DNA of 64,000 nucleotides from Paracoccaceae bacterium (GTDB taxonomy: Bacteria > Pseudomonadota > Alphaproteobacteria > Rhodobacterales > Rhodobacteraceae): the NCBI GenBank assembly GCA_033344815.1, contig JAWPMR010000001.1:792136-856135 (forward strand). Reading direction: 5' to 3'. Both the position numbers and the translations under genes were made by a program. Shown in pieces: positions 1-64,000 of the stretch (its first letter is position 1; every line of letters starts with the position of its first letter). The notes under the pieces are model-generated. The model did not search any database, had not been told where the DNA came from, and saw only the letters and a program-made list of their open reading frames with translations.

Positions 1-754
1 GCCAGCCCAATTCTAGTCAGTTAACTTGGGAGACGTTTGATGCATCAAAACGACGATGCGAGCTTTCCGCTTCAGCAGAGTTTTCAATGACCGGTTTGGG
101 TAGATCCGCAGCGATGCCAAACAATTTGAAGCAACGGACGCGAGCGTATTTAGGCAAGCATCGCTGTAACCGCATCAGGTTGCTTTGTCCGCGACCTATT
201 TCGCGATTCTCGCCGCAACGAAAAGATGGTTTGGGCAAAGCTTCGAACACCGACTGGCAATGACTGCTTCGACGACATCGGCTGTGACGCAGCAAAAACT
301 TTGCCGCAACTGCAAAAAAAAGCTGCGTCAGCAGCATGGCTAAAGGCCAATGTCGGAAAAGTCCGCGCTGCCAACCTACGGCCTAAATTTTGCTGCAGAG
401 GTCAGTCAATGAAAGCATTTCATGCGGCACCGCAGAGAATTCAATCCAGATGGCGCGACGAAGGCCAGACTTTGCAAAGGTCGCTATCTGCGCTTCGCAG
501 ACATATGCGCCGAGCGCAGCATCGCCCTGGCCAGCTGCGCGGACTTGAAGGTCGGCTTTCGCGCTTGCAGCAGAGTTTCGCTGCGCCGTGCGTGAATGTC
601 GAGTTTGGGCTGGCACCGGTCAACCGACAACAGCAGTAGGACGTCAGCCTTTCGCTCAAAACTTCGACCTTTTCAACATGTAATTCGCCCGAAATTCATC
701 TGGCCGCGAAGCGATATACGCGTTCACTTCCATCAATCTAGAGATTAGTGGAAT
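1..754. other. Region without a supportable gene
   Basis: Several open frames overlap here on both strands (for example 226-639 plus and 17-337 minus). None has a convincing ribosome binding site, recognisable domain or sensible composition; the frames are rich in Arg, Gln and Cys as expected of shadow reading. I see decayed intergenic DNA with short local inverted repeats only. Confidence 0.5.
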
Positions 755-976
755 GTGTTGCCAACCAGAATGCGCAGAATACTAGGCTTCTATTTCAGCT
801 GTGCCGCTTACTTCGCCATAGTGTTTGGCGTCGGTCTGCTGTTGAGCGGATTGTTGGAGTTAACAAACAATGAGGCTCTGGGACTTTCACTTCATTTCGC
901 GTTGATGGGAACACTGCTCTTGGGCCTTGGAATTGGTCTCCGAAAATGGGGCCAGAGACTTCGGTGTCGGCAATAG
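755..976 (+). CDS. Small two-helix membrane protein, hypothetical
   Basis: This 73-residue frame starts at GTG 755, with an alternative ATG at 770. It encodes two hydrophobic segments, about residues 9-32 and 42-62, joined by a short polar turn and followed by a basic tail, so it would be a small inner membrane hairpin protein. No family is recognised. It stands alone between two gene-free stretches. It could equally be a fragment of a larger decayed membrane gene. Confidence 0.35.
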   Translation: MLPTRMRRILGFYFSCAAYFAIVFGVGLLLSGLLELTNNEALGLSLHFALMGTLLLGLGIGLRKWGQRLRCRQ

Positions 977-1022
977 CTATTAGTCTTGCGAAAAACACCG
1001 GAGTTGAACCAAAAGGTCAGAA

Positions 1023-1128
1023 GTCCGCTTTGGGCTGCCTGCAGCCATCTGGCAGCAGGTTCCAGACGCAGATTCGCTGCAAGCCTGCTGCTGCATCGCC
1101 GCAAGGCGGCTTTGAGCCCAAAGCGGAC
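1023..1128. repeat. Nested inverted repeat (cruciform or hairpin element)
   Basis: A 14-bp arm GTCCGCTTTGGGCT at 1023-1036 is repeated exactly in inverted orientation at 1115-1128. Inside it a second perfect 8-bp pair, GCAGCAGG at 1052-1059 and CCTGCTGC at 1084-1091, surrounds a GCAG/CTGC mini-hairpin. The whole unit folds as a long three-step hairpin. It lies in the gene-free stretch before the amidohydrolase gene. It may be a dispersed intergenic repeat of this genome or a decayed mobile-element end; one window cannot tell. Confidence 0.6.
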
Positions 1129-1291
1129 CCGTCATCCGCCCGCTCAAATGCCATGACAGCCCCTGCAAAAAAACGCAATTTGTTCAATTGTCGCCGTGAG
1201 GGAAAAACAACTTACACGACGATGCCAAAAGGAAGTGTTTCAATGCGATTTTTGTGCTTTTGTCTTATGAACGGCTAGGGGAGAACAACAA

Positions 1292-2653
1292 ATGACGAAA
1301 TCGGCCAGCATCAGCCGTAGGAACCTATTGATCGGTGGCATAGCCTTTGGTGCCACTGCACGCGTGCCAGCTCGCGCCCAGCCAGCTGCACCCTTAACAT
1401 TGATTTCGAACGTGACTATATTCGATGGCTTGAACGATGCGCTTATAGAAAATGGCAGCGTTCTCGTAGAAGGTCAGTTCATCTCGGCAGTCTCACGCGA
1501 GGCCATCGTGGCGCCAGACGCAATGCAGATTGATGGCGGCGGCCGCACCCTGACGCCTGGCTTGATCGACTCGCACCAGCACATAATGTTAGGCCCTACC
1601 ACCGATCCTTTGCGGGCGGTATTGTCAGAAACGATCTACACAACGGCGTATTCGGCAATTCCGCAGGCAAAGAAACTCATCGACATGGGCGTAACCTCGA
1701 TCCGAGACCTCGGCGGCCCTTCAATTGAATTGGGTCGGGCGATCGACGCAGGTCATATAGACGGACCGCGCATCATGTCTGCGGGGCATTTCGTTGGCGC
1801 GACGGCGGGTCACGGAGACTTTGGAGGGTTCCGGTATCTCGGAGGAACAGAGGCATTAAACAGCGATGCAAACCGCGCTCTTACATCTGGCTGGTCTATC
1901 CTTGCCGATGGTCCAAGCGATGTTCGCTGGGCAGTACGAACTGCTTTGGCCAACGGGTCGGCTTACATCAAGGTTATGGCAGGAGGCGGAGTTGCGTCGG
2001 TAAAGGATCCGCTGGAGTCCGTAGGTTATTCGGAGAACGAATTCCGTGCTGCGGTCGAAGCTGCCGCAGACTACGATACTTACGTGGCGTGCCATGCGTA
2101 CAACGATGAAAGCGTCCAGCGAATGATCCGCGCAGGAGTGGCTGACAATGTACACGGCCACTTAATGTCTGAAGAAACCGTTGCGATGATGGGTGAAGCT
2201 GGCATGTGGCTGAGCAGCCTATCGAACCCTGTTGGCCTTATGGATGTTCCGTTCTTTACCGATGAAAACCGGCGTAAGGCCGCGGAGGTTATAAATGGAT
2301 ATGAGCAAGTTATGGGTTGGGCCAAGCAGTATGGTGTCAAAATTGGGTGGGGAACCGATGCGGCGTCATCGATGCTGGATACGGTTTTGTTAGAGTTCCA
2401 GCAGCGTTCGCCGTTCTTCACACCGACGGAGATGCTTAAGCAAGCGACATCAGCAAATGGCCAGCTATTTGAGCTCGCTCGCTCACGCAACCCATATAGA
2501 GCTGCCAAACTCGGTGTCATTGAAGAGGGCGCTTGGGCAGACATGCTGCTCTACAATGGCAATCCGACAGAAGACATCGGTGTTGTTATTGACTACAAAA
2601 ACACCCTCGATCTGATCATGAAGGATGGCAAAGTCCATATGTCTAAGTTCTGA
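1292..2653 (+). CDS. Tat-exported metal-dependent amidohydrolase
   Basis: The 453-residue product begins with a twin-arginine signal (SRRNLL at residues 8-13, then a hydrophobic stretch and a cleavage-like PARAQP), so it is probably exported folded to the periplasm. The mature part is an amidohydrolase-superfamily enzyme of the imidazolonepropionase/prolidase-like group: an N-terminal beta domain, the metal motif HQH in LIDSHQHIM near residue 93, later catalytic His residues (CHAYND, NVHGHL), and the terminal Asp of GWGTDAASS. Such enzymes hydrolyse cyclic amides or Xaa-Pro type substrates; the substrate here is unknown. The ATG has a GGGGAGA ribosome binding site at 1278-1284. It is monocistronic and intact among decayed neighbours. 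Confidence 0.85.
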   Translation: MTKSASISRRNLLIGGIAFGATARVPARAQPAAPLTLISNVTIFDGLNDALIENGSVLVEGQFISAVSREAIVAPDAMQIDGGGRTLTPGLIDSHQHIMLGPTTDPLRAVLSETIYTTAYSAIPQAKKLIDMGVTSIRDLGGPSIELGRAIDAGHIDGPRIMSAGHFVGATAGHGDFGGFRYLGGTEALNSDANRALTSGWSILADGPSDVRWAVRTALANGSAYIKVMAGGGVASVKDPLESVGYSENEFRAAVEAAADYDTYVACHAYNDESVQRMIRAGVADNVHGHLMSEETVAMMGEAGMWLSSLSNPVGLMDVPFFTDENRRKAAEVINGYEQVMGWAKQYGVKIGWGTDAASSMLDTVLLEFQQRSPFFTPTEMLKQATSANGQLFELARSRNPYRAAKLGVIEEGAWADMLLYNGNPTEDIGVVIDYKNTLDLIMKDGKVHMSKF

Positions 2654-2968
2654 TCTTTGCCCCGCTTCCCGGGCACCAATGATCTTCTGCAAAGGCCGAA
2701 GCATTGGTTTGTTATCGAAATTTTGACAACGGCGAGGCGCACCTGTCAGTACATAGTCGGCCATGCGTCGTAAATGAATGCTTTGTCCCGCGAACTGTGA
2801 GTTCGAACTGACCAGAAGTTTGGCAGTGCAGCGAATGGCCGCTAGGCGGGCTGCGACGGCGGCATCACGAGCAACTGCTGGATGTCTTCTTTTGGCCGGT
2901 TGTTATCTCTTTCCAAACAATCATCAGACGCAGTAAGGGTCTCAATGTTCGAATTTCGGGGGTAAATC
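2654..2968. other. Intergenic, no gene seen
   Basis: No open frame with a plausible start or family match. The only recognisable signal is the GGGGGT ribosome binding site at 2957-2963 belonging to the following pseudogene. Confidence 0.5.
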
Positions 2969-3512
2969 ATGGCGCAAAAAGCCACCATCTACAAAGTTGA
3001 ACTGTCAATTTCCGACATGGATCGTCAATATTATGAGACCCAAAATTGACTATCGCGAAACGTCCCTCAGAGACGGATCAACGGCTGATGGTGCGCATCG
3101 TCGCGTTTGCGTTAAATGCCCACGAGCATTTGGAAATGGCGAAAGGACTGTCTACGGATGAAGAGCCGGACATCTGGCCAAAAGGCCTGAGCGGTGAACT
3201 TGATTTGTGGATGGCACTTGGGTTGCCCAGTGAAAAGATGATGCGCCAATCCTGTGGCAAAGCTGACAAGGTGATTGTCTATCCTTATGGCGGTAGGACG
3301 GCAGATATTTGGTGGGACAAAGTCAAAAACAGCACCACCCGTTTTACCACCTTCAAGTGATAAACCTTGCTCCGAACGAAACAGACGCATTGTCAAATCT
3401 GGCCAGCCGCGCGATGAAGCTGCAAGTCAATATTCAGGACGGTGATGTAATGGTTAGTGTTGACAACGGCATCGTCTACGTGACCCACATAAAGTGGAAA
3501 ATTGTTGGGTAA
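2969..3512 (+). pseudogene. yaeQ: yaeQ family gene broken by two frameshifts
   Basis: Reading from ATG 2969 gives the start of a YaeQ protein (MAQKATIYKVELSISDMDRQ) that runs into TGA at 3047-3049. The family sequence resumes one frame over from 3046 (LTIAKRPSETDQRLMVR) and continues to about 3352. It then shifts again and finishes in a third frame as QVINLAPNETDALSNLASR down to the stop at 3510-3512. Each shift is explained by loss of one base, near 3045 and near 3350. Joined, the pieces give the normal YaeQ length of about 180 residues. YaeQ has a PD-(D/E)xK nuclease-like fold of uncertain role. The high remaining similarity implies recent inactivation. Confidence 0.9.
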
Positions 3513-3792
3513 TTCTTGCATGACTACTGCAGAGACAGCCTCCAAAGAACTGTGCCCGCTTTAGTTGGACGTCGCGAACCAAGGTTCACATTGCTGAAGC
3601 CGCAGCACAGCACCGATTGCTATGACCAACGTCCGCAATGGGCCTTGCAGAACTGGAACTTGCGATGATTTCGGGGCGACAAATTGGCAAGCGCCACCGC
3701 TTGTCGGGCCCAAACGTGGTTGATGTTAGCGAGGCAGACGGCACGGCCCTCAATCCGGTCCTGTGAGAAGTGAGATCACGTGAATGCAGGAG

Positions 3793-4593
3793 TCAGAATC
3801 TACAGCCGAGTAGTCCTTGCGCCCTACTTAAGCGTGGTCTACATTTGGCCGCGGCGGAATAGAGCCAGATGTCGGCGTTGGTGTCTGAATAGTCTTCAGA
3901 ATACTTCACGCCAGTGGTCATATCCATAACTTGCCGGACGGTCGCTGTCACAATGGCGCTCTCGCCAATCTCGGGAATGATGTCACGCACCAGAGCGGTG
4001 TCGTCGAGCGTACCTTAGACCACCATGATTTCGGCCAGAAGGCCGGTGAAAGACTTGGTCATCGACATAATGGCGTGCTTGCGGTCCTCTTCGAGGCAGC
4101 CGAAGTAGCGCTCGTAAACCACTTCGCCCCTGTGCAGGATCAGCACACCATCAGTGTAGTTTGCGCAGAGCGACTCTTCCCAGGTCATCTCTTCTTCGCT
4201 GTTTTGCGGCGTGAAGGTGACCGCATCGATCTGCGTTCGAAGATCGGCAAACTTGGAGGTCGACGGATAGGCCAGTGGAACCGGCGCGCCGATACCGCGG
4301 CTGATCTTCTCGGTGGGTAGGAACTCCCTCAGATGACAGACTGACCAGCGCAGCCTCGGGAAGCTGAAGTAGACGCTGTCAGGTTGCGTGATCATCTTGT
4401 CAGGCGGTGGCGGAAAGCCCTGCATCCAGCCCATGACCTTGGGATCAGAGTCGCGTGCAGACAGGACATCTGACTGCGCTTGGACCGAGCCGAAAGAGAT
4501 CAATACAATGAGCATGGCCGCTCTCAGCGTTGCGCCTAAGTTGTTCATGCCCATTTTTCTTTCTATTGCAGCGTTCTGTCGCCTCTTTAGCAT
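3793..4593 (-). pseudogene. Serine hydrolase, beta-lactamase/NylB-like, nonsense mutated and truncated
   Basis: The first 192 codons (4593 down to 4015) encode a signal peptide (LRAAMLIVLISFGSVQAQS) and the N-terminal half of a class C beta-lactamase-fold hydrolase, with the nucleophile motif SMTKSF (SxxK) near the end. A TAA at 4015-4017 interrupts the frame. The same frame then continues with family-like sequence (VRQVMDMTTGVKYSEDYSD) to 3793, where it diverges and ends. The C-terminal half with the KTG-like motif is missing. NylB-type enzymes cleave aminohexanoate oligomers or other small amides or esters; this copy should be inactive. Confidence 0.8.
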
Positions 4594-4767
4594 AGAGCGA
4601 ACGATTGTATTGTCCTTCTGACGCGACGTTCGTTCCAGGGATTTTCGCCTCTTTTAACTCCTGCTGGTCATTCAGGTCGCTTCCAAAACCCGCTCAGCAT
4701 ACAACGTCGGCTTGTCACCTATGACGACTATGCCGATGGATACGTCGCAAAGGAAATTGAAACCATT

Positions 4768-5088
4768 GTGGGCGCCACAGAAAGTACCGCCCAACAATCG
4801 GCAGAACTATCAAAACAGGCAGGCGCAGTTGGCGCAAAACAATCGCGCAAGCGCCGACTAACCAACTTTGCAGCAAGAATACAGGAGATTGAAAACCTCG
4901 AGGTTGCTACTGACCTTATCAATGAGCATCGCATCGTAGAGCATGCCTTCGACACACCGCGCTCGCGTGCAAAGAGCATGCCAGAATCTTCGACGATGAA
5001 CGTGTCCACCTTCCCGAAGACCCTTAGATGCGGGTGTTCAGCTCAATCGAAAAACTCGCGCAATGGCGGCACTTTGTGTGCGTGCTAG
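4768..5088 (+). CDS. Hypothetical ORF or remnant, unrecognised
   Basis: The open frame has coding-like composition (Ala, Glu, Gln, Ser and Lys rich, e.g. AKEIETIVGATESTAQQ, the first residues upstream of the first ATG). It reads back in frame beyond 4768 to about 4700 without a clear start. The C-terminal third turns Cys/Arg-rich and looks like out-of-frame reading. I recognise no family and regard it as a probable gene fragment in a decayed stretch. Confidence 0.2.
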   Translation: MGATESTAQQSAELSKQAGAVGAKQSRKRRLTNFAARIQEIENLEVATDLINEHRIVEHAFDTPRSRAKSMPESSTMNVSTFPKTLRCGCSAQSKNSRNGGTLCAC

Positions 5089-5353
5089 CCTTGATCCGCA
5101 TCGGGCGGCGGATCAGGTACCATGGCACGGACTTGAATGCCCAACTGATCGCGCAACGCACCGATCCCAGCACACAGTTCGCACCATGAGAACCCCAACA
5201 CCGCAAACAGTTCCGGGGCATCTCAAGTGACATCAACTGTTACCATGACCAATCCAGCTGATGCCACATCCGGCCCCACTCCCGCCACGAAAAACAAAAA
5301 GAGATTTCACTGGTGCGGTCGTAGCAGTTCCGTTCAGAAGCTGAAGCTTCTTC

Positions 5354-5767
5354 ATGGGAGCATCGATCGTAACTAGTAAAGCCTACAAACACGGGACGCG
5401 CGGGGCGACACAGTTTGTGCAGCTCACAGAATGCCTGCAACGGACGGAGGCTTGGGCAACGCTGAAACTCTGCCCCCGCGCGCTCTATGTCGAGCTCAAG
5501 CGACGGTACAACGGGCATCATAACGGCCAGATATTCCTCAGCCAGCGCGATGCCGCCAAAGCACTGAACGTGCACCGCAACGCCATTGGCCCGTCGTTTG
5601 GCGCGCTGGATGAACCCGGCTCTACCCTCATGACCAAAGGTCCGTTTCATAGCCTCTCAGGCGTCGGCATAGCGGCGCAATGGGCGCTGACAGAGATCGC
5701 TTTCATTTGCGCGAGAAAAGCTCGGCAATGCTGTCATCACCGCGCAGGCCATCCAGCACGATCCTGA
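5354..5767 (+). pseudogene. Remnant of a helix-turn-helix replication/phage-type protein
   Basis: Residues 9-85 resemble small winged-helix proteins common in Rhodobacteraceae mobile DNA. The pattern is KHGTRGATQFVQL, then a tryptophan-led helix, LYVELKRRYNG and LSQRDAAKALNVHRNAIG as the recognition region. The next expected helix is garbled, a short match (AAQWALTEIAF) returns, and the frame then runs into unrelated Cys/His-rich sequence. This suggests at least one small deletion plus loss of the C-terminus. No convincing start codon context is seen. Its presence fits the accessory character of the first 6 kb. Confidence 0.4.
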
Positions 5768-6086
5768 TCTTTTATCCAGAAGAATAGTGCTGACGGGTTA
5801 CACGCTTGATGTCTTTGACGATCTTCTAGCCAAGGGTCTTCGTTGTCTTGCACATGGTCCACTCCTCGGTGGCTAGGATGAGCAACAAACACTCTATTGG
5901 CAAATAACACTATTTGGACCCGTAAATGTCTGACAGCGGACAGGGGATAGTCAAGACATTTCAGATACAATCCAAGTGTAGCTACATTGAAGCGCCCATT
6001 GGCGCAACCGCAACGAAAGCCCGGATTGTCCGCCAACCTCGGGTCAATGAGTAACAACCTGAGTGGGTCTTGGCCCTGTTAGAGGA
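5768..6086. other. Intergenic, no gene seen
   Basis: Downstream of the TRAP permease gene. A 106-residue minus-strand frame (5737-6057) exists but has no family match, ribosome binding site or plausible composition. Confidence 0.4.
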
Positions 6087-8207
6087 TCACTTCGCGGCTC
6101 TTTTTTCCTGCAGACCTCTGGCCATCAACAGGCCAGCTATTGCGATGCCCAGCAGGTCTGTCCGCCAGTCTCCCGAGATCATACAGATCGCGCCAACCAG
6201 CAGCGCGATGCGTATGACCGGGCCGGCCGGTCCGATGAACCACGCCTGCACAGCACCTGCCAGCATGTAGACCCCTACCAGTGCCGTGATCAGATTGCGC
6301 AGGCTGATGTACCAGGGCGCCTCCATCAAAAGGCCGGGGCTGTAAAAGAACATGAAGGGCACGATGAACGCGGCCAGCCCAACCTTGAAGCTGGTAATTG
6401 AGGTGCGCATCGGCTCGGACCCGGCGATTGCGGCGCCGGCGTATGCGGCCAGTGCCACCGGTGGTGTGATTGCGGAGACAACTGCGAAGTAGAAGACGAA
6501 GAAATGTGCGATCAGGGGGGTGATGCCGATTTCGATCAGGCCGGGTGCCACAACTGAAGCGGCCACCGCATAGGCGGCAGTCGTCGGCATGCCCATACCC
6601 AGGATGACAGAGATCATCATTGCAAAGATTAGCGCCAGGAGGGTGCTTTGCTGTGCCAGTTCAAACAGAAGGCTGGAAAACCGCGCGCCCACGCCTGTCA
6701 GCGAGATCACCCCGACAATGAGCCCGGCGCAGGCGCACACGATGATGATTTGCAGAGACATGCGACCGCCATTGCCAAGCGCTTCGTAAATTTCGCGCGG
6801 GCCCATGCGGTAGGGTGTCAGCCAGCTCACCACGGCCGCCGAGGCGATGGCCAGCGTGCCCGCGCGGATGACCGAGTAGCCTGCAAAGAGTGCACCAATC
6901 AGGATGAAGATGGGAAGAAACAAGTAGGCTTGCCGCACCAGATCTGACAGTTTGGGCAGCTCTTCGGGCCTCAGCCCGCGCATACCGGTTCGGCTGGCTT
7001 CGAAATCGACCATGAAATAGATCGATGCGAAATAGAGAATGGCCGGGATCAACGCGGCGACAACCAGTTCGGTGTAGGGGATACCAGTGATCTCGGCCAT
7101 GATGAAGGCGCCGGCCCCCATGATGGGTGGCATGATCTGCCCGCCCGTCGATGCGGCCGCCTCGATCGCGCCCGCCGACTGTGGGCGGTAACCGACTTTT
7201 TTCATCAATGGTATGGTCAGCGAGCCGGTGGAGACGACGTTGCCTGCCGACGTGCCGTTGATCATGCCCATCAACCCGGAGGCAAGGACAGAAACTTTGG
7301 CCGGTCCACCGCGCGCGCGCCCGGCGGCTGCAAAAGCGAAATTCACAAAATAGTCGCCGACCTTTGAACTTTGAAGGAAGGCCGCAAAGATGATGAACAG
7401 AATGATATATGTCGACGAGACCGCCGTTGTCGGGCCCAGCACGCCGTTGTCGGTAAAGATGTAAGTAAAAAAGCGCTTGGCGTCATATCCTTTGTGTTCG
7501 AGGAACCCGGGCATCAGCGGGCCAAGAAAGGCATAGGCTATAAAGATTGCGGCAATCACGACCAGTGTCAGGCCGGCCAGCCGCCGGGTGAGTTCCGCGA
7601 TGAGCAGGACAATCACAAAGGCCGCCCAGCCGTTGTTGGGATCCGCAAAGGGTGTGCCGGCGCGCAGCCGCAACGACAATGTGTCCAGGCTGAACAGAAT
7701 GAACCCGCAGCTTGCCAGGGTGGCGATGATCAAGGCGATATCAGCCAGCGGCAGATGGCCCTGACGCGCCGGGTAGATCCAACCTGTTGCAACGGCGAGC
7801 ACTGCCCCTCCCGCCAGAACCCATCCATAGTACGCCATCGTCCAGTCGGGAGGTGCCGAGGCTCCGGGTTCGAGCAACATCATTGCTGCGCACAAAAGCG
7901 CTAGCGCGGCCGCAGTGGCGGTCAGGGCCAGCGCGCCCAAATAGACGGATATGCGCGCCGATGTTCCCTCCTGCGCGGGACGAATGGACAGCGCAGCCGT
8001 TGTCCCAAAACCAAGCATCAGCGCGCCGGCAATATGCATGATCCGAAAAGTCCACGTTTCCAGCGGAGCGATGTTCAGCACATAAAGGTGCCATGCGCTG
8101 TAGAGCGCACAGAGCAGAAAGCCGACCCGGGTCAGTGCAACCGTTGGCGCAGCGTCACTCTCTACTGTGTCCGTGGTCGCGTCACGGGGCTCGCGCACAT
8201 CAGTCAT
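6087..8207 (-). CDS. TRAP transporter fused 4TM/12TM permease (TAXI type)
   Basis: This 706-residue protein fuses the small DctQ-like and large DctM-like subunits of a tripartite ATP-independent periplasmic transporter. After a short polar N-terminus come about five hydrophobic helices and then the large permease domain. That domain has Gly-rich family segments such as NGTSAGNVVSTGSLTIPLM and GGQIMPPIMGAGAFIMAEI and the later GMGMPTTAAYAVAA. It sits in the inner membrane and imports an organic anion using a cation gradient together with the solute receptor encoded just upstream (8290-9282). The substrate is unknown; TAXI systems are often linked to C4/C5 dicarboxylates or amino acids. Confidence 0.92.
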   Translation of the reverse strand: MTDVREPRDATTDTVESDAAPTVALTRVGFLLCALYSAWHLYVLNIAPLETWTFRIMHIAGALMLGFGTTAALSIRPAQEGTSARISVYLGALALTATAAALALLCAAMMLLEPGASAPPDWTMAYYGWVLAGGAVLAVATGWIYPARQGHLPLADIALIIATLASCGFILFSLDTLSLRLRAGTPFADPNNGWAAFVIVLLIAELTRRLAGLTLVVIAAIFIAYAFLGPLMPGFLEHKGYDAKRFFTYIFTDNGVLGPTTAVSSTYIILFIIFAAFLQSSKVGDYFVNFAFAAAGRARGGPAKVSVLASGLMGMINGTSAGNVVSTGSLTIPLMKKVGYRPQSAGAIEAAASTGGQIMPPIMGAGAFIMAEITGIPYTELVVAALIPAILYFASIYFMVDFEASRTGMRGLRPEELPKLSDLVRQAYLFLPIFILIGALFAGYSVIRAGTLAIASAAVVSWLTPYRMGPREIYEALGNGGRMSLQIIIVCACAGLIVGVISLTGVGARFSSLLFELAQQSTLLALIFAMMISVILGMGMPTTAAYAVAASVVAPGLIEIGITPLIAHFFVFYFAVVSAITPPVALAAYAGAAIAGSEPMRTSITSFKVGLAAFIVPFMFFYSPGLLMEAPWYISLRNLITALVGVYMLAGAVQAWFIGPAGPVIRIALLVGAICMISGDWRTDLLGIAIAGLLMARGLQEKRAAK

Positions 8208-8228
8208 CGGATTATTCCATTAGTCACA

Positions 8229-8261
8229 ATAAAAAGGCACCCCGCCCGGAAGGCAAGGTGC
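8229..8261 (-). terminator. Terminator-like hairpin between TAXI receptor and permease genes
   Basis: On the minus strand GCACCTTGCC pairs with GGGCGGGGTGC around a TTCC loop (8236-8261), followed by TTTTTATT (8235-8228). It lies between the binding-protein and permease genes. Partial termination here would yield more receptor than permease, common for binding-protein-first operons. Confidence 0.55.
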
Positions 8262-8289
8262 TGAATTGGCTTGGCGGTGCCGTCAGGCG

Positions 8290-9282
8290 TCAGCCCTGCA
8301 AATCGGCTGGAATGTCGATCCCTTGTTCGCGGAACCATTTTACGGCACCGGGATGCCAGGGCAGGAACGTGTTCTTATCCGCATTCTCCGGCAAGGTCTC
8401 GATCGCCGCCTTGTGGATCTCAAGCATTTTTGGATTGTTGCCCATTACCGTGTCGACCACTTCGTAAACGAAACTCTCGGGCAGATCCGCATGCGCGATC
8501 GCGAAGTTCCACATCGACACGCTCAACTGGTCCTCGCCCAGCGAAGGATACGTTCCCGAGGGAATCGTAAAGGAGGCAACGGGCTGCGAGTCGATCACCG
8601 CGCCTTGCTCTTCGGGAGTAAAGCCGAAATAGGTCACGTCTGTCTGCGCGTCCAACTGGCTGAAGGCCGGATAGGGCAAACCGCCCGCCCATGTGTAGAC
8701 GTCAATCAGGCCATCCTGAAGCTGCCCGGCCAAATCTGCCGCGCCGCCATTGCGGAACTCGACATCCTTGCCCATCCCCTCAAGGATACGAGGCCAGTAG
8801 GTGCCTGGCGTACCACCTGCGGGGCCCACACCCACAACCGATCCGTCTGGGATGTCGGCAAAGTTGGTAATTCCGGAACTTGCGAGCGTCACGGCGTGAA
8901 ACCCGGTCTTGTACATCGGAAACATCGCGCGGATTTTGTCATGCTTGAGGCCCGGTGCAAGTGCGCTGTTGCCATTGATTGCGTCAAAGGCCGGACCCAT
9001 GGTGACCATGCCCATGTCCAGATCGCCCGTTTGCACAAGCGCTGCGTTCTGCACCGGCCCGCCGGTCACTTCTGTACCGCCGGGAATGCCAAGCGCCTCT
9101 GAAACCATGTTGGCCCATCCGGCACCGTAGACAAAATATGTCCCACCTTGGCTTGCTGTTCCGACGGAAAAACTGTCGGGCCAGTCGCTTCGATCTTCTG
9201 CGGCGACAGCGGATGCGGCCAAACCTAGGGTGCCTGCGACCGCGAAAGCGGCAAGGGTGCTAATTGAACGCGTGATCGTCAT
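8290..9282 (-). CDS. TAXI family TRAP transporter solute-binding protein
   Basis: The 330-residue product has a Sec signal peptide (to about residue 28, cleavage near AVAAED) and a TAXI-type periplasmic receptor domain. Family features are SVGTASQGGTYFVYGAGWANMV, TEVTGGPVQNAALVQTGDLDMG and VGPAGGTPGTYWPRIL. It binds the substrate and delivers it to the fused permease downstream. The ATG is preceded by GGAGGA 6 bases upstream. It is the first gene of a two-gene operon with a hairpin between the cistrons. Confidence 0.93.
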   Translation of the reverse strand: MTITRSISTLAAFAVAGTLGLAASAVAAEDRSDWPDSFSVGTASQGGTYFVYGAGWANMVSEALGIPGGTEVTGGPVQNAALVQTGDLDMGMVTMGPAFDAINGNSALAPGLKHDKIRAMFPMYKTGFHAVTLASSGITNFADIPDGSVVGVGPAGGTPGTYWPRILEGMGKDVEFRNGGAADLAGQLQDGLIDVYTWAGGLPYPAFSQLDAQTDVTYFGFTPEEQGAVIDSQPVASFTIPSGTYPSLGEDQLSVSMWNFAIAHADLPESFVYEVVDTVMGNNPKMLEIHKAAIETLPENADKNTFLPWHPGAVKWFREQGIDIPADLQG

Positions 9283-9880
9283 AATGTCCTCCAGTCAGAT
9301 AACGAAAATCATTGTTGACGCGTCTTGGGTGCGCGCCATTGCTTTAGTTAGATAGGCACGCACTGAGCGAAGAAAAGAGGTCGGACACGATACGGATGGG
9401 CCGCGGTAGCTGAAGCCCGAAAATCAGCCCATTCTACCGCGCAACTTTCCGTGAACGACCTGTGATGAACCCGACCTAAGTACACTTGGCCAAAAACATC
9501 TATGAGAAGGCCCTTTGTTCGGCGCCAAGAGCAACAAAGGTTTCGCCATTGTTTGCCATCGATATTTTCCGAATAAACCCGCGAGCTCCGCCTCAGGTTC
9601 AAGAGCATAGATGTTTGCTCCAAAGGCAAAATGTCAGCTTTGAGAGCAAAGCAAAGTCGTTGATTTCGTTTATTTTCTCGCCGGAAAACAAGAGACTGCG
9701 CGACAGCAACCTCCCAAATATGCTGAAAAAATGTTATGCTGATCTGTAGAACGCCAGTCTTCTGGATGTGGAATAACTATGGGGCGCACCAAACTTCTAC
9801 AGCCGCCGGGAAAATGACCACTCCACCGTCCAGTCAGCTCAATGGGTGTTTTGGTTTCACTAAGCGAAAAGGACGAAGTC
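9283..9880. other. Intergenic between divergent genes, no gene seen
   Basis: Lies between the minus-strand TAXI receptor and the plus-strand aspartic protease. Open frames at 9348-9629 (minus) and 9486-9749 (plus) lack start signals and family resemblance. Promoters of both neighbours should lie here, but I cannot assign them. Confidence 0.4.
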
Positions 9881-11059
9881 ATGTCACAACCACCAAAGTA
9901 CGGACCATTGGTCCTAGGCGCAGCTTTATCAGAAGGCGGCTACAACATCAGCTTCGGTGTCGGTACAAACCAGCGTGTGTGGCACGCGATGTTGCTCGAC
10001 ACCGGGTCAAGTGCGACGGCCTTTCTGGGAAGCGCTTACTCACCCGGCGCAGATACGGGGCGGACGACAACGCGCTTTTCACAGCGCGTGAATTATGTAC
10101 AAGCGCCGAGCTGGCAGGGTTCGGTCGTTAAGACGCAGATATCCGTTTTCGGGTGGGACACCACAACAAAACAAAACACAGAGGTGCCTCTGCAGCACGC
10201 AAACGTTGCGATCATCTGCGAGCCGGGAGATTACTTCGATGGCGCATCGGGGATTCTCGCGCTTGGACCAATGAAAGAAGACGAGGCAACCCAGCATGAA
10301 TACCCAACTTATCAGGCTGATCCGCAATTTGGATGCTTCATTGCGCACAATCCAGTCATTTCGGGGCAGGAAAAAATCACGCCCTATTTCACACAACTTG
10401 TAGCGGAGAATTTCGAATTCGATCAGTTTGCATTTGGTGCCGAACGTTCGCGGCCACGCGCTGATGGGCAATATGGCAAGGGTGTGCTTATCCTCGGTGG
10501 CGGACTAGGCTTGACCAACAAGTTCATTTCAGTCGACACCGTTGGACTCAGTGGCTACGAAGTCAATGTGCAAGCCTATTCCATAGGCAGACAGTTTCTG
10601 AACAACGGTCAAACACCTGCGCTTTTCGATATCGGCAGCAACAAGGTCACTCTTCCGATATCGCAAGACGCGATGATCGACGCATTCAACAGCCACAACA
10701 CGACGTGTGGCAAAATCGTATCACGGTACTTTGCGGACGAGCAGATAACGGACGCAGAAGTGGCAGCGGCGGACTGGCCATTGCTCTCCTACCAACTTGG
10801 CAACCCGCAGGGCCAGTCGTGGAACATGTCATTGACTCACAAGCAGTATTGGCAAAGCAGCACAAAAAGCGCGGGCCAAGGGTATTCCAATCTTGTCCTG
10901 GCGGCTGAGCAAGGGACTATCTCATTTGGCTTGCCGGTTTTCTGCGCGTATTTCATCGTTTTTGACCGATCTTCGGCAAGTATCACCGTAGCCAGCCCGT
11001 ATTACAATTTCGCCCAACCGGCTCTGCCGGACACGCTTTGGGATTGTCAGCCATCCTGA
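9881..11059 (+). CDS. Pepsin-like (family A1) bilobal aspartic protease
   Basis: I place the start at ATG 9881, which has an AAGGACG ribosome binding site, rather than the upstream in-frame ATG 9842; this gives 392 residues, a typical pepsin length. The N-terminal lobe has the catalytic motif LLDTGSS with Asp40, a flap-like segment around Tyr72, and a DGASGILALG stretch (120-129) matching the pepsin DG..GLG signature. The C-terminal lobe has ALFDIGSNK with Asp250, where the usual DTG/DSG is DIG, and ends with FIVFDRSSASITVASP, matching the pepsin vFDr..riGfa segment. No signal peptide or propeptide is visible, so it would be cytoplasmic unless exported differently. Activity is inferred. The neighbours suggest no pathway. 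Confidence 0.75.
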   Translation: MSQPPKYGPLVLGAALSEGGYNISFGVGTNQRVWHAMLLDTGSSATAFLGSAYSPGADTGRTTTRFSQRVNYVQAPSWQGSVVKTQISVFGWDTTTKQNTEVPLQHANVAIICEPGDYFDGASGILALGPMKEDEATQHEYPTYQADPQFGCFIAHNPVISGQEKITPYFTQLVAENFEFDQFAFGAERSRPRADGQYGKGVLILGGGLGLTNKFISVDTVGLSGYEVNVQAYSIGRQFLNNGQTPALFDIGSNKVTLPISQDAMIDAFNSHNTTCGKIVSRYFADEQITDAEVAAADWPLLSYQLGNPQGQSWNMSLTHKQYWQSSTKSAGQGYSNLVLAAEQGTISFGLPVFCAYFIVFDRSSASITVASPYYNFAQPALPDTLWDCQPS

Positions 11060-11402
11060 GGTTGTCCGCAGTGGTCCACCGGGTACGTTTGCATTGATCG
11101 GCTGAGGCTGTGTTTGGCTTAGGTACTGCCCTGGAATAAGTGGCCGCGACAAGCTGGTTGATGAACTGCATTCCCCTCGCGCACCTAGTTCCTTGTGATG
11201 GGGGTGACAGAGCTTGATGGTTCGAATTGCCTGGATTCTGCCAAGGGTTGATTTGCCTGATCGCAAAGATCTGAAGCTTAAACGGAAGCCGAGTAGCCGT
11301 TTCAATGAAGATCACATCGAGGCTCTAACAGAGCTGCTCTGGACCCGTGGCGGTTTGATGCCGCTGCTTTGCTAGCATTTATTGCACCAAAGGAGATGAA
11401 CT
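11060..11402. other. Intergenic, probably decayed
   Basis: No gene is supported. The last bases carry AAAGGAG, the ribosome binding site of the transposase fragment starting at 11403; upstream codons look like remnants but match no family I recognise. Confidence 0.4.
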
Positions 11403-11772
11403 ATGGGACTGAAACGGACGGACGAATTTCGCCAAGATGCGGTACGTATCGCGCTGAGCAGTGGGGTGACGCGTAAGCAGGTGGCTGATGATCTGGGTGT
11501 TGGCATGTCGACGCTAAACAAGTGGATCACTGCACATCGAGACACGGACGTGGTGGCGAATGAGGATTTGGGACTGGCCCAAGAGAATGACCGGCTCTTC
11601 GGCGCGAGAACCGCATTCTCAAGGAGGAGAGGGAAATTCTAAAAAAGCCACGGTGTTCTTCGCGCGCCAAAAGCCGTGAGGTTTAAGTTCATCGAGGAGC
11701 ACCAATCTACGTTTTCCATTGGCCGGATGTGCCATGTCATGGACGTCAGTCCGCGCGGTTTGCGTGATGCTG
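11403..11772 (+). mobile_element. IS3-family insertion sequence remnant (OrfA plus start of OrfB)
   Basis: Reading from ATG 11403 gives a typical IS3 OrfA helix-turn-helix protein (KRTDEFRQDAVRIAL, RKQVADDLGVGMSTLNKW). After NDRL near 11597 the frame slips. The coiled-coil segment RENRILKEEREILKK continues in another frame and slips again before TVFFARQKP. OrfB begins near 11676 (RFKFIEEHQSTFSIGRMCHVMDVSPRGLR) and breaks off near 11765, before any catalytic DDE residue. With at least two frameshifts and most of OrfB missing, the element is dead. Confidence 0.85.
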
Positions 11773-11879
11773 AGTTACATGGACCCGATTTGGTCGAAAG
11801 CGCATCCGAACGGCGATTTCTGGCAGGAGGTCTTTGGCGGGACGCTTTTGGTCCTGAAACTGTTTGAGGACATCTATCC

Positions 11880-11965
11880 AGAGATTGACCTTTTACGCCA
11901 ACTTCGCGCTTGAGGCGTTTCAGTTCCTGCTTTGCCTCAGATGGGCCTTCGCCATTGGAGACCAT
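11880..11965 (-). mobile_element. Second IS3-type OrfA fragment
   Basis: On the minus strand the sequence from 11965 reads MVSNGEGPSEAKQELKRLKR and on to EVGVKG, resembling the middle of IS3 OrfA just before its leucine-zipper helix. It is only about 28 codons long and abuts the truncated integrase remnant, marking a rearrangement junction. Confidence 0.4.
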
Positions 11966-11974
11966 TGAACGAGC

Positions 11975-12184
11975 TTAATCCTGCAATTTTCTAGCTTGTT
12001 GCAAAGCCACCGCTGGGTAAACGCCGATTGACAGCGTTTTCTCACGCCCGTCGAGCCGTTATTTCATCTGCCACAGCTTCGAACCGTTGGGTTTCACCAC
12101 GACATACAGGCTATCGAAGTCAGCCACTTTTTACTGCTTTTCGCGGGCTTTCAGGTTTCGAACCTCGGCATCTGTCAACGGCAT
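11975..12184 (-). pseudogene. P4-type tyrosine integrase, N-terminal remnant
   Basis: From ATG at 12184 the minus strand reads MPLTDAEVRNLKAREKQ, stop, KVADFDSLYVVVKPNGSK, LWQMK, stop, then RLDGREKTLSIGVYPAVALQQARK. This is the N-terminal DNA-binding arm (DUF4102-like) of P4-type integrases. Both stops are TAA. At the second (MK-stop-RLDG) the family normally has Tyr, and at the first (KQ-stop-KV, usually KPYKV) as well. The catalytic domain is absent; the sequence breaks at about 11990 and runs into transposase debris. The gene lies immediately 3' of tRNA-Thr, where such integrases sit in genomic islands. Confidence 0.8.
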
Positions 12185-12216
12185 TTTGGAGGTATCGTGA
12201 TTTTAGTGTTTTTCGG

Positions 12217-12249
12217 ATACCCCCAAAAATACCCCAAATCTGGGGGTAT
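12217..12249. repeat. Inverted repeat upstream of the integrase remnant
   Basis: ATACCCCCA at 12217-12225 is mirrored exactly by TGGGGGTAT at 12241-12249, with a further TACCCC in the spacer. It lies 33 bases upstream of the integrase start codon. Repeated GGGGTAT motifs in this position are plausible integrase arm-binding or autoregulatory sites. Confidence 0.5.
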
Positions 12250-12349
12250 TGTGTCGGACGGCAAAAAACGTGGCTGGACAAATGAGCTCATGAAATCCCT
12301 TATATACAAGGCATAATTGGATGTCATTGGGCTTTGCAATATGGTGAGA

Positions 12350-12425
12350 TGGTGCCCCCACACGGACTCGAACCGCGGACCTATTGATTACAAATCAATT
12401 GCTCTACCAGCTGAGCTATAGGGGC
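12350..12425 (-). tRNA. tRNA-Thr (anticodon TGT)
   Basis: The minus strand folds as a standard tRNA. The acceptor stem is GCCCCTA paired with TGGGGGC, followed by discriminator A and an encoded CCA at 12352-12350. The D arm is AGCTCAGCTGGTAGAGC. The anticodon arm is ATTGA-TTTGTAA-TCAAT with anticodon TGT, and the T arm contains GGTTCGAGTCC. It decodes ACA threonine codons. The decayed integrase immediately downstream suggests its 3' end served as an attachment site. Confidence 0.97.
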
Positions 12426-13537
12426 ACACGGCGGTCGTTTAGTAAGTTTGGACGCAGCGCGCAAGAGCAGAAATGACTAAAACAACGTTGTTTACAAATC
12501 TGACAGCCCCGAAGTGGTTAGAACCAACAATTTCTGACACAATAGCACCACAGGTTGGTATTTTTGCCGATACCAGTTCTTTAAAGTGAAGTCAGCATTC
12601 AATTTGCCACTTAAACACTGGAATGAACGAGAAGTGCTCGTGTCTGTGTCACCATGTTTCCGGAAACTTCGGCTATTCTTGCCACCAAATTCACCCAAGA
12701 CGTAATTTGTACTTTGCAAAAGGGTACATAGGTCAATTGATCAGCCTTTGTGTCGGAAATACCTACGCAGAGAAACGGCATCGATAGCTCCAACAGGAGA
12801 ATGAAGGACGGGTGTTTGACGAAGCATCCGTTTGACCGCCAACGGCTAAAGCGCGCGGTTCTCCCCAAACCATTTCACCGGCGACATGGATGAACCGTCA
12901 TCGCTGAGCAAGCGCGGTTTTTGCCGAGCTGTGGTCTTATCACAGCCCGACACCGCCAAAGCCAGGTCCCTCATATCACCGGCCTTCATCGACTTTCAAT
13001 ACTGCCAGAAGGCTTTCGATCACGCGCATTTTCGTCCTATCTCCTTGATGATAGTCAAGCGCAAGAAACCCTCACATCTCGACAAAAACGAAGGTGGGAG
13101 GCAGCTTAAGAACCTGTCAATGGCCGCGTGAAGACACGAGTTGATACGGTTGTGACGATTGGTCTGGTCTTGATAAGACTGATGATCGCCTTAATCGGTG
13201 GTGTCGGTCCCGCAAGCGAATTGGCGCGCGAGAAATGGTTTTTAGCCCCGTTGCTTCTTGTGTGGAAATTAAGCTGACGGCGTCGGCCAAAACGAGACTC
13301 TTTACGTGGGCAAGCATCGCCGGAATTGACATGGTTTGGAGAGAAACCAAAGTGTGCGCATCCCTGGAAATAGAAGTACATCAAATACGACCGACGCCTT
13401 GTTCGTTAAATGTTCAAAACCTGAGAGCCATCAGTCCAAAAGCCAATTTCATTGACGGCTTGCCAGCTTGGAAAACCGGACGCGGCATTCGCAGAAAATT
13501 TGATTATGGTACCGGCGCCAATACAACGGCCATCAGT
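12426..13537. other. 1.1-kb region without a supportable gene
   Basis: Short overlapping frames occur on both strands (for example 12886-13131 and 13235-13561 plus) but none has a start signal, domain or protein-like composition. I read it as decayed DNA between the tRNA and the yqaA-like gene. Confidence 0.45.
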
Positions 13538-13969
13538 TCACTCCGACCACGTAAGGGTTAGAAGTACCACGACGCAGTAGCGGCTGCCTTTGGCCAGAGT
13601 GACAAAGATTAGGAACGATCCAAGCGGTTCGCGCATTACCCCGGCAACAACCGTCAAGGGATCGCCCAAGATCGGCACCCAGCTTGCCAACAATGACCAG
13701 CGCCCATAGCGGTGATACCATTGTTCAGCGCGCTCCAGTTGTTTGCCGGAGGCCGGGAACCAACGTCGGTCCTGAAAACGCAGCAGAAATCGGCCTAGAT
13801 ACCAATTGATGACAGAACCGAGCACATTGCCGACCGTCGCAACACTAAAAAGCGCAAGAACCGGGTGTTGATCGCCCGCCAGAAGAGCCACCAAAATCGC
13901 CTCTGATTGTAGTGGCAAGAGGGTTGCGGCCAAAAAGGCAGACATGAAAAGACCGATGTAAGAAATCAT
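13538..13969 (-). CDS. yqaA: YqaA-type (DedA-like) small membrane protein
   Basis: The 143-residue protein starts MISYIGLFMSAFLAATLLPLQSE, the N-terminus typical of YqaA proteins. Further features are the membrane-associated VGNVLGSVINWYLGR motif and WYHRYGRWSLLASWVPILGDPLTVVAG, the conserved re-entrant G.P.R/D region of the DedA/SNARE-associated superfamily. About four membrane segments are predicted. Related proteins are linked to membrane homeostasis and lipid scrambling; the exact function is unknown. Its ATG overlaps the stop of the upstream small gene (ATGA), implying translational coupling. Confidence 0.85.
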   Translation of the reverse strand: MISYIGLFMSAFLAATLLPLQSEAILVALLAGDQHPVLALFSVATVGNVLGSVINWYLGRFLLRFQDRRWFPASGKQLERAEQWYHRYGRWSLLASWVPILGDPLTVVAGVMREPLGSFLIFVTLAKGSRYCVVVLLTLTWSE

Positions 13970-14295
13970 AGAACGGCACGCACTTTGAGCCCAATGTCAA
14001 ACCGCACCATCACTGTTTCACCGGGAAACACCTGACGCCAAAAAAGACCTTCCGCATCCAGATGGATCGATCTGTGCAATCCCCCTGACGGGCAATGTGA
14101 CAGATCTTGTGAGGTGAAAGAGCGGGAACGGTTTGCCGGGCAAGAGATGACAACCGCTCCTGTGGTCCTGGGGTATTGGCAAAGACGATCTCCATACGTT
14201 TTCGCGAAACGGTCCCTCAGTGCCTGCGCTTGCCTGCGATCCGCGTTGGCATTTTTTCCATTACTGCCACTTGTCTTTGGCCGGTTCCGTGACAC
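13966..14295 (-). CDS. Hypothetical protein coupled to yqaA
   Basis: A 109-residue frame ends in the ATGA overlap with yqaA. Its N-terminus is basic and polar; the C-terminal half (SIHLDAEGLFWRQVFPGETVMVRFDIGLK) looks like a beta-rich domain. I do not recognise the family. The four-base overlap supports a real gene, but its first half reads poorly and a frameshift within it cannot be excluded. Confidence 0.4.
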   Translation of the reverse strand: MSRNRPKTSGSNGKNANADRRQAQALRDRFAKTYGDRLCQYPRTTGAVVISCPANRSRSFTSQDLSHCPSGGLHRSIHLDAEGLFWRQVFPGETVMVRFDIGLKVRAVL

Positions 14296-14416
14296 GTTCA
14301 GGGTTCATTCCTCGAGCCCATAAAGTCCATTGAAAAGTAGAACGCAATGCTGGTGAAAGAACTCAAATCACTGATGACCCAAGATGTCGCGTCTATGGCT
14401 TTGCGCATCCGCCACA

Positions 14417-15886
14417 ATGTCTGCTGATCCACACTCAACGGCAAACCCGTGGAGAGCGTTGGTTGCGATGATCGTTGTTCTGGCCTCGGTCTGGATCCTG
14501 GAAGCCGCCCGATCAGACGTTGAGATCACGCAGTTTGATGTCGCGCAAACTCCGGTCACACAATACGCTCACGAAGATGGACATGGATCGGTGGTTGTTA
14601 TTGCCCATGGTTTTGCCGGGTCTCAGCAAATGATGCAGGGTTACGCTTTGCCGCTGGCGCGCGCGGGCTACCGGGTGTTTGCATTTGAGTTTTTGGGACA
14701 TGGGCGTCATCCAAACCCGATGACGGGCGATGTCAGTACCATCGACGGAACGACCCGGCTTCTGGTCGATCAGACGGCTGAGGTGATTGACGCGGTTGCC
14801 CCAGACACGGGCCTTGTGGCCCTGCTCGGGCACTCCATGGCAACTGATATTTTGGTCCGCACATCTTCTGAGCGGAAAGACATTGGGCCCATTGTGCTGA
14901 TCTCGGCCTTTTCAAAAGAGATCACAGCGACGCAACCTGGCAATCTTTTATTGATAACTGGAGCGTGGGAAGCAGGCTTGCGCGCTTTTGCGCAACAGGC
15001 TGTGCAGATGGTGAATGCAGACGCCTCCGAAGGCGAAACTGTGACAGCAGAAGACGTGACAAGGCGCGCCATTGCTGCCCCCTTCAGCGAGCATGTTTCC
15101 GTGTTGCAAAGTCGGACGGGTCGCGGCGAAGCGCTCGCTTGGATTGATCTGGCCAACGCGCGGACATCAAACGTTGCGATCCTGCCGACCGGATGGGCCA
15201 TCCTCGGATTGCTGGGGGGGTTGGTCATGATCTTCCACGCCATGGCGCGTTTGCTGCCCCTGCGCGAAAGGACCGCTCTTGAACTAAATCGCAAGCAACT
15301 TGTCATTACGATCAGCGCCCCTTTGTTTATTGCCCCCTTGATTGCCGTGCCGCTGAAACCCAGCTTCCTGCCGGTTCTGGTCGCAGATTATCTGATGCTG
15401 CATTTGCTCGTTTTCGGAACGCTTCAACTTGTGCTGCTGCGCATCTGGGGTCTGCGTGTGGGACCGGTATTCCCAAGCGCCTTTTTTGCCCTTCTGGCAT
15501 GCTGTGCGTTCTTTGGGTTTGCGCTGGACCGGTATGCTGCGAACTTCTGGCCCACGCTGGAACGGTTTTGGATCATTGCAGTTATTACCCTCGGGGCGGT
15601 ACCCTACATGGTCGCAGATGCTATTTTGAGCACGGATGCGTCCTGGCTGAGACGATTGATGATCCGTGGCAGCTTTCTCGCATCCCTCGGTATTGCAGTG
15701 GCACTGGATTTCAACGCTTTGTTCTTTCTGATCATGATCGCGCCGGTCCTTGTCTTGTTTTATGTGGTTTTTGGCACAATGGCGCGCGCCACCGCGCTGC
15801 GATCTGGCCCACTCACCTCAGGGGTCGCGCTTGGCATTGTCCTGGCCTGGGCCTTGGGTGTCAGTTTTCCGCTGTTTCAACCCTGA
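14417..15886 (+). CDS. Membrane-anchored alpha/beta hydrolase with C-terminal membrane domain
   Basis: I prefer ATG 14417 (489 residues) over 14384 because the upstream 11 codons look non-coding. Residues about 12-32 form a transmembrane anchor. The alpha/beta hydrolase domain follows, with oxyanion-hole motif HGFAGS, a GHGRHPNP loop, and the nucleophile elbow GHSMA. From about residue 245 to the end there are six or more hydrophobic helices, so the catalytic domain should face the periplasm between the anchor and a polytopic C-terminal domain. The substrate is unknown; an ester or lipid is plausible. It stands alone and converges with ugpC. Confidence 0.75.
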   Translation: MSADPHSTANPWRALVAMIVVLASVWILEAARSDVEITQFDVAQTPVTQYAHEDGHGSVVVIAHGFAGSQQMMQGYALPLARAGYRVFAFEFLGHGRHPNPMTGDVSTIDGTTRLLVDQTAEVIDAVAPDTGLVALLGHSMATDILVRTSSERKDIGPIVLISAFSKEITATQPGNLLLITGAWEAGLRAFAQQAVQMVNADASEGETVTAEDVTRRAIAAPFSEHVSVLQSRTGRGEALAWIDLANARTSNVAILPTGWAILGLLGGLVMIFHAMARLLPLRERTALELNRKQLVITISAPLFIAPLIAVPLKPSFLPVLVADYLMLHLLVFGTLQLVLLRIWGLRVGPVFPSAFFALLACCAFFGFALDRYAANFWPTLERFWIIAVITLGAVPYMVADAILSTDASWLRRLMIRGSFLASLGIAVALDFNALFFLIMIAPVLVLFYVVFGTMARATALRSGPLTSGVALGIVLAWALGVSFPLFQP

Positions 15887-15978
15887 CCGTGACCTAAACC
15901 AACACGCATATGTGCTAGCCAGCCCGCACTGCTACAGAGAGCAGACTTTGAGACTTCAAAAATGTTGACAACCTGATG

Positions 15979-16989
15979 TCAGTCGCACCGTCGTCCGGAT
16001 TGATCAAACACCATCTCGTCAACGTCTGCCCAGCTCAGACCGATGGCAGCGCCTTCCTGCGGCAATTCCCCAGTTGCAGGCTGGCGTACGGTAACCACCG
16101 CATCATTGGGCAGCTTCACATGCACAAGTGTCTCAGCGCCAAGCGCTTCATTGTAAAGCACAATGCCACTGACGCGGGGATTGATCGTCGCGATGTTCAT
16201 GTGTTCCGGGCGCACGCCGAGTGTTGTAGCCCCAGGTTTGCTGCCCTGTGCAAGCTCTGCTGCCATGAAATTTGTGGGCGGCGAGCCGATAAAACCAGCC
16301 ACAAATTCCGTCGCCGGATTGGCATAGACATCCAAAGGTGCCCCGATCTGATCCGCGACACCGCCGTTCATGACGATCATCCGATCCGCCAGCGTCATGG
16401 CCTCAACCTGATCATGTGTCACATAGAGCGAGGTCACACCAAGACGGCGTTGCAACTGCTTGATCTCCAACCGCATCTGAACCCGCAGTTTTGCATCCAA
16501 GTTGGAAAGCGGTTCATCGAACAGAAACACGGATGGTTTGCGCACGATCGCGCGGCCCATCGCCACGCGCTGGCGTTGCCCCCCCGACAGTTCGCGCGGA
16601 CGCCGTTTGAGGTACTGTTCCAGTTGCAAAAGCTTGGCTGCCGTTTCCACACGTTGCGCAATTTCGGCTTTGGGTGTCCCGGCAATTTTGAGACCGTATG
16701 CCATATTATCGAACACCGACATATGCGGATAAAGCGCGTAATTCTGGAATACCATTGCGATGTCGCGGTCCATGGGTTCCAGGTCATTGACCCGTCCACC
16801 ATCAATATGCACCGCGCCGGATGTCACGGTCTCGAGTCCTGCCACCATGCGCAGTAAGGTCGATTTCCCGCAGCCCGAGGGCCCGACAATCACGATGAAT
16901 TCACCGTCACGAATGTCGATATCAATGCCGTGGATCACATCGGTTTTCCCGAAGGTTTTCTTGACATCTTTGAGGCTGACTGTGGCCAT
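15979..16989 (-). CDS. ugpC: sn-glycerol-3-phosphate ABC transporter ATPase UgpC
   Basis: The 336-residue protein has Walker [10 protein letters not shown] (about 37-45), a Q-loop [11 protein letters not shown], signature LSGGQRQR, Walker B VFLFDEP, the switch His in THDQ, and a C-terminal MalK/UgpC-type TOBE domain. It powers uptake of glycerol-3-phosphate or glycerophosphodiesters with UgpAE. It is the last gene of ugpBAEC, three bases after ugpE. UgpQ, the phosphodiesterase, is not encoded nearby. Confidence 0.93.
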
Positions 16990-16992
16990 TTT

Positions 16993-17847
16993 CTATTTCT
17001 CGCTATCGACAAGGCCACGGACAAACAGCCGCTGCATGGAAATCACGACGATCACCGGGGGGATCATCGCAAGGATGGAGGTGGCCATAATGACAGGCCA
17101 ATCCGCCGTATCATCGCCCGAGGGGAACATCTGTTTGATGCCCATCACGATTGTGTTCATCGACGGATCGGTGGTGATCAGCAAAGGCCAGAGGTATTGG
17201 TTCCACCCGTAGATGAACAGAATGACGAACAGCGCTGCGATATTGGTCCGGCTCATCGGGAGCAGGATATCCCAGAAAAACCGCATCGGTTTGGCGCCAT
17301 CCACTCGCGCGGCTTCGGCCAGTTCATCGGGCACGGTCATGAAAAACTGACGAAACAGGAAAGTGGCTGTGGCCGAAGCAATCAGCGGGAAGATCAGACC
17401 GGAATAGCTGTTGAGCATGCCAAAGCCTGCGACAACCTCATAGGTTGGCACGATGCGCACCTCCACGGGCAACATCAGCGTCAGAAAGATCAGCCAGAAG
17501 AACGTCTTGCGCCCCGGAAACTTGAAATAGACGATGGCGAAGGCGGAGAGCAGCGAGATCACGATCTTGCCAAGTGCAATGCCCAACGCCATCACCAGTG
17601 AGTTCAGCATCATCCAGGCCACAGGCGCATTGATCCCGGAAAACAACGCACGTTTGTAGTTGTCCAGAAACTTGTCGCCCGGCAGCAGCGGCATGGGGGG
17701 GCGCACGATGTCTTGTTGGTCCACCGTTGAGGCCACGAAGGCAAGCCAAATGGGAAAAAACACGAATAGCAACCCGATGATCAATCCAAGATGGGTGAAC
17801 CAGAGCCCTGCCCCGCGTTTTTCAACCATGCCCGTGCGATCCGCCAT
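16993..17847 (-). CDS. ugpE: sn-glycerol-3-phosphate ABC transporter permease UgpE
   Basis: A 284-residue CUT1-family permease with six hydrophobic segments and the EAA loop ([23 protein letters not shown]). It resembles UgpE in its N-terminal [19 protein letters not shown] helix and its [22 protein letters not shown] segment. Its ATG overlaps the ugpA stop by one base, consistent with coupled synthesis. Confidence 0.93.
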
Positions 17848-18728
17848 CAGTAATGCACCCGACGTTCGATGAATTTGAACTGCACGACCGTCAGGAAGCC
17901 CACGATCACCAGCAATACAACCGATTGCGCGGCGGAAGATCCAAGGTCCTGCCCGACGAAGCCGTCGGAAAACACCTTATAGACCAGAATGGTAGTGGTC
18001 TGTTGCGGTCCGCCACCAGTGATCGTGTGGATCACACCGAAGGTTTCAAAGAACGCATAGACGATGTTCACAACCAATAGGAAAAACGTCGTTGGCGACA
18101 AAAGGGGAAACACGATGGTGCGAAACCGCATCCAGAAACGGGCGCCGTCAATCGCAGCGGCCTCAATCACCGATTTCGGGATTGCCTGCAAACCGGCCAG
18201 AAAGAACAGGAAATTGTAACTGATCCGCCCCCAGGCGGAGGCGACAACAACGAGGCCCATCGCCTCTTCGCCGTTCAGAACGTGGTTCCAGTCATAGCCC
18301 AGCAGACCCAGATACCATGTCACAACCCCCACGCGGGTGTTGAACATGAAAAGCCACAAAACGCCCGCCACGGCAGGCGCAACCGCGTAGGGCCAGATTA
18401 ACAACGTCCGATAAACCCCTGATCCCTTTATCAAACGGTCCGCCAGAACGGCTAGATAAAGCGCGATGCCCATCGACACGACCGTCACCAATATGGAGAA
18501 CACAGCGGTCGTTACAAACGACGCACGGTAAAACGGATCGCCAAAGAGGTATTCGAAATTGCCCAAGCCGACATATTGCATCGACAGACCGAAAGGGTCC
18601 GGAATGAACAACGACTGCCAGATCGCCTGCCCGGCCGGGTAAAAGAAAAACACAGCCGTAATCACAATCTGCGGCAGGACCAGCAGAAGAGGCAGCCAAA
18701 TGCCTTTGAAGGTGACGCGCTTTTCCAT
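17847..18728 (-). CDS. ugpA: sn-glycerol-3-phosphate ABC transporter permease UgpA
   Basis: This 293-residue integral membrane protein pairs with UgpE. It has the N-terminal [31 protein letters not shown] segment typical of UgpA, six hydrophobic segments, and the EAA motif ([27 protein letters not shown]). It is separated from ugpB by a short gap carrying a GC-rich stem-loop. Confidence 0.93.
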
Positions 18729-18738
18729 TCAGGGTAGC

Positions 18739-18765
18739 GCGCGCCCCGGCGAGTGCGGGGCGCGC
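18739..18765. promoter_or_regulatory. Stem-loop between ugpB and ugpA
   Basis: GCGCGCCCC at 18739-18747 pairs perfectly with GGGGCGCGC at 18757-18765 around a nine-base loop. There is no T-run, so it is more likely an mRNA-stabilising or attenuating hairpin that favours the binding-protein cistron than a full terminator. Confidence 0.6.
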
Positions 18766-18771
18766 TGCCTC

Positions 18772-20076
18772 TTAGCGGTTGGCTTGCTCAAAGCGGCGGA
18801 GCAAGGCATTGCCACGTTCGGCAGCGCTGTCCAGCGCTGTTTGAGCATCCTTGTCCCCAGCCCAGACGGCCTCAAGCTCTTCGTCGATGATCCCGCGGAT
18901 CTGATCGAAGGATCCAAGACGCAGACCCTTGGAGTTATCCGTAGGTGCCTTGGCCGTCATCTGGATCACGGCAATGTCCGTACCCGGATTGGCGTCGTAG
19001 AAACCCTGTTCGCGGGTCAATTTGGCCGCATCATTGGTGATCGGCAGATAACCGGTGTCCTGATGCCACTTGGCTTGGATCTCAGACGAACTCAGGAAGT
19101 TCAGAAATTCAGCAACGCCCTTGTACTCGGCGTCAGTCTGACCTTCCATGACCCACAGGGAGGCACCACCAATGATGGTGTTTTGCGGCTCAGCAGCAAC
19201 AGCGGACCAATAGGGTAAGGGGCGCACGTCAAATTCGAATTCAGCCTCGGATTTGATCCCTGCGTAGCCCGCGGAGCTTTCGGTGAACAGCGCGCATTCG
19301 CCTGCGCGGAAGTTCGCGCCACCCTCATTGCGACGGCCTGCGTAGATGAACTTGCCATCCTGTGCCCACTGCCCCATTGCGCCAATATGTGCCACCTGTG
19401 CCGGGCCATTCAGGGCCAGTTCAGTATCTACACCGCCGAACCCATTGGCTTTCGTGGCGAAAGGTGTGTCGTGATAGGCCGAAAAATTCTCAAGGTGAAT
19501 CCAGCTCTGCCATGCGGTCGTCAACGGGCATGTACTGCCACCGTCTTTCAATTGCGTGAGGACTTCGCCCACCTGCTCCCATGTGGAAAGATCCACATCC
19601 GGATCGATACCGGCTCCGGACAATGCGTCGCGGTTTACCCAAAGAACGGGTGTGGAGGAGTTGAAAGGCAGCGACAGCATTTGACCATCGCTTGACGTGT
19701 AATAGCCCTTGACTGACCCGATATAGGCGTCGCCATCAAAGGCCGCGCCTGCGTCTTGCATGACCTGATAGACAGGTTTGACTGCCCCAGAGGCCGCCAT
19801 CATTGTGGCTGTGCCCACTTCGAACACCATCAAGATGTCGGGCTGTTCGCCTGCACGGAAAGCGGCGATACCAGCATTCAGCGTTTCAGAGTAGTTCCCC
19901 TTGTGGCTCGCCGTCACCACGTATTCGGACTGCGATTCGTTAAATGTGGTCACCTGTTCGGCCACCAGTTCCCCAAGGCGGCCGGTAAAGGCGTGCCAGA
20001 ATTCGATCTCGGTCTGCGCGATGGCCGGTGCGGCAAGCACGATGGCACAAGTTGATGCAAGTAATGTATGTTTCAT
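18772..20076 (-). CDS. ugpB: sn-glycerol-3-phosphate-binding protein UgpB
   Basis: The start is ATG 20076 because AGGAGGA precedes it and the product then begins with a clean Sec signal peptide (MKHTLLASTCAIVLAAPAIAQ); 434 residues. The mature protein is a family-1 extracellular receptor close to UgpB, with EIEFWHAFTGRLGELVAEQV, GTATMMAASGAVKPVYQVM and SSTPVLWVNRDAL. It binds glycerol-3-phosphate or glycerophosphocholine in the periplasm. It is the first gene of ugpBAEC, facing the PLP enzyme gene across a 351-base divergent region. Confidence 0.92.
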   Translation of the reverse strand: MKHTLLASTCAIVLAAPAIAQTEIEFWHAFTGRLGELVAEQVTTFNESQSEYVVTASHKGNYSETLNAGIAAFRAGEQPDILMVFEVGTATMMAASGAVKPVYQVMQDAGAAFDGDAYIGSVKGYYTSSDGQMLSLPFNSSTPVLWVNRDALSGAGIDPDVDLSTWEQVGEVLTQLKDGGSTCPLTTAWQSWIHLENFSAYHDTPFATKANGFGGVDTELALNGPAQVAHIGAMGQWAQDGKFIYAGRRNEGGANFRAGECALFTESSAGYAGIKSEAEFEFDVRPLPYWSAVAAEPQNTIIGGASLWVMEGQTDAEYKGVAEFLNFLSSSEIQAKWHQDTGYLPITNDAAKLTREQGFYDANPGTDIAVIQMTAKAPTDNSKGLRLGSFDQIRGIIDEELEAVWAGDKDAQTALDSAAERGNALLRRFEQANR

Positions 20077-20427
20077 GGTCGTTTGTCCTCCTAGGTGTCG
20101 GGCACTGCCTATAAGCAGCATTTTTCATTTTTGTGACACTCAAACAATCATGACCGAAGAATACAATGGAATACACAAAAAAATATTTGTTGCATTTCAT
20201 GTAGATGCTCTGGAGCGCGCCCAACGGCGAACCGAGCCCCCTTTGCCGTGGCGTCCTTCTTGAGTCTGGCAGAGTTCTTATTCGATAATGGGGACTGCTG
20301 TTCTGAAAGGCACCAAGCACGCGCAACACGTCGCGCGTTTGCCACCCCTTGGCCGCATGCAATTATCTGTGCGAGTATGCGCGTAGTAAAGCGGGCCTGA
20401 CACACATTTACAGAGGAAAAAACGACC
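20077..20427. other. Divergent promoter region ugpB / PLP enzyme
   Basis: No gene is supported. The ugpB-proximal part (20110-20210) is A/T-rich with runs such as CACAAAAAAATATTTGTTGC and is the likely ugp promoter. I cannot identify a Pho box with confidence. Confidence 0.35.
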
Positions 20428-21429
20428 ATGGAATTTGCGCGCGCAGAACTGGTCAGTGCCGTCACACCCATCGAACCCCTGCCAAATCTGTCGGCCCTTT
20501 TGGGAGTTGATCTGCACATCAAACGCGATGATCTGGCGGGTACGACCATGGGCGGCAATAAATCCCGTCAGTTGGAATACTATCTGGGCGCGGCCCAGCA
20601 GGCGCGCGCGGATACGGTTCTGATCACGGGTGCCGTGCAGTCCAATTTCGTGCGCACCGCCGCGGCTTCGGCGGCAAAACTGGGGATGAAAACCATTCTT
20701 CAACTGGAGGATCGCGTGCCGGATGTGGACGCGCTCTATGGCACAAACGGCAACGTGCTGCTGTCGCGGCTGCTGGGAGCGGAGATCATGCATTATCCCG
20801 TCGGCGAGGACGAAGCCGGGGCTGATGCAGCACTGCGCGCTCGCGCCGAACAGGAACGACAGGCCGGGCGCAAACCTTACGTGATTCCATTGGCTTTGGG
20901 GAACCCGCCGCTCGGGGCGCTGGGATACATGCGGGCGGCCAAAGAAATCCTGCGCCAAGACGATACATTCGACACAATCGTCATCGCGTCGGGCAGCGGG
21001 CTAACCCACGCGGGGCTCTTGGCCGGGTTACGCGCATCTGGCAGTCAGGCGCGCGTGATCGGCAGCTGCGTCCGGCGCGACGGCGAACAGCAACGCAACC
21101 GAATTCGCACCGTATTGGATGCTTTGGTGTTGCTGAATCCTGATGCGCCAGAAATCAAAGACACCGACATAATAGTCTGGGACGGCGCGTTGGCACCGGG
21201 ATATGGCAAACTTGGGGCACCGGCTGCAGAGGCCACAGCAATGATGGCCCGCGCCGAGGGCATCGTTCTGGACCCGGTCTACACAGCGAAGGTGTTTGCC
21301 ACCATCCCCGCTTTGGTCAAAACCGGCGAGATACCGACAGGTAGTCGGGTGCTATTTGTGCATACGGGTGGTTTGGCGTCGCTTTTTGCGTATCAGTCAG
21401 CTTTGGAAAACGCCTTTCCACAACCGTGA
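20428..21429 (+). CDS. dcyD: D-cysteine desulfhydrase / ACC deaminase family PLP enzyme
   Basis: The 333-residue protein is a fold-type II PLP enzyme. The cofactor lysine lies in MGGNKSRQLEY (around residue 52), followed by TGAVQSNFVRTAAASAA for the substrate carboxylate, with IVIASGSGLTHAGL as the phosphate-binding loop and LFVHTGGLASLFAY near the C-terminus. The family includes D-cysteine desulfhydrase (pyruvate, sulfide and ammonia from D-cysteine) and ACC deaminase; the motifs look closer to DcyD, but specificity is inferred. AGAGGA precedes the ATG. Confidence 0.8.
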   Translation: MEFARAELVSAVTPIEPLPNLSALLGVDLHIKRDDLAGTTMGGNKSRQLEYYLGAAQQARADTVLITGAVQSNFVRTAAASAAKLGMKTILQLEDRVPDVDALYGTNGNVLLSRLLGAEIMHYPVGEDEAGADAALRARAEQERQAGRKPYVIPLALGNPPLGALGYMRAAKEILRQDDTFDTIVIASGSGLTHAGLLAGLRASGSQARVIGSCVRRDGEQQRNRIRTVLDALVLLNPDAPEIKDTDIIVWDGALAPGYGKLGAPAAEATAMMARAEGIVLDPVYTAKVFATIPALVKTGEIPTGSRVLFVHTGGLASLFAYQSALENAFPQP

Positions 21430-21621
21430 AACGCGCGCGGGTGCTCTACTTGTTGCTGTCGAAAAAGCCGCCCGCCTTCGTACTGTCCTGCTCACCAAAT
21501 TTGTATATGGGTATTTTCACCCCTACATTCAGCGCCCGATCAATGTGATTCAAAGCCATCTCTTGAAGAAAGAGACAGCCTTGAAATTGATGTTTCAGAT
21601 GTACGGGCGGGTGTCAGTCCG

Positions 21622-22887
21622 CTATTTCAGAGACGCCACAAATGCATCAACTTCGGTAAGGGCCAGAAACGCGACTTCGTCGATCCCTTCGCCTCCGAAT
21701 TTCCAGATCACCGCTGGTGCGGACACATCCCCGTTGGCATCAAAGCGGACATTGCCCGTCGCGCCCTGATACATCACGGAACCGCCTTCGGCAAAAACTG
21801 AGCGGGCCGCGGCAAAGCCCTCTGCGTTGGCAGCAACCGGCGTGCCACTTGGGTCAGTCACACGTGCAACTGCCGCTGCGATCTGGGGTCCGGACGCGTC
21901 CTTGCCCGCTGCTTCCATCGCCATCAGAGCAATCATCGCCGCATCATAGCTATTGGCAAGACCGGGACCGGTGGGGGCGGACCCGAATTTGGCCTGATAG
22001 GCATCCACAAAAGCGGTCGAGCTATCTGCACGTGGCGATGCCGTGTCCGTGCCCAACGCAGTTTCCAAATATTGCATGCCAACGTTTTCACGGAACTCCT
22101 CGGATTTGAGCGAGTTCGCAAGGATCATGTTTTGTGTTCCGCCCAGAGAAATCCACTCGCGCACAGCTGCCGTGCCTTCATTTGGATAAAGCGCCAGATA
22201 AAGCGCGTCTGGCTGACTGGCCAAAGCTTTGGCCGCCTCGGCGCGATAGGAAGGTTGGGCATCGTTTATCGCGATGTTTGCGGTGACTTCGATCCCCAAC
22301 GCCTCAAGATCAGCGGCGACGGTTTTCCCCATATCCTGACCCCAGTCGTCGTTCTTGTAGAGGATGGCGACTTTCTTATACCCCTGATCCTGCGCAACTT
22401 TGGCACCAACAGCCGCCTGCACGGAAGTGGTCGCGAAAGTGCGGAACCACAGATCCTTGTCCTTGCCCTCTGCCGCCAAAGCGGTGAAGGCATTGGAGGA
22501 CGAACAGCATGACATTTGCATCACATCTGCAGGGGCTGTGACAGAGGTCAGGATGGGCATGGACACACCGGATGACACGGCCCCCAGCAAGACCTTGACG
22601 CCCTCCAGATCGACCAGCGCTTTGGCTGCATCAACACCCACCTTTGGGTCCACTTGCGAGTCGCGCAGGATCATATTGACCTCACAGCCGTTGACACCGC
22701 CTGCTTCGTTGACCTGTTCGACGACCCATTGCGCGGTCTCCGCAATCGGACGGCCCCAATCCACCGAGGTCGGCAGGACCGCACCCACGGGAATGGTGCA
22801 ATCCTGCGCCGAAGCCACCGTGCCAAAAGCCGTCAATCCAAGGCCCAAAGCCGCGCTCATTCGCAGCATGCTTTTTGTCTTTGTCAT
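21622..22887 (-). CDS. ABC transporter substrate-binding protein, LivJ/HAAT type
   Basis: I start at ATG 22887, which begins a signal peptide (MLRMSAALGLGLTAFGTVASAQD) and overlaps the permease stop by four bases; 421 residues. The mature part is a type I periplasmic receptor (GAVLPTSVDWGRPIAETAQW, EAGGVNGCEVNMILRDSQVDP, KKVAILYKNDDWGQDMG). Unusually it lies at the distal end of the operon, after both ATPases and both permeases. The ligand is unknown; operon partners (aldo/keto reductases, RidA domain) argue for something other than simple branched-chain amino acids. Confidence 0.88.
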   Translation of the reverse strand: MTKTKSMLRMSAALGLGLTAFGTVASAQDCTIPVGAVLPTSVDWGRPIAETAQWVVEQVNEAGGVNGCEVNMILRDSQVDPKVGVDAAKALVDLEGVKVLLGAVSSGVSMPILTSVTAPADVMQMSCCSSSNAFTALAAEGKDKDLWFRTFATTSVQAAVGAKVAQDQGYKKVAILYKNDDWGQDMGKTVAADLEALGIEVTANIAINDAQPSYRAEAAKALASQPDALYLALYPNEGTAAVREWISLGGTQNMILANSLKSEEFRENVGMQYLETALGTDTASPRADSSTAFVDAYQAKFGSAPTGPGLANSYDAAMIALMAMEAAGKDASGPQIAAAVARVTDPSGTPVAANAEGFAAARSVFAEGGSVMYQGATGNVRFDANGDVSAPAVIWKFGGEGIDEVAFLALTEVDAFVASLK

Positions 22888-23867
22888 GTTCGTTTTCCCT
22901 TTGTTGGTTCGTTTGTTTTTATGTTCTGTCCGGAATGAGACACCAAAAGCTGTTCCGGGAACAACCCCTGTGGCCGCCAAAGCAGCATTCCCACAATCAC
23001 GGATCCGATCAGAATGTACTGGATGGACCCGGCATATAGCTGCGCTTCTACCGGCGCGAATTTTGACAACGCCCAACCGCTGGCGGTCCAGGCCCCCCAG
23101 ATCAAAAACGCGCCCATAACCGCGCCGCGATTGTTTCCGGCTCCACCGACAATCAGCATCGCCCAGATCTGAAACGTCAGAATTGGCAGCACATCCTGTG
23201 GGCTCACAAATGCATAAAAGCCACCGTAAAGCCCGCCGGCAAGGCCCATGATGACAGACCCCGCGATAAAGGCCGTCAGGCGGACCTTGGAGGGTGATTT
23301 GCCTAAGGATTGCGCGGCGTCTTCGTCTTCGCGGATGGCGCGGACCAACCGCCCAAAAGGCGAGCGCAGCAAACGTTCAAGACAAAGATAGGTCGCCAAC
23401 AGAAGAGCAACAACGAGGGTCAAGTAAAGTGTGTTGTAAAACAACCCGGCCCCGATCTGTGCCTGCAGTGGGCGGGCAAAACCGCGTACGCCTTGCGCAC
23501 CGCCCGAAAGCGTTGTGGCGTTGCGCATGACGTTCTCAAACGCCACAGCCACGCCAAAGGTCGCAATCGCCAGATAGTCATGCCGCAATCGCAGCGTAAG
23601 CCGCCCGACGATCCAGGCCAGCGCTGCGGCAATCGCCATGCCACCCATCAATGCAAAGGCGAAAGGCCAGCCAAACCCGCCGATATGCGCGGTTTGAGGC
23701 GTCGTTCCAAGGATGAGAGTGCCATAAGCCCCTGCCCCGAAAAACGCAGCAATACCCCCATTGAACAACCCGGCATTGCCCCATTGCAGGTTCAAACCCA
23801 GCACAGCAATGGCAAGAATGGAGGCCACGGTGGCGAAAAACACCAGATAGGAAATGACACCGATCAT
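22884..23867 (-). CDS. ABC transporter permease, LivM type
   Basis: Translation is taken from ATG 23867 (327 residues), which overlaps the livH-type stop by four bases; the longer upstream frame is a shadow of livH. About nine hydrophobic segments are present, with LivM hallmarks LGLNLQWGNAGLFNGGIAAFFGAGAY and LRLRHDYLAIATFGVAVAFENV. It forms the inner-membrane channel together with the LivH-type partner encoded just upstream. Confidence 0.9.
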   Translation of the reverse strand: MIGVISYLVFFATVASILAIAVLGLNLQWGNAGLFNGGIAAFFGAGAYGTLILGTTPQTAHIGGFGWPFAFALMGGMAIAAALAWIVGRLTLRLRHDYLAIATFGVAVAFENVMRNATTLSGGAQGVRGFARPLQAQIGAGLFYNTLYLTLVVALLLATYLCLERLLRSPFGRLVRAIREDEDAAQSLGKSPSKVRLTAFIAGSVIMGLAGGLYGGFYAFVSPQDVLPILTFQIWAMLIVGGAGNNRGAVMGAFLIWGAWTASGWALSKFAPVEAQLYAGSIQYILIGSVIVGMLLWRPQGLFPEQLLVSHSGQNIKTNEPTKGKRT

Positions 23868-24778
23868 AGACGCGCTTCGCCGAATAACCCGTTGGGGCGT
23901 AAAAATAAAACGGTGAGAATGATCAGGAACGGTACGGAGGGGCTGTAGCCTGATGGCAGGACTACGAGCGCCAGATTTGCCGCCAGACCGACCAGAAACC
24001 CACCCAATGCGGCGCCGTAAACAGACCCGATGCCACCAACAATTGTCGCCGCAAACACCGGCATCAGAAGATCGCGCCCGATCATCGGCGTGATCTGATT
24101 GGTCAGCCCGTAGAACACGCCAGCCGCCGCGGCCAATGCCCCGCCGATGATCCACACGGCCATGACGATACGGCCAAGATTGATACCGTTCACCTGTGCC
24201 AGCGAGGCGTTTTCAGCAACCGCCCGCAGCGCGTAACCAAACACAGTGCGCGACAGAACCAGATGCAATACAAGCATCAGGATCAGTGCAACACCCAAAA
24301 CCGCAATCTGGTCCGGGCGCACAAGGATCAGGGGATCAAGGCTCAACATCATCGCGAAAGCAATGTCCTGACTGTAAAGGGTCGTGCCCAGACCAAAGAC
24401 CAATCCGATGACATTGCGCAGGATCAACGCGACGCCAAAAGACGCAAAAACCATCGAGAGCATATCGCCGCGTTGCCGGATGCGCCGAAAGACCAAGCGA
24501 TCAATCAGCACGGCACTTGCCGCCGTCAGCGCCATCGCGACCAGCATCGCCAGTGCCAGCGCAACTGTCATCGACAATGGTCCGATTTTCACCGCGAGGA
24601 CCGGTGCCAGCGAAGAGAACAGCTTGTCAAACACCAGGGCCACGTATGCGCCCACTGATAAAAGTTCCGCGTGGCTGAAATTGGCAAACCGCAACATATG
24701 CATGACCATCGTCAGGCCAATCGCACCCAGCGCGTAAATTGCTCCCACCAGCACGCCATCAATCAAATGCTGGATCAT
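23864..24778 (-). CDS. ABC transporter permease, LivH type
   Basis: A 304-residue polytopic protein beginning MIQHLIDGVLVGAIYALGAIGLTMVMHMLRFANFSHAEL, the characteristic LivH N-terminus, and ending near FLRPNGLFGEARL. Its start overlaps the livF-type stop by four bases. It partners with the LivM-type subunit in a hydrophobic amino-acid-type importer. Confidence 0.92.
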   Translation of the reverse strand: MIQHLIDGVLVGAIYALGAIGLTMVMHMLRFANFSHAELLSVGAYVALVFDKLFSSLAPVLAVKIGPLSMTVALALAMLVAMALTAASAVLIDRLVFRRIRQRGDMLSMVFASFGVALILRNVIGLVFGLGTTLYSQDIAFAMMLSLDPLILVRPDQIAVLGVALILMLVLHLVLSRTVFGYALRAVAENASLAQVNGINLGRIVMAVWIIGGALAAAAGVFYGLTNQITPMIGRDLLMPVFAATIVGGIGSVYGAALGGFLVGLAANLALVVLPSGYSPSVPFLIILTVLFLRPNGLFGEARL

Positions 24779-25509
24779 GCGCTTGCCTTCAGGCGTTTGC
24801 CGCCCAGATAAATTTCAGCCACGACCTTGTCGCCCAAAAGGTCTGCGGCTTTGCCATCAATCTGGTTGCGGCCTTCCGCAAGGATGTAGCAATAATCAGA
24901 CAGGCGCAGCGCCTGCGTTACGTTTTGTTCCACCAGTAAGATTGTGGTCCCGCGTTCGGTCAATTGGCGCGCCATTTCAAGAACTTCCTCCGTGGCTTTG
25001 GGCGCGAGGCCAGCGGAAGGTTCATCCATCAGGATCAGGCGTGGCTCCACCGCGAGGGCATTTGCAATCGCGAGAAACTGGCGTTGTCCCCCGGAAAGAG
25101 ACCCGGCCTTGTCATTCTGTTTCGCAGCCAATGGCGGGAAACGGGCAAAAAGGTCATCGCGAATAACATCGGCCCGTGCCCCTGCACGGCGCAGCGCCAG
25201 ATCAAGATTTTCCCGAATCGTGAGCGTGCGAAAGATGTTGTCGTTTTGGGGGACGTAAGCGATTCCTTGGGTCGCCATCTGATCCGGCCGGATGTTCGTG
25301 ATGTCGCGCCCGTCATGCAAAATTTGTCCCGACGACACGCGGACCAGACCGGCAATCGCCTTGATCAACGTCGATTTCCCCGCCCCGTTTGGTCCGATGA
25401 TCGCGGTGACGCGGGCCCGCGCAACGTCAATCGACACGTCGCACAGGATCGGCAAGTCAGGCACGTATCCCGCCTGAATGTCACGCGCACTCAGCAATAC
25501 ATCAGGCAT
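24775..25509 (-). CDS. ABC transporter ATP-binding protein, LivF type
   Basis: Start chosen at ATG 25509 (244 residues), overlapping the livG-type gene by eight bases; the longer frame is non-coding in style. Motifs: Walker A GPNGAGKST, signature LSGGQRQFLAIANAL, Walker B LILMDEPSAGLAP, and switch VEQN typical of LivF. It energises the permease pair with the LivG-type ATPase. Confidence 0.92.
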   Translation of the reverse strand: MPDVLLSARDIQAGYVPDLPILCDVSIDVARARVTAIIGPNGAGKSTLIKAIAGLVRVSSGQILHDGRDITNIRPDQMATQGIAYVPQNDNIFRTLTIRENLDLALRRAGARADVIRDDLFARFPPLAAKQNDKAGSLSGGQRQFLAIANALAVEPRLILMDEPSAGLAPKATEEVLEMARQLTERGTTILLVEQNVTQALRLSDYCYILAEGRNQIDGKAADLLGDKVVAEIYLGGKRLKASA

Positions 25510-26275
25510 GGGCCATTGCCCCGAGATATGCCTCTCGCAGAACGGGATTGTCCTGCGCCTCTGCGGCTGTGCCCTCAAAAACAATCCGCCCCTTATCCAG
25601 CGCAATCACCGGGTCGCAATGGCGCATCACAAAGTCCATGTCATGTTCGATGATGACAAAGGTCTTGCCTTGCCTGTTCAGCTCCTCGATTTTTTCAATG
25701 AGGACCTGCGTCAGGCTTGGATTGACCCCGGCGGCGGGCTCGTCCAGCAAGATCACTTGCGGATCGCCCATCAGGACGCGCGCCAGTTCCAATAGCTTCA
25801 TCTGCCCACCGGAAATCTTGCCCGCTGGATGATCGGCGAGCGCACCCAGCGTAACGAAATCCAGCACTTCCAACGCCCGGGCGCGGATCGCACGTTCCTG
25901 TTCACGGACACGTGCACGATTGAAAAATGGACCTGCAATCCGCTCGCCCACCTGTCCGGTCGGGGCGACCATGATGTTTTCAAGCACGGACATGCGTGCA
26001 AAGGGACGTGGGATTTGAAACGTCCGCCCCAACCCTTTGCTAAAACGAATGTCAGGTGGCAGGGCGGTTACATCCTCTTCGCCCAGTTTGATATGCCCTG
26101 AGCCGCACGGTATCGCGCCTGTCAGCAGATTAAAGAGCGTGGACTTTCCCGCCCCATTTGGCCCGATCAAACCGGTGATCGTGCCCCGTCGGATCGACAA
26201 GTTCACAGCATCCACAGCCTTCAAATGCCCAAAACTGTGGCTCAATCCTGCGGTTTGCAACAGAATTTCAGCCAT
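25502..26275 (-). CDS. ABC transporter ATP-binding protein, LivG type
   Basis: 257 residues with Walker A GPNGAGKST, the LivG insertion region (LGRTFQIPRPFARMSVLENIMVA), signature ISGGQMKLLELARVL, Walker B VILLDEPAAGVNP and switch EHDMDFV. Its start lies eight bases inside the end of the aldo/keto reductase gene, so enzyme and transporter are co-translated, good evidence that the imported compound or its product is the reductase substrate. Confidence 0.92.
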   Translation of the reverse strand: MAEILLQTAGLSHSFGHLKAVDAVNLSIRRGTITGLIGPNGAGKSTLFNLLTGAIPCGSGHIKLGEEDVTALPPDIRFSKGLGRTFQIPRPFARMSVLENIMVAPTGQVGERIAGPFFNRARVREQERAIRARALEVLDFVTLGALADHPAGKISGGQMKLLELARVLMGDPQVILLDEPAAGVNPSLTQVLIEKIEELNRQGKTFVIIEHDMDFVMRHCDPVIALDKGRIVFEGTAAEAQDNPVLREAYLGAMAHA

Positions 26276-27350
26276 CGCTTACACCGAGGACCGCGTCATC
26301 CGGCTTGGTATTCAGATTGTATTTCATGATGCGGCCATGCCGGCTTGTGCGGTCTCGTTCGAGGCCAAAAGCAGGACCATTTGGTCCGGCAGATCGCGCC
26401 AGAACAGCATCGATCTTTGCGTGATCTGCGGCGTCCAAATGGACATCAAAAACCTGCAAGGTCGCGGGCAAATGGCGTGCGTATCTTGCCCCCACAATGG
26501 CCGCCGCGACCTGCGGTTGATCCAAAACCCAGGCACTGGCCACGGCGGACAAAGGGGCGCCGTGACGCGCACCAATCCCCTCAAGGACCTGCAATAGCTC
26601 TTGAAACAACGCCCAGGGCCCAAATTCGTCGATGATCAATCTGTATTTCACGAGTGAACGGTTCTCAAAACCAAACCCCGGGTCCGGCGCGCCCAACCAC
26701 TTGTCGGTCAGAAAACCGCCCGCCAGCGTGCCGTAACACAGGATTTGCATATTATGCTGAGCGGTCCAGTCGCTCAGGCCCCGTGCGGGGCGACGGTCAA
26801 GAACGGAATACTGCACTTGTGTGGACACCAGATCGATCCCGGCCGCGACCAAAGGTTGGGTTTCCGCCACATCCCAGTTTGTGACCCCTAGGTTGCGGAT
26901 TTTGCCCTTTTTCTGGCACTGTTGCAGCACACGAGCCGCAGCGATGTAATCCCCCTGCGCGAGATCCCACCAGTAAAACTGCACCAGATCAAGCCTCTCA
27001 ACCTGCAATCTGCGCAAAGACCGATCCACAATGGCTTCGATCTCCTGCGCGCGCAGATCAGCCAGGCGCGACAAATCGGGCACAAGCTTTGTGTGCACAA
27101 CAACCCTATCGGCAACCGCAGCGCCGCGCCGCCGCCGCAAATCTCCAATAAAGTCACCGATCATTTCCTCAACGCCGGTGTAGATATCGGCACAGTCAAA
27201 TGTTGTGATCCCCGCATCAACAAAGGCTTCCATGTCACGGACAGCTTCTGCGCGATCCACCGGACCGTGGTCCCCTGCCAATTGCCACCCGCCTCGGATA
27301 ACCCGCGAAACAGTATGTCCTGGGCGCAGCTGGGTTGTTTCAACACTCAT
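26268..27350 (-). CDS. Aldo/keto reductase with catalytic His replaced by Tyr
   Basis: The 360-residue protein has the AKR TIM-barrel pattern: Asp52 and Tyr57 in FDCADIYTG, Lys88 in HTKLV, and the strand-4 motif VQFYWWD. In most family members, and in the paralogue at 28461-29924, this last motif is QFHWW. Here His is replaced by Tyr126, so the proton relay should be altered. The nucleotide-binding end (VASAWVLDQPQVAAAIVGAR) looks normal. It lies between the TIGR04076 gene (four-base overlap) and livG (eight-base overlap). It may act on the transported compound; loss of the His could mean changed chemistry or a partner role. Confidence 0.88.
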   Translation of the reverse strand: MSVETTQLRPGHTVSRVIRGGWQLAGDHGPVDRAEAVRDMEAFVDAGITTFDCADIYTGVEEMIGDFIGDLRRRRGAAVADRVVVHTKLVPDLSRLADLRAQEIEAIVDRSLRRLQVERLDLVQFYWWDLAQGDYIAAARVLQQCQKKGKIRNLGVTNWDVAETQPLVAAGIDLVSTQVQYSVLDRRPARGLSDWTAQHNMQILCYGTLAGGFLTDKWLGAPDPGFGFENRSLVKYRLIIDEFGPWALFQELLQVLEGIGARHGAPLSAVASAWVLDQPQVAAAIVGARYARHLPATLQVFDVHLDAADHAKIDAVLARSAGPNGPAFGLERDRTSRHGRIMKYNLNTKPDDAVLGVSDG

Positions 27351-27727
27351 TTTTCCGCCTTCCCCTGCCAGTAAGGCGTGTCGCGTTTATCCGGCAAACC
27401 CGTGGTTTCACCGTGCTTAAAAAACCGCTTGTTCTCCCGCACGATACGGAACCGCCCGCCGCAATGAGGGTCGGGACAGGCAACTTCTGCATCCGTTGAC
27501 ATCCAGTCGTTAGGGTCCGTCATCCGTTGTTTGGCTGGCAACAGGGGCAACAATGCTGCCAATGCATAAGCAGACACGCGCTGGCCTGCTTCAAAGATCA
27601 AGGTCTCGCCCTGCATGCGAAACGCGTCGCCCTCGATGTGACGGCACACCGGCACGCGGTCCTCCAGAACCGTTTCGATCCTCAGATCATAGAGCCAGAA
27701 GCCTTCTTCATCGGTCATATATGGCAA
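27347..27727 (-). CDS. TIGR04076 family protein
   Basis: This 126-residue protein matches my recollection of the TIGR04076 pattern: LYDLRIETV, CRHIEGDAFRM, ALAALLPLLPAKQRMTDPNDWMSTDAEVACPDPHCGGRFRIVR, including a CPDPHC cysteine pair that could bind metal. The family is uncharacterised but often adjoins aldo/keto reductases. It is the first gene of the minus-strand operon and faces the GntR regulator across 78 bases. Confidence 0.75.
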   Translation of the reverse strand: MPYMTDEEGFWLYDLRIETVLEDRVPVCRHIEGDAFRMQGETLIFEAGQRVSAYALAALLPLLPAKQRMTDPNDWMSTDAEVACPDPHCGGRFRIVRENKRFFKHGETTGLPDKRDTPYWQGKAEK

Positions 27728-27764
27728 TCGCTGTTATCTGTGATATTTGATCATGGGTAAGAAT

Positions 27765-27774
27765 TCCTATAGGA
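27765..27774. promoter_or_regulatory. Perfect palindrome in the divergent GntR promoter region
   Basis: TCCTATAGGA at 27765-27774 is fully self-complementary and lies between the divergent operon starts (27727 and 27806). Its position suits an operator for the adjacent GntR protein, but a 10-bp palindrome could arise by chance. Confidence 0.35.
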
Positions 27775-27805
27775 GTCAAGAGCGCTCCCCGAAGAAGGCC
27801 CTGGT

Positions 27806-28468
27806 ATGACGCAGACACGGCTGGCACCGATCGACCAATCAAAATTGCGAGAAACGGTCTATGACGCCCTAAAACAAGCGTTTACCCGCGGCGCTTTTGC
27901 GCCCGGTGATGTGATGTCCTTGCGCGATCTGGCGCAGCAACTCACGGTTTCAATGACCCCTGTGCGCGAAGCGGTCCGCCGATTGGTGGCCGAGGGCGCA
28001 CTCATCGATACGCCCAGCCGTACCCTTATGGTGCCGGCCTTTGATGAACGGCGCATGCATGATCTCAAGAGCGCGAGGCTTGCGCTGGAACTTCTGGCGC
28101 TGGAACAGTCCATGGCCCATATGGATGACGAAACCATTCTGGCACTGGAAGCCTGCCTGACTTCGGCGGGAAACACACCTGACCTGGATGCGAACTATCG
28201 CTTTCACTTCACACTATATCAGTGTGGTGGTTCAGAAATCCTGTTACCGATGATAGAAGCCCTCTGGATGCAATACGGCGCGTATTTAAACCTGATCATG
28301 CGTCAAGAGACCATCGAAACAATCGAACAGCACACGTACCATTTCGAAATCCTGTCCGCGTTGAAGTCGGGCGACCAAACCTCTGCGCGTGATGCCCTGA
28401 CACGGGATATCGAACGCAGTTTCGGCCTGCTTCAACCCGAGATCAACAAAGGCTCCCGCCATGACTGA
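27806..28468 (+). CDS. GntR family (FCD-domain) transcriptional regulator
   Basis: 220 residues: an N-terminal winged helix (VYDALKQAFTRGAFAPGDVM, LRDLAQQLTVSMTPVREAVRRLVAEGAL) followed by an all-helical FCD ligand-binding domain starting near DERRMHDLKSARLALELLALE. FCD regulators usually respond to organic acids or amino-acid-related metabolites and repress adjacent catabolic operons. It is transcribed with the AKR-RidA gene (eight-base overlap) and divergently from the transporter operon, so it probably controls both. Confidence 0.92.
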   Translation: MTQTRLAPIDQSKLRETVYDALKQAFTRGAFAPGDVMSLRDLAQQLTVSMTPVREAVRRLVAEGALIDTPSRTLMVPAFDERRMHDLKSARLALELLALEQSMAHMDDETILALEACLTSAGNTPDLDANYRFHFTLYQCGGSEILLPMIEALWMQYGAYLNLIMRQETIETIEQHTYHFEILSALKSGDQTSARDALTRDIERSFGLLQPEINKGSRHD

Positions 28469-29924
28469 CACCGCTCGCCGCCCACCTCGCATTCAACTGG
28501 GTGATTTGGATATTGCCCGCACGCTGGTCGGGCTCTGGCAGGTCGCGGATATCGAGAAAGACGGCGCGACAATTGATCCTGAAACAGGTGCTGATCATTT
28601 GGCGGCATATGCGAAGGCCGGGTTTGATACATTCGATATGGCCGATCACTATGGCAGCGCTGAAATCATCACCGGACATTTATTGTCGCGGTATCAGGAC
28701 CAGCGCCCACTGGCATTCACCAAATGGTGCCCAGCGCCGGGCCCGATGACGGCGGATGTGGTGCGTCGCGGCGTTCAGGACAGGCTGGATCGGTTGCAGG
28801 TCGACAAGATTGATCTCTTGCAATTTCACTGGTGGAGTTTTCAGCATCCCGCTTGGCTGGATGCTTTGCATGAATTGAATCAATTGCGCCAAGAAGGCCT
28901 GATTAGTGAATTAGGCGTTACCAATTTCGACGCGGCGCACCTGCGTTTGGCGCTCGCCGATGGTGTGCCGCTGGTCTCGAACCAGGTTTCGTTTTCACTG
29001 GTAGATCGACGTGCCAGCGGAGCGCTATCAAAGCTTTGCATGGACACCGGTGTAAGGCTTTTCGCCTATGGCACTTTGTGCGGCGGCTTTTTATCCGAAA
29101 AGTGGCTTGATGCGCCGGATCCCGCCACCATAGACGATATGTCAAAACGAAAATACCGCCGCTTTATTGACGCAACGGGCGGTTGGGACGCCTTTCAAGG
29201 AATTTTGCAAGCCGCGGATCAGATCGCCCGAAAACACAAAGTCTCGATATCAAATGTCGCAAGCCAGTGGGTGCTGGATCATCCCAGCGTCGCGGCCACG
29301 ATCATCGGCGCGCGTTTGGGCGAAAACAGACATAGCGACGACAATGCAAACCTGTTTTCCTTCGAGATAGACGGTGAGGATCACGCGCGCCTCAAAGATG
29401 CCTTTACTGGGTCCAAGGATGTTCCGGGCGATTGCGGCGATGAATACCGCACCCCCCCCTTCCTGACCGCCACCGGCGATTTGTCGGACCATCTTGATGC
29501 GATACCTTTGGTACACAACAGCCAAACCGCCATCCGGGAAGGCGACACCTGCGTTTTGTCAGGCTCGGAATGGGAAGATATTGCGGGGTATGCGCGCGCG
29601 CAAAAGATCGGTAACCGCGTTTTGGTGTCGGGCACTACAGCAACGGCCGGGACGGACAGGATGGTCGCCCCAAAAGATGCGGGCGCTCAGACCACCTATG
29701 TGCTCGACAAGATACTCGCGGCTCTTCAAGCGCTGGGTGCCAAGGCGGAACATGTGGTGCGCACGCGCATCTACATCACGGATGAGGCAGACGTGCTGGC
29801 CATCTCGCACGCCCATGGTCGGGTGTTCGGGCACATCAAACCGGCCAATACTCTGGTCGTCGTGGCGGGATTGATTGGGGGATACAAGGTCGAAATCGAA
29901 GCGGAAGCCATATTGCCCGGGTGA
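28461..29924 (+). CDS. Aldo/keto reductase fused to a RidA (YjgF/UK114) domain
   Basis: Residues 1 to about 335 form an aldo/keto reductase with an intact tetrad: Asp59 and Tyr64 (FDMADHYGS), Lys88 (FTKW) and His123 (QFHWW). After a short linker, residues about 355-487 form a RidA-like domain (ARAQKIGNRVLVSGTTATA, HVVRTRIYITD with the family Arg, ANTLVVVAGLIGGYKVEIEAEA). RidA proteins hydrolyse reactive enamines/imines released by PLP enzymes, so the fusion may couple carbonyl reduction to imine deamination. The gene is translationally coupled to gntR and divergent from the related reductase and importer. A linker read-through error is unlikely because both domains are complete. Confidence 0.92.
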   Translation: MTDTARRPPRIQLGDLDIARTLVGLWQVADIEKDGATIDPETGADHLAAYAKAGFDTFDMADHYGSAEIITGHLLSRYQDQRPLAFTKWCPAPGPMTADVVRRGVQDRLDRLQVDKIDLLQFHWWSFQHPAWLDALHELNQLRQEGLISELGVTNFDAAHLRLALADGVPLVSNQVSFSLVDRRASGALSKLCMDTGVRLFAYGTLCGGFLSEKWLDAPDPATIDDMSKRKYRRFIDATGGWDAFQGILQAADQIARKHKVSISNVASQWVLDHPSVAATIIGARLGENRHSDDNANLFSFEIDGEDHARLKDAFTGSKDVPGDCGDEYRTPPFLTATGDLSDHLDAIPLVHNSQTAIREGDTCVLSGSEWEDIAGYARAQKIGNRVLVSGTTATAGTDRMVAPKDAGAQTTYVLDKILAALQALGAKAEHVVRTRIYITDEADVLAISHAHGRVFGHIKPANTLVVVAGLIGGYKVEIEAEAILPG

Positions 29925-30377
29925 TGGACCCCGGCCCGATACGCGAACAAACTGCGGGCATGTTTTGCGTGTTGAAATTCAGAAAACCACGAGGCCTTTT
30001 GGAACCTAGCTTACTCGATGTTTGGTTTTTTGCCATCGCCGCCCGGCAGTTTTCAGACCGGGCATGCGCATCACGCCTGTCACACAGATGACGCCTTCCA
30101 ATTGATGCACGCCATGATCTGAACCCCGAAAGTCCGCGCCAATGCTTCATCGAAACTGTTTCCACGGGCAGTCTCAACGAGAGCGCCCGTTAATGCGTGA
30201 GTTTCCACCCAAACCGGCGCCTTCATTCCGCGCAGAGGCAAGCTGGCGTTGACGACGTCCGTCAAAAAAAAAGTACGGATGGAGATAACCGCTGCCGTAA
30301 CTGCACCCGCGTGCACACCTGCCTCAACAGCTGTTCTTCCAGCTTGACACCGACAGGGCGGATGGTAGCGCTACAGC
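29925..30377. other. Intergenic with a possible gene fragment
   Basis: No intact gene. On the minus strand about 30110-30240 reads GMKAPVWVETHALTGALVET and on, which looks protein-like but is flanked by non-coding style sequence and matches nothing I recognise; it may be a remnant. The TetR promoter should lie just before 30378. Confidence 0.3.
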
Positions 30378-31040
30378 ATGGGAAATGTATCCGCCGCCCG
30401 AAGCTCAGTCCGATCGCGTGACCCGGAGCGTACAAAAAGTGAAATCCTGAAATCTGCTTTGGGCGAGTTTGCGGCAAACGGATATGACGGCGCAAAAATT
30501 CAGCAAATTGCAAACAATGCTGGCTGCAATCCAAGGCTGATTTACCACTATTACGACAACAAAGAATGCCTCTATCTTGCTGTGCTTCGCCATATCTATG
30601 CAGAGATTCGCGAACGCGAAAATGAGCTTCAGCTCGAGGCGCTTACCCCGCAGCAGGCAATCGAACGGCTGGTGGAACTCACCTTCGATTTCTTTGAAAG
30701 TAACACAAACTTTCTGTCGATCACTCGCAGCGAAAATCTTCTGGGCGGCCGTTTCATTGCGCAGATGCCCGAGATTCAAAAGATGTCAGAACCGTTTCTG
30801 AGCAAGATTTCCGGCGTGCTGGCGCGCGGAAGGTCCTTGGGTGTGTTTCGCGACGGCATTGACCCTCTTCAACTCTATGTCAGCATTGTTGCTTTGAGCG
30901 CCCATCACATCAATGCCAATCACACGTTGTCGGCCACATTCGGACTCGATTTGTCCGAAGAAAACTGGCGGCACGAACGGCGGCTCCACGTCATCAACAT
31001 GATCGTCAGCACGGTAAGCATCGCCGACCCGAAGCGATAG
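30378..31040 (+). CDS. TetR/AcrR family transcriptional regulator
   Basis: 220 residues with an N-terminal TetR helix-turn-helix: RTKSEILKSALGEFAANGYDGAKIQQIANNAGCNPRLIYHYYDNKECLYLAVL. The helical C-terminal domain (residues about 75-210) resembles that of RutR-like regulators of nucleobase or amino-acid use. It lies 148 bases upstream of the NitT/TauT-type importer in the same direction and is the obvious candidate to regulate the importer-amidohydrolase cluster. Confidence 0.9.
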   Translation: MGNVSAARSSVRSRDPERTKSEILKSALGEFAANGYDGAKIQQIANNAGCNPRLIYHYYDNKECLYLAVLRHIYAEIRERENELQLEALTPQQAIERLVELTFDFFESNTNFLSITRSENLLGGRFIAQMPEIQKMSEPFLSKISGVLARGRSLGVFRDGIDPLQLYVSIVALSAHHINANHTLSATFGLDLSEENWRHERRLHVINMIVSTVSIADPKR

Positions 31041-31188
31041 GAAACGTCTTATCGCAAGGTTTGTATACTTTCGCATATGCGGACTAACTGCCCATATCGC
31101 CAAAAAACTGCCTGAATAAAGGGCATTCGCCGTTTAATTCAATTTTGATTTACTTGCGCACTTTCTGCGGCGCGCATGCCTGTCAGTA

Positions 31189-32052
31189 GTGAGCGTCATG
31201 AACGTATCGCTCACCGATCCCGACCTTATTGTCCCGCAGGCAACCCCTACGGACGTCCATTCCCGACCGGCTCTGGAGCTTCAGGAAGCCTCCGTTGTTT
31301 TTGGATCCGGAGAGGCATCGGTTACAGCACTTGCACCCACTTCGCTCAAAATGGAACGCGGTGATTTTCTTGCGCTGGTCGGCCCGTCAGGCTGTGGCAA
31401 ATCCACCATTCTGAAGCTGGTGAGCAACTTGATCAAACCGAGCACAGGGTTGGTGCTGGTCGGGGGAAAAGAGGCCAGTGCCAAGGCATTGCGCATCGGG
31501 ATGGCATTTCAGAACCCGACCATGCTGCCATGGCTCACCATTGAACAAAACATCATGATGCCGCTCAAGATTGTAGCGCCCTTCAAGCATACCTACCGGC
31601 AAGACAAAAAAGGCGCATTCCGGGACCGTGTTCATGCGCTACTGGCGCAGGTTGGTTTGAAAGACTTTGCAAATCACTATCCATGGCAACTGTCCGGCGG
31701 CATGCTACAGCGCTCAAATCTGTGCCGGGCACTGGTGCATGAACCTGATCTGTTGCTTTTGGACGAACCCTTTGGCGCCCTTGATCAATTCACCCGTGAA
31801 GAACTCTGGCAAACCATGCAGGACCTCTACCTGGATCGCAAACCCACGGTGTTACTGGTGACACATGATCTGCGAGAAGCGGGGTATCTGGCGAACCGAA
31901 TTTGCGTAATGAGCGCGCGCCCCGGACGGATCATATCAGACAAGCCGGTGGATATCCCGCAGCCCCGAGACATCAGCATGATCTACAGCCCCGAATTTGT
32001 CGAAATGACCCAAGGCCTGCGCGAACTGATCGCACAGGTGCGCAGCACATAA
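31189..32052 (+). CDS. ABC transporter ATP-binding protein, NitT/TauT type
   Basis: 287 residues from GTG 31189 (ATG 31198 is an equally possible start). Walker [11 protein letters not shown]-loop AFQNPTMLPWLT, signature LSGGMLQRSNLCRAL, Walker B LLLLDEPFGALDQ and switch THDLREA identify the SsuB/TauB/ThiZ class. It drives import with the permease and binding protein that follow. The regulator and the terminal deaminase-like enzyme suggest a nitrogen heterocycle rather than a sulfonate, but this is inference. Confidence 0.88.
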   Translation: MSVMNVSLTDPDLIVPQATPTDVHSRPALELQEASVVFGSGEASVTALAPTSLKMERGDFLALVGPSGCGKSTILKLVSNLIKPSTGLVLVGGKEASAKALRIGMAFQNPTMLPWLTIEQNIMMPLKIVAPFKHTYRQDKKGAFRDRVHALLAQVGLKDFANHYPWQLSGGMLQRSNLCRALVHEPDLLLLDEPFGALDQFTREELWQTMQDLYLDRKPTVLLVTHDLREAGYLANRICVMSARPGRIISDKPVDIPQPRDISMIYSPEFVEMTQGLRELIAQVRST

Positions 32053-32061
32053 GGCCGCCTG

Positions 32062-32835
32062 ATGACCGAAGCCCAACGTATCCGCACCCTGTCAACGTCC
32101 CTGATCATCGGGTTCTTCCTGATGTGGGAAATCCTGTGCCTCCTGCTCAATGTTTCTGATCTCATACTGCCACGGCCGTCTGAGATCCTGGTGACAATGT
32201 GGACCCGATTCCCGGTGCTGTGGCCGCATATTCTCCAAACGCTCTATTCGACCCTTACGGGATTTACGCTTGGCGTCATGATCGGCGTGGCGCTCGGCGT
32301 GATCGTCGGCACCTCAAAAGTTGGGTATGCCGTGGCCTATCCGCTGCTTGTTGGGTTTTCATCCATCCCAAAAGTCGCCGTGGTACCAATCTTTGTGCTG
32401 TGGTTTGGTTCCGGGACGACCCCCGCAATTCTGACCGCCATGGTTATTTGCGTATTCCCGATTGTGGTCAACATAGCCACCGGTCTTGCAACAACAGAAC
32501 CCGAACTGGAGGACGTGCTGAAAACGCTCGGCGCATCCAAAACCGAAATTCTGTGGAATGTCGGCCTGCCGCGCACAATGCCTTATTTTTTTGCCTCTCT
32601 CAAAGTCGCCATCACGCTGTCTTTTGTCGGCGCAGTTTTGTCGGAGACGGTGGCTTCAAACAAAGGCATTGGCAACGTAATGATGACGGCTTCGTCCAAT
32701 TTTCAGGTCTCCCTGGTTTTCGCCGGACTGATCATTCTCGCGCTGATGGGCGTAGCGCTTTACGCCGTGTTCTCCTGGCTTGAAAGCCGTGTGACCGGCT
32801 GGGCGACCCGCGGCAATGACCTTGCTGTCACTTGA
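32062..32835 (+). CDS. ABC transporter permease, NitT/TauT type
   Basis: A 257-residue BPD_transp_1 permease with about six helices. It has the class-typical SFLP-like N-terminal segment (ILVTMWTRFPVLWPHILQTLYSTL), FSSIPKVAVVPIFVLWFG, and the EAA loop ELEDVLKTLGASKTEILWNVGLP. It follows the ATPase gene by nine bases. Confidence 0.9.
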   Translation: MTEAQRIRTLSTSLIIGFFLMWEILCLLLNVSDLILPRPSEILVTMWTRFPVLWPHILQTLYSTLTGFTLGVMIGVALGVIVGTSKVGYAVAYPLLVGFSSIPKVAVVPIFVLWFGSGTTPAILTAMVICVFPIVVNIATGLATTEPELEDVLKTLGASKTEILWNVGLPRTMPYFFASLKVAITLSFVGAVLSETVASNKGIGNVMMTASSNFQVSLVFAGLIILALMGVALYAVFSWLESRVTGWATRGNDLAVT

Positions 32836-32877
32836 GTTTCTTACGTTTCTCCTCATCCAATCAAAAAGGACCCTCTC

Positions 32878-33903
32878 ATGAAAAAGACATTGTTCGGTGC
32901 CGCTTTTACCTTGTTGGCGGGCACCGTGCCGGCATTGGCAGAAATGACAGACATTCGATTTACACTGGGCTGGAAAACCCAAGGGTCTGATGCGCCCTTC
33001 CTCCTGGCTTTGCACAAAGGTTATTTCGAGGACGAAGGCCTCAACGTGACAATTGATCAGGGCGAAGGTTCTGCTGCAACTGTCACGCGGATCATGGGCG
33101 GGGCCTATGACGCAGGTTTTGGTGATATCAATGCGATCATTCAAAACGCGGCCGCCCGACCCGGTGAAGCTCCGGTCATGGTCTATCAACTCTGGAATCG
33201 GCCTCCCTTCGCCATTGTAACGCCAAAGACGGCCGGCATCGAATCCCCGGCTGACTTTGAGGGCAAGACCCTTGGTGGTGCGCAGGGCACGCCAACCACC
33301 CGTTTGTTCCCGGTGTTTGCAGAATTGAACGGTGTAGATCTGGGCAAGGTGGCACAGGAAAACATGGCGCCGAACCTGCAGGAACCCATGATGATCCGAG
33401 GGGACATTGATGGTGCGTTTGTTTTCACATCCACAAGCTGGTTCAATCTGATTGCCAACCGTCAGGATCCTGCGAAGGATTTCAACTGGTTCAATTTTGA
33501 GGACTTCGGCATGGATCTTTATTCCAATGGCATGATGGTATCGCGCAGCCTGATGGCGGAAAATCCAGAAGCGGTGGCTGGTCTCGTACGCGCGGTCAAC
33601 AAGGCGACGATGGAAGTTGCGGCCAATCAGGACAGCTCGGTGGAAGCCATTATGGCCTTTGACAATCTGGTTGATCCCGAGCTGGAGCGGGCGCGACTTG
33701 AGTTTGCGTTGACGAACCTGATGAACGCACCGGAAGTAACAGAGATTGGCATGGGTGATCTCGTGGATGAGCGGCTGACCCGCTCCATTGGGATCGTGGC
33801 CAAGGGGTATGGGCTTGATCGCCTGCCCGAAGCTTCCGAGATTTTCGACCGCTCTTTTCTGCCACCGGCAGATGCGCGCGCCTTCGACGTCACACTCAAC
33901 TAA
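32878..33903 (+). CDS. ABC transporter substrate-binding protein, NMT1/THI5-like
   Basis: 341 residues with a Sec signal peptide (MKKTLFGAAFTLLAGTVPALA) and a type II receptor domain of the NMT1/SsuA class: [34 protein letters not shown], and GGAYDAGFGDINAIIQ. NMT1-like receptors bind thiamine or pyrimidine precursors, riboflavin, nucleobases or sulfonates. The following amidohydrolase favours a heterocyclic ligand. A strong hairpin lies just after the stop. Confidence 0.9.
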   Translation: MKKTLFGAAFTLLAGTVPALAEMTDIRFTLGWKTQGSDAPFLLALHKGYFEDEGLNVTIDQGEGSAATVTRIMGGAYDAGFGDINAIIQNAAARPGEAPVMVYQLWNRPPFAIVTPKTAGIESPADFEGKTLGGAQGTPTTRLFPVFAELNGVDLGKVAQENMAPNLQEPMMIRGDIDGAFVFTSTSWFNLIANRQDPAKDFNWFNFEDFGMDLYSNGMMVSRSLMAENPEAVAGLVRAVNKATMEVAANQDSSVEAIMAFDNLVDPELERARLEFALTNLMNAPEVTEIGMGDLVDERLTRSIGIVAKGYGLDRLPEASEIFDRSFLPPADARAFDVTLN

Positions 33904-33911
33904 AACCTGGC

Positions 33912-33943
33912 CCTGCGCCTCGCATTCATGATCGAGGCGCAGG
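33912..33943 (+). promoter_or_regulatory. Intercistronic hairpin after the binding-protein gene
   Basis: CCTGCGCCTCG (33912-33922) pairs perfectly with CGAGGCGCAGG (33933-33943) over a 10-base loop. No U-tract follows, so it probably protects the binding-protein mRNA end or reduces read-through into the amidohydrolase gene. Confidence 0.6.
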
Positions 33944-33968
33944 ATCTTTGTCTGAGGATCACGGACAG

Positions 33969-35432
33969 ATGAACAAAACACTGATCCATGGTGGAAACGT
34001 CCTTGTCGACAACGATGCTTTCAGCGAGGTTTCTCTGCTCGTTGAAGGCGGCAAAATCACCGCCATTCTGCCGGCCACTAAATCCATCGACGATGCGAAA
34101 CCGCTGGATGCCACGGGTCGTCTCATCATACCGGGCCTGGTTAACGCCCATACCCATTCTCACGGTGCCTTGGCGAGAGGCGGCGTGCCGGATGATGCAA
34201 ATCTTGAGACCTTCCTGTCAGGTTCGGCCTGGTTGAACCTCAATCGCACCGAAGACGATCTTGCGCTATGTGCCCAGCTTTCAGCGGTTGAATTGATCCG
34301 CAAGGGCTGCACCGCCTGTTTTGATCTTTTCATTGAACTGCCGGGGCCGACCGTGGGCGGCACGCACGCCGTCGCTCAGGCTTACGCAGACGTTGGCATA
34401 CGTGCTGTTGTGGCACCGATGATTGCGGATCAGACGATTTATCAAGCCCTCCCCGGCCTGATCGATCACTTTGACCGCCCCTTGAAAGACGCGGTGGCGG
34501 CTCTGGCGCTTCCCGACTGGGACGCCACGATGGCAGTATGTAACGAAGCTTTGCGTCATTGGCCCGTGCCCTACGATCGCGTTCGGCCCGGCATTGGACC
34601 GACAATACCGCTGCATTGCTCTGATGCACTTTTGCGGTCCTGTGCTGCGCTGTCAGAAGATATGGGTCTGCCCTTGCAAACGCATCTGGCTGAAACCCGC
34701 CTGCAAACCGTGATGGCGCATCGCAAGTTTGGTACATCCCTGACGCAACATCTCGATACACTCGGCGTTCTGTCGTCCCGGTTCAGCGGCGCACATGGCG
34801 TCTGGCTTTCGGATGCGGAAATGGGTCTGCTCGCCGAAAACCACTCTGGCATATCCCACAATCCCATGAGTAACCTGCGTTTGGGATCGGGGGTCGCGCC
34901 GCTGCGCAAACTCAGCGGTGCCGGCGTGCAGATGGGCATTGGCACGGACGCCAGCAACACCTCCGATGGGCAGAATATGTTCGAAGCCACGCGCCTCGCC
35001 GCCACTTTGAGCCGTGTGCAGACATCAGACAGTACCCAGTGGGTGCGCAGCTGCGAAGCTTTTGACATGGCAACGCGGGGCAGCGCCCGACTTCTGGGCT
35101 TCGACATGCTTGGAAAAATTGCCGAAGGTTGGGACGCCGATCTTGTCTTTCTGGATCAGTCCTATTGTCACTACACACCACAGCGCGCGACACTGGATCA
35201 GATCGTAATGGCTGAAAATGGCGCTGCAGTCCGTGAGGTCATGATCGCCGGCCAAATGGTGTTTGCGCAAAATCGCATTCTGACACTTGATGAAACATCG
35301 CTGCGTGATCGCGCGATCATTTCCGCTGAGCGTATCACGCACGCAAATCAAACGGCGCGCGTGATGAATGCTGCCACCGCTGAAGTGGTCAAGGGCTTTT
35401 GCCATGCCCATTGCGAGACAAACAGACATTGA
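33969..35432 (+). CDS. Amidohydrolase of the TrzA/AtzA/SsnA (ATZ/TRZ) family
   Basis: Start at ATG 33969 (487 residues). The protein has the N-terminal beta-sandwich strand, metal motif VNAHTHSHGAL, later His in LPLQTHLAET and GAHGVWLSDAE, and catalytic Asp in GIGTDASNTSDGQNMFEA, the pattern of zinc/iron aminohydrolases acting on guanine, 8-oxoguanine, methylthioadenosine or s-triazines. It should be cytosolic. As last gene of the importer cluster it probably deaminates or dechlorinates the imported ring compound. AGGA lies about 10 bases upstream. Confidence 0.88.
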   Translation: MNKTLIHGGNVLVDNDAFSEVSLLVEGGKITAILPATKSIDDAKPLDATGRLIIPGLVNAHTHSHGALARGGVPDDANLETFLSGSAWLNLNRTEDDLALCAQLSAVELIRKGCTACFDLFIELPGPTVGGTHAVAQAYADVGIRAVVAPMIADQTIYQALPGLIDHFDRPLKDAVAALALPDWDATMAVCNEALRHWPVPYDRVRPGIGPTIPLHCSDALLRSCAALSEDMGLPLQTHLAETRLQTVMAHRKFGTSLTQHLDTLGVLSSRFSGAHGVWLSDAEMGLLAENHSGISHNPMSNLRLGSGVAPLRKLSGAGVQMGIGTDASNTSDGQNMFEATRLAATLSRVQTSDSTQWVRSCEAFDMATRGSARLLGFDMLGKIAEGWDADLVFLDQSYCHYTPQRATLDQIVMAENGAAVREVMIAGQMVFAQNRILTLDETSLRDRAIISAERITHANQTARVMNAATAEVVKGFCHAHCETNRH

Positions 35433-35939
35433 AGACAGAGACGCCTGTAAAGGCTTGATCATCGCAGCACTGCTTCCATGGCGATTTCTCACCCATAGAC
35501 TGCGACCCAGTTCGTAAGGCTGAGGCCAATTTGGCTTTCCGATGCGACGGGAACTTGCTGTTCATTCCGTCGCGTTTTTCCTTTCCGTGGTTACTTTATC
35601 TACTATCGTTCCCGTGCCGTGTTTTGAAACAATCCACGGCGCGCTGAGGTGTTTCGTATTTTTGGATGATGCCGACGCACCGGACACAGGACTTTATGAT
35701 GAAGCGCTTGAAAGCATGAAACAGCTTGCACTAGAAAGTAAGAGCACGTCGACCGTCGCCCAGATATTGTGTTTGCAGCGACGGGTGTCGATTAAACGTT
35801 GTTCCGCACCGAATGTTCGATCCTTAAACTTTGGGCGTTTTCCGAGGTTTTGACATATTCCACGCAAACCAGAACGAAATACTTCCAACACGGGCGCGAA
35901 CCTTTCCGTCTTCCCGAACTACAGATTGAGTGAATACCG
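35433..35939. other. Intergenic, no gene seen
   Basis: A 103-residue plus frame (35542-35853) lacks a ribosome binding site and family match. Its middle (DDADAPDTGLYDEALESMKQLALES) looks faintly protein-like and may be a remnant. Confidence 0.35.
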
Positions 35940-36881
35940 ATGAATGCCAGGACAGACAAAGCAGTTACCACCCATGATGCCGACGAAGATGCACGCAACC
36001 GCGACATCAAGATTTACGTAAACGGCGATATCGTGCATCGCGACGATGCCAAGGTTTCAGTCTATGACAGCGGGTTCATGCTGGGTGATGGAATGTGGGA
36101 AGGCATGCGTCTCTACAATGGTGTCTGGGCGTTTTTTGACGAACACATGGATCGGTTTTTCAATTCCTGCAAAGCCGTCTCGCTGGACGTGGGATTGGAC
36201 AAGGCCGGGATCCTGGACGCGCTGACGCGCACAGCCGCCGCAAATGACATGCATACAGACGTGCATTGCCGCCTGATGCTGACCCGCGGCGTGAAGGTAA
36301 AGCCCTTCCAACACCCCTCCCTGTCCCGCTCCGGTCCAACGCTGGTCATCATCATGGAGCATTCCAAACCGACTGAGGCGTTGCACAAGAAGGGCATACG
36401 TCTGGCCACCGTACCGCAAGTGCGTGGCCTGCCGATGGCACAGGATGCAAAATACAACAGCCACTCCAAACTCAACTGTGTGATTGCCTGTTTGCAAGCC
36501 GAACAAGCGGGCGCAGATGAGGGTTTGATGCTGGATCCACATGGATTTGTGAACACCACCAATGCCTGCAACTTCTTCATCGTAAGGCGAGGTGCTGTTT
36601 GGACCTCCACCGGCGATTACTGCATGAACGGTGTAACCCGGCAAAAGGTGATTGATCTGTGTCACGCAAATGACATTCCCGTCTTTGAGAAAAACTTCTC
36701 GCTTTATGAAGCCTACGGTGCTGACGAGGCATTTTTGACCGGGACTTTCGGGGCGCAAACCCCAGTAGCAGAAATCGACGGCAAACCTATAGGCACCGGG
36801 GACCAACCTGTGATGACCCGCGTGCAAGCACTCTACAAGGATATGATCCTGACCGAGGTCGCGCGTTTGAAAAACATGTGA
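35940..36881 (+). CDS. Class IV PLP aminotransferase (branched-chain / D-amino acid type)
   Basis: 313 residues of the IlvE/DAAT/ADCL fold. After a polar N-terminal extension of about 22 residues come IYVNGDIVHRDDAKVSVYDSGFMLGDGMWEGMRLYNG, the cofactor lysine in AKYNSHSKLNCV (around 180), the cofactor-binding Glu region DEGLMLDPHGFVNTTNACNFF, and MNGVTRQKVIDLC near the phosphate site. It transfers amino groups between amino acids and 2-oxoacids; branched-chain, aromatic or D-amino acid preference cannot be decided. It stands alone. Confidence 0.9.
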   Translation: MNARTDKAVTTHDADEDARNRDIKIYVNGDIVHRDDAKVSVYDSGFMLGDGMWEGMRLYNGVWAFFDEHMDRFFNSCKAVSLDVGLDKAGILDALTRTAAANDMHTDVHCRLMLTRGVKVKPFQHPSLSRSGPTLVIIMEHSKPTEALHKKGIRLATVPQVRGLPMAQDAKYNSHSKLNCVIACLQAEQAGADEGLMLDPHGFVNTTNACNFFIVRRGAVWTSTGDYCMNGVTRQKVIDLCHANDIPVFEKNFSLYEAYGADEAFLTGTFGAQTPVAEIDGKPIGTGDQPVMTRVQALYKDMILTEVARLKNM

Positions 36882-37425
36882 ATAGGCGCAACCAATGTCA
36901 GACAGATGCACCCGCTGCAGGGTTGTGCCGTCATCTTAGGCAAAAGAGTCCTTGTGGTTGGCCGGTTGGCCGCCGGGATACGGCTGGGCGAGACGGAACA
37001 CACCATACCTTTGTGCACCCACCCGGGACCACGGCCAAGCCATTCGTAAAACCACGGACATCAAACTGATCATCGAGAGGCCCTAAATTGGGCTACTTGG
37101 ACGCTCGTTGCCACGTGGGCATTTAATCAGCTCGTTTCTTTGCACGTTATGTTCGACCACTAGATTTTCAGAGAGTGCCGGGACCAAAGAAGCCCAGCAG
37201 CGCTGCTTAATCTTTCAGAGCACAATCTGAAACCGGGGTTCATCATCTAAGACGCAGGAATGATGGCTTTGAGCGTCAAACAAAATAGCGCAGGTCATCT
37301 GTCTGATCTCCTTGGACTTCTTCTGTATGCGATATCTCTTACCGACCTGTATCATTGAAACATGGCGATAACTGGTGAACGCCGCTTTCGGACCAGAAAA
37401 ATCGCAGATCCTATGTCTTTGCTGA
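36882..37425. other. Intergenic, no gene seen
   Basis: Separates the convergent aminotransferase and cysG genes. A 47-codon plus frame from ATG 36910 (MHPLQGCAVILGKRVLVVGR) exists without supporting signals. I find no clear terminator. Confidence 0.35.
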
Positions 37426-38820
37426 CTATGGCGAATAGGCGATTTGACGGGCCGACGCATGTTGCACCGCGCGGATTGGCCAAGTCAGAAACAGAATACC
37501 CGGATTTGCAATCGCGTTGCTTTGGACCGTCTCAACCAGTGTTCTTGGACAGCATTTTGCAACAATCTGGTCGCTTTGCTGAGCGCGTGAGACGATGTCG
37601 ATTGAAACACACTGCGCCAGATCAGCGTCGATCAACGCTTTTGCGATTTCAGGTGCCGCGCCGATACCCATATAGATGGCGACGCGCGTCCCCGGCCTCA
37701 GAATGTTCATCCAATCAAGTGTTTTTCCCTCTATCGCTGAGTGCCCGGTCGCGAGGACAAGCGTGTCACAGGTCCCGCGCTCAGTCAGAAAGCCACCAAG
37801 GGCGGCGGATGCGGCACTGGCGGCCGTTACGCCGGGCACAACCTCAAAGACAATTCCAGCAGCAGACAGCGCGTCTGCTTCTTCAGCGCCGCGTGCGAAA
37901 ATACCCGGATCACCACATTTAAGGCGTACGACGCGCTTGCCTTGACGGGCAGCGGCGACAAGAACGGCGGAAATCCTTTCCTGCGGCCAGTGATGGCACC
38001 CGGGCGATTTCCCGACATAAACGCGTTCGGCGTCACGGCGTGCCAGTTCGAGGATTTCAGGATCAACCAAACGGTCGTAGTAAACAACATCTGCCTCCTG
38101 CAGACGCTGTACACCACGCAATGTGATCAGATCCTTGCATCCCGGTCCGGCACCGACAAGCGCAACGGACCCTGTATTTCCATTCGTGAAACTAGCAGTT
38201 TCAATGGCGCGTTTGATCAGTTGAGCCGCTTCGCGTTCACCACCACGCGCGTGGGTGTGCCGAGGTGTTCCGGAAAAAACCCAGCGCCACAGATCGCGTC
38301 TGTCACGCGGCCCTAGCCGGGCGCTGGCACTTTCACGCAGTCTCCCCGCCAGTGCCGCGAGTTCACCAAGTCGGGGTTCGAGTATTTCTTCCATTTTTGT
38401 TTTGATTTGACGGCCAAGAACAGGAGCGGTGCCTTCGGTTCCGATGGCAACAACAACCGGCGAGCGATCAACGATTGACGGTGTCAGCGCATCACATAAA
38501 TGCGGCTGATCGACAACGTTCACCGTTGCGCCCACCGCTTTGGCCAGTATCTGCAGACTGGCGTCCGCTGCGGGACATCCCGTGGCAATAAACACCAGGG
38601 CCGTATTCGCGAAATCTGACGGCTCAATCCGGTCAGATTTCCAACTGATCCGGCCTTCTGTGTGCAGAGAGGCTAACTCAGGATCTAGTGACATCGCAAA
38701 CACCGTGATATCCGCCGAGGTTTTGAGGATCAGCCGGCATTTTTGTGCCGCTTGTTCGCCCCCTCCCGCGATGACGACACGTCGACCTTGCATCTGCAAG
38801 AACATTGGAAATGTATTCAC
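37426..38820 (-). CDS. cysG: Siroheme synthase (precorrin-2 dehydrogenase/ferrochelatase plus SUMT)
   Basis: I start at GTG 38820, which has a GGAGA ribosome binding site and gives 464 residues; the longer frame upstream is implausible. The N-terminal third is the NAD-dependent dehydrogenase/ferrochelatase (VVIAGGGEQAAQKCR). The C-terminal domain is uroporphyrinogen III methyltransferase (SVALVGAGPGCKDLITLRGV, VYYDRLVDPEIL, RLKCGDPGIFARGAEE, EVVPGVTAASAASA). It makes siroheme, the cofactor NirB needs. It is the last gene of the nitrate module, separated from nasA by 343 bases. Confidence 0.93.
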   Translation of the reverse strand: MNTFPMFLQMQGRRVVIAGGGEQAAQKCRLILKTSADITVFAMSLDPELASLHTEGRISWKSDRIEPSDFANTALVFIATGCPAADASLQILAKAVGATVNVVDQPHLCDALTPSIVDRSPVVVAIGTEGTAPVLGRQIKTKMEEILEPRLGELAALAGRLRESASARLGPRDRRDLWRWVFSGTPRHTHARGGEREAAQLIKRAIETASFTNGNTGSVALVGAGPGCKDLITLRGVQRLQEADVVYYDRLVDPEILELARRDAERVYVGKSPGCHHWPQERISAVLVAAARQGKRVVRLKCGDPGIFARGAEEADALSAAGIVFEVVPGVTAASAASAALGGFLTERGTCDTLVLATGHSAIEGKTLDWMNILRPGTRVAIYMGIGAAPEIAKALIDADLAQCVSIDIVSRAQQSDQIVAKCCPRTLVETVQSNAIANPGILFLTWPIRAVQHASARQIAYSP

Positions 38821-39163
38821 TGAGGTCTCCTTGTCCCGCGACCCAGATCGCGCCCGCACGCGCACCCTCGGGGTGTCGCACGGATTGCCATGCCGGTTTC
38901 GCCGGTTTGGCGAAGCCATGCCATCGTCTTCTCAATGATCGCAGCTTTTGCAATACCTGCTCCTGCCACCCCTCTGGACAAGCCGATGAGGCTAGCCTCA
39001 GCGAGGCGTCGGGCGCTGGTAATTTTTGCAAAACTCAACTTCTTGTGGACTACGCCCCGTTTCATTTGACCCCACGCGCCACACAAGATGTATCGATCTC
39101 GATCTGACAGAATCGAAACCCACCCGCATTGCCGCAAGACGGTTGCATTAATTGGCACACAGA
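38821..39163. other. Gap between nasA and cysG
   Basis: No supportable gene; a 172-codon minus frame spanning 38817-39335 overlaps nasA and reads Arg/Cys-rich. cysG may be read from nasA or from its own promoter here. No terminator is evident. Confidence 0.4.
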
Positions 39164-41743
39164 TCATTCGGCGGCCACGGGTCGGCGCATTTGCTCGATG
39201 AGCTCGGCCAGTTCGGGCTTGCAGGATCCGCAATTTGTACCGGCGCATGTTGCGACAGCAAGTGCATCCACGCTTGTCGCCCCGGCTGAAATTGCATCGC
39301 GCAATGTGTTGATCCCGACATTGAGACAGGCGCACATTGTGGCGCCGGGGTCAGGTTTGTCGACGCCGCCGCGTCCTGCCAAAGCCTGCAGGGAAGGCGT
39401 TGATGTGCCGATCAGAGACACCGCGTGCGAGCGGGACAAATTTACGGGATCGGGCGCAGCAAAAAACAGCCCCGCAAGTTGGTCGCCATCATGAAAGGCG
39501 ATGCGGGTCTGTCGACCGGTCTGATCGTGCATTTCGGATGCAGTACCGGTGGTGATCCCCAAGAGGTTTCTCGCCAACTCTTCCCAGTTGGCTGGCGCGG
39601 CAGTGCCTGCGAACTCACCTTGCCACCCGGTCAGCGATCTGGCTATAGCGCTATAGGGCCCTTTGGGCGACATCGCCTTTAAGGATGCCGCAAAGCCGTA
39701 CCAGCCTGCGGTATATTTTTGCACCGTTACCTGATTGGTTTTCAGAGCCGGCTGTCCTGAAACGGGATCAACTTTGGACGCGCTCAACATGTTCACAACC
39801 CCGGCACTGCTGTGCTGGCGCGTCCAGTGCATCGGGGCAAACACCTGTCCTTTTACGACGCGCTCGGTGGTCATGGCCCGCAAGATGGCCTGCCCGAAAC
39901 CATTGGACAGCACCACGAGATCACCGGCCAGTATCTCCAATCGCGCCGCATCAGAGGGATGTAATTCCACGTAGGGTTCCGCCAGATGAGCACCAAGGCG
40001 CGGGGCTTTGCCGCTGCGGGTCATGGTGTGCCACTGGTCCCGGTTGCGCCCGGTGTTGAGGTTGAATGCACCCTGTGCGACAGGCGTTGGTGCCGCAACC
40101 GGCACCATGCGTGCCTTGCCACCCGGATGAAAGAAACCGCCCTCGGCAAAAAAACGTTTTCCATTTCGCGGCCACTGCGTCGGGATCATTTTGGCGTAAT
40201 CCACATCCGAAAAAACGCTCAAATCAAGGTCGCGTCCAAAATCGGCGGATGCGGCGGAAAGCTTTACGTATTCGGCAAAAATGTCGGCCGGAGACGCGTA
40301 CTCAAAGGCATCGCCCCACCCCATGCGTTTGGCAACACCACAAACGATTTTCCAATCGGGCCGCGCCTCGCCCGGAACTGGCAGGAATGCCCGCTGGCGC
40401 GAAATGCGGCGTTCGGAATTGGTGACTGTTCCGTCTTTCTCGCCCCACCCGGTTGCTGGCAACAAAACATCCGCGAGATCGCCCGTATCCGTGCGCGCCA
40501 AGATATCTGACACGGCAACAAAGGGCACATTCGCGATGGCCTTGGCGACAGCACCCGCGTCCGGCATGCTGACCGCGGGGTTGGTCGACATAACCCACAG
40601 CGCTTTGATCTTGCCCGCTGCGCAAGCTTGAAACAAATCTACGGCCTTCAAACCGGGACGCGTGGAGATCGTCGGACTGCCCCAAAAGTCCTGTACACAA
40701 GACCGGTGGTCCGGGTTTTCGATGTCCAGATGATTGGCCAGCATGTTTGCCAGACCGCCAACCTCGCGCCCACCCATGGCGTTGGGTTGGCCTGTCAGAG
40801 AAAATGGACCACACCCCGGTTTTCCGATCCGCCCCGTGGCCAGATGGCAATTCAGGATTGCATTGACCTTGTCGGTGCCACAATCGGATTGGTTGACACC
40901 TTGAGAATAGAGTGTCACGACCTTTTCAGTTCCCGCCCAAAGTTCGTAAAAATGCGTGAGCGCTTCTGAGGACAGACCACTTTCGATAGGATCATCCAAT
41001 CGCGCCTGTGTCATTGCTGGAATAGCGCCCGAAACGTGATCATGCAGGTAACGCTGATCCAACGCATCATTATCTGCCAGATAGGCCAGCAATCCATTGA
41101 ACAGGGCAATGTCACCGCCGGGCGCGATGCTCAGGTGGTGATCCGCAAAGGCGGAAGTTGCCGTTTTGCGCGGGTCGATGTTGACAATTTGCATCTGCGG
41201 ACGCGCGACTTTTGCGGCGGCGATGCGTTGGTGCAGAACCGGGTGACACCACGCCAGATTTGAACCGACCATTACAATAAGATCGGCATCTTCAAGATCA
41301 GCATAGATACCGGGGACCGTATCCGTTCCAAAGGCCCGCTTATGCCCCGCGACCGATGACGCCATGCAAAGACGCGAGTTTGTATCGATATTTGCGGACC
41401 CGATGAACCCTTTCATCAGCTTGTTGGCGACATAGTAATCCTCGGTCAGCAACTGGCCTGACACATAAAATGCGACGCTGTCAGGGCCGTGATCGCGGAT
41501 CGCGGTGCTGAATTTATCCGCCATGAGGTCGAGTGTTTCATCCCACTCCGCGTCTTGCCCACCAATTTGAGGGCGTAAAAGCCGCCCCTCTAGATCAATT
41601 GTTTCACCCAACGCCGCACCTTTTGAGCACAGGCGCCCAAAATTTGCCGGGTGCTCAGGGTCGCCTTTGATCGTGCCATCAGCGCCTGCCAAAACACCAC
41701 AGCCGACACCGCAATAGGGACAGGTTGTCTGCGTCAGGCTCAT
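39164..41743 (-). CDS. nasA: Assimilatory nitrate reductase catalytic subunit with C-terminal [2Fe-2S] domain
   Basis: 859 residues of the cytoplasmic molybdopterin (bis-MGD) nitrate reductase family. The N-terminal [4Fe-4S] site uses Cys8, Cys11, Cys15 and Cys39 (CPYCGVGC, RLCS); the Mo ligand is Cys126 in TNSRLCMASS. The C-terminal 55 residues form a BFD-like [2Fe-2S] domain (CACLNVGINTLRDAI, CAGTNCGSC). It reduces nitrate to nitrite. No NasC-type flavoprotein is encoded nearby, so electrons may come through the BFD-like domain. The start overlaps the nirD stop by four bases. Confidence 0.95.
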   Translation of the reverse strand: MSLTQTTCPYCGVGCGVLAGADGTIKGDPEHPANFGRLCSKGAALGETIDLEGRLLRPQIGGQDAEWDETLDLMADKFSTAIRDHGPDSVAFYVSGQLLTEDYYVANKLMKGFIGSANIDTNSRLCMASSVAGHKRAFGTDTVPGIYADLEDADLIVMVGSNLAWCHPVLHQRIAAAKVARPQMQIVNIDPRKTATSAFADHHLSIAPGGDIALFNGLLAYLADNDALDQRYLHDHVSGAIPAMTQARLDDPIESGLSSEALTHFYELWAGTEKVVTLYSQGVNQSDCGTDKVNAILNCHLATGRIGKPGCGPFSLTGQPNAMGGREVGGLANMLANHLDIENPDHRSCVQDFWGSPTISTRPGLKAVDLFQACAAGKIKALWVMSTNPAVSMPDAGAVAKAIANVPFVAVSDILARTDTGDLADVLLPATGWGEKDGTVTNSERRISRQRAFLPVPGEARPDWKIVCGVAKRMGWGDAFEYASPADIFAEYVKLSAASADFGRDLDLSVFSDVDYAKMIPTQWPRNGKRFFAEGGFFHPGGKARMVPVAAPTPVAQGAFNLNTGRNRDQWHTMTRSGKAPRLGAHLAEPYVELHPSDAARLEILAGDLVVLSNGFGQAILRAMTTERVVKGQVFAPMHWTRQHSSAGVVNMLSASKVDPVSGQPALKTNQVTVQKYTAGWYGFAASLKAMSPKGPYSAIARSLTGWQGEFAGTAAPANWEELARNLLGITTGTASEMHDQTGRQTRIAFHDGDQLAGLFFAAPDPVNLSRSHAVSLIGTSTPSLQALAGRGGVDKPDPGATMCACLNVGINTLRDAISAGATSVDALAVATCAGTNCGSCKPELAELIEQMRRPVAAE

Positions 41744-42075
41744 GCCACGGCCCGTTGGTCCAGCATCGCCGCATCCAGAAAGATGCGACCACCTTCAACG
41801 CGTGCAGGATAGGTTGCCACCTGCCCTTCATCGGGCCCTTGAACCGATCCAGTTTCAAGCGAAATCACCCAATTGTGCAACGGGCATGTCACCGAATTGC
41901 TGTGCACGATCCCTTCGGCCAAAGGACCGTTCTTGTGCGGACAGGCATTGTCAAGGGCAAAAACCTCGTCTGTTCCCGTGCGAAAAACAGCGATACAACC
42001 ATGCACCGTTTTCACCAGGCGCGCGCCGCGTTTTGGGATGTCATCTAGTGCGGCAATATCGATCCAGTTGCTCAT
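41740..42075 (-). CDS. nirD: Nitrite reductase small subunit with Rieske cluster
   Basis: Start at ATG 42075, overlapping nirB by four bases (111 residues). It is a Rieske-type domain with both ligand pairs present, CPHKNG and CPLHNW, so unlike enterobacterial NirD it should carry a [2Fe-2S] cluster. It partners with NirB in NAD(P)H-dependent nitrite reduction to ammonium. Confidence 0.93.
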   Translation of the reverse strand: MSNWIDIAALDDIPKRGARLVKTVHGCIAVFRTGTDEVFALDNACPHKNGPLAEGIVHSNSVTCPLHNWVISLETGSVQGPDEGQVATYPARVEGGRIFLDAAMLDQRAVA

Positions 42076-44501
42076 TCCGCAGCCTCCAACGACAGGTTTG
42101 CAATAGGTTGATAGGTCTCCGCCTTGGCCACGTGCTGGGCCCATGGATCCTTGCGATATACGGTTTGGGAAAGTTCAAAACGGGCCACCAGCTTGGCGCG
42201 GTTTTCCAGATCCATCACCTGCTCTTCGATCCAATCGAGGCCAACTTTAGACATCCATTTATAGATGCGATCCAGATACTTGGCGTTTTCACGGTAGGAT
42301 TGCGTAACCGCTTTGATGACGTCGATCACCTCGCTTTCACTCGCAACCTGACACAGCAGTTCCGTTTCCCGAACGTCCATCCCTGCCGCGCCACCGATGC
42401 TGATCTGATAACCGCTGTCCACACAAACCACGCCGATATCCTTGCAGGTTGCCTCTGCGCAATTGCGCGGACAGCCTGACACGCCAAGTTTCAGTTTATG
42501 CGGCGTCCAGGACCCCCACAGGGTTTTTTCCAAATTGATCCCGAGACCCGTACTGTCCTGCGTGCCAAAACGGCAATGATCCGTGCCGACACAGGTTTTT
42601 ACAGTGCGCAGACCCTTTGAATAGGCGTGGCCGGAAACCATCCCTGCCTTGTTCAAATCGTGCCAGATGGCTGGCAGATCTTCACCTTTCACACCCAGTA
42701 AATCGATACGCTGTCCGCCGGTCACCTTAACCGTTGGCACCGCGAATTTATCCGCCGCATCTGCGATTGCGCGTAATTCGTCCGGCGTGGTGATGCCGCC
42801 CCACATGCGCGGCACGACGCTGAAGGTGCCGTCCTTCTGGATATTTGCGTGTTTGCGCTCGTTGATGAAACGCGATTGTGGATCGTCCTGATATTCAAGC
42901 GGCCAATCTGCCAAGAGGTAGAAATTCAAAGCCGGGCGGCAAACATGGCACCCGCAAGAGGTTTTCCAACCGCATTCCTGCCAAACGGCAGCCATGGATT
43001 TCAATTCCTGGCTCTTGACCATCCGCCGCACATCTTCGTGCGTCATATCCGTGCAGCCGCAAACAGAAGCGACCGCAGGCAGCACAAAATCATCGCCCAG
43101 GGTAACAGCTAGAACCTGCTCCACCAAGCCGGTGCATGTACCACAGGACCCGGACGCTTTGGTCGTCGCGCGCACTGCGCCCAAATCTGTGGCCCCTGCC
43201 GCAATCGCATCCTCAATCTTACCTTTGCAAATGCCGTTGCAGCCACAGATTTCCGCATCACGCGGTAAGGCTGCAACGGCTGAGAGCGGGTCCGAGGGGG
43301 CACCACCCTGAAAAGCCGGACCAAAGATCAACGTCTCGCGCATGTCCGCGATGTCGGTTTTGTCGCGTATCAACCCAAAGAACCAGTTGCTATCAGCTGT
43401 ATCGCCATACATTACAGCGCCGATGATCTGGTTGTTTTCAAGGACCAGACGGCGGTAAACACCACGCGCGGGGTCCCGGAACACAATGTCTTCGCGCGTC
43501 TCACCTTCGGCAAAATCCCCAGCGCTGAACAGGTCACACCCGGTTACTTTGAGCTTGGTGGACAGCTCTTTTTGAACGAAGGCCGCATCCTCACCAAGCA
43601 GCGTTTTTGCGACGACCTTCGCCTGATCATAAAGCGGTGCGACCAGACCAAAGATCGCCCCGTCATGCTCCACACATTCGCCGACCGCCAGAACGTCAGC
43701 GTCCGACGTCCGCATTTGATCGTCAACATGGATGCCCTTGCCGACGGCAAGGCCTGCATCCTGCGCTAGGGCGATGTTGGGGCGAATGCCCACAGCCATG
43801 ACCAGCAGATCACATGGCAGTTCGGTGCCATCGTCCAACAGCAGCGCTTTAACATGCCCGTTCTCGCCAAGAATTTCTTTGGAATTGGCAGAACATCTGA
43901 CGGTGATGTTCTTGTCCACCAACGCCTTGCGTAACAAATACCCGGCGGCCTCATCCAACTGACGCTCCATCAGGTGCCCCATGATGTGCACAACCGTTAC
44001 GTCAACGCCGCGCGCCGCCATGCCTGCCGCCGCCTCCAACCCCAAAAGGCCTCCACCAATCACCACGCATTTGTTATCTTCGCCCAGGCCCATCATGCGC
44101 TCGGTATCTTCCAGATCACGGTATGCGATAACGCCGTTCAGATCGTGGCCCGGCAACGGGATCATAAAGGGATTGGACCCGGTACCAAACAAAAGCTTGT
44201 CGTAGGAAAGCACGTCACCATTGTCGGCGGTGACGGCTTTTGCCGCCCGATCTATCGCGACAACCTTTTCGCCAAACCGGCAGTTCACGCCGTTCTCTTC
44301 GTACCACTCGGCCGTGTGCGTGATGATTTCCTCATATGTCTTTTCGCCCGACAAAACAGGTGACAACATGATGCGATTGTAGTTGCCGCGCGGTTCTCCG
44401 TTAAACAGCGTGACGTCATAGCCGCCCCCTGCGTCCAACAAGTGTTCCAACGCGCGACCGGTGGCCATTCCGGCACCAATGATGATTAACTTCTGGGTCA
44501 T
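42072..44501 (-). CDS. nirB: NAD(P)H nitrite reductase large subunit
   Basis: 809 residues in the usual order: FAD/NAD(P)-binding domains (IIGAGMATGRALEHLL; a second nucleotide motif VIGGGLLGLEAAAGMAARG), a BFD-like [2Fe-2S] region (CGCNGICKGKIEDAI, CGTCTGLVEQVL), then the siroheme/[4Fe-4S] domain with CVGTDHCRFG and SGCPRNCAEATC. It catalyses six-electron reduction of nitrite to ammonium in the cytoplasm. Siroheme comes from CysG downstream. Its start overlaps the nrtCD stop by one base. Confidence 0.95.
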   Translation of the reverse strand: MTQKLIIIGAGMATGRALEHLLDAGGGYDVTLFNGEPRGNYNRIMLSPVLSGEKTYEEIITHTAEWYEENGVNCRFGEKVVAIDRAAKAVTADNGDVLSYDKLLFGTGSNPFMIPLPGHDLNGVIAYRDLEDTERMMGLGEDNKCVVIGGGLLGLEAAAGMAARGVDVTVVHIMGHLMERQLDEAAGYLLRKALVDKNITVRCSANSKEILGENGHVKALLLDDGTELPCDLLVMAVGIRPNIALAQDAGLAVGKGIHVDDQMRTSDADVLAVGECVEHDGAIFGLVAPLYDQAKVVAKTLLGEDAAFVQKELSTKLKVTGCDLFSAGDFAEGETREDIVFRDPARGVYRRLVLENNQIIGAVMYGDTADSNWFFGLIRDKTDIADMRETLIFGPAFQGGAPSDPLSAVAALPRDAEICGCNGICKGKIEDAIAAGATDLGAVRATTKASGSCGTCTGLVEQVLAVTLGDDFVLPAVASVCGCTDMTHEDVRRMVKSQELKSMAAVWQECGWKTSCGCHVCRPALNFYLLADWPLEYQDDPQSRFINERKHANIQKDGTFSVVPRMWGGITTPDELRAIADAADKFAVPTVKVTGGQRIDLLGVKGEDLPAIWHDLNKAGMVSGHAYSKGLRTVKTCVGTDHCRFGTQDSTGLGINLEKTLWGSWTPHKLKLGVSGCPRNCAEATCKDIGVVCVDSGYQISIGGAAGMDVRETELLCQVASESEVIDVIKAVTQSYRENAKYLDRIYKWMSKVGLDWIEEQVMDLENRAKLVARFELSQTVYRKDPWAQHVAKAETYQPIANLSLEAAE

Positions 44502-46198
44502 TATTCTGCCGCCACTACTGTTTTGAGTTTTGATCCTGGGCCCGGCGCGCGTTTGGAGTGATTGCCGTGCTCATATTCTTCAAGGAAATCCAGCACTTCG
44601 GCGCGGTAATTGTAATAATCGGGGTGCTCCAACAACGCCTTTCGGGTTCTTGGTCGCGGCAATTTCACGTCTGTGATCTTGCCAATTCTGGCCTGCGGGC
44701 CATTCGTCATCATCACCACACGGTCCGCCAGCAAGATCGCCTCATCCACGTCATGTGTTACGCAAACGGCCGTCACCTTGGTGCGGGACCAGACCTCCAT
44801 CAGAACTTCTTGCAGCTCCCAACGCGTAAGGCTGTCCAGCATGCCGAAGGGCTCATCCAACAACAGCAATTTAGGTGACAAAGCAAAGGCGCGCGCGATA
44901 CCGACACGTTGCTTCATGCCGTTGGACAGCGACGATGCCTGTTTGTCCATACTATCGGCAAGACCAACACGTTCGAGATAGTACTCAATCACATCCTGAC
45001 GTTCCGCCCGCGATGCATTGGGATAGACCTTGTCCACGCCGATCGCGACGTTTTCCTTGGCGCTTAGCCATGGAAACAGATTTGGCGACTGGAAGACCAC
45101 GGCGCGTTCCGGGTCCGCCCCCTCAACGTTCCAGCCATCCAAACGGATCGCGCCTTTCGAAATTGGGTTCAGCCCGGCGGCCATCGTAAGCACGGTGGAT
45201 TTGCCGCATCCTGAATGTCCGATCAGGCTGATGAACTCACCCTTGTTGATCTTGAGGTCAAAATCTTCGACCACCGTCAACGGGCCTTTTGGGGTCGGAT
45301 ACACTTTATGCAATTGCGAAAAGACCAGATATCGTTCCTCGATTGCCCCCTTTTGCGCATTGGCAACAGCCGCAGGCACCGAATGGATCGGCACCACATC
45401 CGGCAACGACCGTGCGCCTTCAATCTTGGAGGCAATACCCACATCCATCAGATACTTGGTCACACTTGCCCGCAGCGCCTTGAATGTCGCGTCATCGTTC
45501 ATTTCCCCGCGGTCACGCGGGCGCGGAATGTTGACCTGCACGGGGTCGGCCAATGTACCATCAGGATTGAGCGGGATAATCCGGTCGGCCAAAAGAATGG
45601 CCTCATCCACGTCATTGGTGATCAGAATGCAGGTCTTTTTGTCGGTTTCCCAGATGTCGAGGATTTCATCCGCGAGATTGGCCCGCGTCAGTGCATCCAG
45701 CGCGCTCAGCGGCTCATCCAAAAGCAGCATTTTAGGGTTCATCGCCAATGCCCGCGCAACGGCAACCCGTTGGCGCATACCACCAGAGAGTTCAGAAGGA
45801 CGGCGCGCAATTGCATGGGACAGACCGACCATCCCAACATAGTGGTCGATCTTGGCCTGACGGACGTCACGAGACAGCTTTGGGAACACTGCATCAATAG
45901 CAAGACCCACATTGCCACCCACAGTCAGCCAAGGCATCAGTGAATAGCTCTGAAACACCAAGCCGCGCTCTGGTCCCGGCCCTCCAATTGGCGCGCCTTT
46001 GAAGCTTACTTGACCGGTGTCCGGCATTTCGAGGCCGGCGATCAGGTTCATCAAGGTGGATTTTCCAGTTCCGGAAAAACCCAGGATCGCTACGAACTCC
46101 CCTTCTTTGACATCAAGATTGATGCCCTTCAGGACTTCCATGCGGCTGGTGCCCTGCCCAAACCCTTTTGAGACGTTTTCAAATCTGAGAATGCTCAT
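44501..46198 (-). CDS. nrtCD: Nitrate ABC transporter ATPase, two nucleotide-binding domains fused
   Basis: 565 residues with two complete ATPase modules. Module 1 has Walker A GFSGTGKST (about 40-48), signature LSGGMRQR and Walker B MLLLDEPLSALD. Module 2 begins near residue 300 and has GHSGCGKST, signature LSNGMKQR and LLLLDEPFGMLD. This differs from cyanobacteria, where NrtC and NrtD are separate and NrtC carries a receptor-like C-terminal domain, absent here. The fused heterodimer would power one NrtB dimer. Confidence 0.93.
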   Translation of the reverse strand: MSILRFENVSKGFGQGTSRMEVLKGINLDVKEGEFVAILGFSGTGKSTLMNLIAGLEMPDTGQVSFKGAPIGGPGPERGLVFQSYSLMPWLTVGGNVGLAIDAVFPKLSRDVRQAKIDHYVGMVGLSHAIARRPSELSGGMRQRVAVARALAMNPKMLLLDEPLSALDALTRANLADEILDIWETDKKTCILITNDVDEAILLADRIIPLNPDGTLADPVQVNIPRPRDRGEMNDDATFKALRASVTKYLMDVGIASKIEGARSLPDVVPIHSVPAAVANAQKGAIEERYLVFSQLHKVYPTPKGPLTVVEDFDLKINKGEFISLIGHSGCGKSTVLTMAAGLNPISKGAIRLDGWNVEGADPERAVVFQSPNLFPWLSAKENVAIGVDKVYPNASRAERQDVIEYYLERVGLADSMDKQASSLSNGMKQRVGIARAFALSPKLLLLDEPFGMLDSLTRWELQEVLMEVWSRTKVTAVCVTHDVDEAILLADRVVMMTNGPQARIGKITDVKLPRPRTRKALLEHPDYYNYRAEVLDFLEEYEHGNHSKRAPGPGSKLKTVVAAE

Positions 46199-46204
46199 GA
46201 GACC

Positions 46205-47278
46205 CTACCGGTTTTCGGAAAACGTAAACATGGATTGCAAGGCGAACATCACGCGATCCAACAGGAAACCAATGATCCCGATGGTGAAGACCGCAACCAT
46301 GATTTTGGCCAGCGATTGAGATGATCCGTTTTGGAACTCATCCCAGACGAATTTTCCAAGTCCGGGGTTCTGCGCCAACATTTCTGCAGCGATTAAGACC
46401 ATCCAGCCGACGCCGAGTGACAAGCGCAGCCCGGTAAAAATCAAAGGCAATGCTGACGGCAGGACAAGCTTTGTGATCTTGGTATAGGTGTTCATTTTCA
46501 GCACCTTGGACACGCTGACCAGATCCTTGTCGATGGAGGAAACCCCAAGTGCTGTATTGATCAACGTCGGCCAGAGCGAACACAGCGTTACCGTGATCGC
46601 TGACACAAGGAACGACTTGGTGAACATGCCATCATTGGTCGTGTAAACCGCCGACACGACCATCGTGACGATAGGCAACCAGGCCAGCGGGCTTACCGGT
46701 TTGAAAATCTGAATGATCGGGTTGATCGCAGCGTTTGCGGTGACGGAAAGACCAGCCATGATCCCGACAGGAATGGCGATCACGGACCCGATCAGGAACC
46801 CGAAAAAGACCGTTTTTATCGATGTCCAGATTTGCGCGTAATAGGTGGGTTTGCCAGTATAGGTTCTGTCGCGCACCTTGTCCGCCTGCCCGTCCGCAAT
46901 CAGCTTAGCGTTACGCACGTCCTGCCGTTCATAAAAGGCAGCTTCTTTTTGACGCTCGCGCACCGCGTCTTCGTTCAGATTGACCGCTTGTTCCCAGACC
47001 TGCACTGGCCCCGGGATAGCGCCAAGCGATGTCTGCACCGTCGGTGCCAATGCCGCCCAAGCGCTGATGAAAATCCCAATGGCCAAAAGCGGCACACCCA
47101 GCAATCGCCAGATTTCGGACATCTGAGCACGCGGATTGTCGCCAGCAGCGGCCTTCAGAATTGGCGTCAGCCATGCCAATCCCAGCACTTGAAACCAAGT
47201 ATCGGCTTTGTTGATGCGCGTAAAAAGGCGCGCGCGGCGGGCTTCACCCTCAAGTGAATCGGGGTCAATGGCGGTCAT
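46205..47278 (-). CDS. nrtB: Nitrate ABC transporter permease
   Basis: 357 residues. An N-terminal cytoplasmic and first-helix region of about 130 residues precedes the conserved permease core (FFGFLIGSVIAIPVGIMAGL, FKPVSPLAWLPIVTMVV, and the EAA-like loop LVSVSKVLKMNTYTKITKLVLPSALPLIFTGL). It forms the membrane channel for nitrate/nitrite uptake with NrtA and NrtCD. Confidence 0.93.
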   Translation of the reverse strand: MTAIDPDSLEGEARRARLFTRINKADTWFQVLGLAWLTPILKAAAGDNPRAQMSEIWRLLGVPLLAIGIFISAWAALAPTVQTSLGAIPGPVQVWEQAVNLNEDAVRERQKEAAFYERQDVRNAKLIADGQADKVRDRTYTGKPTYYAQIWTSIKTVFFGFLIGSVIAIPVGIMAGLSVTANAAINPIIQIFKPVSPLAWLPIVTMVVSAVYTTNDGMFTKSFLVSAITVTLCSLWPTLINTALGVSSIDKDLVSVSKVLKMNTYTKITKLVLPSALPLIFTGLRLSLGVGWMVLIAAEMLAQNPGLGKFVWDEFQNGSSQSLAKIMVAVFTIGIIGFLLDRVMFALQSMFTFSENR

Positions 47279-47345
47279 TTTGCACCTCTGATGTTCAAAT
47301 CCAGGGAAATGTCGCCCGCCGCACCAAGTGCCGCGGGCGGGTGTC

Positions 47346-48713
47346 TCAGTTTCGGACTTCGGAACCTTCGATGACCTGGTTGCCTTTCAGGCCGATGGGC
47401 AGGCTTTCCAGATAGGCGTTGGGTGCGCGGCCATCGTAGGGGATGCCATCGATGATATCGCCGCCCGGTGTCGGTGCTTTGAAGCCGTCACTGCCCCATG
47501 GAAAATCGGCTTCTTGCGCCATCGCGTCATCGACCAAGAGGCGCGCCGCTTCAAGATAGATGTCCGGTCGATACACAGACTTTGCCGTCTCAAAGAACCA
47601 TTCGTCGGATTTGGCTTCGGCGATTTGCCCCCAGCGACGCATCTGGGACAAGTACCAGATCGCATCGGAATAATACGGATAGGTCGCGTTATAGCGGAAG
47701 AAAACGTTGAAATCCGGGGCCGCACGTCGGTCGCCTTTCTCAAACTCAAAGAAGCCTGTCATCGAGTTTGCGATCACTTCCACATCTGCACCGACATACT
47801 CTGAGCGTGCCAGAATTTCGACTGCAGCCTCGCGGTTGGCGTTGTCATTCTCGTCCAGCCAGATCGCCGCACGGATCAACGCCTTGGTCAACGCAATGGT
47901 CGTGTTGGGGTTCTCATCCGCAAATTCCTTGGTGATCCCAAAAACTTTTTCCGGGTTGTTCTTCCACATGTCATAATCGGTTATGACCGGCACGCCGATG
48001 CCCTTGAACACCGCTTGCTGGTTCCACGGCTCTCCGACGGAATAGCCATTGATGGTCCCCGCCTCCATCGTGGACGGCATTTGCGGCGGTGGCGTCACGG
48101 ACAGGAAAACATCCGCGCCAATTTGACCGCTCACATCCTGAGGGGAGTAGTAACCGGGTTGCAAACCGCCAGCCGCAAGCCAGTAGCGGATTTCGTAATT
48201 GTGGGTCGAAACGGGAAACACCATGCCCATGTTGAACGGCTCACCGCGGTCTTTGTATTCCTCAACAACCGGGGCCATCGCGCTGGCACTGATCGGGTGC
48301 TGGGGGCGACCGTCCGCCATCAACGGAACATTTGGTTTCATCTGTTTCCAGATTTCGTTGGAGACGGTGATTGCGTTCCCGTTCAAATCCATCGAAAACG
48401 GCGTGATGATATGCGCTTCAGTGCCATAACCGATTGTTGCCGCAAGCGGTTGCCCGGCCAGCATATGTGCGCCATCCAGTTGACCATCTATGACGCCATC
48501 CAGCAAAACTTTCCAGTTTGCCTGCGCTTCCAACGTGACAAACAAACCTTCGTCTTCAAAGTACCCGTTTTCATAAGCAATGGCCAAGGGCGCCATATCG
48601 GTAAGCTTGATGAACCCAAATGTGAGTTCGTCTTTTTCCAGGTCCAGCATTTCGGCCATCCCCGGGCTGGCGCAGAAGGCTGCGGAAACAAGTAGCCAAT
48701 TCAGTCTGTTCAT
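47346..48713 (-). CDS. nrtA: Nitrate/nitrite-binding protein NrtA
   Basis: Start at ATG 48713, giving a Sec signal peptide ([21 protein letters not shown]) and 455 residues. The receptor domain is NrtA/NasF-like: [54 protein letters not shown], and [14 protein letters not shown]. No lipobox is visible, so it is a free periplasmic receptor. It is the first structural gene after the regulatory leader and is related in sequence to NasS encoded upstream. Confidence 0.93.
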
Positions 48714-48748
48714 TTTGACAATCCCTGTGGAAATCCATGTGGAAATGC

Positions 48749-48805
48749 AAAAAGCCGCACGATTGGAACATGCGGGAGGAGGTGCATGCACAATCGAGCG
48801 GCTTT
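48749..48805 (-). terminator. Leader terminator (attenuator) before nrtA
   Basis: On the minus strand AAAGCCGCTCGATTG (48805-48791) pairs with CAATCGTGCGGCTTT (48765-48751), one T-T mismatch, around a 25-base loop, and the descending arm ends in a run of U (GGCUUUUUG). It lies 36 bases before the nrtA start and about 15 bases after the two hexaloop hairpins, the arrangement expected for antitermination control. Confidence 0.8.
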
Positions 48806-48820
48806 GCTCTTTAATTCTGT

Positions 48821-48859
48821 GGCTGGCAGCATTGTCAGCCGAGTAAGGCATCTTTGCCT
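48821..48859 (-). promoter_or_regulatory. Two-hairpin ANTAR (NasT) target in the nrtA leader RNA
   Basis: Hairpin P1 (48859-48846) is AGGC-AAAGAT-GCCT. Hairpin P2 (48840-48821) is GGCTGAC-AATGCT-GCCAGCC with one A-C mismatch. Both loops are hexanucleotides with A at position 1 and G at position 4, the known recognition feature of ANTAR-domain antiterminators. They are six bases apart and directly precede the leader terminator. The ANTAR protein NasT is encoded just upstream. Confidence 0.8.
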
Positions 48860-48946
48860 GCTTCGACATTCGCGCTTTCCGATCTGTATCGCACACAGAA
48901 AGTTTGCCAACGCAGCATTTTTCTGCCGCGTTGCAGAAACTGCCCC

Positions 48947-50131
48947 TTATTTGGGCTGTTTTGACCCACCAAAGTCGAAAACTGCGCCGTTAAAAAATCT
49001 GTCAGGGCCGAGAATCATCTCTCCCTTACTCGAAGCAACAGCCGTTGGAACGCTCATCGACCCTTCAACTTTTTCAGAGGCGCCAGGCATATCCACCCCA
49101 ATCAACGTCAGAGCTTCACGGTAGATGTCAGTTCGAAAACAGTCACGAGCAGCTGATCGGGCATGATCGCGGTCCAGATCATGCCAGCCCGCCAGAACAT
49201 CTGCGATCCAGGCGGCCTGACTACGCCACGGAAAGTTGGCGGCTCCCTTGTGAAAACCGAGGAACCGGTCCGCATGCATCGGCCGCTCCTCCAGCTTGGT
49301 CACAATTTGTTGCGTCAGTGCGGGATCAATCGCATGATCGGGCAGGTCGAGGTGTTGACTGCGCGCAAGTATTTCGACGGCCAAAGGAATATTTTCAGGC
49401 TGGTCCAACCAATGTGCGGCCTTATAGACGGCGCGGATCATCGCATGGCAACGAGAGGGGTTCTGGGTGACCCAATCACGTCGTGCGCCCAAGACTTTTT
49501 CGGGAGCGAATTCCCATATGCTCGATCCCGGCAATACCAGAATAGCATTGCTTTGTTGCACAGCCACCGATCCCCAAGGCTCTCCCACGCAAAACATATC
49601 CAGCGCTCCGTTGCGCACAGCTTGCGCCATCTGTGGGGGTGGAACCGTCACAATCTCAACCTGGTCAGGGTCTATTGGGGACTGCGACAACCAGGTCTCC
49701 AGCAACATACGGTGCATGGAGAACGGAAAGGGCACACCAATGCGCAACCGTCTTGGTGCAGCCTCAAAAAGCGCTGTTGAAGTTGATTGCGGATCGCAAA
49801 AGCTGTTGCGCCACCCGGTGTCGCGCATTTTCCGATCCAATTCGGCTGAAACGCCGATGACGGTACCGTTGACCGATAAAACCATGAGAGCATCAATGTG
49901 CGAGGGCATGCCTCCCAATCCCAGGGACATAGCAACCGGCATAGGCGACAGTATATGCGCAAATTCAATTTCTCCAAAGGCAAGCATGTCGCGCAACGCA
50001 GACCATGATGGCTGTTTCGCCAATGTCAGGTCGATGCCTTCTTGCGCTGCAAAACTTAACTCCTTGGCGATAATCAGCGGCGCGCAGTCCACAAGTGGGA
50101 GGTAACCACAATGAATCCGTGTTGTATTCAT
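48947..50131 (-). CDS. nasS: Nitrate/nitrite sensor NasS
   Basis: 394 residues, related to NrtA ([46 protein letters not shown]) but without a signal peptide, therefore cytoplasmic. NasS proteins bind nitrate or nitrite and, when empty, sequester NasT. Its start overlaps the nasT stop by four bases, fitting a stoichiometric two-protein sensor. It precedes the leader of nrtA. Confidence 0.92.
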
Positions 50132-50712
50132 TGCAAAAGTTCCGCCGCCGTCACCAATGCCGCTGCGACATCAATCACCTTTCGCCCCTGATCCATCGCC
50201 GTTTTGCGCAGAAGGTTATAGGCTTCTTCTTCCGGGATCTCGCGCGCCCGCATCAAAAGGCCTTTTGCGCGATCAATCGTTTTGCGATCCAACAAAGCCT
50301 GCTTGGCGGCATCGAGTTCAGACTGCATCTTTGCGATCATCCTGAAACGAGCAATCGCGGTCTCCAGAACTGGCTTGATCCGATCTTTGCGCAGGCCATT
50401 TACCACATAGGCGCTCAATCCCGCAGAAATAGCCGCCTGTGTCATGAGCGCGTCGGTCTGATCCACAAACATCGCAACCGGGCGTGTGCGCGCGTTGGAA
50501 ACGAGGCTCAGGTGTTCCAGCGTATCGCGATCCGGGTTTGCGAGGTCGATGAGAATAATGTCGGGGTCTTGCTGCGTAAGTGTGCTCTCAAGCGCATCGG
50601 CTGACCCAATAACCGTTACATCATGCCAACCGCCGTCGTTCAGCGCATCGATGATCTCAAGCGCTTTTGATTGATCAAGTTCGACCACGAGTATTTTCAA
50701 GTCTCTGTGCAC
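50128..50712 (-). CDS. nasT: ANTAR-domain response regulator NasT
   Basis: 194 residues: an N-terminal receiver-like domain (ILVVELDQSKALEIIDAL, DIILIDLANP) and a C-terminal ANTAR RNA-binding domain from about residue 125 (AKQALLDRKTIDRAKGLLMRAREIPEEEAYNLLRKTAMDQGRKVIDVAAAL). Released from NasS by nitrate or nitrite, NasT binds paired hexaloop hairpins and prevents leader termination. It is the first gene of the whole nitrate module. Confidence 0.94.
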   Translation of the reverse strand: MHRDLKILVVELDQSKALEIIDALNDGGWHDVTVIGSADALESTLTQQDPDIILIDLANPDRDTLEHLSLVSNARTRPVAMFVDQTDALMTQAAISAGLSAYVVNGLRKDRIKPVLETAIARFRMIAKMQSELDAAKQALLDRKTIDRAKGLLMRAREIPEEEAYNLLRKTAMDQGRKVIDVAAALVTAAELLQ

Positions 50713-51812
50713 GTCGCGTGCCTAGCTGTATCGGCCAAAAAAGTGCCATAGACGTGCCCCTGTTTTGCAGTCGTATGCGATGCGTGCCTTTGGAATTTGC
50801 GGTCTGAAAGAAGCTTGCCCAAAGAATACGCACTCTGCAAAAATCTGCTGCACTGCCAGGCTAAGCCACTGTTTGTGGCGCATCACGCTCAGCGCGACTG
50901 GGGTGCAACCGGATGTCCTTGCCCTGTCGGGTCACTCACAGCGCTCCGGTGCGAAGCCTGTGTCTCATGAAGACAGATCGTTCTACCCCGGTTTGATCCA
51001 CATTTTATGGTCCACACTGGTTCCAGACAGGCACCGTTGTCGCGTTAAATCATGGCTTTACAAGGTCGACCCAACCAAGATGACCTTACTTTTTGAACCC
51101 TGTGACGCCCATCTATTCTTGCGAGACACTCCGAATTTGCAAGACTTGCGCCTCGAAATCCAGACCGTGTCTTTGCGTCACCTGATCGATGTTCCAGCAA
51201 CACAGAAGCCGCGCGTATCTGGAGACCAGAAAGAGTTCTTCTCGCCTCTGCAGTTGTACCAACGCTCTGCCACAGAAGTACTTGCACGCCGTTTTTTCGG
51301 CACGAACCATCGACGATGCTTTGCAAACTGGATTCTGATCTGAGAGCCCAGCTTTTGGCCGTGGCATTGGAAAAACGGCTTTAAAACTCGGAAGCTCCTG
51401 CGGAAACATCGTTTCAGTAGTCCGCGAGTTTAGCGGTCCAATGGGCGCCGCAGAGCCGGATGCGACAGTGCAAATATTCGAACTATCGTAACGGGGACCG
51501 GACTGCGTCAGACGCTGTATCGCTGGACGGGTCTGGAACTTGCGCTCGAGACGCGCATGGAGTCTATGATCGAACTCTCGGCCCCGTTATTCCGTGATAA
51601 CAATAGATCCGATCAAGCCAAAATCCGATAAATGATTTCGAAATTCCGGTTGCAACATGCATTTAAGAGCGGGCATCGTCATCGGCGACAAAAAAACTCG
51701 AATTCCAATCCGCCAAGCTTGCATGTCGCTATGCTTCTGACAGATCATGTTCAAATCGAGCGTCCATGACTTGAAACGCATCACGCCACGAACGCAAAGC
51801 GTCCGCAGTGTT
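50713..51812. other. 1.1-kb region without a supportable gene
   Basis: Separates nasT from the Anbu operon. The plus frame 50765-51343 and minus frames 51045-51326 and 51587-51847 lack start signals and family matches. The nasT promoter must lie near 50713-50760. Confidence 0.4.
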
Positions 51813-52544
51813 TCAAATCGAGTAACTTGGCAATTTTCCAAATGCATCTTTCAACGCATCCCCCCAATTGGCAGAAATGCTTTGGTATATTTCGTCGGAT
51901 GCCTCGATCCGCTTTTTGCGATCTGAGTTAAAGGACTCATTTTCATAAATCTCGACATCGAACGGCAAACCAACACCGAGGTTGGCTTTTACAGTTGAAT
52001 CAAAAGAGACAATCAACAGCTTGAGCGCTTCCTCAAAGCTCAAATCCGGATCATAGGCGCGTACAAGAATCGGCTTGCCGTACTTTGTTTCGCCAATCTG
52101 AAAAAAGGGCGTATCCTCGGTCAGCTCAATGAAATTCCCTTCGGGATAAATCAGAAAAATAGTGGATTGACCGCCCAGTATCTGCCCGCCGACGATAATG
52201 GAGGCACGAAACTGGTCTGCGGAGGACTGACCAGAAGGATCGCTGGAGGCAATAACCTCCTTGAGGGTCGTACCGACAAGCCGTGCGACCTGAAACATCG
52301 TGGCTTCGCGCAGGATGCTGGGGTCTCTGTCTTCCGCAGATTTCGAACGTTCTTCCAGCAGGCTGATCAGAGATTGGGTCGTTGCAAGATTACCTGCCGT
52401 CATGACGGTGATCCGTCGCTCACCCGGCACCGTCCAGGTGAACATTTTCCGGCTGACCGAAAAATTATCCACGCCCGCGCTGGTTCGAGTGTCCGACATG
52501 AACAACAGACCCTTGTTGATCCGCATGCCAACGCAATATGTCAT
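51813..52544 (-). CDS. Anbu proteasome-type peptidase
   Basis: 243 residues with the Ntn-hydrolase start expected of Anbu (ancestral beta subunit). Thr2 is the presumed nucleophile after Met removal (MTYCVGM), followed by Asp18 (SDTRTS) and Lys33 (SRKMF), which match the proteasome Thr1/Asp17/Lys33 set. Anbu assembles into a helical or ring particle; its substrate is unknown. It is the last gene of a four-gene operon conserved across proteobacteria, 34 bases after the transglutaminase-like gene. Confidence 0.92.
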   Translation of the reverse strand: MTYCVGMRINKGLLFMSDTRTSAGVDNFSVSRKMFTWTVPGERRITVMTAGNLATTQSLISLLEERSKSAEDRDPSILREATMFQVARLVGTTLKEVIASSDPSGQSSADQFRASIIVGGQILGGQSTIFLIYPEGNFIELTEDTPFFQIGETKYGKPILVRAYDPDLSFEEALKLLIVSFDSTVKANLGVGLPFDVEIYENESFNSDRKKRIEASDEIYQSISANWGDALKDAFGKLPSYSI

Positions 52545-52578
52545 TCAATTTCGCCTTATGACTCGCCTACAACCCTGA

Positions 52579-53376
52579 TTACTGCTGCACCTGTAAAGAT
52601 ACAATCATCGCTTCATCAGACGCACCCATGCGCATGCCTGAAATCGGCGCAGCATCGCGCGCATCACGCCCGATCGCGATACGGACATATCTTTCATCAG
52701 GGGCGACGCCGTTTGACACATCAAAACCAACCCAGCCCAAATCGTCGATGTGAGCTTCCGCCCACGCATGGCTGGCGTCCTGATCAATCCGGTCGTTCAT
52801 CATAAGATAGCCGCTGACATAGCGCGCCGGAATACCGGCTTTGCGTGCTGCTGCGACGAAGATATGAGCATGGTCCTGACACACGCCGGATCCGATTTGC
52901 AGTGCCTCCTCAGCGGAAGTATTCGAATTTGTGTCCCCGACCTGGTATGGCGTGGCCTGCAAAACCGCGGCAGAAAGCGCATGAAGCCCCGAGAGCGGCG
53001 CGTCGTGTTGACCCAGCACCCCGGCCAGCGCGACGACCCCAGTGCCCGGTTCCGTCAACGGCGTCGACTGTGCAAAGTGCCATAGAGGAGCGCGACCATA
53101 CACCCGCCCCAAAACACCGGCAGTGTCATTGGTGGTTGCGACACCAGAGGCCGTGATCGTAAGTAAATGCGCACCTGAGTTTATGCTGACGAGATCAGTA
53201 TGGTTGCCGTAATGATCCAGGTAGCTTGCTTCTACCTGCCCGCCATCTACGACGATGGTCCAATCGGAAATGCTCTGCAAAGCAGAGTTCAAAGGCCGCA
53301 GCCGTACTTTTTGAAGCGCGTAGTCAACCGGCTGATCGTAATCGTATTGCGTCGTATGTTTGATTTGAAGCTGCAT
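52579..53376 (-). CDS. Transglutaminase-like cysteine protease family protein
   Basis: 265 residues: an N-terminal beta domain (IKHTTQYDYDQPVDYALQKVRLRPL) then a transglutaminase core with the triad Cys in GSGVCQDHAH, His in DASHAWAEAH and Asp in VGFDVSNG. Such proteins act as amidases or proteases. It belongs to the Anbu operon with ATP-grasp and alpha-E partners, a set proposed to make and process a peptide-like product. It starts right at the end of the alpha-E gene. Confidence 0.92.
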   Translation of the reverse strand: MQLQIKHTTQYDYDQPVDYALQKVRLRPLNSALQSISDWTIVVDGGQVEASYLDHYGNHTDLVSINSGAHLLTITASGVATTNDTAGVLGRVYGRAPLWHFAQSTPLTEPGTGVVALAGVLGQHDAPLSGLHALSAAVLQATPYQVGDTNSNTSAEEALQIGSGVCQDHAHIFVAAARKAGIPARYVSGYLMMNDRIDQDASHAWAEAHIDDLGWVGFDVSNGVAPDERYVRIAIGRDARDAAPISGMRMGASDEAMIVSLQVQQ

Positions 53377-54318
53377 TTAGATGTTGAACCTGTAATCCTG
53401 CTCGATCTGCAGACCAAGGTTTCCGTTATCGCGAATGACGGATCCCAGAAACTCATGCAAACCTTCTTCAAAAATGGAAGATATGTCGCGATTGTCGAGC
53501 CGGGCGCGGAGCTTATCGGCAAGGCTATGGCTGGCAAGCTTTTCGCCGTAACTATCGGCCAGATATCCCAGACTCGCGACAATTTCAGCGAGGCAGAAGG
53601 ATAAAGAGCGCGGCATGCGTTGATCCAAAATCAGAAAACTTGCAATTGCAGGCGCAGTGAAATCTTCCTCTACCGCCCATCGAAAAGCGCGATGCGCTGA
53701 AACCGAACGCAGCAGGGTTTCCCACTGCACATTGTCCAACCTCCCCCCGACAACAGACGAGGCGGGCAAAAGCGCGTGATATTTTACATCCACGATCCGC
53801 GCAGTGTTGTCGGCGCGTTCCACATGGATGCCAATCTTGCAAAAATGATACGTATCCATACGCAACATCGTTCCGGTGAGCGCCCCGCGCACAAGGGCGG
53901 ATTGTTGGCGAATAGCGGCGAGAACTTCCGGCAGTTCGGTTTCCTTGACCGGTTTACGAAGGATATTGCACAGCAACATCCAGGTCTCATTCACCGCCGT
54001 CCAGACTTCCCAGGTCAGCGCCGTGCGCACCAGTCGCGCATTGTCACGCGCCGATTTGACCGCCGAAAAGACCGATCCGGGGTTGTCAGCATCACGAAGT
54101 AAAAAATTGGTCACGCGCAGGCTGTCGTAACTGTTATATTTCGCCTCGAAAGCCGCCTGCGCAGCCGAGGTGACAATGACGGATTTCCATTCGGCTTCCG
54201 CATCCGTGGACCGGGTCAGCGCGATGCGGAAGCCCGCTTCGATCAGACGCGTCGTGTTTTCCGCCCGCTCAAGTGAGCGGAACATCCAGTACAGACCTCC
54301 TGCGGTTTTTCCCAGCAT
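53377..54318 (-). CDS. Alpha-E domain protein
   Basis: I choose ATG 54318, which overlaps the ATP-grasp stop as TGATG, over the ATG six codons upstream; 313 residues. The start MLGKTAGGLYWMFRSLERAENTTRLIEAGFRIAL is the hallmark of alpha-E proteins, all-helical and acidic. They are nearly always encoded with a circularly permuted ATP-grasp enzyme and are probably its partner subunit. Confidence 0.92.
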   Translation of the reverse strand: MLGKTAGGLYWMFRSLERAENTTRLIEAGFRIALTRSTDAEAEWKSVIVTSAAQAAFEAKYNSYDSLRVTNFLLRDADNPGSVFSAVKSARDNARLVRTALTWEVWTAVNETWMLLCNILRKPVKETELPEVLAAIRQQSALVRGALTGTMLRMDTYHFCKIGIHVERADNTARIVDVKYHALLPASSVVGGRLDNVQWETLLRSVSAHRAFRWAVEEDFTAPAIASFLILDQRMPRSLSFCLAEIVASLGYLADSYGEKLASHSLADKLRARLDNRDISSIFEEGLHEFLGSVIRDNGNLGLQIEQDYRFNI

Positions 54319-55742
54319 CAGTCTTCCAAAACCCACGTATCTTTTGTGCCACCGCCCTGGCTGGAATTCACAACCAGACTGCCCGCTTTCAATGCGACAC
54401 GGGTCAGACCGCCGGGCGTTATGACGACACCTTCGGGCGAAACCTGCGCAAAGGGGCGCAGGTCAACATGTCGCGGCGCCAACCCGCTCTTGGTAAAGAT
54501 GGGCACGGTGGATAACGACAGCGTCGGTTGGGCAATATAGTTTGAGGGTCTTGCTTTGAGTTTTGCCGCAAAATCTGAAAGCTCGCTTTTGCTCGCTGCA
54601 GGACCAACCAGCATACCGTAGCCACCTGAGCCATGCACCTCCTTGACCACAAGATCGGCGAGATTTTCCAGAACGTATTTCAGGGTCTGCGGTTCGGAAC
54701 ATCGATGCGTTTCAACGTTTTTCAGAATGGCGCGTTCGCCCGTGTAAAACTCAACAATATCAGGCATGTAACTATAGATGGCTTTGTCATCCGCGACCCC
54801 GGTACCGGGCGCATTGGCAATGGTGATATTGCCTGCGCGGTACACATCCATGATCCCGGGAACGCCCAACATCGAACTGGGGTTGAAAGTCAGCGGGTCG
54901 AGAAAATCATCATCAACCCGGCGATAAAGCACGTCGATAACTTTGTAGCCGCGCGTGGTGCGCATTGCGATATGGCCATCCACAACGCGCAAGTCATGAC
55001 CTTCCACCAATTCGACCCCCATCTGGTCGGCAAGAAAGCTGTGTTCATAATAGGCCGAATTGTGAATGCCAGGGGTCAGCACCACAACACATGGCCGGTC
55101 CGTGCAGGAGTCGGGCGCGCTGGCTGCCAACGACCGGCGCAGGTTTTTGGGGTAATCGCTCACTTGCTGGACTTTGATCTTGCTGAAAAGTTCCGGAAAC
55201 ATCTGCAGCATGGTTTCGCGGTTCTCGAGCATGTAACTCACGCCGGAAGGCGTGCGCGCATTGTCTTCCAGCACAAAAAAATCGTCCTCGCCCGTGCGGA
55301 CAATGTCCGTGCCGACAATATGGGTATACACGCCCCCCGGCGGTTTAAAATCCATCATCTGCGGCAGGAAGGCATCGTTCTTGGCAATCAGTTCGACCGG
55401 AACAATACCAGCTCGCAGGATTTCCTGGCGGTGGTATATGTCGTAAAGAAAGGCGTTTATCGCGCGGACACGTTGGTCGATACCTCTGGAAATTTTCGAC
55501 CATTCCCGGTTGGACACAATACGAGGGACCAAATCAAACGGGATCAGACGTTCTTCAGCATCATTTGCGCCATACACATTGAAAGTAATGCCCGCACGGC
55601 GAAAGAAGGCCTCGGCCTGACCCGCCTTCTTTGCCAATCGCTTCCTGTTTTGATCCGAAAACCAACTGGCATAGTGAGCATAAGGCTGCCGCACACCGTC
55701 TGAGGCGTGCATTTCGCTAAAATGAGGGTTTTCTGAGGTCAT
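54318..55742 (-). CDS. Circularly permuted ATP-grasp type 2 enzyme
   Basis: 474 residues of the circularly permuted ATP-grasp family. Features: GITFNVYGANDAEERLIPFDLVPRIV, ILRAGIVPVELIAKNDAFLPQM, the ADP-binding FFVLEDNARTPSGVSYMLENRETM, VVLTPGIHNSAYYEHSFLADQMGVELVEGHDL and the loop VVKEVHGSGGYGMLVGP. It should form an amide or peptide bond using ATP. It leads the Anbu operon and is translationally coupled to the alpha-E gene. Confidence 0.92.
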   Translation of the reverse strand: MTSENPHFSEMHASDGVRQPYAHYASWFSDQNRKRLAKKAGQAEAFFRRAGITFNVYGANDAEERLIPFDLVPRIVSNREWSKISRGIDQRVRAINAFLYDIYHRQEILRAGIVPVELIAKNDAFLPQMMDFKPPGGVYTHIVGTDIVRTGEDDFFVLEDNARTPSGVSYMLENRETMLQMFPELFSKIKVQQVSDYPKNLRRSLAASAPDSCTDRPCVVVLTPGIHNSAYYEHSFLADQMGVELVEGHDLRVVDGHIAMRTTRGYKVIDVLYRRVDDDFLDPLTFNPSSMLGVPGIMDVYRAGNITIANAPGTGVADDKAIYSYMPDIVEFYTGERAILKNVETHRCSEPQTLKYVLENLADLVVKEVHGSGGYGMLVGPAASKSELSDFAAKLKARPSNYIAQPTLSLSTVPIFTKSGLAPRHVDLRPFAQVSPEGVVITPGGLTRVALKAGSLVVNSSQGGGTKDTWVLED

Positions 55743-57440
55743 TGCCGAACTCTACATTTATACCGTGGTATGGCAACTTCAGTTGACAAAAATGGAATCT
55801 AAGAGGAAGGCGAATTGGCGGTGCGCCGGCATTGGGTGAGTGCTGAGCGAGCGTGTTTTATCTCGATGAACATTCAGCATGTCCGATGTATCAACCGTCC
55901 AACGCTATCGCCATTTATGTCCAGATCATCTTTGTTTTACCTGTCGCCCCGTTGACAAAAAGACCTGCGGCAGGCTCTCGCCAGCGCTAGGGCGTCGCCG
56001 AAAAAACGTTTTCTCAAGCAAGAGTTGTTTTTTTAAATTCCCCTTTAAAACAGATGTTTAAATAATATTTTTTTCCTAAGCGCACTCGTATGTCTATCCG
56101 CAAGACGTTTCCTTTCCCATCCAGACACGCAAGTGCGATCCAGATCCGGCGCAAGAAATACAAAAACAATGTATTCGCCAAAGGTGATGCAGCGGGCAAT
56201 TGCTCGAAATCTATCTAACAATCGTAAGATCAGAAGAGGAAACGCAACCGGAAGGCTTACAGAAAACAGCCTAAAAAATAGGCACGTCCTTCAAACTACG
56301 CGTTTGGAAATGAAGGCGGTGAGCAAAATCTTCGAAAAACCGAAGGCGTGCCTTTGAAAATGAGGCGGCGGTACGGCAGTTTACCAACGCGGTTCTTTCG
56401 GCGCACTTGCCTTCGTAGTTCCCTGAATGTCCCTTGACCAGATACCGCTCGCAACCAGGGCCGTTGGGTTTTTAACTTTGCATTGCCGATTTTCGAATTT
56501 GGTGGGCGTCGGTTGTTTGTCGCGGTCTGATAGTCGAATTGCCAGGGGAACGACTGCGTCTGCAGAATCGATCCCGACCCTCTGATCCGTCTGGTTTTTA
56601 GTGTGCCACATGGCTTACCCTTTTGATAATCCGCGCCGAGATGCTTGCCTGACAACTCAAACGAGCATGATGGTTTTCACAAACGGCCCGGCATATTGCG
56701 GTGAGAGCGCCATGAGCCAGGACTTGATTGCTGGCCTTCCAAGCGTTTTTAATCTAGTCGGCCTAGCGTTCATCCTCTTGCGCAAGTCAGGTTAGCGGTT
56801 TTTTACGCGTACATAAAACCCGCAGGGGTGACGGCTCAGCATTTTGCGCGCAACACGGACAAATTGATGTTCACGATGCTCGACCATAACCGCTTGCGTT
56901 ACATGGTATCTCTGGAAAACTCGAATTCGGCCACTGTCCTCCTATGCATGGCACACGCAGATCGCATGCCTTCTCAATATGTCTCGCTCAATAATGACTC
57001 GCGCCAGTACTTTCACAAGACGCCCGACGTTGGCTCGTTGAATGCTTGCGGCCGTGGCTTTGAAGACTGAAACACCTAAAAGCCGTGCGGCCAGGGAGCA
57101 GTCCCTAGCTTGCCGCTACTTCCCTCCCAAATTGCGACCGCTCCTACATCCGCGCGATCGCCTCAATATTGAATACATCTGAACTGCTAATTTGCCCGGC
57201 AATGTAGAAATTCGCCTGCTGCCAGAACGACCAAGGAAATAGCCTACCAAATCAGAACCAACTCGTCGTCCATCCGCCCCGAGCTTTCCAGAACTGTCGT
57301 CATTGTGTTGGCGAATAAAGCAGTCTCTGGTCCCCCCCGAGGAAAGAGACAGAGTCGATACGGTCCCAAAAGAAAACGAGGTATGCCCTGCCGTGTGTTT
57401 GGCAGAGCCCTGGACGTAGGGGTTTGGGGTTTTGGAGAGG
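55743..57440. other. 1.7-kb decayed region, no supportable gene
   Basis: Unusually A/T-rich around 56000-56350, with short open frames on both strands (56296-56655 and 57116-57445 minus, 56828-57070 plus). None has a recognisable domain. The Anbu operon promoter should be near 55743-55800. Confidence 0.45.
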
Positions 57441-58165
57441 GTCAAATGTGGAAACGGGTCTTCACCTGCAACGTGCGCGTGCTGGGTGGCTGCTGTCTGA
57501 ACATCCGGGCGCGTGTGACAGCCAGTCTGCTGTGATCAAACCGATTGCCCTGAAGGGTGTTTGTCGGCCGGATATGCTGTCGGCGTGGGGTCGGCGGGCT
57601 GAAACGGACAGCGGACAGCGAGATGGTATGAGGGCCGCTGAGGGGGATCGGATCGGGGCGTTTAAGCGCGAGAACCGCCAGTTCCGGCAGGCCAGTGAGG
57701 TCCTGAACAAGGGAACACCAATGGCCCAAGTGCCTGTGGCAAAGGCATATTTTGCTCCCGCTCTCATCACCGCAGGCGGGGACTGCCGCGCCGCGCGGCA
57801 GAGCGCGACCGTCGGTTTCGGAAAGGATCGACTTTATCAAAGAACATCGAGAGCTCTGTGGGGTCGGGCCGGTCTGCCGGGCAATGGACATAGCCGGAGT
57901 TCGCCCGGCGGCGCGTGTGAACCGGCCATTCCGGGCGGTTACGGCGATGCAAATCGCCCCACGGGGAACCGGTGAGCGTCACCTATGTCCCGACCTCGCA
58001 GGCGGGCGCCCGCGTCGCCGTTGTGCGGGATACCTTCGCCAACAAGATCGTCAGTTGCCGCGCATCAGGACCGCAACACTCGCGCGTCCTGGAGACGCTC
58101 TACGAACGAGGGCCTGATCCTTCCCGGCGACCCTTCAAGCCAATATATCGATCAAACAGGGCGCA
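57440..58165 (+). mobile_element. Degenerate IS3-family insertion sequence
   Basis: OrfA-like sequence runs from about 57510 (KPIALKGVCRPDMLSAWGRRAETDSGQRDGMRAAEGDRIGAFKRENRQFRQASEVLNK), matching the helix-turn-helix and coiled-coil parts of IS3 OrfA. OrfB starts in another frame near 57817 (ERIDFIKEHRELCGVGPVCRAMDIAG). After a deletion of much of the middle, the catalytic core appears in a third frame from 57972 (VTYVPTSQAGARVAVVRDTFANKIVS). Several catalytic residues and the ends are missing, so the element is long inactive. Confidence 0.8.
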
Positions 58166-59664
58166 GGATGCGCGGATGCCCGGTTGCACCCCGGCCTCGG
58201 CACCGTCGGGGACGCTGCCCGGCTTCCTCACGGCAGACGGCACGCACGGACCTCACCCCATCGCAGTGCAGGGCAAGCCTTGAAAGGGGCCTGATTCAAC
58301 ACCTGTCGCCGACCTGACCCCATCGCACAGATGAAACCGGCTGAGGCGGCATCCCCTGCAAAAACAAACGCTCTCGATAACGCCGCGGAAAAAGAGACAA
58401 ACCTCCGGTAGTGCGACAAATGCGGGGCGGTTCAATCCAGCCGGTTTCAGCCCTGCGTGGGCAGTCCGATGGGGATTAAAAAGCAATGACAGATCAGGCA
58501 AGCGACGCATTCGACAAACGCGCGAGCAGGAACAAATTTTACCAACAGAGGAGCTTATTCATGGGTTCACGAAAACACCCACTGCCTCTTCCTGGCACAA
58601 TATCTACCCTACGCAGGTGTATCGCGAAACTTCGATCTTGATTGAGGAACCAATTGGTCAAACCAACTATCAGATTTCAGATCGAAGGTCGGGCTGAAGA
58701 CCTAAAGGACCGAGCAGACGCTCGATCCGCGTTTCGTCGGGAATACTGTGATCGGAACCGATGACAGATTTCGCCAGCAAGGTGCGAAAAGAAGAGGAGA
58801 CTAGAGATATCGACACCAACTAAATTTCAAAGTGCGCCGTTGATTCCAGCGCGAGGGCAAACAGGTTGGGCTAAGGATCGCATCAATAGGCACGGTAAGC
58901 ACTTGCCGGGCTAAGTATCTTTCGTATGTCACCCCATCTCCCCTCCTGCAGATTTACCCTGCACCTTGCCAGCCAGGGCGTGGAGCATGACCGATATTTG
59001 TCCGTTGCCTCGGTAGTGCTTGAAGGTCGCTGCTCCACGCGGCCACGGGTCTGAAACTCTATTCCTGACTGGTTCACCTTAGGGTCTGGAACCTCGCGTT
59101 GCGCACTCAAAATGGGCGTCATTGTCGCAGAAAGCGGTTTCTGCAACAGAGGCTTCGGCTTGTGCACCACCCTGAATTCGTCGCCTGCCATGATAAGAAG
59201 AGAATCGTGAAAACGCACGAAACTATCACACGTCACGCCTTCATCGTGCTGAATGGCGGCAAAGGATATGAAACCCGCGCACCCTTTCATGCGCAGACCC
59301 AGAGCAACGCCAAGGCATCAAATGCGTGCACCAGAGATTCCGAACCAGCATCAAAGTGGAGAATGTCGACCTGCCCGGTGGCCCGAGCCGCCCGACGTTC
59401 GCCCTGGCCAGGCGCTTTGCTCAACGGCTACATCGCGCGAGGACAAGAGGACAAAGCACCCGAGGCAGGATAAAATCAGACGCGGTTTGTTCGAATAGAT
59501 CGCGCTGTTCTGCACCCCAAACCGAAAACAAACAACCGGCGCCAAACCGTCGACCGCTGACTTCAAAAACCGATAGTGCGCATTGAAAATTCCAATGCTC
59601 CACGTCGCAAGCGGTATTTTAGAGATCCTTGCCAGACGATTTGTTGCCCAATACTTTTTTGAGA
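58166..59664. other. 1.5-kb decayed region, no supportable gene
   Basis: Open frames at 58883-59290 (minus) and 59099-59473 (plus) have no family match and overlap one another. The region ends at the target-site duplication of the IS1595-type transposon. Confidence 0.4.
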
Positions 59665-59672
59665 CAAAACAA
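59665..59672. repeat. Target-site duplication, left copy
   Basis: The 8-bp sequence CAAAACAA directly abuts the left terminal inverted repeat and is repeated exactly at 63176-63183. Eight bases is the duplication size usual for IS1595-family elements. Confidence 0.9.
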
Positions 59673-59707
59673 CGGCATTATGGAGCAAAATCACCAAATA
59701 CGGTTAG
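59673..59707 (+). repeat. Left terminal inverted repeat
   Basis: Begins CGGCATTATGGAGCAAA and matches the inverted right end (63141-63175) at 32 of 35 positions. The inner part contains TCACCAAATA, a motif also found in front of the transposase gene. Confidence 0.92.
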
Positions 59708-59711
59708 TAAA

Positions 59712-59993
59712 TTATTCCACCTTTATTTCAAGGTCCATCGCTGCGAGGCATTGAAGAAGGAAAGCCGAACTAAAGCCGCCACGGCTTATTTTGTTCGCTA
59801 CACCGCCCGAACTCATATCGACACCTATTGCGGCAAGGCGGGCGGTAAGCTGGTCTACAGTCACGCCCTTGGACCGCATGGCCTCTCTGACCATTTCTCG
59901 CGCCTTGTCTTCATATTCGACATTCACCGGACTTGCCTTACGTGCAACCGGCTTGGGCGGCGTAGGTCTCTGCGCTCTATCAATCGTATTCAT
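59712..59993 (-). CDS. DUF6471 domain protein (transposon cargo)
   Basis: 93 residues: a basic, proline-rich N-terminus (about 1-25) followed by a helical domain (EDKAREMVREAMRSKGVTVDQLTARLAAIGV, GGVANKISRGGFSSAFLLQCLAAMDL) that matches the DUF6471 pattern, an XRE-like small DNA-binding-type fold. It is transcribed divergently from the transposase with 97 bases between the starts, in which two oppositely oriented copies of the terminal-repeat motif lie. A role as transposition repressor is suggested by position only. Confidence 0.8.
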   Translation of the reverse strand: MNTIDRAQRPTPPKPVARKASPVNVEYEDKAREMVREAMRSKGVTVDQLTARLAAIGVDMSSGGVANKISRGGFSSAFLLQCLAAMDLEIKVE

Positions 59994-60010
59994 GGATCAC
60001 CTTTTTTGGA

Positions 60011-60085
60011 ATAACCATATTCGGTGAATATATGTGTTGACGTGGAATCTGTCTACTGCCATAAGTAGTTCACCAAATAAGGTGA
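60011..60085. promoter_or_regulatory. Divergent promoter region with two copies of the terminal-repeat motif
   Basis: ATAACCATATTCGGTGAATA at 60011-60030 matches the right-end sequence at 63141-63160 in 16 of 20 positions. TCACCAAATAAGGT at 60070-60083, opposite in orientation, matches the terminal repeats at 13-14 of 14 positions. Between them lies a plausible transposase promoter: TTGACG (60037-60042) and CATAAG (60060-60065) with a 17-base spacer. The second copy overlaps the expected transcription start and the ribosome binding site (AAGGTGAG). Confidence 0.65.
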
Positions 60086-60090
60086 GTATC

Positions 60091-61050
60091 ATGTCGCAGC
60101 ACTTCCTCTTGTCACCCGCAGCCAAAACGCTTTCACTTGTGAAGGTCATGCGCATGTCACACGACGAAGCCCGTGATGCTTTCCGCAGTATCCGCTTCGC
60201 CGATACCAATGGAGAGCCATACTGCCCAGAGTGCGGTTGCTGTGAGGCATATGACCTCAAAACACGTCAGGTGTATAAATGCAAAAGTTGCTCAAAGCAG
60301 TACAGCCTGACGTCTGGCACGATCTTCGCAAGCCGCAAGCTGGCAATCCGCGATATTCTGGCGGCAATCACCATCTTTATTAATGGCGCAAAGGGCTACA
60401 GCACATTGCAGTTGTCCCGCGACTTGTCTGTTGATTACAAAACCGCTTTCGTCATGCTGCATAAAGTCCGCGAAAGCATAGAGATTGCCCGCAGCGAGGG
60501 CGCACTGTCCGGCTCTGTCGAAGTAGATGGCGCTTACTTTGGCGGCTATGTGAAGCCAGCCAATGAAAAGAAGGACCGCAAGGACCGCCGCAAGAAAGTC
60601 CACCAGTCAGGCAAGCGTCAGTCCGTTATCGTGATGCGTGAACGTGGCGGGCGCACACTTACTTATGTCACTCGCACGGAAGCTGAGGGCGTGGCACTGG
60701 ACGCAGCAAACGTACAGCATGGCGCAACAGTTCACGCGGATGAAGCCGGACACTGGGATAAACTGGCTGCTTACTTCCCAATAAAGCGCATCAACCACCA
60801 AGAAGCCTATTCAAAGGATGGCGCCTGCACCAACCAAGCCGAAAGCTTCTTTAGCCGCCTGCGCCGTGCAGAGGTTGGCACACACCACCACATCGCGGGC
60901 AAGTACCTTGGCGCGTATGCCGCTGAAATGGCGTGGCGTGAGGACTTCAACCGGGTTGCAAATGGGTATCAGTACACGATGGCTGTAAGCGCGGTTGCTG
61001 CGGCTCCACAGTCCCGCCAGTGGGCGGGCTACTGGCAGCGTCGGGCCTAA
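60091..61050 (+). CDS. IS1595 family transposase
   Basis: Start at ATG 60091 with AAGGTGAG upstream; 319 residues. The N-terminal zinc ribbon has CPEC and CKSC (about residues 45-80). The ISXO2-like DDE core has VEVDGAYFGG, VHADEAGHW and NQAESFFSRLRR, the last carrying the N/E pair typical of the family. No frameshift or stop is seen, so the enzyme is probably functional. It overlaps the convergent 248-aa gene by four bases. Confidence 0.93.
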   Translation: MSQHFLLSPAAKTLSLVKVMRMSHDEARDAFRSIRFADTNGEPYCPECGCCEAYDLKTRQVYKCKSCSKQYSLTSGTIFASRKLAIRDILAAITIFINGAKGYSTLQLSRDLSVDYKTAFVMLHKVRESIEIARSEGALSGSVEVDGAYFGGYVKPANEKKDRKDRRKKVHQSGKRQSVIVMRERGGRTLTYVTRTEAEGVALDAANVQHGATVHADEAGHWDKLAAYFPIKRINHQEAYSKDGACTNQAESFFSRLRRAEVGTHHHIAGKYLGAYAAEMAWREDFNRVANGYQYTMAVSAVAAAPQSRQWAGYWQRRA

Positions 61051-61793
61051 TGCTTGGCGGCTCGGCGCAATCTTTTTACAACTAGAGCAAACCATTCTTC
61101 AAGATCTTCGATACTGTCTTCGGACAGATTGTCGGGATAAGTGAACGCAACCTCACCCTCAATTGCATCAAAGATCATGCGCTTGCTCCCAGCCACGACA
61201 GGCTGAATTGCAGGCGCTCGGGGGGCGGTTGTGGCGAGATTTTGTTCCATTGCGGGTTGCTCCTGAGGACTGATTCCAGGAGATTCTTGCACCGCACTTT
61301 CGGAACGACCACTTCTTTCGGATACGTCATGTTGGCTCAAGTATTCGCATGTTTCAAGATACGCGGGAACCACGACCTTGACAGCGGCACTTGTGAACTC
61401 CTGCCGCAACAGGTGGGCGCGCAGATTGTTTTCTGACGGAATCGTTTCAGGGAACCTTTCATTTAAGGAAGCAAACAGGTCTGGGTTAAACGCAGCAGCT
61501 TTTAGCGCATCCGTTCTGTCAGCGTCACTTTCAGGCTCAATGAGATCAAGAGCCAGGGATGTTACTTGCAGCATCCTCTTCCCAGCATCACTTGTTAATC
61601 CGAACTGTTTTAGCGAAGCTAGAGCGGTTGCTGACGCACCATTTAAGCTGGAATATCCAATGTGTTGAACCGCCGAATCGCGATCAACAGGGTTCATCCC
61701 ATCCTTATCAAAAATCTTTTTGACCGCCGCCTCCGCTTCCGGTAAAGAGAGTGACGGATATCTAGGACTTCTAACACGTTGTTTAATAGGCAT
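61047..61793 (-). CDS. Unknown 248-aa transposon cargo protein
   Basis: The N-terminal half (residues 1-140) is a helical domain with SPRYPSLSLPEAEAAVKKIFDKDGMNPVDRDSAVQHIGYSSLNGASATALASLKQFGL, resembling proteins often seen near transposases and phage genes, with winged-helix-like character. Residues about 145-200 are a disordered Gln/Pro/Ala/Ser linker. The C-terminal 45 residues form a conserved-looking tail (MIFDAIEGEVAFTYPDNLSEDSIEDLEEWFALVVKRLRR). I know no function. It is convergent with the transposase. Confidence 0.75.
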   Translation of the reverse strand: MPIKQRVRSPRYPSLSLPEAEAAVKKIFDKDGMNPVDRDSAVQHIGYSSLNGASATALASLKQFGLTSDAGKRMLQVTSLALDLIEPESDADRTDALKAAAFNPDLFASLNERFPETIPSENNLRAHLLRQEFTSAAVKVVVPAYLETCEYLSQHDVSERSGRSESAVQESPGISPQEQPAMEQNLATTAPRAPAIQPVVAGSKRMIFDAIEGEVAFTYPDNLSEDSIEDLEEWFALVVKRLRRAAKH

Positions 61794-61979
61794 TTAATTT
61801 CTCACTTCTTGTCTGCACTGGTGGATGCGAGAGTTATACGTATAAAAACTTCAGAAATCCAGCGAAATGACGTATACGTGTTGACGTATAGATTTGCTGC
61901 TGTATGTTCTTCGCTCAAAGGCGCACAACATGTAGTGCGTCCAACTGGAGGTTACGAAGATGAGTCAGATATAAGGATG

Positions 61980-62077
61980 CCCACATGAAAGACGTTCCAG
62001 CGTCTTACATGTGGGGCTTGAATAAGGGCTGAGGCGAAAGCCTCGGTCCTCCCTATTTGAACAGACCGAGGTCAGCC
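61980..62077 (+). ncRNA. Candidate structured RNA in the transposon
   Basis: CCCACATG (61980-61987) pairs with CATGTGGG (62008-62015), and inside it AAGACG pairs with CGTCTT around TTCCAG, giving a 14-bp hairpin with one internal A-A. Next, GGCTGA (62027-62032) pairs with TCAGCC (62072-62077) to enclose GGC-GAAA-GCC and TCGGTC/GACCGA, a three-way junction with a GNRA tetraloop. Alternative pairing CCTCGGTC (62041-62048) with GACCGAGG (62064-62071) is also possible. There is no open frame. It precedes the 65-aa ORF and Cas2-like gene by about 80 bases, so it could be their leader or an independent RNA. No known RNA family is recognised. Confidence 0.55.
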
Positions 62078-62155
62078 AAACAACAACTGACAAATGATTC
62101 ATTTGGGTCGTTTCGTCAAGCCTGACGTTCGGTCGCAGCATCATGAGGTTTATCG

Positions 62156-62353
62156 ATGCACGACTTGAAAGTGACGCCCGCCATGGCGTCCGTAATCAAA
62201 CTGGCACGTTCTCAACGCATCCCGTATTCGTGGATCACGGGGTATTACACTGGCCTCAATTTTGGCCGCATCGCTGACGTTATGAAGGGGCGCTTGTTCC
62301 CCAACGTGCCGCCAGCGCCGTCACTCCCATCCGACTTTCCGAGGGGGGTGTAG
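62156..62353 (+). CDS. Small 65-aa protein paired with the Cas2/SinR-like gene
   Basis: GAGG lies about seven bases before ATG 62156. The product has a helix-turn-helix-like stretch (AMASVIKLARSQRIPYSWITGYYTGLNFGRIADVMKGR) resembling short DNA-binding modules that end in I..GR, then a proline-rich tail. It ends two bases before the ATG of the next gene. The family is unknown. The pair organisation recalls toxin-antitoxin or regulator-partner modules, but nothing proves that. Confidence 0.65.
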   Translation: MHDLKVTPAMASVIKLARSQRIPYSWITGYYTGLNFGRIADVMKGRLFPNVPPAPSLPSDFPRGV

Positions 62354-62355
62354 TG

Positions 62356-62634
62356 ATGGCTAATATGTTAGTCACTTACGATCTCAACGGCCCGCATCCA
62401 TCTCACAAAGAAATGGACGATCTGATTCCGAAGCTGGCGGTAACTTATGGCCGTGTCCTCGAAACAGTATGGTGGGTTGATTATCCGGGTACGGCTGCCC
62501 AACTTCGTGATCGCTTGAAAACCATTCTTGGCAGTGAGGATTTGCTGTTGTTGGTCGAGTGTAAGAGTGCGGCATGGACAAAAACCCTTTTGGATAGCAA
62601 ATCATTCAAAGACGCCTTCAATAAGGCAGCGTAA
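62356..62634 (+). CDS. Cas2/SinR-like small protein
   Basis: Start at ATG 62356 with GAGGGGGG upstream; 92 residues. The N-terminal strand MLVTYDLNGP, the middle VLETVWWVDYPGTAAQLRDRLKTILGSEDLLLLVECKSAAW and the short C-terminal helix match the ferredoxin-like Cas2/SinR/VapD-type fold, known for ribonucleases and for CRISPR adaptation subunits. No cas1 gene or CRISPR array is in the window. It is followed by a strong terminator. Confidence 0.65.
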   Translation: MANMLVTYDLNGPHPSHKEMDDLIPKLAVTYGRVLETVWWVDYPGTAAQLRDRLKTILGSEDLLLLVECKSAAWTKTLLDSKSFKDAFNKAA

Positions 62635-62641
62635 CGATTAA

Positions 62642-62666
62642 GGGCGGCTTAATGGCCGCCCTTTTT
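62642..62666 (+). terminator. Rho-independent terminator after the Cas2-like gene
   Basis: GGGCGGC (62642-62648) pairs with GCCGCCC (62655-62661) around TTAATG, followed by TTTTT. It sits between the Cas2-like gene and the convergent split gene. Confidence 0.9.
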
Positions 62667-63107
62667 CAGTGCCCATAACTTGCACACCCCATCCATACCC
62701 GCCTCGACGACAAGCCCATCTTTCTTGATGGTGTTTATTGAAATGCCGATACGCTTTCGCAGCAAGCGCAAGGTTTCTGCATCCCCGTCTATCATTTGTT
62801 CTATCACCCAAGCGTCCGCGATCTGCCGTGCAGACAGCGGGTCAGAGGCTTCCCTTAGCTGTGTCAGGATAAAGCGCTTCAAGTGCCCCTTGGGCGCTGT
62901 GTGCCGCGGTATAAACCCGTCATGGTAGGTGGTCGGGGGCTATGCGTTCGGATCGAACAGCGCAACGCAGGCGTCAATATGTTTGATGCTTGTTCGTACC
63001 AGCTCTGCCTCTGTCGTGATCTTGCCGAGTAGCTTGGTTAACTCTTTCCGCTTGGCATTCAAGCCTGATACGGTGTTGGGACGTTCATAGACTACAGTGT
63101 TTTCCAT
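62649..63107 (-). pseudogene. Cargo gene interrupted by an in-frame amber codon
   Basis: From ATG 63107 the frame encodes 55 residues (MENTVVYERPNTVSGLNAKR, then a coiled-coil and VALFDPNA) and meets TAG at 62942-62940. The same frame continues without further stop for 96 codons (PPTTYHDGFIPRHTAPKGHLKRFILTQLREASDPLSARQIADAW...) to 62649. Both halves together match small proteins I know from mobile DNA, which have the same coiled-coil, FDP, then winged-helix layout in one chain of about 150 residues. Either a recent nonsense mutation or two separate proteins; amber read-through is a remote option. Confidence 0.7.
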
Positions 63108-63140
63108 GCCTCTTTATAGCTAACCATTTAAGATTATACA

Positions 63141-63175
63141 ATAACCTTATTTGGTGAGTTTGCTCCATAATGCCG
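63141..63175 (-). repeat. Right terminal inverted repeat
   Basis: Read on the minus strand from 63175 it begins CGGCATTATGGAGCAAA and agrees with the left end at 32 of 35 positions. Confidence 0.92.
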
Positions 63176-63183
63176 CAAAACAA
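63176..63183. repeat. Target-site duplication, right copy
   Basis: CAAAACAA, identical to 59665-59672, directly outside the right terminal repeat. Confidence 0.9.
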
Positions 63184-63267
63184 CGGGACCGACGTTTGGT
63201 TTTCGTTGGCGAGGGTGGCGGATTGCTCAGCTCTGAATCTCATCGCAGACATCGACAAGTTTGAGGA

Positions 63268-63462
63268 TCACCTTGCGCGCCAAGGGTCCGACCAAGTGCT
63301 TTCCTCCACCGATCCCCGCCTGCTCATCCCGCCCTGCGCATCGCGCGCAACAATAGCGTGAATGGCATCTTCGATGTGTTGGTTTGCGACGTCATATCTC
63401 GTTGTGTCGAGAGAATTCTGTATATCTCGGAGGGCAAAAATGGCCCAATGTGAATTTGTCAT
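63268..63462 (-). CDS. Hypothetical small protein
   Basis: A 64-residue frame from ATG 63462 (MTNSHWAIFALRDIQNSLDTTRYDVANQHIEDAIHAIVARD) with helical, protein-like composition; the longer in-frame extension upstream looks non-coding. No family recognised and only a weak ribosome binding site. It lies between the transposon and lipA. Confidence 0.35.
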   Translation of the reverse strand: MTNSHWAIFALRDIQNSLDTTRYDVANQHIEDAIHAIVARDAQGGMSRRGSVEESTWSDPWRAR

Positions 63463-63570
63463 AGGCTCGGCTTTCAAGAGTAAATTACCCTTTCCACGTA
63501 CACAACCATGACGATAATTTTTACGGGAAAACCGCTGCGGATTTCCCCGGAAACCCACGCGCAAGTCTGC

Positions 63571-64000
63571 TCACGCAATTCCTAATTTTCGGTTGCGCGC
63601 ATCCCGCAGTCGCGCAAAATCATCCCCCGCATGATACGATGAACGGGTCAACGGCGTTGCAGATACCATCAGGAAACCTTTCCCATAGGCTGCCTTTTCA
63701 TACGAAGCAAATTCATCGGGATGCACGAAACGATCGACTGCATGGTGTTTTGGTGTTGGTTGCAGGTACTGACCGATCGTCAGGAAGTCGATATCCGCAG
63801 CGCGCATGTCTTCCATGACTTGCAGCACGGCTTGTTTATCCTCGCCCAAACCCACCATGATTCCTGATTTTGTGAACATGGATGGGTCCAGCTCCTTGAC
63901 GCGCTGCAAAAGACGCAAAGAATGGAAGTACCGCGCGCCGGGGCGCACTTCTGGGTATAGTCCCGGCACTGTTTCCAGGTTGTGATTGAACACATCCGGG
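63571..64000 (-). CDS. lipA: Lipoyl synthase, C-terminal part (runs off the window)
   Basis: The minus strand from 64000 reads [63 protein letters not shown] and [17 protein letters not shown] down to the stop at 63571, the conserved C-terminal half of LipA. LipA is a radical-SAM enzyme that inserts two sulfurs into octanoyl groups on lipoyl domains. The N-terminal part with the two [4Fe-4S] cysteine motifs lies beyond position 64000. The reading is not interrupted. Confidence 0.95.

Follow-up and report, generated by a model that had tools for sequence, protein, structure and literature searches.

The window analysed here (64,000 nucleotides, forward-strand positions 792,136–856,135 of contig JAWPMR010000001.1 in assembly GCA_033344815.1; all coordinates are those of the window) contains at 59673–63175 a complete IS1595-family transposon of 3,503 bp, with its own DDE transposase and 35-bp ends. 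Its inverted ends, at 59673–59715 and 63133–63175, include terminal inverted repeats (59673–59707 on the plus strand, 63141–63175 on the minus strand) that agree at 32 of 35 positions, compared with a maximum of 18 when the bases of the element were shuffled 2,000 times, and they are bordered by an 8-bp target duplication, CAAAACAA, whose left (59665–59672) and right (63176–63183) copies match at 8/8 positions. The transposase gene (60091–61050, plus strand; alignment A1) is an intact frame of 319 codons without stops, and its product matched DDE_Tnp_IS1595 (PF12762, 2.2e-41) and Zn_ribbon_IS1595 (PF12760, 2.8e-10) above the Pfam cut-offs, as well as the NCBIfam IS1595 model (NF033547, 3.1e-44), also above cut-off. 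A first-pass annotation had proposed a complete cargo-bearing IS1595-family transposon with these repeats, this duplication and an intact transposase; all four points held on re-measurement, and 16 related elements add to the basis for the first. The anatomy of the element is well supported, and the element may still be mobile. It is present once in its own 5.08-Mb genome, and nothing corresponding to its left flank was present at the three congeneric loci examined, so that an empty site could not be demonstrated there.

Beyond the transposase the element carries five genes, encoding a DUF6471 protein, p248, p65, a 92-amino-acid SinR/Cas2-like protein and p156. The earlier count of five or six extra coding units thus settles at five, p156 being one gene split by an in-frame TAG. 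The DUF6471 gene (59712–59993, minus strand; 93 amino acids; PF20075, 5.5e-23) diverges from that of the transposase. The 248-amino-acid p248 (61047–61793, minus strand) has a predicted N-terminal winged helix in a low-confidence structure model (mean pLDDT 67.5), for which a fold search found no match below 1e-3; its relatives occur in elements L019, L021 and L024, in the phage-like contig L045 and in the IS1-like element L056. The p156 gene (62649–63107, minus strand; TAG at 62940–62942) encodes a coiled-coil/winged-helix protein. NCBIfam gave no name for p248, p65, SinR, DUF6471, p156 or the 179-amino-acid type.

Between p248 and p156 lie p65 and the SinR-like gene, which the first-pass annotation had read as a Cas2/SinR-like pair. 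That reading survives for the second member only. The first, p65 (62156–62353, plus strand; 65 amino acids; alignments A3 and A4), appears from its conserved pattern to be HTH-like; it matched nothing in Pfam, NCBIfam or PHROGs, nor any of 72,556 plasmid and 50,697 phage records at E≤0.01. A distant p65-like protein matched 5 plasmid and 6 phage records, and L009, L093 and L094 were followed up. The SinR/Cas2-like protein (62356–62634, plus strand) belongs by sequence to phrog_1090 (5.6e-13), with relatives of 59–73% identity in five viral loci, one of 65% in element L074, and matches of 28–41% identity in 33 phage records. No Cas2 profile of Pfam or NCBIfam matched it, the PADLOC Cas2b match reached only 0.031, the best sequence match among solved structures was a Cas2 at 0.28, and a fold search with its low-confidence model (mean pLDDT 61.7) gave no match below 1e-3.

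The related elements are mosaics; nine of them are the complete relatives that a single transposase scan of GTDB contigs turned up at its 17 loci. The related elements were all selected for having both ends findable and so cannot show ends in every relative, and none were seen in L025–L027. Most share a backbone of the DUF6471 gene, the transposase, p65 and p156, interrupted by three slots (left, after the transposase, and after p65) that hold unrelated genes or none, their gene content varying from element to element. In the window, p248 occupies the slot after the transposase (61053–61942), for which blastn (E≤1e-3) gave no match to L016, L017, L018, L021, L071 or L074, and the SinR-like gene occupies the slot after p65 (62341–62629), which is absent from the first five of these, where the two sides lie 18–45 bp apart. 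Homology to L016, L018 and L021 ends at 61040, restarts at 61943–62088, ends again at 62301–62340 and restarts at 62630–62641; backbone DNA is 79–92% identical in relatives whose p248 and SinR slots hold unrelated genes or nothing. The proposal that the cargo forms a defined module is only partly supported: DUF6471 and p156 sit in the shared backbone, p248 and the SinR-like gene in variable slots. Among the 12 elements delimited by their ends alone and with both flanks present, 11 have an 8/8 duplication and L009 has 7/8; L048, L051, L072 and L074 were delimited by a script demanding an exact 8-bp repeat, and their duplications are therefore not independent evidence. In L020, L021, L024 and L074 the gene for the transposase is truncated, has a broken frame or contains gaps. 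DUF6471 was matched in 14 of 17 elements; as an IS1595-specific marker it was rejected, a transposase piece being present at only six of 13 DUF6471 loci, two of those six in the window's own genome. Judged from these sequences, the element belongs to an Alphaproteobacteria lineage with a conserved backbone (DUF6471, transposase, leader–p65, p156) and exchange slots. The sharp homology boundaries show that passengers are exchanged at the slots between otherwise similar copies, probably by homologous recombination in the shared backbone DNA.

Some of the exchanged genes resemble defence genes. Three of 20 cargo proteins scanned with PADLOC (a set from which some cargo, including the 178–181-amino-acid type and relatives of p248, was absent) matched defence models below 1e-20, namely AbiD (1.7e-64), HEC-09 (3.5e-42) and CapP (2.1e-29). 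None of eight flank controls did, and the contrast is weak because three of the eight had weaker matches (best 1.1e-12). The defence role suggested at first pass gains indirect support from what some relatives carry, and for the window's own cargo it is hypothetical. The slot genes may benefit the host or a resident phage, and in some relatives the benefit is probably phage defence.

Upstream of p65, on the plus strand, lies the structured intergenic segment noted at first pass, which on analysis gave a folding z score of −5.62 for the 180 nt before p65. We place this leader at 61960–62155, its 5′ end being putative, behind a promoter-like TTGACG-N16-TATGTT (61881–61908) read by eye and likewise putative. 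It includes a mini-ORF after GGAGG (61960–61974; ATG-AGT-CAG-ATA-TAA, encoding MSQI), comparable to those found in 9 of 14 leaders and in 29 of 560 random pieces. The predicted fold comprises a hairpin H1 with an 11-bp stem and a GAAA loop (62025–62050), a stem P3 enclosing hairpin P4 (62064–62134, with GTCAA at 62115–62119), and a hairpin P5 (62138–62159) over the p65 start codon. P3 is supported by covariation (0.442, compared with 0.168, sd 0.030, after shuffling and a maximum of 0.110 when slid). Similar leaders precede SinR alone in viral contigs and p65-like genes that had no matched transposase in the stretch fetched.

Across a set of 28 leaders, not all independent of one another since it includes three nearly identical pairs (window/L021, L016/L073 and L080/L081), 20 folded with z<−4 compared with 2 of 109 control upstream regions, and 21 contained GTCAA within the last 90 nt compared with 4 of 109 controls. 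Folds were weak in L073 (−0.55), L016 (−0.85), L019 (−2.25), L075 (−2.51) and L048 (−2.68). The set comprises 25 leaders before p65-type genes and three before SinR; leaders of the SinR genes L089–L092 were folded and left unscored, so that a SinR gene entered the set only if its leader was known beforehand. L054 (where the p65-like part belongs to a 513-amino-acid protein), L052 (no clear start) and L084 (a repeat of L083) were omitted before counting, and L009, recognised later, stands outside the counts. Start positions are approximate for L020 and L082 and were chosen among candidates for L049–L053 and L075–L077, the p65-like frame of L077 being broken. Alignment A5 and RNA model R1 exclude L019 and L024, whose leader is different; R1 was built from 12 close leaders, that of the window among them. 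As a wide search tool R1 was rejected: among 36 sources, scores below E 0.2 were confined to the 12 sequences that it was built from, and a search of 289 genomes returned only the window's own genome and one weak match (E 0.0099). Rfam 15, searched with window positions 59600–63300 and with L045, L046, L047, L048 and L017, gave at best 24.6 bits against a cut-off of 39. That match, of BjrC68 to the antisense strand of L048, was rejected as a terminator look-alike because none of 24 BjrC68-like loci (17 of 142 genomes) holds a p65-like gene.

We consider it likely that the locus represents a modular transposon of the IS1595 type, and that the p65/SinR cassette in it is controlled by the leader and also occurs in phages. 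The transposase would act on the 35-bp ends to move the element, and leader–p65, with or without SinR, would form a small expression cassette common to transposons and phages. In the predicted fold of its transcript, a long structured leader traps the start codon of p65 inside a hairpin; p65 and the gene that follows it would then probably be translated at a low level until something remodels the leader. A ribosome translating the mini-ORF, p65 itself or an antisense RNA might do so. Both p65 and DUF6471 probably act as regulators by binding DNA, keeping the element quiet, and the cassette may serve regulation, defence or immunity.

Other readings of the same segment deserve weight. GTCAA could be the −35 box of an antisense promoter (the −35 consensus being TTGAC), with H1 as terminator, and an antisense RNA of ~90–110 nt would then act in trans to repress p65/SinR, which would control copy number or confer immunity; IS10 RNA-OUT and plasmid countertranscripts are the comparison cases. 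We hold this to be fairly unlikely. It would account for the constant position of GTCAA (which in 19 of 28 leaders precedes the start by 36–43 nt), for −10-like hexamers with 5/6 matches in L074 (TATATT) and L051 (TAGAAT), and for the presence of at least four T among the 8 nt that follow the strongest hairpin in 10 of 22 leaders on the antisense strand versus 2 of 22 on the sense strand, the script finding no hairpin in 6 of 28. The window itself, however, offers a best −10 of only 2/6 and no U-run, its sense strand is 9.0 kcal/mol more stable than the antisense, and the stability and the G–U bias in P3 (14 G–U versus 3 A–C cells) point, for most of the transposon group, to a sense RNA; nor is the weak BjrC68 sRNA match general. 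It is likewise rather doubtful that the slots are ordinary neutral passengers piling up in an IS1595 element, with a leader that is merely a strong RBS-masking fold. IS1595 elements reportedly carry passengers, and several cargo genes have no match, as this reading would have it, but P3 covariation, the constant motif position and the appearance of the leader in front of unlike genes, both in viral contigs and in transposons, argue against it.

Quite unlikely, in our estimate, is an RNA-antitoxin/nuclease-toxin pair of type III-like design formed by the leader and SinR, which would serve to defend against phages or to maintain the element while p65 regulates its own expression. A structured leader does lie directly upstream of the SinR/Cas2-like gene, with or without p65, and SinR is oriented opposite to most of its neighbours in three annotated phages. 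A precedent is AbiF with RCd22, a type III-like, prophage-borne system with its RNA antitoxin upstream (PMC12373285); in both, a structured RNA sits just ahead of the gene for a small protein, and the case here differs in that no repeated motifs were found, the proteins are different and the start codon lies within the predicted fold. Yet 12 of the 14 elements with p65 lack SinR, no repeat family has two copies within 61915–62155, SinR records from Klebsiella, Staphylococcus and Enterococcus viewed by eye had no such leader, and nuclease activity of SinR is putative, with the PADLOC Cas2b match at only 0.031. A separate and more ambitious reading, also unlikely, would make the leader a new mobile RNA class: with p65 and/or a Cas2-like protein it would constitute an RNA–protein module passing between IS1595 transposons and phages, the RNA (sense leader or overlapping antisense) setting immunity against incoming copies or phages and the transposon serving as a shuttle with exchangeable defence slots.

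Set beside known systems, the modular transposon that we favour shares with the IS1595 family the zinc-ribbon and DDE_Tnp_IS1595 transposase, the terminal inverted repeats and the 8-bp duplication, and differs in its size (2.6–5.1 kb among the elements here), shared multi-gene backbone and exchange slots. Compact relatives are L013 (1,132 bp, transposase only, 8/8 duplication) and L014 (1,537 bp, no duplication). Tn7-like transposons with defence cargo (PMC8649781) resemble it in variable cargo that includes defence genes; the element here has one DDE transposase and few small cargo genes, and Pfam found no other known transposition gene among its products. Unlike the phage members of phrog_1090, the SinR-like protein here lies in a transposon, downstream of a leader and p65. 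The range of IS1595 elements would thereby run from insertion sequences of nearly minimal size up to a modular carrier of cargo, and a shared backbone with defined exchange points opens the swapping of genes on a small transposon to direct testing. The leader/p65/SinR cassette, found in transposons and viral contigs and absent from Rfam where tested, provides a definite RNA to study and a way into the SinR/Cas2-like phage genes that have so far gone unexplained.

The window element, at 59673-63175, ends in inverted repeats, is flanked by an 8-bp duplication and is present in one copy in its own 5.08-Mb genome. Its intact 319-amino-acid transposase frame matches the IS1595 models of both Pfam and NCBIfam, and its other contents are a divergent DUF6471 gene, the cargo gene p248, a structured leader (61960..62155, plus strand), the HTH-like gene p65, a SinR/Cas2-like gene (SinR) and p156, a coiled-coil/winged-helix gene that an in-frame TAG interrupts at 62940-62942. 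Among relatives, L016-L019 and L021-L024 have p156 as an uninterrupted frame, and its frame is damaged in L020. Elsewhere in the window's genome lies a second, damaged DUF6471 copy (L151, G000:C1:3077687-3077863) with an in-frame TAG, near a transposase remnant of 43% identity. The window's genus also contains three damaged relatives (L129, L130 and L131) with one recognisable end apiece, and one of the three has a transposase fragment that is 93% identical.

One transposase scan of GTDB contigs yielded 17 confirmed loci, comprising nine complete elements (L016-L024), three fragments that yielded no end (L025-L027) and five loci with transposase identity of just 26-31% (L028-L032). For the nine complete elements, the source records give Yoonia, Roseovarius, Phaeobacter, Methyloligella, Rhizobium, Sulfitobacter, Hyphomonas, a Hyphomonadaceae bacterium and Mesorhizobium. 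Further elements came from viral contigs (L041, L042), a plasmid (L009) and genomes (L048, L051, L072, L074), giving, with the window, a set of 17 elements selected for having both ends found. Among the 12 that were delimited by their ends alone and had both flanks, 11 carry an 8/8 duplication and L009 a 7/8 one; this count leaves aside L021, which fills its contig, and four elements found by requiring a duplication. L020 has a shortened transposase gene, that of L021 and L074 has a broken frame, and that of L024 an internal gap. The relatives in viral contigs (L041:4407-8507 and L042:4798-8602) are complete, with different cargo and, by eye, a 77-78-amino-acid HTH-like gene at the usual place of DUF6471. 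L048:5025-7659 is a divergent IS1595 element with 28% transposase identity and other ends, and it has a p65-like gene and leader.

Most of these elements share a backbone. The transposase was matched in 17/17 elements on recount, DUF6471 in 14/17 (not L041, L042 or L048), and p65 in 14/17 (not L023, L041 or L042), the last count comprising 12 direct matches plus L051 and L009 by a profile that included the L051 sequence, with a 12-bit match in L041 left out. Direct p156 matches were found in 14/17, with a weaker relative in L009 and L051 and none in L048; SinR was matched in two, the window and L074. Compared with L016, L018 and L021, the window DNA matches at 59673-61040 (83-86% identity), in a second block from 61943-62088 to 62301-62340, and in a third from 62630-62641 to the right end, and the gaps between these blocks contain p248 and SinR. 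The first gap, slot 1, is occupied by p248-type genes in the window, L019, L021 and L024, by a 178-181-amino-acid type in L016, L018 and L022, by a P63C protein in L017, or by other genes. The second gap, slot 2, follows p65; the p65-SinR pair recurs in L074 (SinR identity 65%), and L022 has a GNAT gene at the place of SinR. The window, L016, L018 and L021 have a short left slot; in other elements this slot holds DUF4760 (L017), DUF3800 (L019), Abi_2/AbiD (L020), dCTP-deaminase-like and DUF1643 proteins (L024), NYN/HEC-09 (L074), or proteins without an over-cut-off match (L022, L023, L072). The p248 family is also found on another transposon type: L056:5022-7739, with ends GGTAGTGGGTCAGTTTGA, duplication GGTCAAGG and a transposase judged IS1-like by eye, contains a p248-family gene and a 73-amino-acid protein similar to the beginning of the P63C cargo protein.

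The leader is structured and conserved. We scored 28 leaders, 25 upstream of p65-type genes and three upstream of SinR, keeping L052, L054, L009, L084 (a repeat of L083) and the SinR genes L089-L092 outside the count. The 180 nucleotides upstream had a mean folding z of -4.95 (below -4 in 20/28 and below -3 in 23/28), compared with -0.60 for 109 control regions upstream of other ORFs of the same loci (two and seven, respectively). The motif GTCAA (window 62115-62119) occurs within the last 90 nucleotides of 21/28 leaders versus 4/109 controls, at -36 to -43 in 19 of those 21, and is absent from that interval in L019, L024, L049, L050, L075, L076 and L082. For the stem P3 (62064..62134), an alignment of 12 close leaders (11 transposon loci and the phage-like contig L045), fitted to the model, gave a covariation score of 0.442, compared with 0.168 (sd 0.030) when shuffled and at most 0.110 when slid; before fitting, the values were 0.464 versus 0.213. 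Both sides change in 7 of 13 pairs, a count also reached in 19/500 shuffles. A mini-ORF behind a ribosome-site-like stretch stands at the start of 9/14 transposon/L045 leaders versus 29/560 random pieces, and the L009 leader is laid out alike by eye.

We take the sense leader as the primary reading; an RNA from the opposite strand is a live alternative as the acting species. Read in reverse, GTCAA becomes TTGAC, a -35-like box, with -10 matches of 5/6 in L074 and L051, and at least four Ts follow the hairpin in 10/22 antisense versus 2/22 sense cases. In the window, however, both antisense signals are weak, and of the 16 leaders from transposons and close phage loci, 13 have the better fold on the sense strand, with a margin of 4 to 18 kcal/mol (in L071 and L072 the strands tie, and the antisense fold of L019 is better by 14 kcal/mol). 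The sense fold is better in three of the remaining 12 leaders, and thus in 16/28 overall (Wilcoxon p=0.032), compared with 53/109 controls (p=0.66). P3 also contains 14 G-U versus 3 A-C cells, the pattern expected of a sense RNA.

The leader and its gene form a cassette common to transposons and viral contigs. The leader lies directly upstream of SinR, without p65, in viral contigs L080, L081 and L083, precedes a p65-like gene and SinR in L082, and accompanies p65 in L046 and L047; in L045, divergent p248 and leader-p65 adjoin genes judged phage-like from their ORFs, and no transposase was matched in its 6.3 kb. By eye, four SinR homologues (from Klebsiella, Staphylococcus and Enterococcus phages and an E. 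faecium plasmid) had no such leader. The cassette is rare in the genomes sampled: p65 was matched in 8/385 genomes of the class (E<=1e-3) and 7/341 of the order (E<=1e-4), and SinR in 2/190 of the class, own genome included throughout; one class-level match, L054, was rejected as not a p65. In L049 a distant p65-like gene is found close to an integrase, and in L075:5517-7195 one stands beside a reverse transcriptase on the opposite strand that matches PADLOC RT models. At L081:3001-4271, the leader and SinR gene are followed by a 322-amino-acid protein that weakly matches a TIR effector (1.1e-9).

Results for cargo versus flanking genes in PADLOC make a defence role plausible for some members of the group and leave it unproven for the window element. 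In a subset of 20 cargo proteins, three fell below 1e-20 (AbiD, HEC-09 and CapP, the last matched by the M78 peptidase of L051), compared with none of eight flanking genes, three of which matched more weakly (1.1e-12, 1.7e-8 and 9e-4). On the Methylobacterium plasmid, element L009 has a cargo protein (L009:7192-8262) that matched PDC-S07 at 7.1e-13 and showed a weak match (0.0018) to the Pycsar cyclase PycC. p248 had no PADLOC match, and the best SinR value was just 0.031.

Passenger-carrying IS1595 elements are already known in principle. Among the literature matches listed for IS1595 passengers, cargo, abortive infection, leaders and antisense RNA, ISNwi1 included, none describes the backbone or cassette; nor, among those listed, does any for SinR/Cas2-like genes with structured RNA describe the cassette, and a search for DUF6471 found no paper. 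In the mechanism that we propose, the DDE transposase would move the transposon, cargo would be swapped between elements by recombination in backbone DNA, and p65 and DUF6471 would act as DNA-binding regulators. The 92-amino-acid SinR-like protein, with a predicted structure of low confidence, may be a Cas2/VapD-like nuclease, and the leader would restrain translation.
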